Assembly (NCBI GenBank): GCA_014239255.1
Contig: JAAZZE010000012.1
Coordinates: 1-43,875 of the forward strand
Origin: Gammaproteobacteria bacterium
GTDB lineage: Bacteria > Pseudomonadota > Gammaproteobacteria > Arenicellales > UBA868
Length of the DNA: 43,875 nucleotides
Direction: 5' to 3'
The translations under genes and the position numbers were made by a program. The notes under the pieces are model-generated. The model did no database searches. It had not been told where the DNA came from and worked only from the letters and a program-made list of their open reading frames with translations. This document shows positions 1 through 43,875 of the stretch, in pieces; positions within the stretch are counted from its first letter, which is position 1; each line of letters begins with the position of its first letter.

Positions 1-667
1 GCTAGACCCCAAGCCCGGCGAGCGCCTATCGGAGCAAGTGGCGGCTAGTATCATCCCCGATGCGATGGTGCGTCGTCAGGGCGATCGCTGGACCACCTCT
101 TTAACCCAGGAAAACGCCCGGCGAGTCCAGCTTAACGACCATTACCGCCAGTATCTCGGAGGTCAGGACCTGCCAACGCAGAAATACCTACAGGAGAACC
201 TGCGCAATGCCCAGTGGTTCATCCGTAGCCTCGAACAGCGGGACAGCACCATTTTGCGGGTCGCACGCGAGATCGTTGATGTCCAGCAAGGCTTTATGAA
301 CAACGGTGATTCGGCGCTCGTTCCTCTGACCATGCGCGTTGTTGCGCAACGACTCGAGTTACATGAATCGACCATCTCTCGCGCCGTCGATCAAAAGCAT
401 CTGCTCACACCCCACGGGGTTTATCCGCTGAAATATTTTTTTTCAGGTGGGGTGGGGGAATCCTCCGGGCCGGCAACCTCGGCCCGTGCGGTACAAGCGC
501 GGATCCGCAAAGTGATAGAATCCGAAGCCCCGTTAAAGCCGGTGAGCGACAGCCAACTGGTAACGATACTTGAAAACGAGGGCATCCAGATCGCCCGGCG
601 TACAGTGGCGAAATACCGCGAGCAGATGAATATTCCCCCCGCGACCCAGCGACGAAGTGTCCTGTAG
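1..667 (+). CDS. rpoN: RNA polymerase sigma-54 factor, C-terminal part (5' end outside window)
   Basis: This is the C-terminal part of sigma-54, which directs RNA polymerase to -24/-12 promoters and needs AAA+ activators. The reading frame is open from base 2, so the N-terminus lies upstream of the window. Visible are the core-binding/DNA-binding region, a helix-turn-helix-like stretch (RVVAQRLELHESTISRAV) and, near the end, the RpoN box ARRTVAKYRE, which reads the -24 element. The hpf, ptsN, rapZ and npr genes follow in the same direction, which is the classical gammaproteobacterial rpoN neighbourhood. The identification is secure because of the RpoN box and the context. Confidence 0.96.
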   Translation, partial: LDPKPGERLSEQVAASIIPDAMVRRQGDRWTTSLTQENARRVQLNDHYRQYLGGQDLPTQKYLQENLRNAQWFIRSLEQRDSTILRVAREIVDVQQGFMNNGDSALVPLTMRVVAQRLELHESTISRAVDQKHLLTPHGVYPLKYFFSGGVGESSGPATSARAVQARIRKVIESEAPLKPVSDSQLVTILENEGIQIARRTVAKYREQMNIPPATQRRSVL

Positions 668-691
668 CCTAATTCTCAAAAGAGATTTTCC

Positions 692-1021
692 ATGCAACTC
701 AGCATTACCGGTCAGCACCTGGAAATCACTGATTCGCTGCGTAACTATGTTGGTGAAAAAATGAACCGCTTCGTTCATCATTTTGACAGGATCAATGCAG
801 CCCATGTGGTCCTGTACGTGGAAAAAGCAGACCACCTTGCCGAGGTGGCCATTAACGCCCGAGGCATTCAATCACATGCACACTGCGAGGCTGCCAATAT
901 GTACGTCGCGCTCGACGAGATGATGGATAAACTGGACAACCAGGCCATGCGACACAAGGAAAAAACAACTGATCATCATCACATAGATGGTGGCATCAAG
1001 ACGATGTCAGACAAACCATGA
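692..1021 (+). CDS. hpf: Ribosome hibernation promoting factor (short HPF / YhbH type)
   Basis: The 109-aa protein matches the short HPF/YfiA family, which binds the decoding centre of the 30S subunit and helps form inactive 100S ribosomes in resting cells. The N-terminus (MQLSITGQHLEITDSLRNYV) is typical, and the beta-alpha-beta-beta-alpha pattern fills residues 1-95. There is no long C-terminal dimerisation domain, as in gammaproteobacteria. It lies 24 bp after rpoN and overlaps ptsN by 4 bases (ATGA), so the genes are probably co-transcribed and translationally coupled. Confidence 0.93.
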   Translation: MQLSITGQHLEITDSLRNYVGEKMNRFVHHFDRINAAHVVLYVEKADHLAEVAINARGIQSHAHCEAANMYVALDEMMDKLDNQAMRHKEKTTDHHHIDGGIKTMSDKP

Positions 1022-1500
1022 GCCAGACCGCATCTAACGCCGCAACAACCAACGTAGGTCCGTTGCATACCCTGTTGACCCGTGACCGGGTTGCTGTCGC
1101 GATCAAGGTATCAAGCAAGAAACGCATGCTGGAAGAGCTGGCAGAACTGCTCTCGCGCCAACTGCCAGGCATGGATCAGCATACCGTGTTCGCCGTGCTC
1201 AACGAGCGTGAACGCCTTGGCAGTACTGGTATTGGCGACGGAATTGCCCTGCCCCATGGTCGCCTGAACGGGATCAGTGAACCGATCGCTGCCGCAGTGC
1301 GCTTACACCAACCACTGGATTTTGATGCTATCGACGATAAACCCATTACGCTCGTGATTGGGCTGTTGGTTCCAGCTGAGGCCACTGATCAGCACCTTAG
1401 AATACTGAGTCAACTCGCCGGTGCATTTTCTGATTCGCGGTTCCGGCGAGAGATCTTCGAGGCGGCTGATGCCGATACCCTGTATCGCCTGCTGACTTGA
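1018..1500 (+). CDS. ptsN: Nitrogen PTS enzyme IIA
   Basis: The 160-aa protein is an EIIA-Ntr, a cytoplasmic phospho-acceptor that regulates potassium transport, nitrogen metabolism and stress responses rather than moving sugar. The family motif GIGDGIALPHGRL contains the phosphorylated histidine, about residue 80. Residues 1-15 form a short extension rich in Thr and Ala. The gene starts inside the end of hpf (ATGA). Its likely phosphate donor is the HPr-like protein encoded at 2475. No sugar-specific EIIB or EIIC lies nearby, which supports a purely regulatory role. Confidence 0.94.
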   Translation: MSQTASNAATTNVGPLHTLLTRDRVAVAIKVSSKKRMLEELAELLSRQLPGMDQHTVFAVLNERERLGSTGIGDGIALPHGRLNGISEPIAAAVRLHQPLDFDAIDDKPITLVIGLLVPAEATDQHLRILSQLAGAFSDSRFRREIFEAADADTLYRLLT

Positions 1501-1599
1501 GTTTCACGCTGTGGACACGCCTAAGTAAATATGGGGCCCAGTCACTCACAGCATCGGCGTGGCCCGCTTAGCGATGAGACAAGCACAGCAACGTCCACC

Positions 1600-2478
1600 A
1601 TGGATCTGATCATCGTCAGCGGGCTGTCCGGATCCGGTAAGAGTATCGCCCTCCACGCACTAGAAGACCTGGGTTACTTTTGTATTGATAACCTGCCAGC
1701 TGTCATGCTGGTTCAGTTGGCACAGGAACTGCAACGCGCTTCATCCGGATCTGAGGGCAACGCAGCAGTCAGCATTGACTCGCGCAACCGTGAATTCCTG
1801 CAAACCCTGGATCTGGGCCTGGCCGAGTTGCGTGCAGCGGGTTTTGCAGTTCGAATTGTTTTTCTTGAAGCCGACAACAAAAGACTGTTGCAGCGCTACA
1901 GTGAAACCCGTCGACGCCACCCGCTCACGGATAAAGACACTCCCCTGCTCGAGGGCATCCTGGAGGAGCGTCGCTTGTTGGCCCCGCTGGCCGACACAGC
2001 TGAGAGGACTATCGATACCAGTATCACGACCCCGCATGAATTGCGCGCCGTTATCCGTGAATTCGCCTTTGGCGAAATGCAGAGCGGTCCAACCCTGTTG
2101 TTTCAATCTTTTGGCTTTAAACACGGTCCGCCGGTAGATGCTGACTATATCTTCGACCTGCGCTGCCTGCCCAACCCTTACTGGGAAAAGGATCTGCGTG
2201 ACCTGACCGGGATGGATACACCGGTGATCACCTTTCTCGAACACTCACCCCTGGCTCATGAGATGGCCAATCAACTCAACGCATTTCTGACACATTGGCT
2301 ACCGCATTTCGACAGCGGCGACCGTAGTTATATGACCATTGCCCTAGGTTGTACCGGTGGACAGCATCGTTCCGTGTACATGGTCCAGCGCCTGGCGAAA
2401 GTGTTCCACAGCGCTGACCGTCCGGTACAAATCCGCCATCGCGACCTGCACCCCATAGCCCAGGCCGAAACTGTATGA
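1600..2478 (+). CDS. rapZ: RNase adapter protein RapZ (P-loop nucleotide-binding protein)
   Basis: The protein has about 292 residues and begins MDLIIVSGLSGSGKS, with a Walker A motif at residues 8-15. The C-terminal RapZ domain carries FESFGFKHG-like and GCTGGQHRSVY motifs. In enterobacteria RapZ binds the sRNAs GlmY and GlmZ and guides RNase E to GlmZ, controlling glucosamine-6-phosphate synthase. An in-frame ATG exists 69 bases upstream (1531), but homologues begin at the MxLIIVSG segment, so the start at 1600 is preferred. There is no strong ribosome-binding site before either start. The 3' end overlaps the HPr-like gene by 4 bases. Confidence 0.94.
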   Translation: MDLIIVSGLSGSGKSIALHALEDLGYFCIDNLPAVMLVQLAQELQRASSGSEGNAAVSIDSRNREFLQTLDLGLAELRAAGFAVRIVFLEADNKRLLQRYSETRRRHPLTDKDTPLLEGILEERRLLAPLADTAERTIDTSITTPHELRAVIREFAFGEMQSGPTLLFQSFGFKHGPPVDADYIFDLRCLPNPYWEKDLRDLTGMDTPVITFLEHSPLAHEMANQLNAFLTHWLPHFDSGDRSYMTIALGCTGGQHRSVYMVQRLAKVFHSADRPVQIRHRDLHPIAQAETV

Positions 2479-2747
2479 AACTGCAGCGCGAGGTCCAGAT
2501 CGTCAACCGGCTGGGTCTGCACGCACGGGCCTGCGCCAAGCTGGTTAAGACAGCAAACCAATTCGAGAGCGATATTGTTTTGCACCAGAACGAACATCAG
2601 GCTGATGCCAAAAGCATCATGGGGCTGATGATGCTGGCAGCCACCCAAGGAACCAGACTCACGGTGATCACCAGCGGCGCTGACGCTGAAGATGCCATGA
2701 CCCAGGTGCAACACTTAATCAACAACCGTTTTGAGGAAGATGAGTAA
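2475..2747 (+). CDS. ptsO: HPr-family phosphocarrier protein (NPr type)
   Basis: The 90-aa protein has the HPr active-site motif GLHARACAKL with the phosphorylatable histidine at residue 16. The second helix motif DAKSIMGLMML carries a serine at the regulatory-serine position (about 47). It would accept phosphate from the enzyme I encoded next to it and pass it to PtsN. It overlaps rapZ (ATGA), and its stop overlaps the enzyme I start (TAATG), so translation of the three genes is probably coupled. In rpoN clusters the equivalent gene is called npr or ptsO. Confidence 0.92.
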   Translation: MKLQREVQIVNRLGLHARACAKLVKTANQFESDIVLHQNEHQADAKSIMGLMMLAATQGTRLTVITSGADAEDAMTQVQHLINNRFEEDE

Positions 2748-4498
2748 TGCTGTCCCTTAGCGGCACCGGTATCGGCCGGGGAATCGCAATCGGTCGCGCC
2801 ATTGTCCTCAATCAAGGACATAACGATATTCCCTGTTACCGCATCAGCACCTCCGCGTCATCTGGCGAAATCGAACGCTTCAATCACGCGGTAGACGCGG
2901 TGCGCGCCGACCTCAAACGTGTCCAGCGTAATCTACCGACCGATGCACCACCGGAAACCAGCGCATTTATCGATGTACACCTTCTCATGCTAGATGACCC
3001 GGTAATTTCCCAGCAACCGGTACAGACGATACACGAGCAACAGCAAAATGCCGAATGGGCACTGAAAAGTCACGCCGACACGCTGATCGATTTTTTCGAG
3101 GATATCGCTGACCCCTACCTTCGCAGCAAGAAAAATGATGTTGCCCAAGTCGTGGGGCGAATCATGGGCGAGTTGGCACACAGCCAGGGCGAGCAACCGT
3201 CTGACCTCGCAACATTGGGTAGCAGTTTGGCGGAGCAGATCATTGTGACCCGTGACCTGACCCCGGCCGACACGATCATGCTGCGCGGCCGAAATATGGC
3301 GGCTTTTGTGACAAGCCTGGGTGGACCCATATCCCACACAGCGATCCTCGCACGCAGCCTCGGTCTGCCAGCCATTGTTGGACTGCATGACGTTATCGAC
3401 ACCATTCACAATAACGATCTGCTGATAGTAGATGCAGCTACCGGTACGGTACTGGTCGCACCCGACGAACCGCTACTGACGCAGTTTCGCGAGTTGCAGC
3501 AACAGCATCTTCGGCATCAGCAGCGCCTGACACTGCTCAAGAGCGAGAAAGCAGTGACCCAAGACGGCGAGGCGATCACCCTGCTGGCCAACATCGAACT
3601 TCCTGAAGATATCGAAAGTCTGCGCTCAGCCGGCGCGGCTGGCGTCGGACTGTACCGTACCGAGTTCCTGTTCATGAATCGTCCAAAGCCCCCCAGCGAA
3701 GACGAACAGTACCAAGCGTACTGTCACGTACTGCGCAGGGTCGAAGGCCCGGTTACGATCCGCACACTCGATCTTGGTGCTGACAAGCAGGTCGATGGCG
3801 GTCGGCCTGATAGCGAGACGACTGCGACCTCCGCGCTGGGACTGCGTGCAATTCGCCTGTGCTTGAGTGAGCCATCCCTGTTCAAGCCACAGCTGCGCGC
3901 TATTTTGCGCGCAGCTGTTCATGGCGATGCACAGATAATGATCCCGATGCTTTCCAGTTTGCACGAACTCGAACAAAGCCTGGCATTGGTTGGCGAAGTC
4001 TGCGCCGAATTGGAGCGTGAGGGAGTGGCATTCAATCCAAAGGTGCCGCTCGGTGGCATGATCGAGGTGCCCGCAGCGGCAGTTTCGGCGGATCTGTTTG
4101 CGCGCAAACTCGACTTTTTATCAATCGGTACCAACGATCTGATCCAGTACACGCTGGCCATTGATCGTGTCGACGACAGCGTCAACTACCTTTACGATCC
4201 GCTACACCCTTCGGTATTACGGCTAATCCGCACTGTGATACGGGCCGGGCATGAAGCCGACATCCCAGTTTCGATGTGCGGCGAAATGGCGGGTGACCCA
4301 GCTTTCACCCGATTATTGCTTGGACTGGGCCTGCGTCATTTCAGTATGGAGCCTTCGCAACTACTGGAAATCCGCCAGCAGGTGCGCCAGAGCACGCTGA
4401 CCGGGCTGCCAGGGCAGGTTACGGATATCCTCAACTGCGTGGAAACCGGATCTCTGCACGACCTGGTCGACAAGCTCAACCAAACCGACCCCGACTGA
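2747..4498 (+). CDS. ptsI: PTS enzyme I (phosphoenolpyruvate-protein phosphotransferase), without GAF domain
   Basis: The 583-aa protein has the full enzyme I layout. An N-terminal HPr-binding and phosphohistidine domain carries the swivel-histidine motif GGPISHTAILARSLGLPAIV at about 190-210. It is followed by a PEP-binding TIM barrel with GLYRTEFLFMNR and the CGEMAGDP signature. It transfers phosphate from PEP to the HPr-like protein. EI-Ntr (PtsP) is usually about 750 aa with an N-terminal GAF domain. This protein lacks GAF and has the length of ordinary PtsI, yet it sits in the nitrogen-PTS cluster, so it probably feeds the PtsO-PtsN relay. Confidence 0.93.
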   Translation: MLSLSGTGIGRGIAIGRAIVLNQGHNDIPCYRISTSASSGEIERFNHAVDAVRADLKRVQRNLPTDAPPETSAFIDVHLLMLDDPVISQQPVQTIHEQQQNAEWALKSHADTLIDFFEDIADPYLRSKKNDVAQVVGRIMGELAHSQGEQPSDLATLGSSLAEQIIVTRDLTPADTIMLRGRNMAAFVTSLGGPISHTAILARSLGLPAIVGLHDVIDTIHNNDLLIVDAATGTVLVAPDEPLLTQFRELQQQHLRHQQRLTLLKSEKAVTQDGEAITLLANIELPEDIESLRSAGAAGVGLYRTEFLFMNRPKPPSEDEQYQAYCHVLRRVEGPVTIRTLDLGADKQVDGGRPDSETTATSALGLRAIRLCLSEPSLFKPQLRAILRAAVHGDAQIMIPMLSSLHELEQSLALVGEVCAELEREGVAFNPKVPLGGMIEVPAAAVSADLFARKLDFLSIGTNDLIQYTLAIDRVDDSVNYLYDPLHPSVLRLIRTVIRAGHEADIPVSMCGEMAGDPAFTRLLLGLGLRHFSMEPSQLLEIRQQVRQSTLTGLPGQVTDILNCVETGSLHDLVDKLNQTDPD

Positions 4499-4499
4499 C

Positions 4500-4808
4500 A
4501 TGAGCAGTTGCGCCTCGAACGAGCCCTTTGCGCTCCAGGTCTTGGGGGACAGCATGGCGCCCGAATTTAAAGATGGCTGCGTAGTCATCGTGGAGCCAGG
4601 CGGGTCAGTGTGTGACGGTGCGTTCGTCGTTGCCGAACATGGCAACGGGGTTATCCTGCGCCAACTGGTGATAGAGGCAGAACACTGGTCACTGCAGGCA
4701 CTGGCGCGAGGCTACCCGCGAATTCGTATTGATGGCCTAAAGGTCATTCGCGGTGTGGTAACGCAGCGTGCAGGCCGGCGGCGTAGCGAACGGAAATCCT
4801 ACCTCTAA
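4500..4808 (+). CDS. Small LexA/S24-fold protein without DNA-binding domain, probably not catalytic
   Basis: The 102-aa protein contains the serine nucleophile motif of S24/LexA-type autopeptidases (LGDSMAPEFKDG, Ser18) and the following beta-rich core (VVIVEPGG...GAFVVAEHGNGVILRQL). In LexA the catalytic lysine lies about 37 residues after the serine in a VKRL segment. Here that segment reads ILRQL, so no lysine is present. There is no helix-turn-helix in front. It starts one base after ptsI ends and its C-terminus is basic (RAGRRRSERKSYL). The fold is recognisable; the role is unknown and could be a degenerate S24 module that binds a partner. Confidence 0.75.
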   Translation: MSSCASNEPFALQVLGDSMAPEFKDGCVVIVEPGGSVCDGAFVVAEHGNGVILRQLVIEAEHWSLQALARGYPRIRIDGLKVIRGVVTQRAGRRRSERKSYL

Positions 4809-4818
4809 GTCGTACCGC

Positions 4819-5478
4819 TCAGTCACGCTTGTGGCGTGAACAAACGCCTTTTTCGACAGCCATGACCGCCGCCTCGACACGGGAATGCACGCTTAGTTTA
4901 CGTAAAATAGCTTTGACATGCAGTTTTACGGTTCCGTCCGAGATGTCCAGGTGACGGGCGATCACCTTATTACTTTGCCCCTCAGACAAGTGACAGAGAA
5001 TTTCGTGCTCGCGCGGTGTGAGGCTGCTGAACGGAGCCATTTCGTCCTTACGTTCGCGCCGGTCACCATGACGCACGAGATCTGCCAATACACCGGTCAA
5101 ACCCGGTGCGACCACGATCTTGCCTGCTACGATATCCTGCAACGCTACAATCAACTCATCGGGCTCCATGTCCTTCAGTAGATAACCCCGTGCGCCATTG
5201 CGCAGTGATTCAGAAAGATCAGTCTCATCGGCGCTGGTTGTCAGCATCACCACCGGAATATCCAAACCCTGATCGGCTAAACGGCGTAGCACCGACAACC
5301 CGCCCAGTTCCGGCATCCGCAGGTCTAGCAACACTACATCGGGATGCAGTTCCTGTGCCAGGCGAATGCCCTCCTCGCCGTCCGCCGCGGTGCCAATGAC
5401 CTCGATACCACGTCGCTCCAATAATCCCTGCAGTCCGACCCGGAACAGTGCATGGTCATCCACTATCAGTACATTCAT
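4819..5478 (-). CDS. NarL/FixJ-family response regulator
   Basis: The 219-aa protein has an N-terminal receiver with the phospho-acceptor aspartate in DVVLLDLRMPE and the conserved Thr/Lys (MLTTSA, YLLKD). The C-terminal LuxR-type helix-turn-helix spans SLTPREHEILCHLSEGQSNK to about residue 205. Overall it resembles NarL, the nitrate/nitrite regulator that binds heptamers arranged as 7-2-7 inverted repeats. Its ATG overlaps the stop of the kinase gene (ATGA), so the two form an operon. A perfect 16-bp palindrome with 7-2-7 geometry lies upstream of dsrA and may be its target (inference). The signal and regulon are not known. Confidence 0.9.
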   Translation of the reverse strand: MNVLIVDDHALFRVGLQGLLERRGIEVIGTAADGEEGIRLAQELHPDVVLLDLRMPELGGLSVLRRLADQGLDIPVVMLTTSADETDLSESLRNGARGYLLKDMEPDELIVALQDIVAGKIVVAPGLTGVLADLVRHGDRRERKDEMAPFSSLTPREHEILCHLSEGQSNKVIARHLDISDGTVKLHVKAILRKLSVHSRVEAAVMAVEKGVCSRHKRD

Positions 5479-6602
5479 AAGACCCCTGCTTTCATCTCAA
5501 GTTCATCGACAACAGTATCCTTCAGGGCCAGTTCCACGACCACGCGGGTGCCTTCTCCAGGCTCACTTTCGACGCCAAGAGCAGCCCCCACCGCCTCTGC
5601 ACGTTCGCGCATGATTGTCAGTCCGAAATGACGATCTGTATCGCGATCTTCAGCCTCTGGTGTAAACCCGATGCCATCATCTTCGATAATCACCCGAAAA
5701 CGACCCGCATTGTCCTGGCTCAGCAACACCCGAACCATGTTGGCCCGGCTGTGCTTGCGGGCATTGGTCAAAGCCTCCTGGACGATACGCAACACCTGGT
5801 TTTCTTCTTCGACGCCAAGTTCCACGTCATGTGCTTGATTTTGTAAAACGGCCTCGGTCCCGGTTTCCTTGCGAAAACGTGACAACAACTTACGGATACC
5901 GGGCATCAGCCCATGCTTGAAGACAGGTGCTCGAAAATGCGTGATCAGTTCGCGCAACTCGACGTTGGCCTCGTCGAGGCTGCCCTGGATGCGTTCCATC
6001 TCCTGCCATACTGCCAGCTCATTGTCCTGGCGCAAAGTATCATCAAGCACGCGGACCTGGAATCTTAGACTAGCCAATGTCTGGGCCAGCGAATCATGTA
6101 ACTCATTGGCGAGTTGCGTGCGCTCCTCCAAGCGATCCCGTTGCGCCTGTAACTCACGCTCGCGCTCATGCACCAGAGATTCCAGCCACTCAGCGAGTCG
6201 GTTGATGTCCTCACCCAGGCCGCTCATGGCTTCGGCGTCAGATAACTGCAACCGTGAAGAAAAGTCGCCCTGGCGAATCTCAGATGCCCAAAGCCGTACC
6301 CGTAGCAACGGCCATAGTAGCCACTGACGTATCCGCGCCAGCAAAACTCCAAGACTCACCAGTAGAACCACGGACGTCGCCGCAAGCCAGGCACCCAACT
6401 GACCGGGGGGGGCGGGGCGAATATTGAGTATCAATGCGAGCGCAGTTGCTACCATGGCCAGAAACAGAACTAAGGCAGCCAACCATCGAAAACGCTGTTG
6501 CAAAGCATGTCCTGTGGGCGGCTGAGAACTGACAGATGGAGTTGTACCTAAAGGCACCCCAGGATCGACGCGTGGGTCGTTCGATCGGCCGGCTATATCC
6601 AC
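5475..6602 (-). CDS. NarX-like sensor histidine kinase lacking a periplasmic sensor domain
   Basis: The 375-aa protein has two membrane segments (about 40-61 and 70-90), a HAMP linker (about 92-145), a coiled region, a HisKA_3 box with ELHDSLAQTLASLRFQVR (His169) and a HATPase domain with the EALTNARKHSRA N-box and GIGF, GEGT-like G-boxes. The loop between the membrane segments is only about 8 residues. NarX and NarQ carry a nitrate-binding domain of over 100 residues there. The cysteine-rich central module of NarX is also missing. The signal could be a membrane state or a partner protein. It is co-directional with, and distal to, the dsr operon. Confidence 0.9.
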   Translation of the reverse strand: MDIAGRSNDPRVDPGVPLGTTPSVSSQPPTGHALQQRFRWLAALVLFLAMVATALALILNIRPAPPGQLGAWLAATSVVLLVSLGVLLARIRQWLLWPLLRVRLWASEIRQGDFSSRLQLSDAEAMSGLGEDINRLAEWLESLVHERERELQAQRDRLEERTQLANELHDSLAQTLASLRFQVRVLDDTLRQDNELAVWQEMERIQGSLDEANVELRELITHFRAPVFKHGLMPGIRKLLSRFRKETGTEAVLQNQAHDVELGVEEENQVLRIVQEALTNARKHSRANMVRVLLSQDNAGRFRVIIEDDGIGFTPEAEDRDTDRHFGLTIMRERAEAVGAALGVESEPGEGTRVVVELALKDTVVDELEMKAGVL

Positions 6603-6747
6603 GGCACCATTTCGCTACAAAGCCGACGCCTGGCGCAGGTAGCTCCTGTACCTCCATCGCCGGGCTTGCAAGTTAAGGACGGGAATATGTACACGACACA
6701 CAAGTATAGGAGCAGCTACGACCCGCCACAATGTCATTGACCACTTT
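6603..6747 (-). other. Gap between dsrR and the NarX-like kinase gene
   Basis: This 145-bp gap lies between the dsrR stop and the start of the kinase gene, both on the minus strand. No hairpin with a T-run was found, so read-through from the dsr operon into the two-component system is possible. A separate promoter here cannot be excluded, but no convincing -35/-10 pair was seen. Confidence 0.4.
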
Positions 6748-7068
6748 CTAGTCTGGCTCAGGCGGCTCAAACAGTGGGTCGTTTGGGTTCAGGAAGATAA
6801 ACTGCGGCTCAGTCTCATTTTCCGGCGTGTCAAAATCAAGCACAGCGCCGCTAAGCAGTTCCGTGCTGGTCGGTGCAATCAGAATATCTACCTCGTGCTG
6901 AGCGAAGCGGGTGTCATTTTCAGCTGGCTCATCAAAACCCATCGCGTACTCGATCGACCCATCGGCCACACGTAGGCCAGCGATGCGCAGTGCCAGGTTC
7001 TGCATACCACTGCTGTTTGCCGAAACAAGAATCTGTTTTGCAGCCTTTTCCGTTATACGCAATAACAT
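6748..7068 (-). CDS. dsrR: DsrR, A-type iron-sulfur scaffold-like protein without cysteines
   Basis: The 106-aa protein has the HesB/IscA-like start (MLLRITEKAAKQILVSA), but it contains no cysteine at all. IscA-type carriers need three conserved cysteines. This combination is the known hallmark of DsrR, the last or near-last gene of reverse-type dsr operons in purple sulfur bacteria, where it affects dsr expression after transcription. The acidic tail (NPNDPLFEPPEPD) is also visible. It sits immediately downstream of dsrN. A dsrS gene, which follows dsrR in Allochromatium, is not present here. Confidence 0.88.
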   Translation of the reverse strand: MLLRITEKAAKQILVSANSSGMQNLALRIAGLRVADGSIEYAMGFDEPAENDTRFAQHEVDILIAPTSTELLSGAVLDFDTPENETEPQFIFLNPNDPLFEPPEPD

Positions 7069-7123
7069 ATTTGTCCGGTGTCTCCAGTGAATATCGTGTT
7101 AATTTTGGTGCGCTATAGGCTTT

Positions 7124-8509
7124 TCAGGTACGGTGTGCGCGAACAAACGCCGTAAAGGCATCAACCCATGGATTGGTCTGAACGTGGCGCTGATGAACGT
7201 ACGTCGCCAGCAGATTGTAAATATGGATGCCATCGCGAACGCCGTCCAGGCCATAGCCTCGCTCGACCGACAATACTGTACTCGTGCTCTCAGGGAGGCC
7301 TTCCAGGTGGGAGTAGTGAAACTCGTGCGCATTGTAGAGTCTGTCCGGTGTGCCCGCTGCCATCGGCCAGGGATGGTCAGCTAAGACCCGAAACTGCATG
7401 TAGCCCCGTCCTACCGGCCTTTGCCCAACCTGCGTGTCAGCTGGAATCACACCCACCATCGGCTTGCATACTCCCTGCCAGCTGATAGAGCGGGTCAGGT
7501 ACATCAGACCTCCGCATTCAGCGTACGCTGGGCCACCCGCCTCTACAAAGGCCCGAATGGCATCGCACAGGGAAGTATTAGCCGACAGAGCCTCAATAAA
7601 GCACTCGGGAAACCCACCACCGATGAACAGCCCGTCTACCTGTGGTAACCGCGCATCATTTAGGGTGTCAAAGGGCACTAACTCGGCGCCGGCCCGTTCA
7701 AAAGCACTAAGGTCATCCGGGTAGTAAAAACCAAATGCCCGGTCACGGGCGATGCCGATACGTATCGGGCGGCCACGAGTTACGCGGTTCGGTGGAGAAA
7801 CCTGTGCTGGGCCTTGAGATTTGGCCGAAGGCGCATCAGTCAAATCCAACAGGGCATCCAGGGCAACGTCGTTTTCAACCACATCCGCTATCTCCTCAAT
7901 ACGCAATGCCGCCTCGCCATCCTCGTTCCCAGGTACGAGACCCAAATGACGTTCATCGATCACAAACTTTGGTGTTCGACCGATTGCACCCAATACCGGC
8001 AAGTCAGTGTAGTACTCGATCGCAGCGCGCAGCTTATGTTCCTGGCGTGGTCCAGCCACCCGGTTGAGAATGACCCCGCCAATCCGTACATCCGGGTCGA
8101 ACTGGGTATAGCCCGTCAGCAGCGGCGCCACCCCACGGGTGATGCCAGTGACATCCAGTATCAGTATCACCGGCAGGTCCAGCAAAGTGGCCAGTGCGGC
8201 GTTACTGTCAGTGCCCTTTACATCCAGTCCATCGTGCAAGCCCTTGTTGCCTTCGACCAGCACGATGTCAGCATCGTGCTGGTGCGCCTGGAAACACGAC
8301 CGAATCTCGTTCTCACCCATGGTGAAAAAATCAAGGTTCCAACAAGGCCGTGCGCTCGCCCGAGCCAGCCACAGTGGATCAATATAGTCAGGTCCTTTCT
8401 TGAAGGTCGATACGCTCAATCCACGACGCCGGTATGCCGCACACAGGCCAATACTCACCAGGGTCTTGCCTGAGGATTTGTGTGCTGCAGAAAGAAGGAG
8501 GCGGTTCAA
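7124..8509 (-). CDS. dsrN: DsrN, cobyrinate a,c-diamide synthase-like glutamine amidotransferase
   Basis: The 461-aa protein has an N-terminal CbiA/BioD-like ATPase domain (P-loop AAHKSSGKT, KKGPDYIDP) and a C-terminal glutamine amidotransferase domain with the nucleophile cysteine in AECGGLMYLT. It is the size of CobB/CbiA, which amidates cobyrinic acid. In dsr operons DsrN is thought to amidate the siroheme cofactor of DsrAB to siroamide. The position between dsrP and dsrR matches other sulfur oxidisers. No other cobalamin genes lie nearby, which favours the DsrN assignment over cobalamin synthesis. Confidence 0.93.
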   Translation of the reverse strand: MNRLLLSAAHKSSGKTLVSIGLCAAYRRRGLSVSTFKKGPDYIDPLWLARASARPCWNLDFFTMGENEIRSCFQAHQHDADIVLVEGNKGLHDGLDVKGTDSNAALATLLDLPVILILDVTGITRGVAPLLTGYTQFDPDVRIGGVILNRVAGPRQEHKLRAAIEYYTDLPVLGAIGRTPKFVIDERHLGLVPGNEDGEAALRIEEIADVVENDVALDALLDLTDAPSAKSQGPAQVSPPNRVTRGRPIRIGIARDRAFGFYYPDDLSAFERAGAELVPFDTLNDARLPQVDGLFIGGGFPECFIEALSANTSLCDAIRAFVEAGGPAYAECGGLMYLTRSISWQGVCKPMVGVIPADTQVGQRPVGRGYMQFRVLADHPWPMAAGTPDRLYNAHEFHYSHLEGLPESTSTVLSVERGYGLDGVRDGIHIYNLLATYVHQRHVQTNPWVDAFTAFVRAHRT

Positions 8510-8563
8510 GGGTCAAAACCAGTCGATGCTTGCAGGATGCTACGAAGCTACCAGAAAAGCTGG

Positions 8564-9751
8564 CTAGTCCTGGTTTTCGCCAACCATTTGGACCGGCACA
8601 AACGGCAATATGCGTACCCCAATCAGGGTCACCAGTACTGCTAGCCCCAACCCGCCCATACCAAGTGCGAGTTCGGCCAGCGATGGCGTGTAGTCGGCGA
8701 TAACACCATCGTAAAATGTACTGGTAACCGCATAACCCGGAAAGAGTTCCAAGGGGAAGACCTGGCCGCCGATAATCAATACGTACACCTGGGCAAGGGC
8801 GCCCACAACGACCAGCAAAGCGGCAGCAATGAGATAACGACGCTGGCCAAACCGCGGCAACAGCAACAAGATAGCCGGCACCACAGTGCCTAGCAGAATC
8901 TGTACCCCCCAGAACAGGAAAGTGTAGGTACCCCCCTCGAGCAAGATGAACTGCTCCAGCTGGTGGTGGCCGGTCACGTACAGCCTGGTCAAATGATCTA
9001 CCGCGACCAGGTAAGCTACGCCGATCACAAAGAAGCCAAGTAATCGGCGCAGTTTTTGCACCAGCGCTGGATCCATGGTCGCGCCGTTGATCCAGAAGAT
9101 CAGCATGCCGATCAGCAGCGTCAACGCCGTGCCAAATGACAGTGACATTACGACAAAAAGCGGCGCCATGACTGCGCTGTCGAAAGCCTCGCGTGCCACG
9201 AGAAAACCAAAAATAGAGCCTGTACCAGTGGTAAGCACGAGCCGCCAGGTAAACGCTGCTATGCCCACCTGCGCCGTAAAGCGATTCATACGCGGTTCAA
9301 ACATCATCCACAGATAGATCCCAACGATGAACATGAAGCCGATATAAAGAAAGATATTCCAGGCAAAGATAGACTTAAAGTTGTAGTGAGTCATAGCCAC
9401 GATTAACCGATCCGGCCGACCCAAGTCGAGCACCAGCACCGCGAGCCCTCCACACAGTAAGGCGATAGCCAACAGCGCGGATAGACGTGCCAAGGGCTTG
9501 TAATCGTCGCGCCCAAAGACCGATGCGATCGAGGCGGTATTGAGTGCGCCGGACGCAGCGACAATAAGGAAAATCGCAAATACATGGGGGACACCCCAGA
9601 CAACCTGGTTACTCATGCCGGTCACCCAGTGACCTGCGTTTTCCATGTGATGGGCGCCAATCAGTCCGGCCAGTGTGACCGCTCCGGCAATCGCTGATAT
9701 CAGCCAATAACCGCGGCTACTGCTGACGCTCTGAAAATAGGCGATCTTCAT
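8564..9751 (-). CDS. dsrP: DsrP, NrfD-family integral membrane quinone-interacting subunit
   Basis: The 395-aa protein is very hydrophobic with about ten predicted membrane helices, as in the NrfD/PsrC family. It begins with MKIAYFQSV followed by a first helix (YWLISAIAGAVTLAGLIG). In the DsrMKJOP complex DsrP exchanges electrons with the quinone pool and partners the periplasmic ferredoxin-like DsrO. The gene starts 5 bp after dsrO ends. The identification rests on the hydrophobic pattern, the size and the strict operon position. Confidence 0.94.
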   Translation of the reverse strand: MKIAYFQSVSSSRGYWLISAIAGAVTLAGLIGAHHMENAGHWVTGMSNQVVWGVPHVFAIFLIVAASGALNTASIASVFGRDDYKPLARLSALLAIALLCGGLAVLVLDLGRPDRLIVAMTHYNFKSIFAWNIFLYIGFMFIVGIYLWMMFEPRMNRFTAQVGIAAFTWRLVLTTGTGSIFGFLVAREAFDSAVMAPLFVVMSLSFGTALTLLIGMLIFWINGATMDPALVQKLRRLLGFFVIGVAYLVAVDHLTRLYVTGHHQLEQFILLEGGTYTFLFWGVQILLGTVVPAILLLLPRFGQRRYLIAAALLVVVGALAQVYVLIIGGQVFPLELFPGYAVTSTFYDGVIADYTPSLAELALGMGGLGLAVLVTLIGVRILPFVPVQMVGENQD

Positions 9752-9756
9752 TATGC

Positions 9757-10500
9757 TTAAAGACCGCGGTAGCGCACCGCGGTATTGAGTTTCAGATCTG
9801 CGCGAAGTTCATGGCTCGGCACCTCAGCAAGCTGCGTTGCCAAGGGATCGTTGCGATCATTAATGTCGCCAAAAACCAGGGCCTCGTGGCCGGCGTCGGT
9901 ACAGGCCTCAACACAAGCAGGCAATTCGTCGCGATCCACCCGATGAACGCAAAGCGTACAACTTTCCACTGTGCCCTTACCGCGTGGAGCGTGGGTTTTC
10001 TGTCCGGTAAGATCCTCGTGAATGAAAGAACGCGCCTTGTAGGGGCAAGCCATCATGCAGTAACGACAGCCGATGCAAGTATGTTTATCTACCAAGACAA
10101 TACCATCTGCTCGGCGGAACGATGCCCCGGTGGGACAAACATCAACACAAGGCGGTTCTTCGCAATGTTGACACATCAGCGGCAGTGACAGCTGGCGCCC
10201 GGTATTCTCGTCCTCGAGATCCACTTTACGGATCCACTGGGCATCGGTCTGCGGCCGCTCGTTGCCATCGAGGCCATGTTCGGTATCGCAGGCAGACACG
10301 CAGGCATCACAACCACTGCTACAGCGATCTACATCGACCAGCAAACCCCAACGCTGAGTGGCACTGGCTGGCTCGTCTTGCGCGCGAGCCAATGCCAAGT
10401 CCACCAGGCGTACTCCGGGTGCCAACGCCAATAAGGCAACACCAGCACTGGCCTGAGAAAAAAATATCCGGCGGGCGCTCGCAGGGCTGGAATCTTTCAT
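9757..10500 (-). CDS. dsrO: DsrO, periplasmic 4Fe-4S ferredoxin-like subunit with Tat signal
   Basis: The 247-aa protein starts with a twin-arginine signal (ARRIFFSQASAG, then a hydrophobic stretch to about 30), so the folded protein is exported. Four cysteine-rich groups follow: CSSGCDACVSAC, CQHCEEPPCVDVC, CIGCRYCMMAC and CTLCVHRVDRDELPACVEAC. These match a multi-cluster ferredoxin such as NrfC or DsrO. It would transfer electrons between DsrJ and DsrP on the periplasmic side of the membrane complex. It lies 5 bp upstream of dsrP and 16 bp downstream of dsrJ. Confidence 0.95.
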   Translation of the reverse strand: MKDSSPASARRIFFSQASAGVALLALAPGVRLVDLALARAQDEPASATQRWGLLVDVDRCSSGCDACVSACDTEHGLDGNERPQTDAQWIRKVDLEDENTGRQLSLPLMCQHCEEPPCVDVCPTGASFRRADGIVLVDKHTCIGCRYCMMACPYKARSFIHEDLTGQKTHAPRGKGTVESCTLCVHRVDRDELPACVEACTDAGHEALVFGDINDRNDPLATQLAEVPSHELRADLKLNTAVRYRGL

Positions 10501-10516
10501 GTCTATAACGATAGGT

Positions 10517-10945
10517 TCAGGGTGACTGGCTAACGCGTTCAGTTGGTCGGGCCGCGTGGCAGCTAAAGCAGTCGATCTTTACCGCGGCATAGGCATGACA
10601 GCTCTGGCAGAACTGTCCCTTCGCGTTCACCGGCACGAATCGACCCTGGGTATCCTTATCTGCGTGACAATCAATGCATCCCACCAGGCTGTGCCGCGGG
10701 GTGCGAATACCCTTGTGCACGGTTTTGTCGCGCTGGTGTTTGAGAAATTCGAAGTGATCCCGACGCATGACATCTACCGGCTCGACACACTGTTCGCCAC
10801 GTGCACTGGGAAACAGCGGTTGGCTGACTTCTGCAAAGGCTCCGGTCAAACCCACACCCCCCAACAGGCCTACAGTGATCACGACTGTCCACATGGCGCG
10901 ACTTCGCCGCTTGAACCAGTGCTCGATTAAACCACTCCAGATCAT
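10517..10945 (-). CDS. dsrJ: DsrJ, membrane-anchored triheme cytochrome c
   Basis: The 142-aa protein has one N-terminal membrane segment (about 18-38) and three CXXCH heme sites: CIDCH (90-94), CQSCH (113-117) and CFSCH (126-130). A further cysteine at 53 (EQCVEPVDVMRRDHFEFL) matches the cysteine that in Allochromatium DsrJ can ligate a heme iron, giving unusual His/Cys coordination. The protein is the periplasmic cytochrome of DsrMKJOP. The basic residues before the membrane segment suggest an uncleaved anchor. All signature residues are intact. Confidence 0.95.
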   Translation of the reverse strand: MIWSGLIEHWFKRRSRAMWTVVITVGLLGGVGLTGAFAEVSQPLFPSARGEQCVEPVDVMRRDHFEFLKHQRDKTVHKGIRTPRHSLVGCIDCHADKDTQGRFVPVNAKGQFCQSCHAYAAVKIDCFSCHAARPTERVSQSP

Positions 10946-10956
10946 ACCAGTTGGGT

Positions 10957-12909
10957 CTATTCGCCCATGCCCATGTCGATGTATCCGCTGGGGCAGACAT
11001 CAGCGCAGATATGGCAACCTATGCATTTGTTGTAGTCGGTATCGACGTAGCGCCCGGTGGTGGACTGATCTTTGTTGACCCGAAATACCGCATCCTGGGG
11101 GCAAAAAATCACACAGTTGTTGCACTCAAAACATAAACCACAACTCATGCAGCGTTCAGCTTCGGCGCGGGCAGCCTCATCAACCAAGCCATGGTGGCGT
11201 TCTTCGAAATGCCCCAATACCTCTTCAGCGCCGGGAACGGTCGCTTCACGAAGGTAACGCGGAGTCTGCTCAAAATGTCCCAGGAAAAGTTTATCAGCTG
11301 GAATGATTTCGTGTGCCGAACGATCTTCGTAGTTATGTACTGCGAAATTTGCGTCTGCGGTACCCCAGGCCTGGGTGTGATCATATTCTGTCGGCGCCAA
11401 CGATTGTTCATTAAGCTTGGACAACAAATTGAAATGGTGCACATCTACTTTGGGTCGCCGGGCGGCATCACGCGCCTGTAAATAATGATCAATACTCTCG
11501 GACGCAATAGAGGCTTGCCCAATGGCCGTAGTCAACAGGTGCGGGCGAACGATGTCCCCGGCTACAAAATGTCCGGGCCGATCCGGAACCTGGAAATACC
11601 GATCAGCATCGATGAAGCTCCTCTGGTTACCCATCTCCTCAATGCCGTTGAGATCTCCAGATTGGCCGATGGCAGAGACGATCAGATCTGCCTCCACCTC
11701 AAACTCTGTTCCCTTAAGGGGTGTCGGCACCCCCTTTTCGTTAACACTGCATTTGGCCAGGCGCAAACTGGTAGCACGACCTGAGCTATCCTTGATCAAA
11801 GCGACTGGCATGACACCATTAAGAATAGTCACGCCCTCGGTCAGCGCATCGTCGACTTCCTCGTCGGATGCGGTCATCTTAGGACGCTCAAACAACGCCG
11901 TGAGCGTGACCTGTGCACCCTCGCGTACCGCAGCCATGGCCGCGTCATGTGCAGCGTAACCACCGATCACTTCTTCGGGGCGGTCTTTCGCATGAATCTG
12001 GTCGATCTTGCCCAAACGTCGTGCCACTGAAACCACGTCGATGGAGGTATCGCCACCACCAATACAAAGGACTTTTTCAGCAGTTACCTGCATGGTGCCT
12101 TTGTTAAACGCGTCCAAAAACGCTACACCAGAAACGCAGTTAGGCGTATCAGCCCAACCTTCAACTGGCAGATCACGACCGGTCTGGCAGCCAATCGCCC
12201 ACAGGATCGCGTCGTAATCGGCCTCGAGTTCGGTAATGGAGATGTCCTTGCCAATGCGCACCCCGGTCCGCACTTCGATATCTCCTATTTCGATAATACG
12301 CTGAATTTCCCGATCAAGTCGTTCACGTGGTGTCCGGTAGCCTGGGATACCGTAACGGAACATGCCGCCGAGCTGTTCTTGGAATTCAAAAATAGTGACG
12401 CTGTGACCCTTGCGGCGCAACTGGTAAGCCCCAGCAAGGCCGGCAGGGCCTCCCCCGACAATAGCGACGCGCTTGTCGCCCACCGGCGGAGGACTCTCAA
12501 ACCGGTAACCTTCAGAAAACGCGGTATCACCGATGAATTGTTCTACCGAGTTAATGCCGACAAAATCATCAACGTGGTTGCGGTTACAGCCGTCTTCGCA
12601 TGGTGCCGGACAGACCCGCCCCATCATGGCGGGAAAGGGGTTGGCTTCGGTGGCCCGGCGAAACGCATATTCCTGCCATGTCATATCCTCAGGGGGCGGT
12701 TCCATACCACGAACAATCTGCAGCCAGCCGCGGATATCCTCACCCGAGGGGCAACTGCCTTGGCACGGCGGCGTACGATGAACATAGGTGGGACACTGGT
12801 GTGAGTGGTCCGCATCAAAAATGTTTTTCTTGAAGTCATGCCACTCGTAATCCCCCTCTTCATACTTTAGAAAAGTCAGATTCGTGGTGTGTTCTTCGGA
12901 AACTGTCAT
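10957..12909 (-). CDS. dsrL: DsrL, iron-sulfur flavoprotein NAD(P)H:acceptor oxidoreductase
   Basis: The 650-aa protein resembles the small subunit of glutamate synthase fused to a ferredoxin tail. The N-terminal cysteine cluster (CQGSCPSGEDIRGWL, CPAPCEDGC) is followed by an FAD site (VAIVGGGPAGLAGAYQL), an NAD(P)H site (LCIGGGDTSIDVV) and two C-terminal 4Fe-4S motifs (CMSCGLCFECNNC, CIGCHICADVC). In reverse-type dsr pathways DsrL takes the electrons released by DsrAB and reduces NAD(P). It sits between dsrK and dsrJ as usual. Presence of dsrL is a marker for oxidative rather than reductive dsr operons. Confidence 0.95.
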   Translation of the reverse strand: MTVSEEHTTNLTFLKYEEGDYEWHDFKKNIFDADHSHQCPTYVHRTPPCQGSCPSGEDIRGWLQIVRGMEPPPEDMTWQEYAFRRATEANPFPAMMGRVCPAPCEDGCNRNHVDDFVGINSVEQFIGDTAFSEGYRFESPPPVGDKRVAIVGGGPAGLAGAYQLRRKGHSVTIFEFQEQLGGMFRYGIPGYRTPRERLDREIQRIIEIGDIEVRTGVRIGKDISITELEADYDAILWAIGCQTGRDLPVEGWADTPNCVSGVAFLDAFNKGTMQVTAEKVLCIGGGDTSIDVVSVARRLGKIDQIHAKDRPEEVIGGYAAHDAAMAAVREGAQVTLTALFERPKMTASDEEVDDALTEGVTILNGVMPVALIKDSSGRATSLRLAKCSVNEKGVPTPLKGTEFEVEADLIVSAIGQSGDLNGIEEMGNQRSFIDADRYFQVPDRPGHFVAGDIVRPHLLTTAIGQASIASESIDHYLQARDAARRPKVDVHHFNLLSKLNEQSLAPTEYDHTQAWGTADANFAVHNYEDRSAHEIIPADKLFLGHFEQTPRYLREATVPGAEEVLGHFEERHHGLVDEAARAEAERCMSCGLCFECNNCVIFCPQDAVFRVNKDQSTTGRYVDTDYNKCIGCHICADVCPSGYIDMGMGE

Positions 12910-12956
12910 CGCGGAATTACTCCGATTGCTTATCGTGTCTACTCGTTGTGAAATGT

Positions 12957-14453
12957 TCAGTGTTGGCTGTCGAATACCAGTGCATCACCAATCAACTGGT
13001 GTACGCTGATAATCATGTCCATTTCCATCCCGTAATAGGGTAATACCTTGCTAAACTGGCTCTTACAAATCGCGCAGATCGCGGCCATATGAGTGACGCC
13101 ATATTGCTCGATCACCTGCTGTAGCGCCTGAGTCCGTGGTAGCGCTCCTTTCACGCGCAGCTCAATGAGATCATCAGTCAACAACCCACCGCCGCCGCCG
13201 CAACAGAAGGTATGTTCGTGAATCGTGTCCGGTGCCATGTCCACAAAATGGCTACAGGCGGTGCGGATCAACTCACGTGGAATAGTGAACTGGCCTCCGG
13301 GAACATTCCCTAAGCGCGAACCTCGCGAGACATTACACGAGTCATGAAAGGTAACTACTTTATCGTCATTCGCCTTCGCATCAAGTTTCAAAGCGCCACG
13401 CTGTAGCAGATCGTATGTGAATTCGCAGATATGTTGAGGCACTGGATACGCGGGATCCAGAAAATCAAAAGGCCCGATCAAAGTGTTCCAGAAACTGTAG
13501 GCCACCCGCCATGCGTGGCCACACTCGCCAACGACAATACGCTTTACGCCTAGATCAATGGCCGCTTGGCGTATACGCTGCGCGACTTTCTGCATATTCT
13601 CGTAATTGCCAATAAAGATACCGAAATTGGCTGCTTCCGACGCATATGAGCTCAAGGTCCAGCTGATACCGGCCTGGTGAAACACCTTGGCATAACCAAT
13701 CAGGCCGTCTACGTGTGGCTCGGCAAAAAAATCTGCCGAGGGTGTCACTAACAACACCTCTGCGCCGTGCTGATCCAGTGGAAATTTGACTGGCACGTTG
13801 ATGTCTTCTTCAACTTCCTCTTCCAGACCTTCCAGGGTATTTGCCAGGGCAGGCTCTGGAAGGCCGAGGTTGTTGCCAATGATATGAACTTTGCCAATGA
13901 TTTCATTGGAGTATTTCTGACCTAGACCGATCGACGCTAGAATCTCTCGCCCGGCCATGGTGATCTCGGCGGTATCAATGCCAAACGGGCAATACACTGA
14001 GCAACGCCGACACTCAGAACACTGGTGGTAGTAGCTATACCAATCGTTGATCACGTCCTCACTCAGTTCCACCGCGCCCACCAGGCGAGGAAACCATTTC
14101 CCAGCCAACGTGAAATAGCGCCGATAGACTTTGCGTAACAGATCCTGGCGGGCCACCGGCATGTTCTTGGGATCACCGGTCCCAAGATAGTAATGGCACT
14201 TGTCAGTACACGCGCCGCACTTAACACAGGCGTCAAGAAAAACTGGCAGTGAGCGGTACTTGCCCAATAACTCACCCATTTTAGCCAGGGCCACATCTTG
14301 CCAGTTATCGACCAATTCGCCTGGAAAGCCCACGCCCTTCTGGTGTTCCGGCTTAGCCACAAAGGGTCGGCTGTGGGCCATGGCATCGGGCTGGACTGCG
14401 GGCGTTATCAGCAGTTTACCCAGTGGCGGTGTCTCGAATTCGATCTTAAGCAT
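12957..14453 (-). CDS. dsrK: DsrK, cytoplasmic HdrD-like iron-sulfur subunit
   Basis: The 498-aa protein has two ferredoxin-type motifs (CVKCGACTDKCH, CSECRRCSVYC) and CCG-type segments (VGECGHAW, FHDSCN, TFCCGGGGG) that, in heterodisulfide reductases, hold the catalytic 4Fe-4S cluster. DsrK is the proposed partner of DsrC: it would reoxidise or reduce the DsrC trisulfide/disulfide and pass electrons to the cytochrome b subunit DsrM. It starts 15 bp after dsrM ends. Length and motifs are complete. Confidence 0.95.
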   Translation of the reverse strand: MLKIEFETPPLGKLLITPAVQPDAMAHSRPFVAKPEHQKGVGFPGELVDNWQDVALAKMGELLGKYRSLPVFLDACVKCGACTDKCHYYLGTGDPKNMPVARQDLLRKVYRRYFTLAGKWFPRLVGAVELSEDVINDWYSYYHQCSECRRCSVYCPFGIDTAEITMAGREILASIGLGQKYSNEIIGKVHIIGNNLGLPEPALANTLEGLEEEVEEDINVPVKFPLDQHGAEVLLVTPSADFFAEPHVDGLIGYAKVFHQAGISWTLSSYASEAANFGIFIGNYENMQKVAQRIRQAAIDLGVKRIVVGECGHAWRVAYSFWNTLIGPFDFLDPAYPVPQHICEFTYDLLQRGALKLDAKANDDKVVTFHDSCNVSRGSRLGNVPGGQFTIPRELIRTACSHFVDMAPDTIHEHTFCCGGGGGLLTDDLIELRVKGALPRTQALQQVIEQYGVTHMAAICAICKSQFSKVLPYYGMEMDMIISVHQLIGDALVFDSQH

Positions 14454-14468
14454 AATCAGGCTACGGCC

Positions 14469-15212
14469 CTAGGAGCGATCGGGTCCGGCGCCCGGGAGAT
14501 CCCGCGCCCACGGTGCGACATGACGGTGCTCACGCGGGATATCACGCATGTTAAGGGTCGGGCTGAAAAAAACGCCGGGCGCATGAAGTAATTTGCTGAA
14601 AGGGAATATCAGCGTCAGCGTTATCACCAATGACAGATGAATCAACAGCGGGACATCGGCCGGTAGTGGCTGCCAATCAAATGTCAGCAGTCCCAGAGTG
14701 AATGCTTTAAGTGACACGATATCGGTATGCTGAACGTATTTCATGACTAGCCCGGAACCGGCAATCGCCAGTAACAGCAATAACATCAAATGATCAGAAG
14801 GTGCACTGATGTAACGGATGCGATCAACCAGCAGTCGACGCGCCCACAGGCCCGTGAGTCCAGCAAACATCGCCATGCCTGCATAGATGCCGATCCACTG
14901 AATCATGGCCACCCACCACCATACCGGTTCGGTGAAATAACGCAGGTGCCGCGCGAGTGCGACTACCATGCCAAAGTGAAACAGCCAGCCGAAAAGCCAG
15001 GTCCACTTGCTGCCCTTGAACAGGCTCTCAAAAAACACCACCTCGCGCGCCATTCGTGCAACAACACCGGTGCGGGTTAGTGGTGCTGGCGTAGTCGGGA
15101 TCACCAATGGGGCCGGAGTCCGAGCATACCGGGTCACCCGGGCGGCCACGCCGGTTACCAATATGATGGCCGCCAGGTAAAACAAGATGGCGAAGACGGA
15201 ACCTAGCACCAA
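14469..15212 (-). CDS. dsrM: DsrM, NarI-like cytochrome b membrane subunit
   Basis: The 247-aa protein has five to six hydrophobic helices and resembles the gamma subunit of nitrate reductase (NarI). Histidines such as those in LFHFGMVVALARHLRYF and the LIHLSL segment are candidates for heme b ligands. It anchors DsrK and links to the quinone pool. The gene is separated from dsrC by a 128-bp gap with a strong stem-loop, so expression of dsrM and everything downstream may be lower than that of dsrABEFHC. Confidence 0.93.
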   Translation of the reverse strand: MVLGSVFAILFYLAAIILVTGVAARVTRYARTPAPLVIPTTPAPLTRTGVVARMAREVVFFESLFKGSKWTWLFGWLFHFGMVVALARHLRYFTEPVWWWVAMIQWIGIYAGMAMFAGLTGLWARRLLVDRIRYISAPSDHLMLLLLLAIAGSGLVMKYVQHTDIVSLKAFTLGLLTFDWQPLPADVPLLIHLSLVITLTLIFPFSKLLHAPGVFFSPTLNMRDIPREHRHVAPWARDLPGAGPDRS

Positions 15213-15275
15213 GGAAATAGGCCTCCCAGTAAATGACTCGACACTACTGACTTCTGCGCCGAGCCGGAAAATCCA

Positions 15276-15325
15276 GGGTGTGTACCTGGCCGGGCCGCCT
15301 GGCCCCGGCTATACAGGTGTCACCC
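15276..15325 (-). terminator. Strong stem-loop between dsrC and dsrM (attenuator, partial terminator or processing site)
   Basis: An extended inverted repeat starts 16 bases after the dsrC stop. The inner stem GCCGGGCC (15289-15296) pairs with GGCCCCGGC (15301-15309) around the loop GCCT, with one bulged base. The flanks ACCTG (15284-15288) and CAGGT (15314-15318) pair, and so do GGGTG (15276-15280) and CACCC (15321-15325). In minus-strand orientation the hairpin is followed only by a short run, GGATTTTCC, so termination is probably incomplete. The structure could also protect an upstream dsrABEFHC transcript. Confidence 0.75.
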
Positions 15326-15340
15326 GGGGGCGATGCGGCC

Positions 15341-15673
15341 TCAGACGCAACCGGTAGGCTTGGGCAGGCCGGCGTACTTACAGGCCTGCTTGGCTGGTCC
15401 ATAGGGAAACAACTCATACAGGTACTTGCTGTTGCCCTTGTCCTTGCCTAACTTCTTGCCAATCGCCTTGGTCAACACACGTACCGCGGGCGCAATCTGG
15501 TACTCTTCGTAATACTCGCGCAGGAAAGTGATCACTTCCCAGTGGTTCTCAGAGAGGTCACAATCATCTTCCGTGGCCATATAACCGGCCACCTCGCGAT
15601 TCCACTCACTCAGATCAGCGAGGTAACCTTCCTCGTCAGTTTCGTAGGTCCTACCGCTCAGTTCAAATGCCAT
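15341..15673 (-). CDS. dsrC: DsrC, sulfur-carrier protein with both catalytic cysteines
   Basis: The 110-aa protein is a bona fide DsrC. The flexible C-terminal arm ends KQACKYAGLPKPTGCV, with Cys98 and the penultimate Cys109 spaced by ten residues. These cysteines carry sulfur as a persulfide or trisulfide between DsrEFH, DsrAB and DsrK. The body has the winged-helix-like fold with the EYYEEYQIAPAVRVLTK segment typical of the family. It follows dsrH. A second DsrC-family gene at 22302 lacks both cysteines. Confidence 0.97.
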   Translation of the reverse strand: MAFELSGRTYETDEEGYLADLSEWNREVAGYMATEDDCDLSENHWEVITFLREYYEEYQIAPAVRVLTKAIGKKLGKDKGNSKYLYELFPYGPAKQACKYAGLPKPTGCV

Positions 15674-15705
15674 TTCGGCCTCCTGTTACTATTTATCAAA
15701 TGAAA

Positions 15706-16008
15706 TCAGAGCCAACTCTGGACCTTGTCGTTGGTACAAGCCAACTCAACAAAGCCATCATAGCCGACTACCTTGATGCCGGGGATCAGCCGATCTTCTG
15801 GTAACCCCCTGGCTTTAAGATCCGGGCCAAGCGCGTAAACGCTTACCGTGCCGGTCGCTTCAGCCAGCATGGTCGTATGAATGGTTCCAGCCAATGCGCC
15901 GTAGACCCCATCCTCGATCAGCAGGATATCGCTCCCGGACTTCGCCAAGCCCAGGCAGGTCTTAAGACTCGCTGACTCAAAGGGAGATTTGTTAACAGTG
16001 TGTAACAC
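15706..16008 (-). CDS. dsrH: DsrH, sulfurtransferase complex subunit (TusB family)
   Basis: The 100-aa protein begins MLHTVNKSPFESASLKTCLG, the typical TusB/DsrH start. A segment near residues 25-40 (SDILLIEDGVYGALAG) is characteristic of the family. DsrH with DsrE and DsrF forms a hexameric (alpha2 beta2 gamma2) complex that passes sulfur to DsrC. The three genes dsrE, dsrF and dsrH run in order with short gaps and end just before dsrC. Confidence 0.93.
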   Translation of the reverse strand: MLHTVNKSPFESASLKTCLGLAKSGSDILLIEDGVYGALAGTIHTTMLAEATGTVSVYALGPDLKARGLPEDRLIPGIKVVGYDGFVELACTNDKVQSWL

Positions 16009-16025
16009 GATCTTTGCCTGCAGAA

Positions 16026-16433
16026 TCAGAAGTTAAAAACCACATCCTGCTCTTCAAGCAGGTCGGACAGTTGTGTACGACTGACAATCTGGATTGAAGG
16101 TTTTTCGGCCCAGTCATCGTCCTCGTCCTCCCAGGTCAAGGGCATCAGATCCGCTTCTGTCAGGCCCCGCTCCTCAAGAGATTCGCGTTCGACATAAAGC
16201 CTGGTGACCTCGTAATCGCCCAGCGCACGGTAAGTGGGTGAGAAATTCTTCATACCTGAATCGATCGTGTCCTGGCCCTGTTTCAACTGAAACACACCGT
16301 CACTGATGAAAACCATGCATACCTCCTGCTCAAAAGCTGCACCAATCAGCACTACTTCGAGGCCCTCCAAAGGGTAAACGGTGCCGCAGGGCGGACGACG
16401 GTTGATGTACATGAATTTCTTTGTCTCACTCAT
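16026..16433 (-). CDS. dsrF: DsrF, sulfurtransferase complex subunit (TusC family)
   Basis: The 135-aa protein begins MSETKKFMYINRRPPCGTVY and has the DsrE/DsrF-fold pattern, with ISDGVFQLKQGQDT near the middle as in TusC. It pairs with DsrE and DsrH. Its C-terminal part contains an acidic stretch (LTWEDEDDDWAEKP). It starts 9 bp after dsrE ends. The assignment follows from sequence pattern and gene order. Confidence 0.93.
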   Translation of the reverse strand: MSETKKFMYINRRPPCGTVYPLEGLEVVLIGAAFEQEVCMVFISDGVFQLKQGQDTIDSGMKNFSPTYRALGDYEVTRLYVERESLEERGLTEADLMPLTWEDEDDDWAEKPSIQIVSRTQLSDLLEEQDVVFNF

Positions 16434-16442
16434 GGCGATTCC

Positions 16443-16835
16443 CTAGTCACCAAACACCAGTAAGCGATCGGCCTGGATCCCAGCCTCAATCAACTGGCCG
16501 AGTCCGGAGATACGAAAACCCGGCGCGATGTTGTCACTGTCCTTGCCATTGCGCTTGGCCTCGTCCGGATCAACGATCCCGCGGCGCTGAGCTGCAGCCA
16601 CACAGACCACCAGATCCAGATCATGCGTGTTACTCAATTCACTCCAACGATTGACGATGTGTCTGTCGTCCTGGGGCGGCGTAGTCAACCGGGTGCCGTT
16701 ATTGACTCCATCGTGGTAAAAAAACACACGAAATATCTCGTGCCCGGCATCGAGCGCCGCAACGATGAAGTTATAAGCCGTATCAGAGGCCTGATGCGTA
16801 TAGGGCCCCTCATTCACCATGACTGCAAGTTTCAT
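16443..16835 (-). CDS. dsrE: DsrE, sulfurtransferase complex catalytic subunit (TusD family)
   Basis: The 130-aa protein begins MKLAVMVNEGPYTHQASDTA, and the central segment FRVFFYHDGVNNGTRL is the family signature. The cysteine in LDLVVCVAAAQRRGI (about residue 76) matches the persulfide-bearing cysteine of DsrE (Cys78 in Allochromatium). DsrE receives sulfur from upstream carriers such as TusA and hands it to DsrC. It starts 9 bases after dsrB ends, in the same operon. Confidence 0.94.
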   Translation of the reverse strand: MKLAVMVNEGPYTHQASDTAYNFIVAALDAGHEIFRVFFYHDGVNNGTRLTTPPQDDRHIVNRWSELSNTHDLDLVVCVAAAQRRGIVDPDEAKRNGKDSDNIAPGFRISGLGQLIEAGIQADRLLVFGD

Positions 16836-16844
16836 AGCCAGTAC

Positions 16845-17918
16845 TTAGAAACGGATATGCGTAGATGCGTTAAGACTCGGACGTGAACCACGCCAGTTAT
16901 CGATATGGAACTTGGTGAACGGTAAACCAGTTGCCTCAAAAAAGCGCGGCCAACCGATACGATCGATCCAGTCATTGATGCGCTCCCAGTCCCGTGCGTC
17001 TTCCTTATAGGCCTTCAGGATGCGCTTAACAATGGCAGTGGCTTCAGGCCAGCGCGGTGGGTTGTTAGGCACACCGGAGGCTACTAACTTTTGAAAACTT
17101 GGCTTGCTACGTGCATTGGAATGATTGCCGCCCACCCAGATCGCCAACTTGCTATGCTCAGGATCATTGATCTGCATCGGCGGACACGGTGGATAGCAGG
17201 CCCCACAGCAGATGCACTTTTTCTCATCGACCTCTAAGGTAGGCTTGCCATTGACCTGTGCTGGGCGAATCGCAGCCACCGGGCAACGTGCCACTACTGA
17301 GGGTCTTTCGCAAACGTTAGCCACCAGGTCGTGATTAATCTTCGGTGGCTTGGTATGCTGCACGTTGATAGCGATATCTCCCTGACCGCCGCAGTTAATC
17401 TGGCAGCAGGAAGTGGTGATATGGACCCGGTTGGGCATGTTACAGTTTTTGAACTCGTCAATGAGTTCATCCATCATAGCCTTGACCACGCCCGACGCGT
17501 CAGTACCGGGTATGTCACAGTGCAACCAGCCCTGAGTGTGTGCGATCATCGCCACTGAATTGGCAGTACCACCAACCACGAAGCCGGCTTCTTCCAGCGC
17601 GCTAATCAGTGGCTCGATTTTGAGCTCGTCCGCCACCATGTACTCGATGTTGCTGCGGATAGTAAACCGTACATGACCATCAGCATACTGATCACCAATG
17701 TCGCATAATGTTCTCAGGGTAAATACATCCAGAATACGCTGGGTTCCAGCCTTGACTGTCCACAGTGCGTCACCGCTTTGGGCAACGTGACGAAGCACGC
17801 CGGGACGGGGATGGTCATGCCAACGCCACTGCCCAAAGTTCTTAATCATCATCGGGTGCATATACTGGAACCCATCAGGGCAGCCCGACTCAATCGGCTG
17901 GCGCATTTCCTTAGCCAT
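16845..17918 (-). CDS. dsrB: DsrB, reverse-type dissimilatory sulfite reductase beta subunit
   Basis: The 357-aa protein has the siroheme-4Fe-4S ligand motifs of sulfite reductases (TTSCCQINCGGQGDIAI) and an inserted ferredoxin domain (CICCGACYPPC, plus the preceding CPVAAIRP). With DsrA it forms the alpha2 beta2 siroheme enzyme that, in sulfur oxidisers, works in the oxidative direction, turning DsrC-bound sulfur into sulfite or a DsrC trisulfide. The start MAKEMRQPIESGCPDGFQ is typical. The gap to dsrA is 50 bases. Confidence 0.97.
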   Translation of the reverse strand: MAKEMRQPIESGCPDGFQYMHPMMIKNFGQWRWHDHPRPGVLRHVAQSGDALWTVKAGTQRILDVFTLRTLCDIGDQYADGHVRFTIRSNIEYMVADELKIEPLISALEEAGFVVGGTANSVAMIAHTQGWLHCDIPGTDASGVVKAMMDELIDEFKNCNMPNRVHITTSCCQINCGGQGDIAINVQHTKPPKINHDLVANVCERPSVVARCPVAAIRPAQVNGKPTLEVDEKKCICCGACYPPCPPMQINDPEHSKLAIWVGGNHSNARSKPSFQKLVASGVPNNPPRWPEATAIVKRILKAYKEDARDWERINDWIDRIGWPRFFEATGLPFTKFHIDNWRGSRPSLNASTHIRF

Positions 17919-17968
17919 TTTTCTCTCCGGTAAACGTTCGGGGTTGTTTTGTGATCAGATTGGCCGAC

Positions 17969-19237
17969 TTAACCGGCTGCTGACTGGCGATCTTCGACCT
18001 GGCGTTCAAACCATTTAACCGCTTCTTCATCCCAGCCATCCATACGCACATAAGAAGATTGGCGCGGGCTCGCAATCATGTGCGGATCAACGTCAATACC
18101 AATCCCTTCAAGGAAGTTGACCAGACCGATGCGTTCGATCATCTCACCACAGCGTTCGTGCTCAAGGCCATTTTCTGCCCAGAAATCGATAGTACTTTCC
18201 GCGATCTCGGTAATTCTCTCGTAGTCCTCTTCGGTTTCCAGCTTCATGAACGGCACGATCACCGTGCCCATCAGATCGCCGATCTTCAGCGTACGTTTTC
18301 CTCCCATTAGTACCGTTACGCCCTTGTCGTCTCCGGGCGAAAACGCCTTCGGAACAACATTGAGGCAGTGCATACAGCGCACGCAATTACGGTTGTCGAT
18401 CTCAACTGAGTCATCATCTTTGAGACTCATGCAACGGGTTGGGCAACGGGTAATGATATTGTCGATGGTGTGCTGGCGACCTTTTGTCGCAACGTAGGCT
18501 TTCCAGGCTTCCTGGTCCACCTTCATGTTATCGCGCCAGGTTCCAATTACCGCCATGTCGGCGCGCTCAATCGAATTCATGCAGTCGTTGGGACAACCTG
18601 ACACCTTGAATTTGAATTTGTACGGCAAAGCTGGACGATGCACGTCATCAGTGAAATTATTAACCAGGGTTCGGTGAATCTTGTGCTCGTTGGCGCACGA
18701 CTGTTCACAACGCGCACCGCCGACACAAGACATAGCGGTGCGCACGCAGGGGCCGGCACCACCCAAGTCAAAACCATACTCGTTGATCTCGTCAAAGAAG
18801 TGCTGGGTATTATCGGTGGTCGCACCAATAAACATGATGTTCCCGGTCTGGCCATGGAATGTCACCAGGCCCGAACCCCATTTCTCCCAGCTGTTGGCTA
18901 ACTGGCGAAGCATATCGGTGCTGTAGTGATTTCCGGCTGGCGGCTGAACCCGTAGGGTGTGAAACTCCCTGGACTCGGGGAACTGCTGGCCAACCTCCGA
19001 GAACCGCGGAATGATTCCGCCACCGTAACCGTAAACGCTAACCGTGCCTCCTTTCCAATAGCCCTTGCGGGTTTCGTAGGAGTGTTCGAGTTGGCCGAGC
19101 AAATCATTCGCCACCCCGTTAATACGATCAGTCGGATGCTCGTCACGCAGGCGCTTAATACCAGAGACAAAACTCGGCCAGGGACCACTTTCCAGTTCGT
19201 CCAGCATCGGGGTTTCATGTTGCTTGTTATCAGCCAT
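17969..19237 (-). CDS. dsrA: DsrA, reverse-type dissimilatory sulfite reductase alpha subunit
   Basis: The 422-aa protein contains the siroheme-linked cysteine set (CVRTAMSCVGGARCEQSC), the KFKVSGCPNDC segment and a ferredoxin insert (CVRCMHCLNVVP). It is the first gene of the dsr operon. A clear ribosome-binding site (CGGAG, about 9 bases before ATG) supports the start. The gene order that follows, especially dsrEFH and dsrL, marks the enzyme as the oxidative (rDsr) type. The upstream region carries a palindrome at 19439-19454. Confidence 0.97.
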   Translation of the reverse strand: MADNKQHETPMLDELESGPWPSFVSGIKRLRDEHPTDRINGVANDLLGQLEHSYETRKGYWKGGTVSVYGYGGGIIPRFSEVGQQFPESREFHTLRVQPPAGNHYSTDMLRQLANSWEKWGSGLVTFHGQTGNIMFIGATTDNTQHFFDEINEYGFDLGGAGPCVRTAMSCVGGARCEQSCANEHKIHRTLVNNFTDDVHRPALPYKFKFKVSGCPNDCMNSIERADMAVIGTWRDNMKVDQEAWKAYVATKGRQHTIDNIITRCPTRCMSLKDDDSVEIDNRNCVRCMHCLNVVPKAFSPGDDKGVTVLMGGKRTLKIGDLMGTVIVPFMKLETEEDYERITEIAESTIDFWAENGLEHERCGEMIERIGLVNFLEGIGIDVDPHMIASPRQSSYVRMDGWDEEAVKWFERQVEDRQSAAG

Positions 19238-19617
19238 AACCAGTACTCCGTTTTGTTTGTGGCACCATACGGTGATAAGCGCCGTCTCGATGGTCGATTC
19301 ATTCGCTTGGGCTGTCCGCCTCTAGAAGGTTTTACAACCCGACGGCCCGTACCACGAGGGTGCTGAAGTGGCTCCATTGTATGCACTGTCCAAGGTCGCA
19401 CCATTCCCCGGGAGGGTATGCCTCACAAAAAACCGTCTTATCCCCATGGGGATAGGATTTATCTTGCAGTGCACAAAATTTCTTTTAAGCCACGGGTGCG
19501 GCTTCTCCAAAAGACTCCATGTATTCAGATGCTTAGTAGGCCAAGGCCGGCTGCGCAAAGCCAGCAAGTGTGTTTACTGACACTAAACCATCGATCCAAG
19601 CCTAGCGAAACAACCTT
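19238..19617. promoter_or_regulatory. Divergent control region between dsrA and the TauD-like gene
   Basis: These 380 bases separate dsrA (-) from the oxygenase-like gene (+) and hold no convincing gene. Seen here are the dsrA ribosome-binding site, the 16-bp palindrome at 19439-19454, and AT-rich stretches on both sides of it. A GATA-(5 bp)-TATC inverted repeat overlaps the palindrome edge (19451-19463). No -35/-10 pair of high quality was found on either strand, which fits an activator-dependent promoter (inference). Confidence 0.6.
19439..19454. promoter_or_regulatory. Perfect 16-bp palindrome with NarL-type 7-2-7 geometry
   Basis: The sequence TATCCCCATGGGGATA equals its own reverse complement. 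Read as two heptamers around a 2-bp spacer it gives TATCCCC-AT-GGGGATA. The NarL/NarP consensus is TACYYMT-NN-AKRRGTA, so each half matches at five of seven positions. It lies about 200 bases upstream of the dsrA start and 160 or more bases upstream of the divergent gene. A NarL-like regulator is encoded just after the dsr operon. The link between the two is an inference. Confidence 0.5.
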
Positions 19618-20625
19618 TTGGGAGAGTTTGCGTCATCGCGTCAAAGGCTAGAATTTGGCTCCGTTCCTGCTACCCAGACGGGATACCCAGCACCTGTGCC
19701 TCTTTGCGAATCCGAAATCACCCGAGCTGCCAGAACTCAATCTGGGATACCAGCACACCTCAGGGAAGACAATTTCTCACGTTGGTGGGATGATCGTCTT
19801 GCACGATACCGGGGAGCGATTGAAGACCTTAGCGTCGAGATCGATAATCCTTTGAAACTCAGCGCTAACGAACGTCACGCCCTGGCCGCGCGGGTACGCG
19901 ATACCAACATGGCCATCTATCGATGTCGCCAACCAGGAAATGTTGACCGTGCGGCCATACAGGCGCTGACATCGCAACTGGGCCTGGGAAAACCAGACAG
20001 CAACCTGTGCGCTGCCGATGACGGCCTGAGCGAACTCGAAGTCAATCATAGCCCCACGCATCAACGCTATATTCCCTACAGCAACCGTCCGATTGGCTGG
20101 CATACTGATGGCTACTACCACACGCCAGAACGCACCATCCGAGCCATGACGCTGCATTGCGTTCGCCCGGCCATAAGCGACGGCACACTTCAGGTCATTG
20201 ATCACGAAATCGTATTTGGTCTGCTACACCGTTGTGATCCTCGATACACCATGGCGCTCAGCCAGTCAGACACAATGACCATACCGGCAAATGAAGCAGC
20301 CGGGTCTGGCGTGCGCGCCAGCGTGAGTGGACCGGTTTTTTCTCATAACGGTGATGTACTGCAAATGCGCTATAGCGCGCGCAAGCGCAACATTATCTGG
20401 AAAAACGATTCCGTTGTTCGTGAAGCCATCGCGGCACTACAGGAAATTCTGGATTCATGTGCTGAGTTGGCTGTAACCCACCGACTGTTATCTGGCGAAG
20501 GTCTGGTATGTAACAACGTGCCACATCGACGTGATGGATTTACCGACTCATCACAGCCAGAGTGTGCCCGCCTTATCTACCGCGGACGCTACACCCAGGC
20601 ACTAACTACAATGGTTTTAAGGTAA
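19618..20625 (+). CDS. TauD/TfdA-like Fe(II)/2-oxoglutarate-dependent oxygenase, substrate unknown
   Basis: The open frame encodes up to 335 aa. The iron-binding motif is complete: HxD in RPIGWHTDGYYH (His162, Asp164) and the distal histidine in CNNVPHRRDGF (His303). An arginine in RLIYRGRY could bind 2-oxoglutarate. These fit the TauD/TfdA/clavaminate synthase-like fold, although the rest does not look like taurine dioxygenase. The frame opens with TTG at 19618; a GTG at 19696 is an alternative, and neither has a strong ribosome-binding site. It is the first gene of a + strand block divergent from dsrA. It would use O2, so it is active only when oxygen is present. The substrate is unknown. 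Confidence 0.8.
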   Translation: MGEFASSRQRLEFGSVPATQTGYPAPVPLCESEITRAARTQSGIPAHLREDNFSRWWDDRLARYRGAIEDLSVEIDNPLKLSANERHALAARVRDTNMAIYRCRQPGNVDRAAIQALTSQLGLGKPDSNLCAADDGLSELEVNHSPTHQRYIPYSNRPIGWHTDGYYHTPERTIRAMTLHCVRPAISDGTLQVIDHEIVFGLLHRCDPRYTMALSQSDTMTIPANEAAGSGVRASVSGPVFSHNGDVLQMRYSARKRNIIWKNDSVVREAIAALQEILDSCAELAVTHRLLSGEGLVCNNVPHRRDGFTDSSQPECARLIYRGRYTQALTTMVLR

Positions 20626-20632
20626 ATGGCCC

Positions 20633-20845
20633 ATGCTCTGGATCAGTGAACTCATGCTGCAGAACCAGCCTATCTCTTTCGCGCATCTGATTACACTGGT
20701 GCGTGAAAAAGCACGTAGTGGCGAGTGTTTCCTACGTATGGATGTCAAACCGCCCTACCCCGACACACCGGATAACTGGGAAGACCAGATCGAGAGCGTA
20801 TTCACTGCGGCACTCGATGCCGGCACCGGCAAGACACGGCCATGA
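20633..20845 (+). CDS. Uncharacterised 70-aa protein
   Basis: I do not recognise this small protein. It starts MLWISELMLQNQPISFAHLI and reads as one or two helices followed by a proline-rich acidic part (KPPYPDTPDNWEDQ) and another helix. The start lies 7 bases after the oxygenase stop, with AAGG in front. The end overlaps the next gene by ATGA. Tight packing between two longer genes on the same strand supports a real gene that is co-translated with its neighbours. Confidence 0.65.
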   Translation: MLWISELMLQNQPISFAHLITLVREKARSGECFLRMDVKPPYPDTPDNWEDQIESVFTAALDAGTGKTRP

Positions 20846-21546
20846 AACACCTAGGGCCGGGTTTTGACCTCGGCGCTGAGTCAGGTGAAGACACTGGCGC
20901 ATCCACCGATGCGTTACAGGCACAACTTAGCGCTGTGCGCGACCGCCTAAAAGAAAGCGAGGTTGCAATCGAATCAGCACAATGGTGTGAACTGGCACTG
21001 CAGGAGAGCCGACTGCTTGTCAACCTGGACGAAGGCGCACAGGCCTGGCACAGCGCTCAACGTCGTTTCGAACAGTTTTGCGCTGGGGGACTCTGGGCGC
21101 AAGCCGCTGAAGCCACCCGGGTGATGTTCCAATCTGGTGAGCCCGATGCGCTGGTCGCACTGGGACACGCTGTCTGGCTCGCAGTCACCTTTCCTGTCGA
21201 CCCGGAGTTGTCGGTTGCCCTACTTCAGGACATTGTCGATGAGACGCCAGATGATTCAGACGGCGCAGCCGTGGCAGCAGCCACTGCCGCCTACGTCGTG
21301 GATCTTCGGGCGCAAGGTAACAAGCGTGAATCTCTGTCCTTCTTTGCCAACCAACTGCTGGGCACCGTCGCACGACGACACAGCGGCATAGAAAAACAGG
21401 AAGATTTCGAGCAATGGATTCAACGCCTGGAACTTGATGATCCAGCACAGTTCCTGCCGCGCCTACGCAATGTGGTGGACGTACTGGTACAGGATAACTG
21501 GTGGATAGATCGCGATCTCATCCAAGCCTCGCTGCCCATACAATGA
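20842..21546 (+). CDS. Uncharacterised 234-aa helical protein, possibly repeat-like
   Basis: No family is recognised. The protein has no signal peptide or membrane segment. From about residue 30 it is rich in Ala, Leu, Glu and Gln in amphipathic patterns (QLSAVRDRLKESEVAIESAQ, WAQAAEATRVMFQSGEPDAL), which suggests helical hairpins similar to TPR solenoids. It is acidic. It starts inside the end of the 70-aa gene and its stop overlaps the likely ATG of the Cas6-like gene (ATGA at 21543). Coupled translation suggests that it may form a complex with the RAMP protein, but that is an inference. Confidence 0.75.
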   Translation: MKHLGPGFDLGAESGEDTGASTDALQAQLSAVRDRLKESEVAIESAQWCELALQESRLLVNLDEGAQAWHSAQRRFEQFCAGGLWAQAAEATRVMFQSGEPDALVALGHAVWLAVTFPVDPELSVALLQDIVDETPDDSDGAAVAAATAAYVVDLRAQGNKRESLSFFANQLLGTVARRHSGIEKQEDFEQWIQRLELDDPAQFLPRLRNVVDVLVQDNWWIDRDLIQASLPIQ

Positions 21547-22262
21547 CAACAATTATGGAAACCTCCAACTATTGGCGCGAGATCCCAACCCAAGCCGTGA
21601 CACCCGATATCGATCCTGTCGTTGACCTGGTGTTTAGTATCCGTGGCCGGCAGATTCCAGCCGATCACGCATGGCCTCTGTCCGAGGCTATCACCCAGGT
21701 TCTGCCCTGGTTAGCACAGCAAGAACAAGCCGGCATTCACTTGATTCACGGGGCTCAGTCGAGCAATGGCTGGCAACAACCTCCGGACGACGGCACGATC
21801 GAACTGTCAGCCAGAACCCGCTTCGTACTGCGCATTCCCTCTGCGAGCGTGGATGCAGCCAGAGTTCTGACCGGGCAAACACTGGATATCTCGGGCTATT
21901 CCATCGACCTGTTGCAGGCCCGTGTGCGAGCGCTGCTGCCGCTCACAACGATTCTCGCACGCCATGTCCGTGCCGGGGATTCCGGCGATACTGAAAGCGC
22001 CTTTCTCGAGGACGCAGTAAACTGGCTTTCCGATCTGTCCATTACCCCACGCAAAATGCTGTGCGGTCGCGCCCATCGCTTGAACGCTCCTCAAGGTGCG
22101 ATCCTTACCCGAAGTCTGCTGTTGGCCGAACTAACGCCCAGGGAATCTACGCTTTTGCAACAACAGGGACTGGGTCAGGGGCGCCTGATGGGTTTCGGTC
22201 TATTCATGCCATACAAGAGTATTGATGCGGTATACGAGGCGCGGCCAAACATCAACGACTAG
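21543..22262 (+). CDS. Cas6/Cmx6-like RAMP-fold RNA-binding protein, no CRISPR array nearby
   Basis: The 239-aa protein resembles the Cmx6 branch of Cas6, the endoribonucleases that cut CRISPR precursor RNA. The N-terminal part has the family pattern VDLVFSIRGRQIPADHAWPL followed by VLPWL. The central part has LSARTRFVLRIPSASVDAAR and LTGQTLDISGYSIDL, and the C-terminus carries the RAMP glycine-rich loop GLGQGRLMGFGLFMPYKS. Histidines in PADHA and LIHGA are candidate catalytic residues. The ATG at 21543 overlaps the preceding stop; GTG at 21501 and ATG at 21555 are alternatives. No other cas gene and no repeat array is present in the window. The assignment rests on pattern recognition; actual nuclease activity is unknown. 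Confidence 0.78.
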   Translation: MTTIMETSNYWREIPTQAVTPDIDPVVDLVFSIRGRQIPADHAWPLSEAITQVLPWLAQQEQAGIHLIHGAQSSNGWQQPPDDGTIELSARTRFVLRIPSASVDAARVLTGQTLDISGYSIDLLQARVRALLPLTTILARHVRAGDSGDTESAFLEDAVNWLSDLSITPRKMLCGRAHRLNAPQGAILTRSLLLAELTPRESTLLQQQGLGQGRLMGFGLFMPYKSIDAVYEARPNIND

Positions 22263-22301
22263 GGAAAACTGAGTTGAGCAACATACGAAATGGAGTACGA
22301 C

Positions 22302-22640
22302 ATGCCAATTGAAGTCGATGGAAAAATAATTGCCACAACCGCGAGTGCCTTTCTCGAAGACCCTGATGAGTGGAGTAAAACAGTCGCCGAGACTATGGCA
22401 GCAGCGGAGGGACTGGAGTTGACTGCGCAGCACTGGGATGTCATCGACTATCTGCGTAAGGAATATTTCGAGAATAACGGCCATCAGCCGAATAATCGTG
22501 CCCTGCTTAAAGAGATGGGCGGACTCTGGGGACACAAAGTCAATAACAAGGAGTTGTTTGACCTTTTCCCTGGCAATCCGAGTAAGCAGGCTGGCCGTTT
22601 GTCAGGACTCCCGGAAAGCATGCGCAAAGGTGGCTACTGA
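22302..22640 (+). CDS. DsrC/TusE-family protein lacking both cysteines (RspA-like)
   Basis: The 112-aa protein follows the DsrC fold closely: MPIEVDGKIIATTASAFLED, WDVIDYLRKEYFENNGHQPN, then LFDLFPGNPSKQAGRLSGLP. In true DsrC the C-terminal arm holds two cysteines. Here the first is glycine (Gly98 in KQAGRL) and the arm ends ESMRKGGY without cysteine; the whole protein has none. It cannot carry sulfur and is likely regulatory, like the DsrC-like proteins named RspA in the literature. ATG at 22302 has GGAG six bases in front and is preferred over the ATG at 22290. It lies 39 bases after the Cas6-like gene. Confidence 0.9.
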   Translation: MPIEVDGKIIATTASAFLEDPDEWSKTVAETMAAAEGLELTAQHWDVIDYLRKEYFENNGHQPNNRALLKEMGGLWGHKVNNKELFDLFPGNPSKQAGRLSGLPESMRKGGY

Positions 22641-22709
22641 CAGGCCCTGGCCTGATTGAATGACCCAGATTCCAACCAATTCATACCCGACATATCGAGG
22701 ACACAACCC

Positions 22710-22913
22710 ATGAGCGAAAAACGAGAACTGATCCGCAAAATGATACAGATGCAGCGTGAGTTCATAGCCCAGGAACAGCAGGGTGGAATCGAGCAGAAAG
22801 ATTATTTTCTCCCAGACAATAATCAAAAACTCTCGGACTACCGTGAGTCTTATGCAAAGGTGGCCGCACGCGTTATCGATTTGGCACACGAGGAAAAAGG
22901 CTCTCGCCGCTGA
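22710..22913 (+). CDS. Uncharacterised 67-aa protein
   Basis: The small protein starts MSEKRELIRKMIQMQREFIA and contains an ELIRKMIxMQxxFI helix, an aromatic YFLPDNNQ turn and a second helix (YAKVAARVIDLAHEEKGSRR). A ribosome-binding site (CGAGG) lies about 10 bases before the ATG at 22710, so the 54-base in-frame extension upstream (ATG at 22656) is less likely. It contains no cysteine, signal or membrane segment. Its position after the DsrC-like gene suggests the same transcript. The frame continues after the TGA for 20 codons to a TAA at 22974. Confidence 0.65.
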   Translation: MSEKRELIRKMIQMQREFIAQEQQGGIEQKDYFLPDNNQKLSDYRESYAKVAARVIDLAHEEKGSRR

Positions 22914-22963
22914 CAGCAGGGCGAACTGTTGGTGCAGGATGACCGTTTCGGTGAATTCATCCG

Positions 22964-23287
22964 TCATGCGCTGTAACAATAACCACGCCAAACCAACCAA
23001 TCATTGACGGCGTCTACAGCAAAAGGATCAACTCGGTGTCCGAATATTGGCGGCTCTTGATAATCTGCCCCCTGCAGGTCCGCTTAATGCTGTTCCCGTA
23101 CGTCGACCCACTCGCCCACCTCGGCCACACCCAGCACAACCTCTAACCCCAACTGCTGGTGCCAGCGGAAATACTCGCGCATGTGCATGAGATATATGCA
23201 CAGCGTATAGCTGCCCGCATGCTGCGCATCCGAAACATCGCAGTTGTGCTGTACAGCGCACAATAATGGCTGTGGCAAGGCTGGCAT
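22964..23287 (-). pseudogene. Broken gene remnant with in-frame stop (conserved HNC...MREYFRW-type protein)
   Basis: On the minus strand the frame from 23287 reads MPALPQPLLCAVQHNCDVSD, then TLCIYLMHMREYFRWHQQLG and WVDVREQH, where a TAA stops it (23084-23086). The same frame then continues with plausible protein sequence (ADLQGADYQEPPIF, HRVDPFAVDAVNDW) to a TGA at 22964-22966. From memory this resembles the N-terminal half of a conserved family of sulfur-cycle bacteria with a CxxxHNC and MREYYRW signature; the expected rest of the gene is absent. The simplest reading is a degraded, truncated gene. A short 67-aa product from 23287 to 23084 cannot be excluded. Confidence 0.55.
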
Positions 23288-23329
23288 AAACAACACCTTA
23301 AGATAGAATCCTTGCCCAGGGCAATGACT

Positions 23330-23917
23330 ATGAAAACCCGAATTCGTGACCAGTGGCAAGACCCCACACGCCAGGCTTCCACTGAGGGTAATGCCTTGGC
23401 GCTGGCCTATGTCTGTTGGCAATTGGCGCTTACATCGGCACGCAATCTGCATGCTGAAGATTTTGTATACCAGGACGATATCCAGCGCGTAGGTGTCATC
23501 CGTGAGTATCTGGTGTTCTTAGCGCACACGGCTGATCGACTGGCCTTCGAGTTACTTGACGAAGCGCAGCGCGCGCCATTTATATCTTCCTTGGCAGCCG
23601 GCTGTGCCAGACATCTTCAGCGCAATACGGAGGAGATCCTGGGCGCCGGAGATTACGCTGGCCAGTTTATCGATGCCCTGAATCGACGTAATAGCGAATA
23701 TGGTCAGTGCGCCTTTGCCAACGGCACCCCGGGTTACAGCCTTCTAAGAGCGTTTGGCGAGAGTATCCAGATTATTATGGGGCACGATCAGACCAATCGC
23801 TGGGTGATTGATCAGGTGATGGACATTGACGGGCCCGAAGCAGTCGCGCAACTCGGGCGATCACTACAAAAACTCTACGCTACCCAAAAGCCTACCCCCA
23901 AAGGAGGCCAGCGCTAA
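23330..23917 (+). CDS. Uncharacterised 195-aa helical protein
   Basis: No family is recognised with confidence. The protein starts MKTRIRDQWQDPTRQASTEG and is mostly alpha-helical, with segments such as LALAYVCWQLALTSARNLHA and YLVFLAHTADRLAFELLDEA, and a later part containing FIDALNRRNSEYGQCAFANG. It has no clear signal peptide. CAGGG upstream fits the ATG at 23330 (or 23324); a TTG at 23312 is less likely. It is the last gene of the + strand block and ends 14 bases from the convergent small gene next to soxB, without a visible terminator. Its start lies about 40 bases from that of the broken minus-strand gene. Confidence 0.75.
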   Translation: MKTRIRDQWQDPTRQASTEGNALALAYVCWQLALTSARNLHAEDFVYQDDIQRVGVIREYLVFLAHTADRLAFELLDEAQRAPFISSLAAGCARHLQRNTEEILGAGDYAGQFIDALNRRNSEYGQCAFANGTPGYSLLRAFGESIQIIMGHDQTNRWVIDQVMDIDGPEAVAQLGRSLQKLYATQKPTPKGGQR

Positions 23918-23931
23918 GTTGCGGGAATCCT

Positions 23932-24129
23932 TCAGTCTGTTGTCCAATCCGCAGCGTGATCAGTGGTCTGATTCTGACCATCTTCAAACCCCGCTGAGTA
24001 GGCTGTGCTGACGCGCTGTTCTTCCCGCTGGGGGTTACCCAGGTATCCCCCAACCCAACCCTGTAGATAATCCGGGTCTACGCCCATGTTCTCGAGTTGA
24101 TCGACGGTCTCGTAGTATGTGCTGTTCAT
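23932..24129 (-). CDS. Small 65-aa protein downstream of soxB
   Basis: The 65-aa protein reads MNSTYYETVDQLENMGVDPD, then YLQGWVGGYLGNPQREEQRV and TAYSAGFEDG. From memory, short proteins with a DPxYxxGWxGGYLxxPxREEQR and AYxAGYxDG pattern occur in sulfur-oxidising proteobacteria, so I take it as a real gene of unknown function. It lies 144 bases downstream of soxB on the same strand with no strong terminator between them, so it may be on the soxB transcript. It is cytoplasmic by lack of a signal. The ribosome-binding site is weak (AGG). Confidence 0.65.
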   Translation of the reverse strand: MNSTYYETVDQLENMGVDPDYLQGWVGGYLGNPQREEQRVSTAYSAGFEDGQNQTTDHAADWTTD

Positions 24130-24273
24130 ATGGCAGGCCTAAAAAAGAACTGGAACCCAAAATCGGATATTACATCCTCGAACGCTCAACCGGCTTGCCA
24201 CCGCCCGTGGGGTTTTCTATACAGGCATCAGGCTTGCCTATCTGATTCACGACCCGGCTCAGGCAAGGAACCT

Positions 24274-26022
24274 TTACACCGCAAGATATCCGGGATTATC
24301 GGAGATACCTTTGACACGAGGCACGTTCGCGACCACATCGCGAATCACTTTGCGGTCACGCAGGTACTCGGCCACCACATCCCAGATATCTGGCAGTTCA
24401 TCAGGCTGGGGGTTCACGCTCGCCCAGCCCGCCACTTTGTATATATGTGATGGATCCAGCGGTTTGCCATTCAGCTCCAGTGCGGACAGGCGTTCGCCGA
24501 TCGGTGCCGTCGGGTTGATGGCATAGCGTAACCCACCAACCCGCACCATATCGCCACCCATCTGGTAGTAGGGATCGGCATTAAAGAGATTGTCAGCAAT
24601 ATCCTCGAGTACCAGTTTAATGGTCTCACCACTCATCTCAACAAGGGTAGACTTAGCGTAGGTTATTCCCGTCTGGTCCATCAACCGCTCAACCGTGATT
24701 GGGTCACCTGGCAGTACGCTGGTTCCCCAGCGAAAGCCCGGGGAGAAGGCAATATCGGCACCACGCACCTCGATCAAGGCATCAACAATGACCTGATCGA
24801 ATGTACCACTAAAATTGCCGCGTCGGTACAGTGTGGTTTCGGTTGTGGCCAACACGGTATCCAACTGCTGTTTAAATGGCTCACGTGCGCCTTCGACAAA
24901 CATCGCCATCTCGGGGTCCGCTGGCAACAGGTTGGCAAATATCGGCAACAGCCGAAAGCGGTAATCCGCCACTCGCCCATCGCGCACATCAAGATCCATC
25001 ACCGAAAGGAACTTGGTATTCGAACCTGAATTAACAACCAGGGTCTGGCCACCGGCATTGCTGATCACACTCGGCTTAGGTATTCCATCATGAGTGTGGC
25101 CACCAAGAATGACATCGATCCCGGTCACCCGGGTCGCCATTTGCAGATCCACATCCATGCCGTTATGCGAAAGCACCACAACCACTTGCGCCCCTTTAGC
25201 TCTGACCTCGTCGACCATCGCCTGGCATTGTTGATCGCGAATCCCAAAGCTCCAATCCTCGATCATGTAGCGTGGGTTGGCGAGCGTGGTGTAAGGAAAG
25301 GCTTGACCGATAACAGCGACCGGGATGCCATTCATCTCACGTATGCTGTAGGGCTTGAACACCCGCCCGGAATCCTCATCAAAAGCCGGCTTACCCTCAA
25401 AGGACGCATCCTCGGTCAGCATAATATTCTGTGCCAGAAACTCGATCGGGGGCAGTTCGCGTTCAATGATCTCGCGAACCCGATCCATGCCATAGGTGAA
25501 CTCCCAGTGTCCAGTCATGATGTCAACACCCAGCAACTTGCAGGCATCAACCATATCCTGGCCCTTGGTCCACAGCGAAGTTGCAGATCCTTGCCAGGTA
25601 TCACCGCCATCGAGTAGTAGGCTGTTTGGCCGTGACGCGCGTAACCGTTTGACCAGCGTCGCCAGATGGGCAAACCCGCCCACCTTGCCATACTTGTGGG
25701 CAGCGGCCTCAAAATCCAGGCAGGTGAAGGCATACGCGTTGGCCGATCCCGCTGGGATAGCAAAATGCTCTAAAAAGCGCTCACCCACCACGTGCGGCGG
25801 TTGGCCAAAAGCTTTACCGACACCAATATTGAAATTGGGTTCACGAAAATGCACGGGCATCAACTGCGCATGACAGTCGGTAAAATGCAGCAAAGACAGA
25901 TTGCCAAAGGTAGGTACATCATAGTCTGCAGCCTGGGCAGAAGCGCTACGGCTATTGACAGCCATACCAGCAGCGCTAGCTGCCCCAAGCAAACGCATAA
26001 ACTCACGTCGAGTCAAACTCAT
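24274..26022 (-). CDS. soxB: SoxB, thiosulfohydrolase (5'-nucleotidase family, dinuclear Mn)
   Basis: The 582-aa protein starts with a Tat signal (SLTRREFMRLLGAASAAG) and has the metallophosphoesterase motifs HFTDCHAQL, LLDGGDTWQGS, MTGHWEFTYG, VVLSHNGMDVD and GGHTHDG. SoxB removes the terminal sulfone group as sulfate from the SoxY-bound cysteine S-sulfonate in the periplasm. AAGGAG precedes the ATG by 8 bases. It is separated from soxA by a strong terminator, so it has its own promoter in 26023-26165. No soxCD is present in the window, as in sulfur-storing Dsr organisms. Confidence 0.97.
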   Translation of the reverse strand: MSLTRREFMRLLGAASAAGMAVNSRSASAQAADYDVPTFGNLSLLHFTDCHAQLMPVHFREPNFNIGVGKAFGQPPHVVGERFLEHFAIPAGSANAYAFTCLDFEAAAHKYGKVGGFAHLATLVKRLRASRPNSLLLDGGDTWQGSATSLWTKGQDMVDACKLLGVDIMTGHWEFTYGMDRVREIIERELPPIEFLAQNIMLTEDASFEGKPAFDEDSGRVFKPYSIREMNGIPVAVIGQAFPYTTLANPRYMIEDWSFGIRDQQCQAMVDEVRAKGAQVVVVLSHNGMDVDLQMATRVTGIDVILGGHTHDGIPKPSVISNAGGQTLVVNSGSNTKFLSVMDLDVRDGRVADYRFRLLPIFANLLPADPEMAMFVEGAREPFKQQLDTVLATTETTLYRRGNFSGTFDQVIVDALIEVRGADIAFSPGFRWGTSVLPGDPITVERLMDQTGITYAKSTLVEMSGETIKLVLEDIADNLFNADPYYQMGGDMVRVGGLRYAINPTAPIGERLSALELNGKPLDPSHIYKVAGWASVNPQPDELPDIWDVVAEYLRDRKVIRDVVANVPRVKGISDNPGYLAV

Positions 26023-26169
26023 AGCGCTACTCCTTCAGTTGCGTTATGCGGACCGGCCTATGGGAAAGGCTCCAAGGGTAAGGAGTCTGAGATGTTTTCG
26101 CCCAAGTACTAAGCCCATCTTAGAGCAGCAAACGGCAATCAACAGTGACTGCTCGCCGCAGCCGGATGG
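26023..26169 (-). promoter_or_regulatory. Region expected to hold the soxB promoter
   Basis: Because a strong terminator (26170-26200) lies upstream of soxB, a promoter must be located between it and the soxB start for separate expression. The stretch contains the soxB ribosome-binding site (GAAGGAGT) and no gene. I could not identify an unambiguous -35/-10 pair. Confidence 0.4.
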
Positions 26170-26200
26170 AAAAAACCTGGCCGCGAGAGCCAGGTTTTTT
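26170..26200. terminator. Bidirectional intrinsic terminator between soxA and soxB
   Basis: A perfect 12-bp stem, AAAAAACCTGGC (26170-26181) and GCCAGGTTTTTT (26189-26200), encloses a 7-base loop. Each strand ends in a run of six T after a GC core, so it should stop transcription arriving from soxA and also in the other direction. It splits sox into soxXYZA and soxB units. Confidence 0.92.
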
Positions 26201-26274
26201 CAGTCGTTGTTCTGGCTCGCGTCGTGCTGTCTCGTGTCAGCATCCTAAACTCAGGCCAGATAAGGCGTCTTGCT

Positions 26275-27129
26275 TTATTGCCGCTGGCTCGGCACCTTAA
26301 GTGGTAAGCCTGTGTTCATGATGGCCTCGTAATACTCCAGCGCCTTGTACTCGGGGCCCTGAGCGCTGAACGGAGACGCTCGAACCTGCTTGTTACATCC
26401 ACCGTAGCGCCGATGTACTGTTCCCCAGGGTTTGCCAGACATCGACCACTTGGTCCGGTAGACCGGAAAGCCCACCCCGTGACCAAGTCCAGCACTCAAT
26501 ATGTCACCACGAATGCTGTTACCAGCATTAGTTACGTGACAATCTGCGCAGGAGAAGTTCAACTGGCCGCGCTTGGCCCAGTAGAACTGGCGACCTTTCT
26601 CATACCAGGTTTGTGCACCGGCTGCCGAGAAATCCACCGCCATCGGCTTGCCGTTGAATTGCGACTTGTAGTGGGCAATGAGTCGCGCCATTCTGCCGCG
26701 CTTGACGTTCTTGATTGGCTGTTCACCATTAGCCTCCAAACACGCGTTGAGGTCGGCCACCAGGGTGTGTAGATCATTGCTGGCTCCATCGTATACCGGG
26801 TAGGTATTTGCCGGCGCCAGATCACAGTCGTTAAAGCCTTTGCCATTAGCAAAAGGTGCGGACCACTCTTCCTCAGCCTTTTCCATCTCGGGTTCATAAG
26901 GGGGGAAATCCATCATCAATTCCCAGTTAGCCCGCCGATGCGCGTACTGTGGCAACGAATTGACCCCATCGACATAATCTTCCAGCGCTACGCCCGGAAA
27001 GCGCTTCAGGAAAAAGCCCTGAAACTCAGCGATGTCGTTGTTAATTTCAGCCTCCGAAATCGCCTGGGCAGTCGAGGCAGTCAGTACTGCCATACCCATG
27101 CCGACTGCCAGTGATACCAATTTTTTCAT
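26275..27129 (-). CDS. soxA: SoxA, monoheme-type L-cysteine S-thiosulfotransferase subunit
   Basis: The 284-aa protein has a Sec signal (about 1-23, cleaved after AQA). It has a single heme motif CADCH (194-198) and the active-site cysteine in RYGGCNKQVR (Cys245). The N-terminal heme of diheme SoxA is missing: its place is taken by two lone cysteines (FNDCDLAP, DLNACL) that probably form a disulfide. With SoxX it forms the cytochrome SoxAX, which oxidatively joins thiosulfate to the SoxY cysteine. The gene follows soxZ in the same direction. Confidence 0.95.
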   Translation of the reverse strand: MKKLVSLAVGMGMAVLTASTAQAISEAEINNDIAEFQGFFLKRFPGVALEDYVDGVNSLPQYAHRRANWELMMDFPPYEPEMEKAEEEWSAPFANGKGFNDCDLAPANTYPVYDGASNDLHTLVADLNACLEANGEQPIKNVKRGRMARLIAHYKSQFNGKPMAVDFSAAGAQTWYEKGRQFYWAKRGQLNFSCADCHVTNAGNSIRGDILSAGLGHGVGFPVYRTKWSMSGKPWGTVHRRYGGCNKQVRASPFSAQGPEYKALEYYEAIMNTGLPLKVPSQRQ

Positions 27130-27193
27130 CAGTCCCCTCCCTCAGTATTGAGCTGCCGGCACCACGGCCGGCAACACTGGATGCGCTATATGT

Positions 27194-27508
27194 TTACTTG
27201 ACTGCTTTTTCGACGGTGCCGGTCTCGCCCTTGTTGTCGGTCCAACTAACGCTGATCGTGTCACCAGACTTTGCGCCAGCCATAGACATGCCGATGAGCG
27301 GATTCTTGGACACGCCGGCGCCCAGGTTAGCCTGAGCGACTACTGCACCGTTTACGGCGAAATCCATGGTCTCGATATAGTGCGCAGGTATCTTCTCACC
27401 CGTTTTCTTGTCCTTGCGCAGACCCGTTTCCATAGGGTGCTTGGCAAGAACCATCACGTCGCGACCGCCGGTCTTGTTCTTTTTGATCTTCATCTTAGTA
27501 GATGCCAT
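27194..27508 (-). CDS. soxZ: SoxZ, thiosulfate oxidation carrier partner
   Basis: The 104-aa protein begins with a SxKMKIKKNKTGGRDVMVLAK-like segment and contains KHPMETGLRKDKKTGEKIPA, the signature of SoxZ. It is all beta and has no signal; it is exported together with SoxY, which carries the Tat signal. It is placed 30 bases after soxY and 64 bases before soxA. The C-terminal SWTDNKGETG segment is typical. Confidence 0.95.
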   Translation of the reverse strand: MASTKMKIKKNKTGGRDVMVLAKHPMETGLRKDKKTGEKIPAHYIETMDFAVNGAVVAQANLGAGVSKNPLIGMSMAGAKSGDTISVSWTDNKGETGTVEKAVK

Positions 27509-27538
27509 CTTATTGATCTCCTACTGAATTCTGTCGGG

Positions 27539-28009
27539 TTAACCGCCGCAACCGCCAACGGTGACTTTGATCTCCTGAGAGGTCTTGTACACCTTGCCGC
27601 CTGCTTTAACGTAGCAGTTGACTGGGGAGGTTTGACCCATCTTGATGCGGGCACTAAACATGCCGCCGGCACTGCCAGCAGCCATCTGTAACGAGGTGGC
27701 GAACGGGGACGGGTTTTTTGCAACTATGATCGCGATTGCCTCGACGTCTGCAAGGGAAGTCATCACCTTGATCGGCACCACCGCACCGTTTTCAGCCTGC
27801 AGCGGCGCCTTAAGAGTGACGTCGCCACTGTCTTGGGCATCCGCTGAGCCAAAGAAAGCTTTCAGTGCGTCCGCTTCGCTCTTAGCCGTGAATGCGGCCT
27901 CGGGCCAGGTGGCTGCCAGAACTCGGGTCGGGGCAAGCAGCCCGGCACCCGCTACCACGGCGATCGCACCCGCGGCCATAGAACCTTTAAGAAAAATTCT
28001 GCGTTTCAT
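27539..28009 (-). CDS. soxY: SoxY, thiosulfate oxidation sulfur-carrier protein
   Basis: The 156-aa protein begins with a Tat signal (MKRRIFLKGSMAAGAIAVVA) and ends in VTVGGCGG. The C-terminal GGCGG swinging arm carries all Sox intermediates on its cysteine. It forms the SoxYZ heterodimer in the periplasm. The gene lies between soxX and soxZ. All functional residues are intact. Confidence 0.97.
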   Translation of the reverse strand: MKRRIFLKGSMAAGAIAVVAGAGLLAPTRVLAATWPEAAFTAKSEADALKAFFGSADAQDSGDVTLKAPLQAENGAVVPIKVMTSLADVEAIAIIVAKNPSPFATSLQMAAGSAGGMFSARIKMGQTSPVNCYVKAGGKVYKTSQEIKVTVGGCGG

Positions 28010-28099
28010 GAGTCTTGTCTATCCTCTTTATATTCAATATTCAAAATGTGTCTTATTTAATCGCCGGGGTATGTTCATCCAACTACGGATTGCTGCCGC

Positions 28100-28525
28100 C
28101 TAGATAGAGAGCAGCCAGTCCACGATATTGTCGATGTCCTCTTCGCTAATCAACTTGTGTCGACCAAACGGTGGCATCGAAGTAGTGGGGTTTGCCGCAG
28201 TAGCGTCCCATATCTGGGCGCGCAGATCGTCACGATTGGGAAAGCGAGCTGCCATCGCAACCAACGGTGGCGCGATGTTGCCACCTACAGGAAAGCCTTC
28301 AGGCCAGGGATTAACCATTGCCTGGTGGCAGGCGAGACAGTTACCGGCTTTTCGGCTGATTGCCGCACACCAGCCCTTGATGATGGTGTCTCCATCCTTG
28401 GCAACCTCTTTGCACTGGTCGCCTGTGGGCCAGTCGCCAGCTTGTGCCGCTGGGCCATATCCAGCCGTCGCCGCAAGTACGATCGCTGCACCAAAAGCGA
28501 CCAGAGCAGTCTTCAGTTTGAGCAT
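28100..28525 (-). CDS. soxX: SoxX, monoheme cytochrome c subunit of SoxAX
   Basis: The protein has 141 aa from the start at 28525, which follows GGAGG by 6 bases; an in-frame upstream extension to 28609 lacks such a site. A Sec signal covers about residues 1-29. The heme motif is CLACH (63-67) and Met117 (TSMPPFG) is the likely distal ligand. SoxX is first in the soxXYZA unit. It accepts the electrons from SoxA and passes them to a soluble cytochrome. Confidence 0.95.
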   Translation of the reverse strand: MLKLKTALVAFGAAIVLAATAGYGPAAQAGDWPTGDQCKEVAKDGDTIIKGWCAAISRKAGNCLACHQAMVNPWPEGFPVGGNIAPPLVAMAARFPNRDDLRAQIWDATAANPTTSMPPFGRHKLISEEDIDNIVDWLLSI

Positions 28526-28626
28526 GGCTATCCTCCAGTTACTGGTGCCGTACCTGCCAGAGTCCAGCACACTATATTTTTTGAGTCCTGACAACCCCGG
28601 ATCAAGCATCAGGGTATGAGGGCCAC

Positions 28627-28655
28627 ATTTAACTCAAGTTCTACGGGATTATCAA
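28627..28655 (-). promoter_or_regulatory. Candidate sigma-70 promoter of soxXYZA
   Basis: On the minus strand TTGATA (28650-28655) and TTAAAT (28627-28632) are 17 bases apart. They match TTGACA at 5 of 6 and TATAAT at 4 of 6 positions. Transcription would begin near 28620, giving a leader of roughly 95 bases before soxX. Confidence 0.4.
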
Positions 28656-28663
28656 GGATAAAT

Positions 28664-28679
28664 GATAGTCTAAATTATC
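28664..28679. promoter_or_regulatory. Imperfect inverted repeat upstream of the sox promoter
   Basis: The sequence GATAGTCTAAATTATC has matching outer arms GATA/TATC and partial inner symmetry. It lies just upstream of the candidate -35 element, a usual place for an activator or repressor site. No sox regulator gene is present in the window, so this is only a candidate. Confidence 0.3.
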
Positions 28680-28879
28680 GAATATTCTTATGTATAGCCC
28701 AATAGGCCTTCTCAATCAGGCTCATTGCTAATGAAATCTTGCCCACTTTCGGCCTAGTATTAGCCGAAACCCAGTTTTCTTTGCGCCTTATCCTTATTAT
28801 GGCAGGTTCTTGTTGACCCTTTAGTTAAATCTGCTAACAACTCCAATTATTTCAATGAGTTTTAGCGATTGGCCACCGC

Positions 28880-30340
28880 TTAGCGTGTTCCATCATGCAT
28901 CATCTGCGTTTTTATTTCCTTTATTCGTGCGCTGATGCTCGCCTCAAGATAGGCACTATCTGTACCGTAGCTGGCGGCAGTTTCTAACTGTGCGAGAGCC
29001 TGATCGTATTCATCACGCCAGTAGTGATACTCAGCCAGGGCCTGAAACGATCGTTTCGGGTGATTGGTTTCCCCTTCAACGCGAGCCAACAGCCGATAAA
29101 GTTCAGCCTGTCTTGGCGCCCCCCTTAAAGCGCCACGCAATACCAAGCGCGCATCCACAAATTTACCGGCTTTCATCAGGGTATCGGCCAGGTAGTACGC
29201 CATGGCGGGTGATCGCCGATCTGACTCGGCCAAAAACTGTAGTACAGATACGGCCTCATCTGCAGAGCCACTGGCAAGCAGGGCCTGGGCAAGAGCCACC
29301 TGATACGGCGGGTAATCCGAGTAATCCGCCACCAGATGCCTGGCATTTTGAATCGCACTTTGGTGATCCCCCAGCCGTACCTGGGACAGCACCAGGCCAT
29401 AACGTGCAGCCCTTGCTACTAGAGGATCGGCCGAGAGCACTTCGTGGGCGAAGGCAGCCGCTGATTTTTCAGCCTCTTCAGCGAAAACCGCACGAATTCT
29501 CGTGCGCGCATGGTAATAATCAAGCGAAGGCGCAACAGAGAATCGCGGGTATTGCCGGAGGCGCCCCTCTACCAACGCCAGGCGGTTCTGAGTCAGTGGA
29601 TGCGTTCTCAGGTACTCCGGTGCACCAACGGCCTGGAGCCGGTTCTCCTGATCCAGTCGCCCCAGAAAACTCATCATAGCCGCAGCGGGATAACCTGCCT
29701 TGGTAAGGATCATCAGCCCCAGTGCGTCAGCTTCACGCTCAAATTCACGGTTGTAACTCAACTGATCAGAAAGCGCCGCGCCGCTGGTTGCCGCCATCGC
29801 AGCTGCACCGACCTGGCCGCCCAGCAAGATCGCCGCGATGATACCCGCTGTTGTTGGCAACTGGCGCTGGCGCGCCCGATCCATCATCCGTGGCAGATGG
29901 CGCTGCGCCACATGGGCCAACTCATGAGCCATAACGGAAGCCAGTTCAGCCTCGTTTTGTGTTGCCAGAACCAACCCGGTAAAAACAGCGAGCCGCCCGC
30001 CAGGGCCAGCGAAGGCATTGATAAGTTTGTTATCGATCAGGAAAAACCGCAGGCTTTCAGCATCGCCTTCAAGATCAGTGGTCAGTCGCTGACCCAGGCC
30101 CTGTATGTATTCCAGTAGCAGCGGGTCATCTATGAAACGCATCTGCTGGCGCGCTGCCGCAATAAACTGACGGCCCATCGACTGTTCTTCAGGGGTAGTG
30201 ACAATACCCACGCGGGTATCTCCGAGAGATGATGCTAAGTTCACCTCACCGGCCGTGCCAGTACTTGCTAGGGACAAAAAAAAGAATAGCCCGAAGGACA
30301 CATGGCACCATCCAGTTTTAAAACCCGGCCTATTCACCAC
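28880..30340 (-). CDS. bepA: BepA-like M48 metalloprotease with TPR repeats
   Basis: The 486-aa protein has an N-terminal signal peptide (hydrophobic FGLFFFLSLASTGTAG), a zinc-protease domain with HELAHVAQRH (HExxH, about 140-150) and the downstream glutamate region (REFEREADALG). The C-terminal half is built of TPR helices (RHLVADYSDYPPYQVALAQA, AEYHYWRDEYDQALAQLETA). This matches BepA/YfgC, a periplasmic protease/chaperone that supports outer-membrane protein assembly. The gene starts 143 bases from the divergent aminotransferase gene and is followed by the sox promoter region. Confidence 0.93.
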   Translation of the reverse strand: MVNRPGFKTGWCHVSFGLFFFLSLASTGTAGEVNLASSLGDTRVGIVTTPEEQSMGRQFIAAARQQMRFIDDPLLLEYIQGLGQRLTTDLEGDAESLRFFLIDNKLINAFAGPGGRLAVFTGLVLATQNEAELASVMAHELAHVAQRHLPRMMDRARQRQLPTTAGIIAAILLGGQVGAAAMAATSGAALSDQLSYNREFEREADALGLMILTKAGYPAAAMMSFLGRLDQENRLQAVGAPEYLRTHPLTQNRLALVEGRLRQYPRFSVAPSLDYYHARTRIRAVFAEEAEKSAAAFAHEVLSADPLVARAARYGLVLSQVRLGDHQSAIQNARHLVADYSDYPPYQVALAQALLASGSADEAVSVLQFLAESDRRSPAMAYYLADTLMKAGKFVDARLVLRGALRGAPRQAELYRLLARVEGETNHPKRSFQALAEYHYWRDEYDQALAQLETAASYGTDSAYLEASISARIKEIKTQMMHDGTR

Positions 30341-30483
30341 GTTAGTTTAACAAAGCCCCTGTCAGGCGGGATTTGGTTTCAACGCGGCCGAGCTTTAGAA
30401 TCGCCGGGCGTGTGGCTGGATCAGTTCGGCCTTCAGTTACAAAAACACGCCCGATGGCCTGGGTGCATGATGTGGAGAGTCCT

Positions 30484-31755
30484 ATGCTGCAAACATTCAA
30501 CGATGAACAATTGAAAGAGCGTGAACAGCAACTGCAGGCGCAGTTCGCAACTGCCTGCGATGCCGGCCTGTCATACGATATGACGCGTGGCAAACCTGCC
30601 CCCGAACAACTCGACCTAGTCGGAGAACTCCTCTCGCTACCCGGCTTGGGCAACTTCCGTGATCCCCACAACACTGACTGCCGTAACTACGGAGGAATCG
30701 ACGGACTGCCCGGGCTAAAAGCCCTGTTTGCTGCCATTCTTCAGTGCCAGGCCCAAGATGTCATTGTCGGCGGTAGTAGCAGCCTGACCATGATGTATAA
30801 CAGCGTTGCCCAAGGCGTTCTTTTTGGTGTGCCCGGCGGTGACAAACCCTGGGGTCAACAGGGCACTGTACGCTTTTTGTGCCCAGCGCCCGGCTATGAT
30901 CGCCATTTCGAGATCACCAGCCACCTGGGGTTCGAATTGCTCAATGTCGATATGACCGATGAAGGACCTGATATGGACCGAGTTGAAGCGCTTGGGACCG
31001 ACCCGTCAGTAAAAGGAATCTGGTGTGTACCTCGTTACAGTAATCCCACGGGGATTACCTATAGTGAGGCTGTGACTAGACGGCTTGCTCGAATGACAGC
31101 TGCACCGGACTTTCGCATCTTCTGGGACAATGCCTACGCCGAACACCACCTGAGCGAAAAACGTACACCGGTACCGGATATCCTAGGTGAATGTCGTGAC
31201 GCGGGTAATCCGGACCGAGTACTGATGTTCGCTTCGACCTCGAAGATGACACTGGCCGGCTCTGGTATCGCGGCGATGGCCGCCAGTGCCGCCAACCTTG
31301 ACGATGCCCGTCGCCACCTGGCCGTTCAGACTATTGGCCCGGACAAAATTAACCAGTTACGCCACTTGGCGTTTCTTGGCGATATCGATGGACTTCGCGC
31401 TCACATGGCCCGTCACGCCGAGATTCTTAAGCCCAAATTTGCACTGGTCCAGGAAATTCTTGAGCGCGATCTTGGCGGCAAGGGCATCGCAACCTGGTCT
31501 AATCCAGCCGGCGGCTACTTTGTCAGTGTCGATGGGCCCGATGGATGCGCCCGAACAATAGTTGAAATGGCAGCGCAGGCAGGGGTGAAACTCACCCCTG
31601 CGGGGGCACCGTTTGCCTACCGTCTCGACCCAAGGAACGCCAATATACGCCTAGCGCCTACTTTCCCTCCGCTTGAGGATATTGATCAGGCCATGGGGGT
31701 TTTTACCCTTTGCCTGGAGCTCGCAGCAATCCGGCAACAACTGGGCCAGACCTGA
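30484..31755 (+). CDS. Aspartate aminotransferase-like PLP enzyme (subgroup Ic, AspT type)
   Basis: The protein has 423 aa from the ATG at 30484, preceded by GGAGAG; the open frame further upstream (to 30373) is not conserved-looking. It begins MLQTFNDEQLKEREQQLQAQ, with YDMTRGKPAPEQLDL, a hallmark of the Corynebacterium AspT-like aminotransferases. Other motifs are the NPTG segment (PRYSNPTGITYSE), the aspartate in FWDNAYAEHH and the PLP lysine in STSKMTLAGSG. It probably links oxaloacetate and aspartate. No sulfur gene overlaps it. Substrate choice cannot be read from sequence alone. Confidence 0.88.
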   Translation: MLQTFNDEQLKEREQQLQAQFATACDAGLSYDMTRGKPAPEQLDLVGELLSLPGLGNFRDPHNTDCRNYGGIDGLPGLKALFAAILQCQAQDVIVGGSSSLTMMYNSVAQGVLFGVPGGDKPWGQQGTVRFLCPAPGYDRHFEITSHLGFELLNVDMTDEGPDMDRVEALGTDPSVKGIWCVPRYSNPTGITYSEAVTRRLARMTAAPDFRIFWDNAYAEHHLSEKRTPVPDILGECRDAGNPDRVLMFASTSKMTLAGSGIAAMAASAANLDDARRHLAVQTIGPDKINQLRHLAFLGDIDGLRAHMARHAEILKPKFALVQEILERDLGGKGIATWSNPAGGYFVSVDGPDGCARTIVEMAAQAGVKLTPAGAPFAYRLDPRNANIRLAPTFPPLEDIDQAMGVFTLCLELAAIRQQLGQT

Positions 31756-32016
31756 GATTGCGAGCAAAACTAAAAAGAATTTGTACCTTGTATCGGAATA
31801 TGGTTTAAATTTTATTATCTACTAATATATTGTGTACAACCCCGTTCCCTAAAACGGCTGTTCTTGATCGGGGCCGCGGACTGCAAAGCGACCCTTCTGG
31901 TTATGGGAACATCGTTCAGTCAGTTAACCCAGCTCCACCGGGTACGCGACCTGCCAACGAAGATCAGCGCTGAACGGATATCATTGAATCTACTGCAACC
32001 GTGAGGAAACAAAGCT
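31756..32016 (+). promoter_or_regulatory. Upstream region of tusA-dsrE2
   Basis: This 261-bp gap has an AT-rich core (about 31783-31835) with a weak promoter candidate: TTGTAC, 17 bases, TTTAAA. A ribosome-binding site (GAGGA) precedes tusA. GTTCCC and GGGAAC form a widely spaced inverted repeat (about 55 bases apart). No gene is seen here. Confidence 0.4.
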
Positions 32017-32250
32017 ATGCCCGACTCTAATCAGGAACTCGACGCCCGTGGATTGAACTGCCCGCTACCAATATTGCGTGCCAAAAAGGCGCTGAACGGT
32101 ATGGCGGCCGGTGAAGTACTCAAAATCATAGCCACAGATCCCGGCTCGGTAAAGGATTTTCAGGCCTTTGCAACCCAAACCGGCAACCAACTGCTGGACT
32201 CATCGGAGGTTAACAGAGAGTTCCACTTTTTCTTGAAAAAAGGCGACTAA
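32017..32250 (+). CDS. tusA: TusA, small sulfur-carrier protein
   Basis: The 77-aa protein has the family motif LDARGLNCPLPILRAKKAL, with the persulfide cysteine at residue 15 in CPxP. In Dsr-type oxidisers TusA takes sulfur from a rhodanese or from persulfides in the cytoplasm and passes it to DsrEFH. GAGGA lies about 9 bases before the start. dsrE2 follows 81 bases later on the same strand. In Allochromatium a rhodanese gene (rhd) precedes tusA; here no rhodanese is present. Confidence 0.95.
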   Translation: MPDSNQELDARGLNCPLPILRAKKALNGMAAGEVLKIIATDPGSVKDFQAFATQTGNQLLDSSEVNREFHFFLKKGD

Positions 32251-32331
32251 ATCAAGCGGCCTATCTGGCCGTCGGGGCGCCTGCTGGTAACAGACCTTGC
32301 TGGCGCTTTCGAACTTCTTGGAGGATTTTCT

Positions 32332-32811
32332 ATGAGCGAAAAAAGTCTGACAATTATTGCGACCAAGGGCACCCTTGACTGGGCCTACCCCCCTTTTATT
32401 CTGTCCTCTACTGCAGCGGCGCTGGGATACAGCGTAACCATGTTCTTTACCTTCTACGGGCTGCAGTTACTGAAAAAGGATCTCAGCCTTTCGGTCAGCC
32501 CGCTGGGTAACCCGGGCATGCCCATGCCCATGGCAATGGACAAGTGGTTCCCCGTGATGGGTACGGCGATCCCGGGAATGCAAGCCATGATGACCGGCAT
32601 GATGAAAAACACCATCAAATCCAAAGGTGTAGCCAGCGTGGCCGAACTGCGTAACCTGTGTCTGGAAGCGGATGTCAAGATGATCGGCTGCCAGATGACG
32701 ATTGATCTTTTTGATATTAAGCACGAGGATTTGATCGACGAGATCGATCTGGGCGGGGCGGCAACCTATTTCGAACATGCTGGCGAGTCCAATATCAACC
32801 TTTTCATCTGA
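32332..32811 (+). CDS. dsrE2: DsrE2, membrane-associated DsrE-family sulfurtransferase
   Basis: The 159-aa protein begins MSEKSLTIIATKGTLDWAYP and has a hydrophobic central stretch (AALGYSVTMFFTFYGLQLL), a Met- and Pro-rich linker (PLGNPGMPMPMAMDKWFP), and two cysteines at 110 and 120 (LRNLCLEADVKMIGCQMTID). This is the DsrE2 pattern known beside tusA in sulfur oxidisers. It likely handles persulfide sulfur at the inner membrane. GGAGG precedes the ATG. Confidence 0.92.
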   Translation: MSEKSLTIIATKGTLDWAYPPFILSSTAAALGYSVTMFFTFYGLQLLKKDLSLSVSPLGNPGMPMPMAMDKWFPVMGTAIPGMQAMMTGMMKNTIKSKGVASVAELRNLCLEADVKMIGCQMTIDLFDIKHEDLIDEIDLGGAATYFEHAGESNINLFI

Positions 32812-32957
32812 CACAACAAAATCCGTCCAAGGTGTCCGTTTTAACACTGTCTATTAAGACGTAATAAAACTCCGATTCATATGTAAGGGAGTCTCCCATC
32901 GTGAGAAGCTTCTTGCTTCGAAGCGCTAACGTCCGAATAAATCACAAACCAAATACG
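32812..32957. other. Convergent gap between dsrE2 and the nitrilase gene
   Basis: The 146-bp gap lies between two convergent genes. A small inverted repeat, GCTTC and GAAGC near 32909-32925, is the only structure seen. No T-rich terminator was recognised. Confidence 0.35.
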
Positions 32958-33788
32958 TCATTTCATCACTTTATGGTCCAATACCGGAAACTGGTGGCGC
33001 TTTTTACGTGCCCGATCCCGGTCAACCTCGGCCAGGATCACGCCCGGGCCACCCGCATGCTCGGCGAGAATATCGCCCCATGGGTCAATGATGAGACTGT
33101 GGCCGAAAGTCTTGCGTTTACCCGAGTGCGTACCGACCTGAGCCGGAGCAATCACCCAGGCCAGGTTTTCCACGGCCCGGGCTCGCAACAGGGTGTGCCA
33201 GTGTGCGCGGCCTGTAGGTACGGTAAAAGCGGAAGGCACGGTAAAAATTTCTGCCCCAGCTTCTCCCAGGTATCGGTACAGTTCGGGAAAGCGCAGGTCA
33301 TAACAGATTGTGATGCCCAGCGTGAGGCCTTCAGTGGTCACGGCAAGCGGACTGTCGCCCGGCGCAATATAGCTCGACTCCTGATAGGACTCCTCGGCTG
33401 AGACACTAACATCAAATAGATGCATCTTGTCGTACCGGCCGATTCTTTCGCCTGAACGATCGAATACCAGGCAGGTATTGGTTACTCGCCCATCGACAGC
33501 AGGCAAGGGTGTCGAGCCACCGACAATCACCACGCCCTGGTCCCGTGCGACCCGCGAGAGCATGGCTTCGACCTCATTAGCTCGCTCAGCCGCATCGCGA
33601 CGCTGGCTGCTCGTGGCAGACATCAATGAAAAGTTCTCGGGCAACACCACGATGTCCGCACCTGCCGCCCCGGCCTGTTCAATAAGGCCTCGTGCGCAAT
33701 CGAGGTTCTCTTGGAGCACCGCGGTCGAATTCATCTGTATGGCCGCAAAAATCAGTTTCTGATTTGAATCGCTCACCTCAGGATACAC
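32958..33788 (-). CDS. Carbon-nitrogen hydrolase (nitrilase superfamily, Nit1/YbeM-like)
   Basis: The 276-aa protein carries the Glu-Lys-Cys triad of the nitrilase superfamily: VVLPENFSL (Glu), YDKMHLFDV (Lys) and GITICYDLRFPELY (Cys). It is closest to the Nit1/NitFhit and YbeM branch, which deaminates damaged glutathione (deaminoglutathione amidase). It starts one base before the end of the upstream small gene, within the maf-rng unit. Length is normal for the branch. The exact substrate is inferred. Confidence 0.9.
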   Translation of the reverse strand: MYPEVSDSNQKLIFAAIQMNSTAVLQENLDCARGLIEQAGAAGADIVVLPENFSLMSATSSQRRDAAERANEVEAMLSRVARDQGVVIVGGSTPLPAVDGRVTNTCLVFDRSGERIGRYDKMHLFDVSVSAEESYQESSYIAPGDSPLAVTTEGLTLGITICYDLRFPELYRYLGEAGAEIFTVPSAFTVPTGRAHWHTLLRARAVENLAWVIAPAQVGTHSGKRKTFGHSLIIDPWGDILAEHAGGPGVILAEVDRDRARKKRHQFPVLDHKVMK

Positions 33789-34175
33789 TTAGTGGGTTGT
33801 TGACGGATTCGACTTCTCCAGTACGAGTTGCAGACCCTCGAGGGTGCTTGCGGCTGGCTCAACTGTGATATCGGACAGCGGAACACCAAAAGACACCAGC
33901 CAGTTTCGAAGATCCCGAGCCCAGTACTTGCCGGCATCCCCGGCAGCATAGCGGATGGTGATCTGACAGGTTGATGTGCTTTCAAAGTGCGACAAAACCT
34001 GCTGTACAGGGTTGAGCGCCAACAGGGCTAGGGTTGTCGGCTGCGCGGGCCACTGTTCCCGGTCCAGTTGGGCATCAACCTGAACCTGGGTCACACCGCT
34101 TTGTGCCAACGCGGCAAAACAACAGGCAAACAGCGCCAAGCCGGACCAGTGCCTACCTTTAGTGGGCGCCGACAT
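33789..34175 (-). CDS. Uncharacterised secreted 128-aa protein
   Basis: The protein has a signal-like N-terminus (GLALFACCFAALAQSG) followed by a small domain with ILxxFxxxxxCxIxIRYA-like and WARDLRNWLVSFGVPLSDI segments. This second part is reminiscent of an OmpA C-terminal-like fold, but I cannot assign a family. It lies between rng and the nitrilase gene, where many gammaproteobacteria carry the large yhdP gene. It is 3 bases from rng and 0 bases from the nitrilase gene, so it belongs to the same transcript. Confidence 0.7.
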   Translation of the reverse strand: MSAPTKGRHWSGLALFACCFAALAQSGVTQVQVDAQLDREQWPAQPTTLALLALNPVQQVLSHFESTSTCQITIRYAAGDAGKYWARDLRNWLVSFGVPLSDITVEPAASTLEGLQLVLEKSNPSTTH

Positions 34176-34178
34176 CGC

Positions 34179-35687
34179 TTACATCAGCACCACGTCGTAA
34201 CTTTCCTGGTTATGCACCGACTCGACCTGCAGATGGATCGGCTTACCGATAAATTCCTGCAGGTCACCAAGCCCCATCGACTCCTCGTCTAGCAGCATGT
34301 CGATCACAGCCTGCGATGCCATGACCCGGTAACCTTTGGCCTCGAATGCGCGCGCTTCACGGAGAATCTCTCGAAAGATCTCGTAACACAGGGTCTGCGC
34401 TGTTTTCTGCGTACCGCGGCCCTGACAGGTTGGACAAGCCTCGGTCATCAAACGTTCGAGACTTTCGCGGGTCCGCTTGCGGGTGACCTCAACCAGTCCC
34501 AGTGCCGACATATCCGCAATATGACAGCGTGTTCGGTCCCGTGCGAGGGCGCGCTCGAATGCGCTCATGACCTGGCAACGGTGTTCCTCATCGACCATGT
34601 CGATGAAATCGACAATGATGATTCCACCAATATGGCGCAAACGCAGTTGCCGGGCGATCGCCTGGGCCGCCTCCATATTGGTCTTGAACAGCGTCTCTTC
34701 CAGATTACGCTTGCCAACAAAACCCCCCGTGTTGACGTCTACTGTGGTCATCGCCTCCGTCTGGTCAAAGACCAGTGAGCCTCCCGATTTCAGTAACACC
34801 GTGCGCTCCAGCGAGCGCTGGATTTCGTCTTCTACCGAGTAAAGATCAAAGATCGGCCGCTCACCAGGGTAATACTCGATTCGATCGACCATCTCGGGCA
34901 TCAGATCAATGGCGAACTGGCGCACCATAGCAAAGGTCTCCCGTGAATCCACCCGAACCTTTTCTACATCGTCACGTGCGAGATCTCGGACAACCCGTAA
35001 TGACAACGGCAAATCAGCATGGATCAGATCGCCAGCGTGGGCAGTCGTCATTTTCTTCTCGATCTGTTCGCGGCTGCGACGCAGAAATTCTACGTCTGCC
35101 AAAAAATCAATACCCTGCTGCGATTCGGCTGCGGTGCGCACGATGAAACCCCCGCTCATTGACGATTTTTCCAAGGCGGCATCTAGGGTCTGGGCTAAAC
35201 GGTCTCGTTCATGGGCATCCTGGATACGCTGAGAAATCCCTCGGTGCGACGAATCGGGCAAAAGGACCAGATGACGCGATGGAATCGACAGTTGTGTGGT
35301 CAACCGTGCACCCTTACTGCCGATCGGATCTTTCACAACCTGAACCACAATCTCCTGCCCCTCGTGAACCAACTCGCTGATGTCCGGCTGAGGCCCAGTC
35401 AGGTGCTGCGCCCCAGTGTGGGGCTCTTTGTTGTCGCCATCGGCAGGCCCGTTACTGCGGTGCGATACCATGTCTGCCGCGTGCAAAAAGGCGGTGCGCT
35501 CGAGGCTGGCATCAATGAACGCAGCCTGCATACCGGGCAATACCCGCACAACCTTTCCCTTGTAGATATTGCCGACAATACCGCGGCTGCGGCTGCGCTC
35601 TATATGCACTTCCTGCAGGGCACCGTTCTCGATCACCGCTACCCGGGTTTCCTGGGGCGTCACATTGACCAGCAACTCTTCACTCAT
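34179..35687 (-). CDS. rng: Ribonuclease G
   Basis: The protein has about 502 aa from ATG 35687 (MSEELLVNVTPQETRVAVIE). It has the S1-like RNA-binding region (GNIYKGKVVRVLPGMQAAFI), the metal-binding catalytic segment TVDVNTGGFVGKRNLEET with a second aspartate in VDFIDM, and the zinc-link CPTCQGRG. It processes 16S rRNA and degrades mRNAs. The start overlaps the maf stop (ATGA); the frame upstream, which encodes only a Glu-Trp repeat, is excluded. A hexanucleotide repeat lies 6 bases before the start. Confidence 0.95.
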   Translation of the reverse strand: MSEELLVNVTPQETRVAVIENGALQEVHIERSRSRGIVGNIYKGKVVRVLPGMQAAFIDASLERTAFLHAADMVSHRSNGPADGDNKEPHTGAQHLTGPQPDISELVHEGQEIVVQVVKDPIGSKGARLTTQLSIPSRHLVLLPDSSHRGISQRIQDAHERDRLAQTLDAALEKSSMSGGFIVRTAAESQQGIDFLADVEFLRRSREQIEKKMTTAHAGDLIHADLPLSLRVVRDLARDDVEKVRVDSRETFAMVRQFAIDLMPEMVDRIEYYPGERPIFDLYSVEDEIQRSLERTVLLKSGGSLVFDQTEAMTTVDVNTGGFVGKRNLEETLFKTNMEAAQAIARQLRLRHIGGIIIVDFIDMVDEEHRCQVMSAFERALARDRTRCHIADMSALGLVEVTRKRTRESLERLMTEACPTCQGRGTQKTAQTLCYEIFREILREARAFEAKGYRVMASQAVIDMLLDEESMGLGDLQEFIGKPIHLQVESVHNQESYDVVLM

Positions 35688-36313
35688 TGCACATTCCCAT
35701 TCCCATTCCCATTCCCATTCTGCTGCCAGCGCGGCCAGATACCCACAGCAGCCAACAGGCCAGCAGTTTCGCAAAGCGGCAAGCCCATCACCGCAGAATA
35801 ACTGCCCGACAAGGACCGCACAAACACACCAGCAAAGCCCTGGATCGCATATCCCCCTGCTTTGTCCAAGGGTTCGCCGGTTGCACAGTAGGCTTGTATA
35901 TCCTGATCAGAAAACTGGCGAAATGTTACCGTACTCGTCACAACCCGCGAATGCAGTTCTAGGTCCGCCGCCACCGTGATCGCGGTCAGCACTTCGTGGG
36001 AGCGCCCGGAAAGGCCTGACAGCATCTCCTTTGCATGGGCGGCATCGCTCGGCTTACCCAGCACCTGGGCATCGGCCACGACAACGGTATCAGCACCGAG
36101 ACAGACCAGGGACTGGCTCGGCGTATCTGCCATAGCCGTGGTTGCCGCCTGCGCCTTACTGATGCTGAGTCGCTCGACCAGTGCGTGGGGTGATTCTCCA
36201 AACTGCGCCGACTCATCGACCTCAGGCACAAACACCGAAAAATCAAATCCGGCCTGGCGCAACAATTCCCCCCGTCGAGGCGACTGTGAGGCCAGACACA
36301 AGCGTGTGCTCAC
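35684..36313 (-). CDS. maf: Maf-family nucleotide pyrophosphatase
   Basis: The 209-aa protein starts at a GTG (36313) that overlaps the rlmH stop (GTGA), giving the canonical N-terminus STRLCLASQSPRRGELLRQA. It has the active-site motifs VCLGADTVV and SGRSHEVLTA and the LSGSYSAVMGLPLCET end segment. Maf proteins hydrolyse noncanonical or UTP/dTTP nucleotides. The C-terminus carries an unusual tail, GNGNGNGN, encoded by a tandem repeat. The tail is not part of the fold. Confidence 0.94.
   Translation of the reverse strand: MSTRLCLASQSPRRGELLRQAGFDFSVFVPEVDESAQFGESPHALVERLSISKAQAATTAMADTPSQSLVCLGADTVVVADAQVLGKPSDAAHAKEMLSGLSGRSHEVLTAITVAADLELHSRVVTSTVTFRQFSDQDIQAYCATGEPLDKAGGYAIQGFAGVFVRSLSGSYSAVMGLPLCETAGLLAAVGIWPRWQQNGNGNGNGNVQ
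35693..35720. repeat. ATTCCC hexanucleotide microsatellite at the maf/rng junction
   Basis: Four full copies of ATTCCC and a partial fifth copy occupy 28 bases. On the minus strand they encode the Gly-Asn tail of Maf. The purine-rich GGGAAT units lie just before the rng start codon and may act as its ribosome-binding site. Confidence 0.9.
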
Positions 36314-36792
36314 GATACCCGCCCCGATCGGTGATATGGCAGTCCCGCAAGAATCGCATGGGCCCGGTAGAGTTGTTCGGCGATTACGACCCTCACCAGC
36401 GGATGGCCCAAAGTCAGCGCTGACAGCGACCAACATTCATCAGCCGCATCGAGTACCTCGCTGGACAATCCCTCGGCGCCTCCCACCAGCAGAGCTGCAT
36501 CGCGACCATCGCTCAACCACTGCCCAAGATGCTCGGCCAGCGATTCAGAATCGTAGGTGCGCCCCGTCGGATCGAGCGCGATGCGACGCCAACCGGATGG
36601 TACCGCCCGCAACAGGCGTTCGCCCTCCTCACGCACCAATCGCACAATATCTGCATTGCGCGTGCGTCGGGGCGCATCGATCTCGACCAGCTCCAGGCTA
36701 AAACCAGAACGTAGGCGACCGGCGTAATCAACAAACCCCTGACTGACCCAGGTTGGCATGCGCCGACCGATCGCAATCAGTTTCAGTTGCAC
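36310..36792 (-). CDS. rlmH: 23S rRNA pseudouridine-1915 N3-methyltransferase
   Basis: The 160-aa SPOUT-family protein begins MQLKLIAIGRRMPTWVSQGF and has the S-adenosylmethionine knot motifs LLVGGAEGLS and LTLGHPLVRVVIAEQLYRAH, with the conserved end LPYHR. It methylates the pseudouridine at position 1915 of 23S rRNA. It lies 4 bases from rsfS and overlaps maf. The rsfS-rlmH pair is the usual arrangement. Confidence 0.96.
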   Translation of the reverse strand: MQLKLIAIGRRMPTWVSQGFVDYAGRLRSGFSLELVEIDAPRRTRNADIVRLVREEGERLLRAVPSGWRRIALDPTGRTYDSESLAEHLGQWLSDGRDAALLVGGAEGLSSEVLDAADECWSLSALTLGHPLVRVVIAEQLYRAHAILAGLPYHRSGRVS

Positions 36793-36796
36793 AGTT

Positions 36797-37192
36797 TCAA
36801 CCGTCTGCCTGGCTTTCTCTTGCGCTTTTCAGCCGAGATCCCAGGCGGTCATTCCACAAACCTTCGATATCGTAAAAACTCCGCGTCGCGGGTAGCATCA
36901 GGTGCACTATCAGGTCATCGAAGTCCAGCAAGACCCACTCACCGTTGTTCTCGCCTTCGACACCGATCGGCTTGAACCCTTGCTTCGCCGCCGCGGCACG
37001 GAGTCGCGACGCCAAGGCCAGCACGTGCCGGCTCGAGGTACCACTGGCCACAATCATCCAATCAGCGATCTCGGTCAGGCCACGGATATCCAGTTCCTGA
37101 ATGCTCTCGGCCTTGGCCTCATCTAGTTCCTGGGTAATCCATTGACGTATATCTGCCAAGGGCAGTTCGGGTGATTTATTCATAAAGCTCAT
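36797..37192 (-). CDS. rsfS: Ribosomal silencing factor RsfS
   Basis: The 131-aa protein has the RsfS/Iojap core: LDIRGLTEIADWMIVASGTS, SRHVLALASRL and GEWVLLDFDDLIVHLMLPAT, ending RSFYDIEGLWND. It binds ribosomal protein L14 and prevents subunit joining under starvation. The start overlaps nadD by 17 bases; an internal ATG (MNKSPELP) is a possible alternative start. The gene belongs to the nadD-rsfS-rlmH block. Confidence 0.95.
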   Translation of the reverse strand: MSFMNKSPELPLADIRQWITQELDEAKAESIQELDIRGLTEIADWMIVASGTSSRHVLALASRLRAAAAKQGFKPIGVEGENNGEWVLLDFDDLIVHLMLPATRSFYDIEGLWNDRLGSRLKSARESQADG

Positions 37193-37817
37193 GTTCCTCT
37201 ATGTATTGAGCGATGGCAACCGGCACTTGGCGATCGATCGTCTTGCCACCGGCAAGGGCAATCCGGATCATAGCGGCTGATATATCCACGGCCGGCACTT
37301 CAATCGCTGTCATCCATCCGGCTTCGGACAGTGTCACATCGTCAGCACGGGCAAGATCCCCTGCAACCCACCACGACGGCAACGGGTTCGGTAACGACCA
37401 GCCGGGACGAAACATCACCAGAATGCTTGCCAGTTGCAGAACCTCTTCCCACCGGTGCCAATCGGGCAATGCCAAAGCCGCGTCCAGCCCCAATACCAGA
37501 CACAGACATCGGTTCGGGTGTTGTGTTTTGAGTTCTGCCAGGCTGAGGACCGTATAGGACGGCCCCAGGCGGCGCAGTTCACGCGTGTCGATAACAAAAC
37601 GAGGTTCTCCGGCGATCGCCATTTTCAGCATCGCCAGGCGGTGTTCTGTGCTCGCCACAGGCGCTGGCCGGTGCGGCGGCTGACCCGCTGGCAGCCACAG
37701 AACCTCGGCTCCGCCGAGTCGGTCACTGACCGCGGTGATGGTGTGCAGGTGTCCCAGGTGCACCGGATCAAAGGTGCCACCGTAAACGATCAGCGGAGCG
37801 TTAGGCGATTCAGACAA
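37176..37817 (-). CDS. nadD: Nicotinate-nucleotide adenylyltransferase
   Basis: The 213-aa protein has the nucleotidyltransferase motif YGGTFDPVHLGHLH at the N-terminus and the C-terminal ISAAMIRIAL (ISxTxxR-like) motif. It makes nicotinate adenine dinucleotide in NAD synthesis. It lies between proA and rsfS. Length is typical. Confidence 0.96.
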   Translation of the reverse strand: MSESPNAPLIVYGGTFDPVHLGHLHTITAVSDRLGGAEVLWLPAGQPPHRPAPVASTEHRLAMLKMAIAGEPRFVIDTRELRRLGPSYTVLSLAELKTQHPNRCLCLVLGLDAALALPDWHRWEEVLQLASILVMFRPGWSLPNPLPSWWVAGDLARADDVTLSEAGWMTAIEVPAVDISAAMIRIALAGGKTIDRQVPVAIAQYIEEHELYE

Positions 37818-37837
37818 AGAGGCGATGCCGGAGCGGC

Positions 37838-39118
37838 TCAGGAGCGGATGCTGCCGTCACCATAGACAATATATTTCTGAATGGTCAGTCCTTCAAGCCC
37901 AACCGGTCCGCGCACATGCAGCTTGTCGGTACTGATGCCGATTTCCGCACCCAGGCCATATTCAAAACCATCGGCAAATTGTGTCGACGCGTTGACCATG
38001 ACTGAACTGGAATCAACCTCACACACGAAACGCCGACTCTTGGGCAAGTTATCGGTCACGATGGCATCTGTGTGCCCGGAGCCGTAACGCGCGATATGGT
38101 CCATCGCCTCATCCAGGGTGTCGACAATGCGCACTGCCAGTACCGGGGCAAGAAATTCAGTCTGCCAGTCAACCTCACTCGCGGGGATACACTCGGGTGC
38201 CAAAGCGCGGGTACGTTCACAGCCCCGCAGCTCCACTCCGGCTTCTCGGTACCGAGGTAGGAGTTTTTCAAGCACGGCACTGGCGATTCCAGCGCCGAGC
38301 AGCAGGGTCTCCATAGCCCCGCAGATGCCGTAGCGGCGACACTTGGCATTGAAGGCAATATCCACTGCTTTTAAAAGATCGGCGTCATCATCAACAAAGA
38401 CATGGCAGTTACCATCCAGGTGCTTGATCACTGGCACCTGCGATTCGGCGCTGACCTTTTCGATCAGACTCTTACCACCACGAGGCACAATGACATCAAT
38501 GTATTGTGGGCTGGTCAGCATGGCACTGACCACAGCACGGTCAGCCGTTTGCAACACCTGAATCGCGCTTGTCGGCAAATCGGCATCGGCAAGCCCTTGA
38601 GACAGGCACTCCCCAATGGCGCGGTTCGAGTTCAACGCTTCTGACCCGCCACGTAAGATCGCTGCATTGCCTGATTTCAAACACAATCCAGCAGCATCAG
38701 CAGTCACATTGGGACGCGACTCGTAGATGATGCCAATCACCCCCAGAGGTACCCGCATACGCCCTACGGTAATGCCTGAAGGCTGTGCGCTCATCCCGCT
38801 GACCTCGCCCACCGGATCCGGCAAACGGGCAATCTGGGCTAATCCTTGCGCCATGGCATCAATACGCGCCGGGGTCAATTCAAGCCGATCCAGTAGCGCC
38901 CCTGACAACCCGGTTGACCGAGCCGCCTTGAGATCCGCAGCATTGGCCTCGCCAATGCGCTCGCGGGCGTTAAGAATCTGCTGGGCCATGGCTTCTAGTG
39001 CCGCATTTTTTTGCCCGGTGCTGGCTCTTGCCACAAGTCGAGCCGCCGAACGGGCCGCCTGGCCTGACTCGTCCATCCAGTCGCTGATCTGGGCAGATAC
39101 CATGGATATTTTATTCAT
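37838..39118 (-). CDS. proA: Gamma-glutamyl phosphate reductase (proline synthesis)
   Basis: The 426-aa protein belongs to the aldehyde dehydrogenase superfamily. The catalytic cysteine is in [16 protein letters not shown]. Other motifs are [19 protein letters not shown] and [16 protein letters not shown]. The enzyme reduces gamma-glutamyl phosphate to the semialdehyde. proB is not adjacent. It starts 4 bases after the holA stop. Two in-frame ATG codons lie close together at the N-terminus. Confidence 0.96.
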
Positions 39119-39122
39119 CCTT

Positions 39123-40169
39123 TCAATGATTTATAGCGTAATTCGCATCAAGCGTATTTATACCACAAAGCAACAGCACGACCCGCTCCAGTTCGGCCCA
39201 GACGCCCCCAGGCGCCTGACGTTGACCTTTGAGTACCTGATCGGCAATCGCCAGACCATGCAGCACGCGTGCCCACTGGGCGGTGTCCAGTCGAGTCAAG
39301 GCGGCCGAAATACAGGGCATCCGGCTACGCCATACCCGGTGCTGCTGGTACACCGACTGACGCTTGGCCCCTGCCGCTAATTCAATGGCCATCTTGTATA
39401 GAGCGCGGGTCTCGCGTACCAGTGCCCAACTCACCAACACCGCTTCAGAACCCTCCCGGCGCAACCCGTACAACATACGCAAAGCGTGCGGTGCATTACC
39501 CGCAAGCGCCGCATCGGCCAGGGCAAAAACCGAAAAGCGTGCTTGGTCACTGACCAAGGTATCGAGCAGTGTTTCGTCGAGTTCCTGATCTGATCCAAGC
39601 AACAAAGGCAGTTTGCTGATCTCCTGCGCTGCGAACAACAGGTTCCCCTCTGAATAATAAGCAATACGCTCTATCGCCCCACGGGTCGCTTTAATACCCT
39701 GCGCGCGTAGACGCTGATCGATCCAGCCGGGCAGTTGCGCCAGGGCCACCGGCCGTGCCTCGACCGCGATCCCTTGCGATTCGAGCGCCTTGAACCACTT
39801 GCTAGACTGCGTGCTCTTGTCAACACGACCCAGAATCAATACCAGATGCGTACTGGGGTCGCTGTCGGCAAGAAAGTCGTTGAGCGTGCGCACCCCCGAG
39901 TCACCGGGCTTACCGCTAGGCAGGCGAATTTCCAGTAAACGGGCGCTGGCAAACAATGACAACGATCGACTGGCACTATTGATCTGCTGCCAATCCAGAT
40001 CCACTCCAGCGGTATAGCGCAGTATCTCCTCAACCCCGTGCTGGCGCGCCGCAGCACGAATAACATCGGCGCTTTCTTCAATCAGTAGTGGCTCGGCACC
40101 AAATAGCAGGTAGACATTGTCCAGGCCCTTGCCAAGACGACCAGTGAGAGCGGGTGGGGCTATGCGCAA
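39123..40169 (-). CDS. holA: DNA polymerase III delta subunit
   Basis: The 348-aa protein has the HolA start with [20 protein letters not shown] and the conserved [20 protein letters not shown]-like segment. It is the clamp-loader subunit that opens the beta clamp. The later alpha-helical domains ([40 protein letters not shown]) are also visible. It follows lptE in the usual lptE-holA order. Confidence 0.94.
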
Positions 40170-40205
40170 AAAGATCTCCGGCCTGAGTTATGCCACCGAG
40201 AGTGA

Positions 40206-40727
40206 TCAGACTGGGACAACCTGGCCCACCGCCAGCGACTGGATGTTCAAGGCAGCACTGCTCAACCGGCGGATAATCCGGCCTACGATCTCGGCCCGCA
40301 TAGAGGCCTTTAGTGCTTTTTCTTGCTCTTTCTTTTGCAGCAACTGGGTACTCTGGTAGGTGAGATCACGACTGAATGACAGTTGGCTGTTAGCGACCAG
40401 CACCTGACCGCTACGCTCGACAACGCGGTAGGTCACGTTGTACTGCAGGGTATAACCAGTCGCGATGCCGTTACTCCCGATAGCGTTGACCCAACGGCTG
40501 TATTCCACGGTCGCCAGATCAATGATCACCGTGGCGGCAGCTAAATCCTTAACTGGGTTAACGCCACTTTGACGCAGACCCTGGCGCAGGTGGGTGACCA
40601 ACTCTGGATCCTGACCCGTAACCAATGGTGCCGACATAACAGAAGCCAGTTCAACCTGCCCACGAAGATGAAACCCGCATCCAGACAACACGGTCGAAAG
40701 AAAGAGCAGAAATAGAGTTCGAATCAT
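40206..40727 (-). CDS. lptE: LPS-assembly lipoprotein LptE
   Basis: The 173-aa protein has a lipoprotein signal with lipobox LSGC (residues about 14-17) and the following GFHLRGQVELASVM. It is the outer-membrane partner of LptD in lipopolysaccharide export. In most gammaproteobacteria leuS precedes lptE; here the neighbour upstream is an acyl-CoA ligase gene. The body (YTLQYNVTYRVVERSGQVLV) matches the family. Confidence 0.93.
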   Translation of the reverse strand: MIRTLFLLFLSTVLSGCGFHLRGQVELASVMSAPLVTGQDPELVTHLRQGLRQSGVNPVKDLAAATVIIDLATVEYSRWVNAIGSNGIATGYTLQYNVTYRVVERSGQVLVANSQLSFSRDLTYQSTQLLQKKEQEKALKASMRAEIVGRIIRRLSSAALNIQSLAVGQVVPV

Positions 40728-40830
40728 GATTTCAACAGATCGTGACTAAAGAAGGGTCTACAGAACCCTGGAGCGACAGAACGGGTAATTATAACGGCGC
40801 CCGCGGTCTCACGACGATGAGTAATCGACA

Positions 40831-42393
40831 CTAGAGAACCTGCGCCAGTTTACCCTGCTTGCCCCCAGAGCTCGGGTCTGTCGGCGTCAACATTTCATCG
40901 GCCAGCATCTGCCGCAACTCATGCTTAAGCACCTTGCCCATGACGTTGCGAGGCAGTACATCGATACGAAATACAGCCTTGGGGTGCTTAAACTGAGCCA
41001 GCACACCATCGAAACACGACAACACCTTGGCTTTGTCAATATCACAACCTGAATCCGGTACAATCACCGCCACAGGTACCTCACCCCACCTGTTATCTGG
41101 CATACCCACTACAGCAGCCTCGATCAGGCCCTGCATCTGATCTAAAATGTGTTCGAGCTCTGCAGGATATATATTTTCACCGCCCGAGATCACCACGTCT
41201 TTCTTCCGATCGTTGATATACACATAACCATCAGTGTCGCAGTAACCAATATCACCTGTTCTGAACCATCCTTCCTGCAAAGCCTCGCGGGTCGCTGCCG
41301 GATCACGCCAGTATTCCAAGAGCACATTCGACCCTTGCAGCAATAGTTCACCCGACTGTCCCGCAGGCACGTCCCGATCTTCGTCATCGACGATTCGAAA
41401 GCGCGTATGTAGCGCCCCACGGCCAGTTGAACCAACGCGGCTGAAAGCGTCATCAATACGAAGGTAAAGTGCAACGGGGCCGGTCTCTGTCAAGCCGTAG
41501 TTCTGGATAACTGGAACGTTGCGGTCGTGAAAAATATCGATCACTGACTTGTGAACAATAGTTGATCCTGTGGTCACTGACCGAATTGAACTAAAGTCTG
41601 TTCTCTTGAAGTCCGGATGCTCAGCCAGTGCCATGATGGTAGCCGGAACCAGCACAAGCCTGGTTGGACGAAGATCGCGAATGGCTGACAACACCGTGGC
41701 CGGCTCAAAGCGTCGTTGTAACGTAACAGTCGCACCAACATAAAGGGCAGGTGTGGTCTGAATGTTGAGCCCTCCCACATGGAACATCGGCAGTGCAGTC
41801 AGAATATGATCCGAGGTATCCAGGTCATGCATGTGGACACTGTTCAAAGCATTGAATAAGACGGCTTCCTGAGTCAATACAGCACCCTTGGGCTGACCTG
41901 TCGTACCGGAGGTATAGACCAATAGTACGGGTGTCGCGAGATCAACATCAGGATTGCGGGTTGCACGTCCCTCCGTACCATCGGCGGCCACGGCAATATC
42001 AGCATGAGAACAGATCTCACAGCCGGGCACGGTTCCAGACAACTGATAGCCAATCGTCACGTGACTATCATCACAGACCAGTATCCTGGCCGCGGCATTT
42101 TCCAGAATATAGGTCTGCTCCAAAGGCGCCAGTCGCCAGTTGAGCGGTAGCAACAAAGCGCCCAGTCGGGCGCAGGCAAACAGCAGCACCAGCAATTCAG
42201 GGGAATTAAAACCTAAATAGGCAACACGCTCTCCCCGACCAATGCCATAGACGTCCTTGAGAACCGCTGCTGTCTGGGTGATCTGCGACAGCAGTTCGCG
42301 GTAGGTGATCTCCCGCCCTTCGAACCGAACGGCCAGTTTTTCAGGAACAAAGTCAGCGTGAGTCTCGATCCACTGACAGATATTCTGGCTCAT
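40831..42393 (-). CDS. Acyl-CoA synthetase (AMP-forming), class I adenylate-forming enzyme
   Basis: The 520-aa protein carries the AMP-binding motif LVYTSGTTGQPKGAVLTQ, the NYGLTETGPVAL segment, GWFRTGDIGYCDTDGYVYIN and RKKDVVISGGENIYPAELE. The catalytic lysine motif MGKVLKHEL is near the end. It activates a carboxylic acid with CoA. The acid cannot be identified from sequence. It overlaps the acyl-CoA dehydrogenase stop (ATGA), which points to a small degradation operon. Confidence 0.9.
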   Translation of the reverse strand: MSQNICQWIETHADFVPEKLAVRFEGREITYRELLSQITQTAAVLKDVYGIGRGERVAYLGFNSPELLVLLFACARLGALLLPLNWRLAPLEQTYILENAAARILVCDDSHVTIGYQLSGTVPGCEICSHADIAVAADGTEGRATRNPDVDLATPVLLVYTSGTTGQPKGAVLTQEAVLFNALNSVHMHDLDTSDHILTALPMFHVGGLNIQTTPALYVGATVTLQRRFEPATVLSAIRDLRPTRLVLVPATIMALAEHPDFKRTDFSSIRSVTTGSTIVHKSVIDIFHDRNVPVIQNYGLTETGPVALYLRIDDAFSRVGSTGRGALHTRFRIVDDEDRDVPAGQSGELLLQGSNVLLEYWRDPAATREALQEGWFRTGDIGYCDTDGYVYINDRKKDVVISGGENIYPAELEHILDQMQGLIEAAVVGMPDNRWGEVPVAVIVPDSGCDIDKAKVLSCFDGVLAQFKHPKAVFRIDVLPRNVMGKVLKHELRQMLADEMLTPTDPSSGGKQGKLAQVL

Positions 42394-43664
42394 GATTCAT
42401 CCGTCTCACCAGCTTCGTAAAGCGTATCCCGACCCAGTTTGTCGAGGCACAGTTCAGCGGTCCAGGGCAGCATCAATGATCCACAGCGCGAATCCCGATA
42501 AATCCGTTCCAGCGGCAAGGCCTTGAGCATGGACTGGCCGCCGCAGGTACGAATTGCGAGTTGAGCCAGTTCATTGGCATTTTCCATAACGGTATATTGC
42601 GCAACGTAAGCCCGCATCACCTGATCTTTAGTCGGGCTTCGGCGTGCTTCGCTCATCGCCTGAAACCAGACCGACTTGGTCTGCTCCAGCATCACCCGCA
42701 TCTGTGCAACCGCCAGTTGTTTAGTTGGATACATCCTTCGCTTTGTTGGTGGCATGTCCGGCAGTTCACCGCGCAAATACCGAACCGTAAAGTCATAAGC
42801 GCCTTGAGCCAAACCAAGGTAAGCAGGCGACAAGGTCAGAAACATATGTGGCCATTGGCTTGCTGCCTGATAGTAAATCCCGCGTGGCATCAGTTCGGAT
42901 CCATCAGGCACAAAAACATCCTCAAACAGCAGTGTGCGGCTCACCGTCGCTCGCATACCCATCGGGTCCCAGTCACCGGTGACTCGAACCCCGTCGGCCA
43001 CTGCAGGAATGGCCAGGTAAAGTGTGTTTCGCCGGCTGGGGCGATCATCGTCGTTAAGCAGTTCGGTACACAGTGCACCATAGTAATCCGCATTACCTGC
43101 GAGAGAGGCGAAGATTTTTTTGCCGTTGACCTGCCAACCCCCCTCAACTCTACGGGCCGTGGTGCCGAACGCAACGGCGCCCGATGCGGCCGCGCCACCT
43201 TCAGAGAACGGCTGTGCATAGATTGCGCCATCATCCAGAATTCGCCGATAGTGTATCGAGCGATTCTGATGATGCTGCGCCCGGGTCGCATCGTCCATAT
43301 CAAGGTCGTCTGTCAGTGCACCTGACCACAAACAGGAACTTACATGCATATTCCAAGTCAGCGCAGTGGCACCACAGTAGCGCCCAATCTCTGCTGCCGC
43401 CAGGGCATAACATCGCAGCGGTGCCCCATGCCCACCATCGCTTTGGGGTATACAGATCCCGAGCAGCCCCGCCTTGTGCATATCCCGATAGTTCTCGGTC
43501 GGAAATGATGCATCGCGGTCGTAGTCGGCAGCACGCCCGGCAAAGCGGGACTGACCAAGTTCTCTTGCCACGGTTGAAAGCTCACTCTCCTGAGTGCTCA
43601 GTTCCCAGGCACCTGCTTCAAACATCGGTGCATCAGGTCGGTCATCTACCGGACGAGTTTCCAT
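42390..43664 (-). CDS. Acyl-CoA dehydrogenase family protein
   Basis: The 424-aa protein has the acyl-CoA dehydrogenase layout: an N-terminal helical domain with MHKAGLLGICIPQSDGGHGA, a central beta domain (YAQPFSEGG, VNGKKIFASLAGNADYYGAL), and a C-terminal helical domain with MRAYVAQYTVMENANELAQL and IRTCGGQSMLKALPLERIYR. It would introduce a double bond into an acyl-CoA using FAD. The adjacent ligase could supply the substrate. Confidence 0.88.
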   Translation of the reverse strand: METRPVDDRPDAPMFEAGAWELSTQESELSTVARELGQSRFAGRAADYDRDASFPTENYRDMHKAGLLGICIPQSDGGHGAPLRCYALAAAEIGRYCGATALTWNMHVSSCLWSGALTDDLDMDDATRAQHHQNRSIHYRRILDDGAIYAQPFSEGGAAASGAVAFGTTARRVEGGWQVNGKKIFASLAGNADYYGALCTELLNDDDRPSRRNTLYLAIPAVADGVRVTGDWDPMGMRATVSRTLLFEDVFVPDGSELMPRGIYYQAASQWPHMFLTLSPAYLGLAQGAYDFTVRYLRGELPDMPPTKRRMYPTKQLAVAQMRVMLEQTKSVWFQAMSEARRSPTKDQVMRAYVAQYTVMENANELAQLAIRTCGGQSMLKALPLERIYRDSRCGSLMLPWTAELCLDKLGRDTLYEAGETDES

Positions 43665-43666
43665 AC

Positions 43667-43875
43667 CTATGACTCCAAGTCTTGCTGATGTCGTTGAACA
43701 AATTCGAGCACCGTACTGTTGAACTCTTGTGCACTCTCTATGGGTGCCAGGTGCCCTGTATCAGTGAGCAAAACATACTCAGCGCCTGGTATCTTCGAGG
43801 CCATCTTTTCCATCATGGGCGCGGGCGCGTTTCGATCCCGATCGCCCGCCAACACCAGTGTGGGTCGCGTTATTC
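43667..43875 (-). CDS. Alpha/beta hydrolase, C-terminal part (gene continues beyond window)
   Basis: The frame is open to the window edge, so the N-terminus is missing. The visible part starts ITRPTLVLAGDRDRNAPAPM and has the aspartate of the catalytic triad (AGDRD) and the histidine in TDTGHLAPIE. It is the last third of an alpha/beta hydrolase of the 3-oxoadipate enol-lactonase-like type. The gene lies 2 bases from the acyl-CoA dehydrogenase gene on the same strand and probably opens the operon. Confidence 0.85.
   Translation of the reverse strand, partial: ITRPTLVLAGDRDRNAPAPMMEKMASKIPGAEYVLLTDTGHLAPIESAQEFNSTVLEFVQRHQQDLES

Follow-up and report, generated by a model that had tools for sequence, protein, structure and literature searches.

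Our results strongly support the conclusion that a protein of the Cas6 family, whose members normally cut CRISPR RNA, is a fixed part of the dsr cluster of Gammaproteobacteria. The gene was analyzed in a stretch of 43,875 nucleotides (the window, meaning this whole piece of DNA) and in related genomes. The encoded protein is very probably a component of the dsr system and not of CRISPR. Since it is present beside dsr, without CRISPR, in nearly every sampled dsr-carrying gammaproteobacterium, a part of an immune system has apparently been taken over for this locus. This Cas6/Cmx6-family protein is a standing member of the reverse dissimilatory sulfite reductase cluster, and its gene is part of a cassette that diverges from dsrA (Table 1). 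The dsr sulfur-oxidation pathway has been under study for decades, and a search of open-access full texts returned no description of a link between a Cas6-family gene and sulfur oxidation.

Table 1. Positions of the dsr genes, the divergent cassette and selected elements in the window
Feature	Position	Strand	Basis or remark
dsrM	14469..15212	-	gene order and conservation
dsrC-dsrM intergenic region, candidate RNA substrate (putative)	15213..15340	-	MFE -55.8 kcal/mol, 128 nt
dsrC, ends GCV, both cysteines	15341..15673	-	sequence
dsrE, dsrF, dsrH	15706..16835	-	PF02635 for 16026-16433; gene order
dsrB	16845..17918	-	gene order and conservation
dsrA	17969..19237	-	TIGR02064, E 1.6e-188
TauD-like 2-oxoglutarate/Fe(II) dioxygenase, HTD...H motif	19618..20625	+	PF02668, E 4.9e-9; true start may be downstream
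Small conserved ORF, 70 aa, between TauD-like and helical genes	20633..20845	+	no family match
Helical-repeat protein, TPR-like by weak fold matches	20842..21546	+	present in about half of loci
Cas6/Cmx6-family protein, 239 aa, dsr-linked clade	21543..22262	+	family models, fold, alignment
His42 codon, N-terminal end of helix 1	21666..21668	+	alignment
Conserved loop SNGWQQP, residues 74-80, consensus GNGWxRP	21762..21782	+	alignment
DsrC-family paralogue, no C-terminal cysteines, ends RKGGY	22302..22640	+	PF04358, TIGR03342
Small conserved protein, after DsrC-like gene in most loci	22710..22913	+	neighborhood conservation
Conserved protein, about 195 aa, no Pfam/NCBIfam match	23330..23917	+	downstream cassette neighbor in many loci

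The Cas6/Cmx6-family gene lies in a cassette that diverges from dsrA

An earlier note on this DNA had recognized a Cas6/Cmx6-like protein from two motifs. Both are present in a real open reading frame, which contains VDLVFSIRGRQIPADHA and, close to its C-terminal end, GLGQGRLMGFGLF, and membership in the family was borne out by two curated models and by solved structures. PF09559 (Cas6) matched the protein with E 3e-55 and 187.6 bits, against a cut-off of 26.7, and TIGR02807 (cas6_cmx6) with 119.6 bits, against a cut-off of 98.85. When we searched with a predicted model (mean pLDDT 85, low at residues 73-77), the best structure matches were Cas6 structures. Foldseek, the comparison by which the note had proposed that the assignment could fail, thus recovered the Cas6 (RAMP) fold, with 8fcu_B at E 1.5e-15 and 8fcj_B at E 1.9e-15. 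VIA gave Z 24.7 and an rmsd of 2.3 A over 198 residues for 8fcj_B, and Z 16.9 for 5yi6_A, which is annotated as Cas6. 8fcj_B was also recovered by sequence (phmmer E 1e-9; profile E 6e-25). A viral structure library yielded weak matches only, the best being RNA-recognition motif proteins, and a caspase-1 match in a profile search of the PDB (E 0.11) was dismissed as chance.

The gene order around this protein is conserved. In a set of about 180 loci, the dsr strand typically reads dsrA-B-E-F-H-C-M-K-L. On the opposite strand, the TauD-like gene, divergent from dsrA and the first of the cassette, is followed by the optional small ORF and helical gene, then by the Cas6-like gene, the DsrC-like gene, the small-protein gene and often the gene at 23330-23917. 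H162, D164 and H303 are conserved in the TauD-like protein, so its iron site is kept. Three distant relatives (31-35% identity) depart from this order: there, the Cas6-like gene adjoins dsrA and the TauD-like gene lies downstream, with the counterpart of gene 23330-23917 between the DsrC-like and TauD-like genes.

The coupling to a helical protein and the DsrC-like follower that the earlier note had described are both evident. The Cas6-like start lies inside the stop codon of the helical gene, in a 4-base ATGA overlap (21543-21546), and the two genes touch or overlap in 61 of 80 loci. The predicted helical protein is an all-helical superhelix whose TPR-like matches are weak. Directly downstream of the Cas6-like gene in the window, the DsrC-like gene (start set at the conserved M5 of an ORF opening at 22290) matches PF04358 with E 4.5e-30. 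Although this gene product belongs to the DsrC/TusE family (PF04358/TIGR03342), it lacks the C-terminal cysteine of DsrC. This cysteine was present in 111 of 114 genuine DsrC proteins versus none of 134 DsrC-like relatives, which argues that the paralogue does not carry sulfur by the DsrC mechanism. Its RKGGY end is strongly conserved, and in most loci its gene comes after the Cas6-like gene.

The gene tracks dsrA

We determined the distribution of the gene in an even draw of 274 gammaproteobacterial genomes (class sample) and in 109 genomes of the window's order (order sample). PF09559 matched in 91 genomes of the class sample and dsrA was found in 94, with both in 87. The corresponding counts (both, gene only, dsrA only, neither) were 87/4/7/176, with a Fisher value of 1.9e-57; for the order sample, in which 62 of 109 genomes carry a relative, they were 61/1/4/43, with a Fisher value of 1.7e-24. 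These tables take no account of shared descent, but the genes nevertheless span many families. Where dsrA and the Cas6-like gene shared a contig in the class sample, 65 of 66 pairs were divergent and within 6 kb.

Eleven dsr-positive genomes from the two samples together lacked the Cas6-like gene. In seven of these, dsrA lies no more than 643 bases from a contig end; in one (G345), a 3.5-kb contig ends in a dsrA fragment, and in another (G231) the contig stops shortly past the TauD-like gene. Since dsrA is near contig ends in most of the 11 genomes, true absences number at most about three (G056, G070 and G318). Conversely, one genome that is about 90% complete (G061, locus L070) has the TauD-like, Cas6-like and downstream genes, and dsrA was not found in it.

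In a draw across the phylum, the gene was present in all four gammaproteobacterial genomes with dsrA and in none of the 48 dsrA-containing genomes from outside Gammaproteobacteria. Thus, Dsr can do without the Cas6-like protein in places. Inspection of 20 of these 48 genomes revealed a different dsr arrangement in most and the dsrEFH type in six. As a TauD-like gene adjoins dsrA in four of these six clusters (L270, L273, L274 and L275), all without the Cas6-like gene, the link between TauD-like genes and dsr is wider than that of the Cas6-like gene.

Co-occurrence would also be expected if the gene had arrived once beside dsr and was merely co-inherited by vertical descent, with no part in sulfur oxidation. 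One genome (G070) is consistent with such a passenger, as it lacks the TauD-like and Cas6-like genes and retains the helical and DsrC-like genes. However, the Cas6-like gene and its cassette are retained in small genomes of 1.0-1.1 Mb, the gene is kept in dsr-positive genomes in which dsrA is on another contig (for example f10 g25), and 15 alignment columns are invariant across 48 sequences. We therefore regard simple co-inheritance as very improbable. Conservation of the cassette reaches down to 31-36% protein identity.

The dsr-linked loci are not CRISPR loci

The window contains no direct repeats of at least 21 bases spaced within 200 bases, and hence no CRISPR array, in agreement with the earlier note. 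We also searched the window's own genome (about 89% complete) for Cas1 and Cas7/DevR and found neither, and Cas7/DevR was found in none of the 109 genomes of the order. When 2.9 Mb of loci, including 180 dsr-linked ones, was searched for homologues of Nostoc cas3, cmx8, cas7, cas5 and cas1, the dsr-linked loci yielded none, while the same search recovered cas3, cas7 and cas5 in all four cyanobacterial control loci. The only array-like elements in the related loci were two 3-copy repeats, one at a locus edge (L225) and one in L246; a control cyanobacterial locus (L204) has an array with 16 copies. The arrangement that marks type I-MYXAN, in which cas3, cas8/cmx8, cas7/DevR and cas5 are adjacent and an array is nearby, was not found in dsr-linked loci. 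Homologues confined to CRISPR arrays would have spoken against the earlier note; the gammaproteobacterial relatives instead adjoin dsr.

These data bear on whether the protein could be an orphan Cas6 acting in trans, in the processing of crRNA from arrays at other genomic sites. Although its PF09559/TIGR02807 annotation and the occurrence of cas1 in 42 of the 91 gene-bearing genomes of the class could be taken this way, the gene was not significantly associated with cas1 in the class sample (both, gene only, cas1 only, neither: 42/49/62/121; p 0.064) or in the order sample (p 1.0). Together with the missing Cas7/DevR, this led us to reject the idea. Its position beside dsrA is also fixed, the window's own genome has no cas1, and some gene-bearing genomes have no CRISPR system, making such a role extremely improbable. 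A reading of the gene as phage or plasmid cargo was likewise rejected, as relatives were absent from phage records and viral contigs, and the plasmid-borne relatives were in cyanobacterial CRISPR loci only.

The dsr-linked branch differs from its CRISPR relatives

The closest CRISPR proteins are Cas6/Cmx6 of type I-MYXAN (type I-B-like) systems, such as those of Nostoc sp. CENA543 and of Synechococcus elongatus UTEX 3055 plasmids, which belong to the same family and are 27-30% identical to the Cas6-like protein. They share its His column (as DH) and its glycine-rich C-terminal loop, which is conserved in the dsr-linked proteins as GLGxxRLxGxGLF. In contrast to the dsr-linked genes, theirs adjoin cas3, cas8/cmx8, cas7 and cas5, with cas1 in two of four loci, and the proteins are basic (pI 9.3-9.6) and lack the GNGWxRP insertion. 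The best solved structural match is Cas6 of the type I-B CRISPR-associated transposon (8fcj, 8fcu), which acts in a Cascade complex with guide RNA; it too is basic and without the insertion loop, and has Asn at the position of His42.

In a tree of 116 dereplicated dsr-linked and five CRISPR-linked sequences, the branch separating the two groups had support of 100/98. The protein appears to be a Cas6-family immune component co-opted for the dsr locus; since the root of this tree is not fixed, we infer the direction, from a CRISPR ancestor. Two papers describe cas-family genes outside CRISPR-cas loci, namely solo Cas4 and cas1-solo (PMC5704561, PMC7465815), and the likeness to these cases lies in this general idea.

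Residues common to the dsr branch and the CRISPR relatives are His42, R97, Q206, G209, G211 and G219. In some other Cas6 enzymes, the catalytic His is at the start of helix 1, and from its equivalent position His42 may be catalytic. The column is His in 168 of 173 dsr-linked proteins (including that of the window) and in all four cyanobacterial type I-MYXAN Cas6 proteins. In the remaining loci (L088, L087, L089, L084 and L078), which are retained, it is replaced by F, N or Y. Specific to the dsr branch are E151, K171, G175, R190, H224-K225 and the GNGWxRP insertion, which is absent from the five CRISPR-linked relatives and also from the three most distant members of the dsr branch itself.

The two groups also differ in charge. 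With a median pI of 6.1 and a net charge of -5, proteins of the dsr branch are acidic, in contrast to the basic CRISPR-linked relatives (pI 9.2-9.6). This shift gives the strongest indication of altered ligand or partners in the dsr branch. It makes the main rival to an RNA mechanism a protein that kept the Cas6 fold but lost RNA handling, and that makes protein contacts instead, for example in assembling or regulating DsrAB, DsrC or the cysteine-less paralogue, with the GNGWxRP loop as contact site. Such a role would also agree with the conservation of this insertion in the dsr branch, with constant genomic partners that are sulfur-metabolism proteins and with translation of the helical-repeat partner together with the Cas6-like protein. 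However, conservation of the His and of basic positions R91, R93, R97, K171, R190, R214 and K225 would be unexpected if contact with RNA had been lost, and we consider a purely protein-based role somewhat unlikely.

Hairpins recur past dsrC, dsrA and the DsrC-like gene

In a dereplicated set of up to 116 loci, we folded the 80 nucleotides past every stop codon and calculated z relative to shuffles. The mean folding z was -2.15 past dsrC, -1.31 past the DsrC-like gene and -1.17 past dsrA; at the remaining dsr junctions, it ranged from -0.14 to +0.38. Uninterrupted strong stems were present in 38% (dsrC), 25% (dsrA) and 18% (DsrC-like) of loci versus 0-2% in shuffles, and T-runs seldom accompanied them. 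Hairpin sequences vary among genomes, with stems in some groups kept by compensatory changes. As the structure recurs and the sequence differs, we rejected a hairpin sequence shared across genomes. The recurrent hairpins are compatible with an RNA element that depends on structure, for example a hairpin for processing or stabilization.

In the window's own genus, a strong hairpin past dsrA was not found, and the dsr region matched no structured RNA in Rfam. Hairpins did not distinguish a small sample of other-class clusters without the gene (p 0.30 past dsrC, n=5; p 0.13 past dsrA, n=20). Hairpins past dsrC and at dsrA-dsrB junctions may be mRNA stability elements regardless of the Cas6-like protein.

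Proteins of the Cas6/Cmx6 family characteristically cleave RNA site-specifically and leave a 3′ hairpin handle, and the enrichment of hairpins past dsrA, dsrC and the DsrC-like gene would suit an enzyme of this type. Taken together, the Cas6 fold, the hairpins and the conservation of the His are read most naturally as signs of an RNA mechanism. The Cas6-like protein would most likely act in post-transcriptional control of dsr expression, recognizing RNA hairpins of the dsr message past dsrA and past dsrC and either binding them or cutting beside them. Upstream products such as DsrC would then accumulate differently from downstream products, and the cassette partners might sense sulfur or oxygen state and thereby tune the action of the protein.

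We hold this proposal as a whole, a Cas6/Cmx6 member of the dsr cluster with a post-transcriptional RNA mechanism, only tentatively and put it below an even chance. A fuller version, in which a Cas6-type ribonuclease outside CRISPR cuts hairpins past dsrA and dsrC, sets the proportions of DsrC, DsrAB and DsrMK and is controlled by the 2-oxoglutarate/oxygen-dependent dioxygenase and the cysteine-less DsrC paralogue, is unlikely to hold in every part. The acidic charge argues against simple RNA binding, the His is missing in five of 173 dsr-linked proteins, and the hairpins are variable in sequence and perfect in under half of loci. Thus, of the earlier suggestion of a domesticated RNA protein acting on dsr mRNA, co-option for the dsr locus is well supported by the fold, the linkage to dsr and the lack of CRISPR, while RNA processing or binding and the dsr message as target are only suggested, by the kept His and the hairpins and contrary to the acidic pI.

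The target could instead be a structural RNA, for example in a tRNA modification tied to sulfur supply that involves a Tus-like relay and the TauD-like dioxygenase. DsrEFH and DsrC are homologues of TusBCD and TusE, the sulfur relay for tRNA 2-thiolation, so the neighbors of the gene would fit; known members of the Cas6 fold bind RNA, and most cassettes contain the TauD-like gene. Nonetheless, all 134 DsrC-like partners lack the sulfur-carrying C-terminal cysteine, the gene tracks dsrA and we saw no link to tRNA, leaving a structural RNA an improbable target.

If the protein acts on RNA, as in the mechanism that we prefer, a Cas6-family enzyme would have been recruited into energy metabolism and would give the dsr cluster a new layer of control. 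Otherwise, a CRISPR fold would have been put to a new, protein-based use. In both cases, the protein is a near-universal and apparently undescribed part of the dsr pathway. Nearly all gammaproteobacterial PF09559 matches in the samples searched were the dsr-linked protein. Many sulfur oxidizers are therefore credited by automatic annotation with a CRISPR component on the strength of a gene unrelated to CRISPR.
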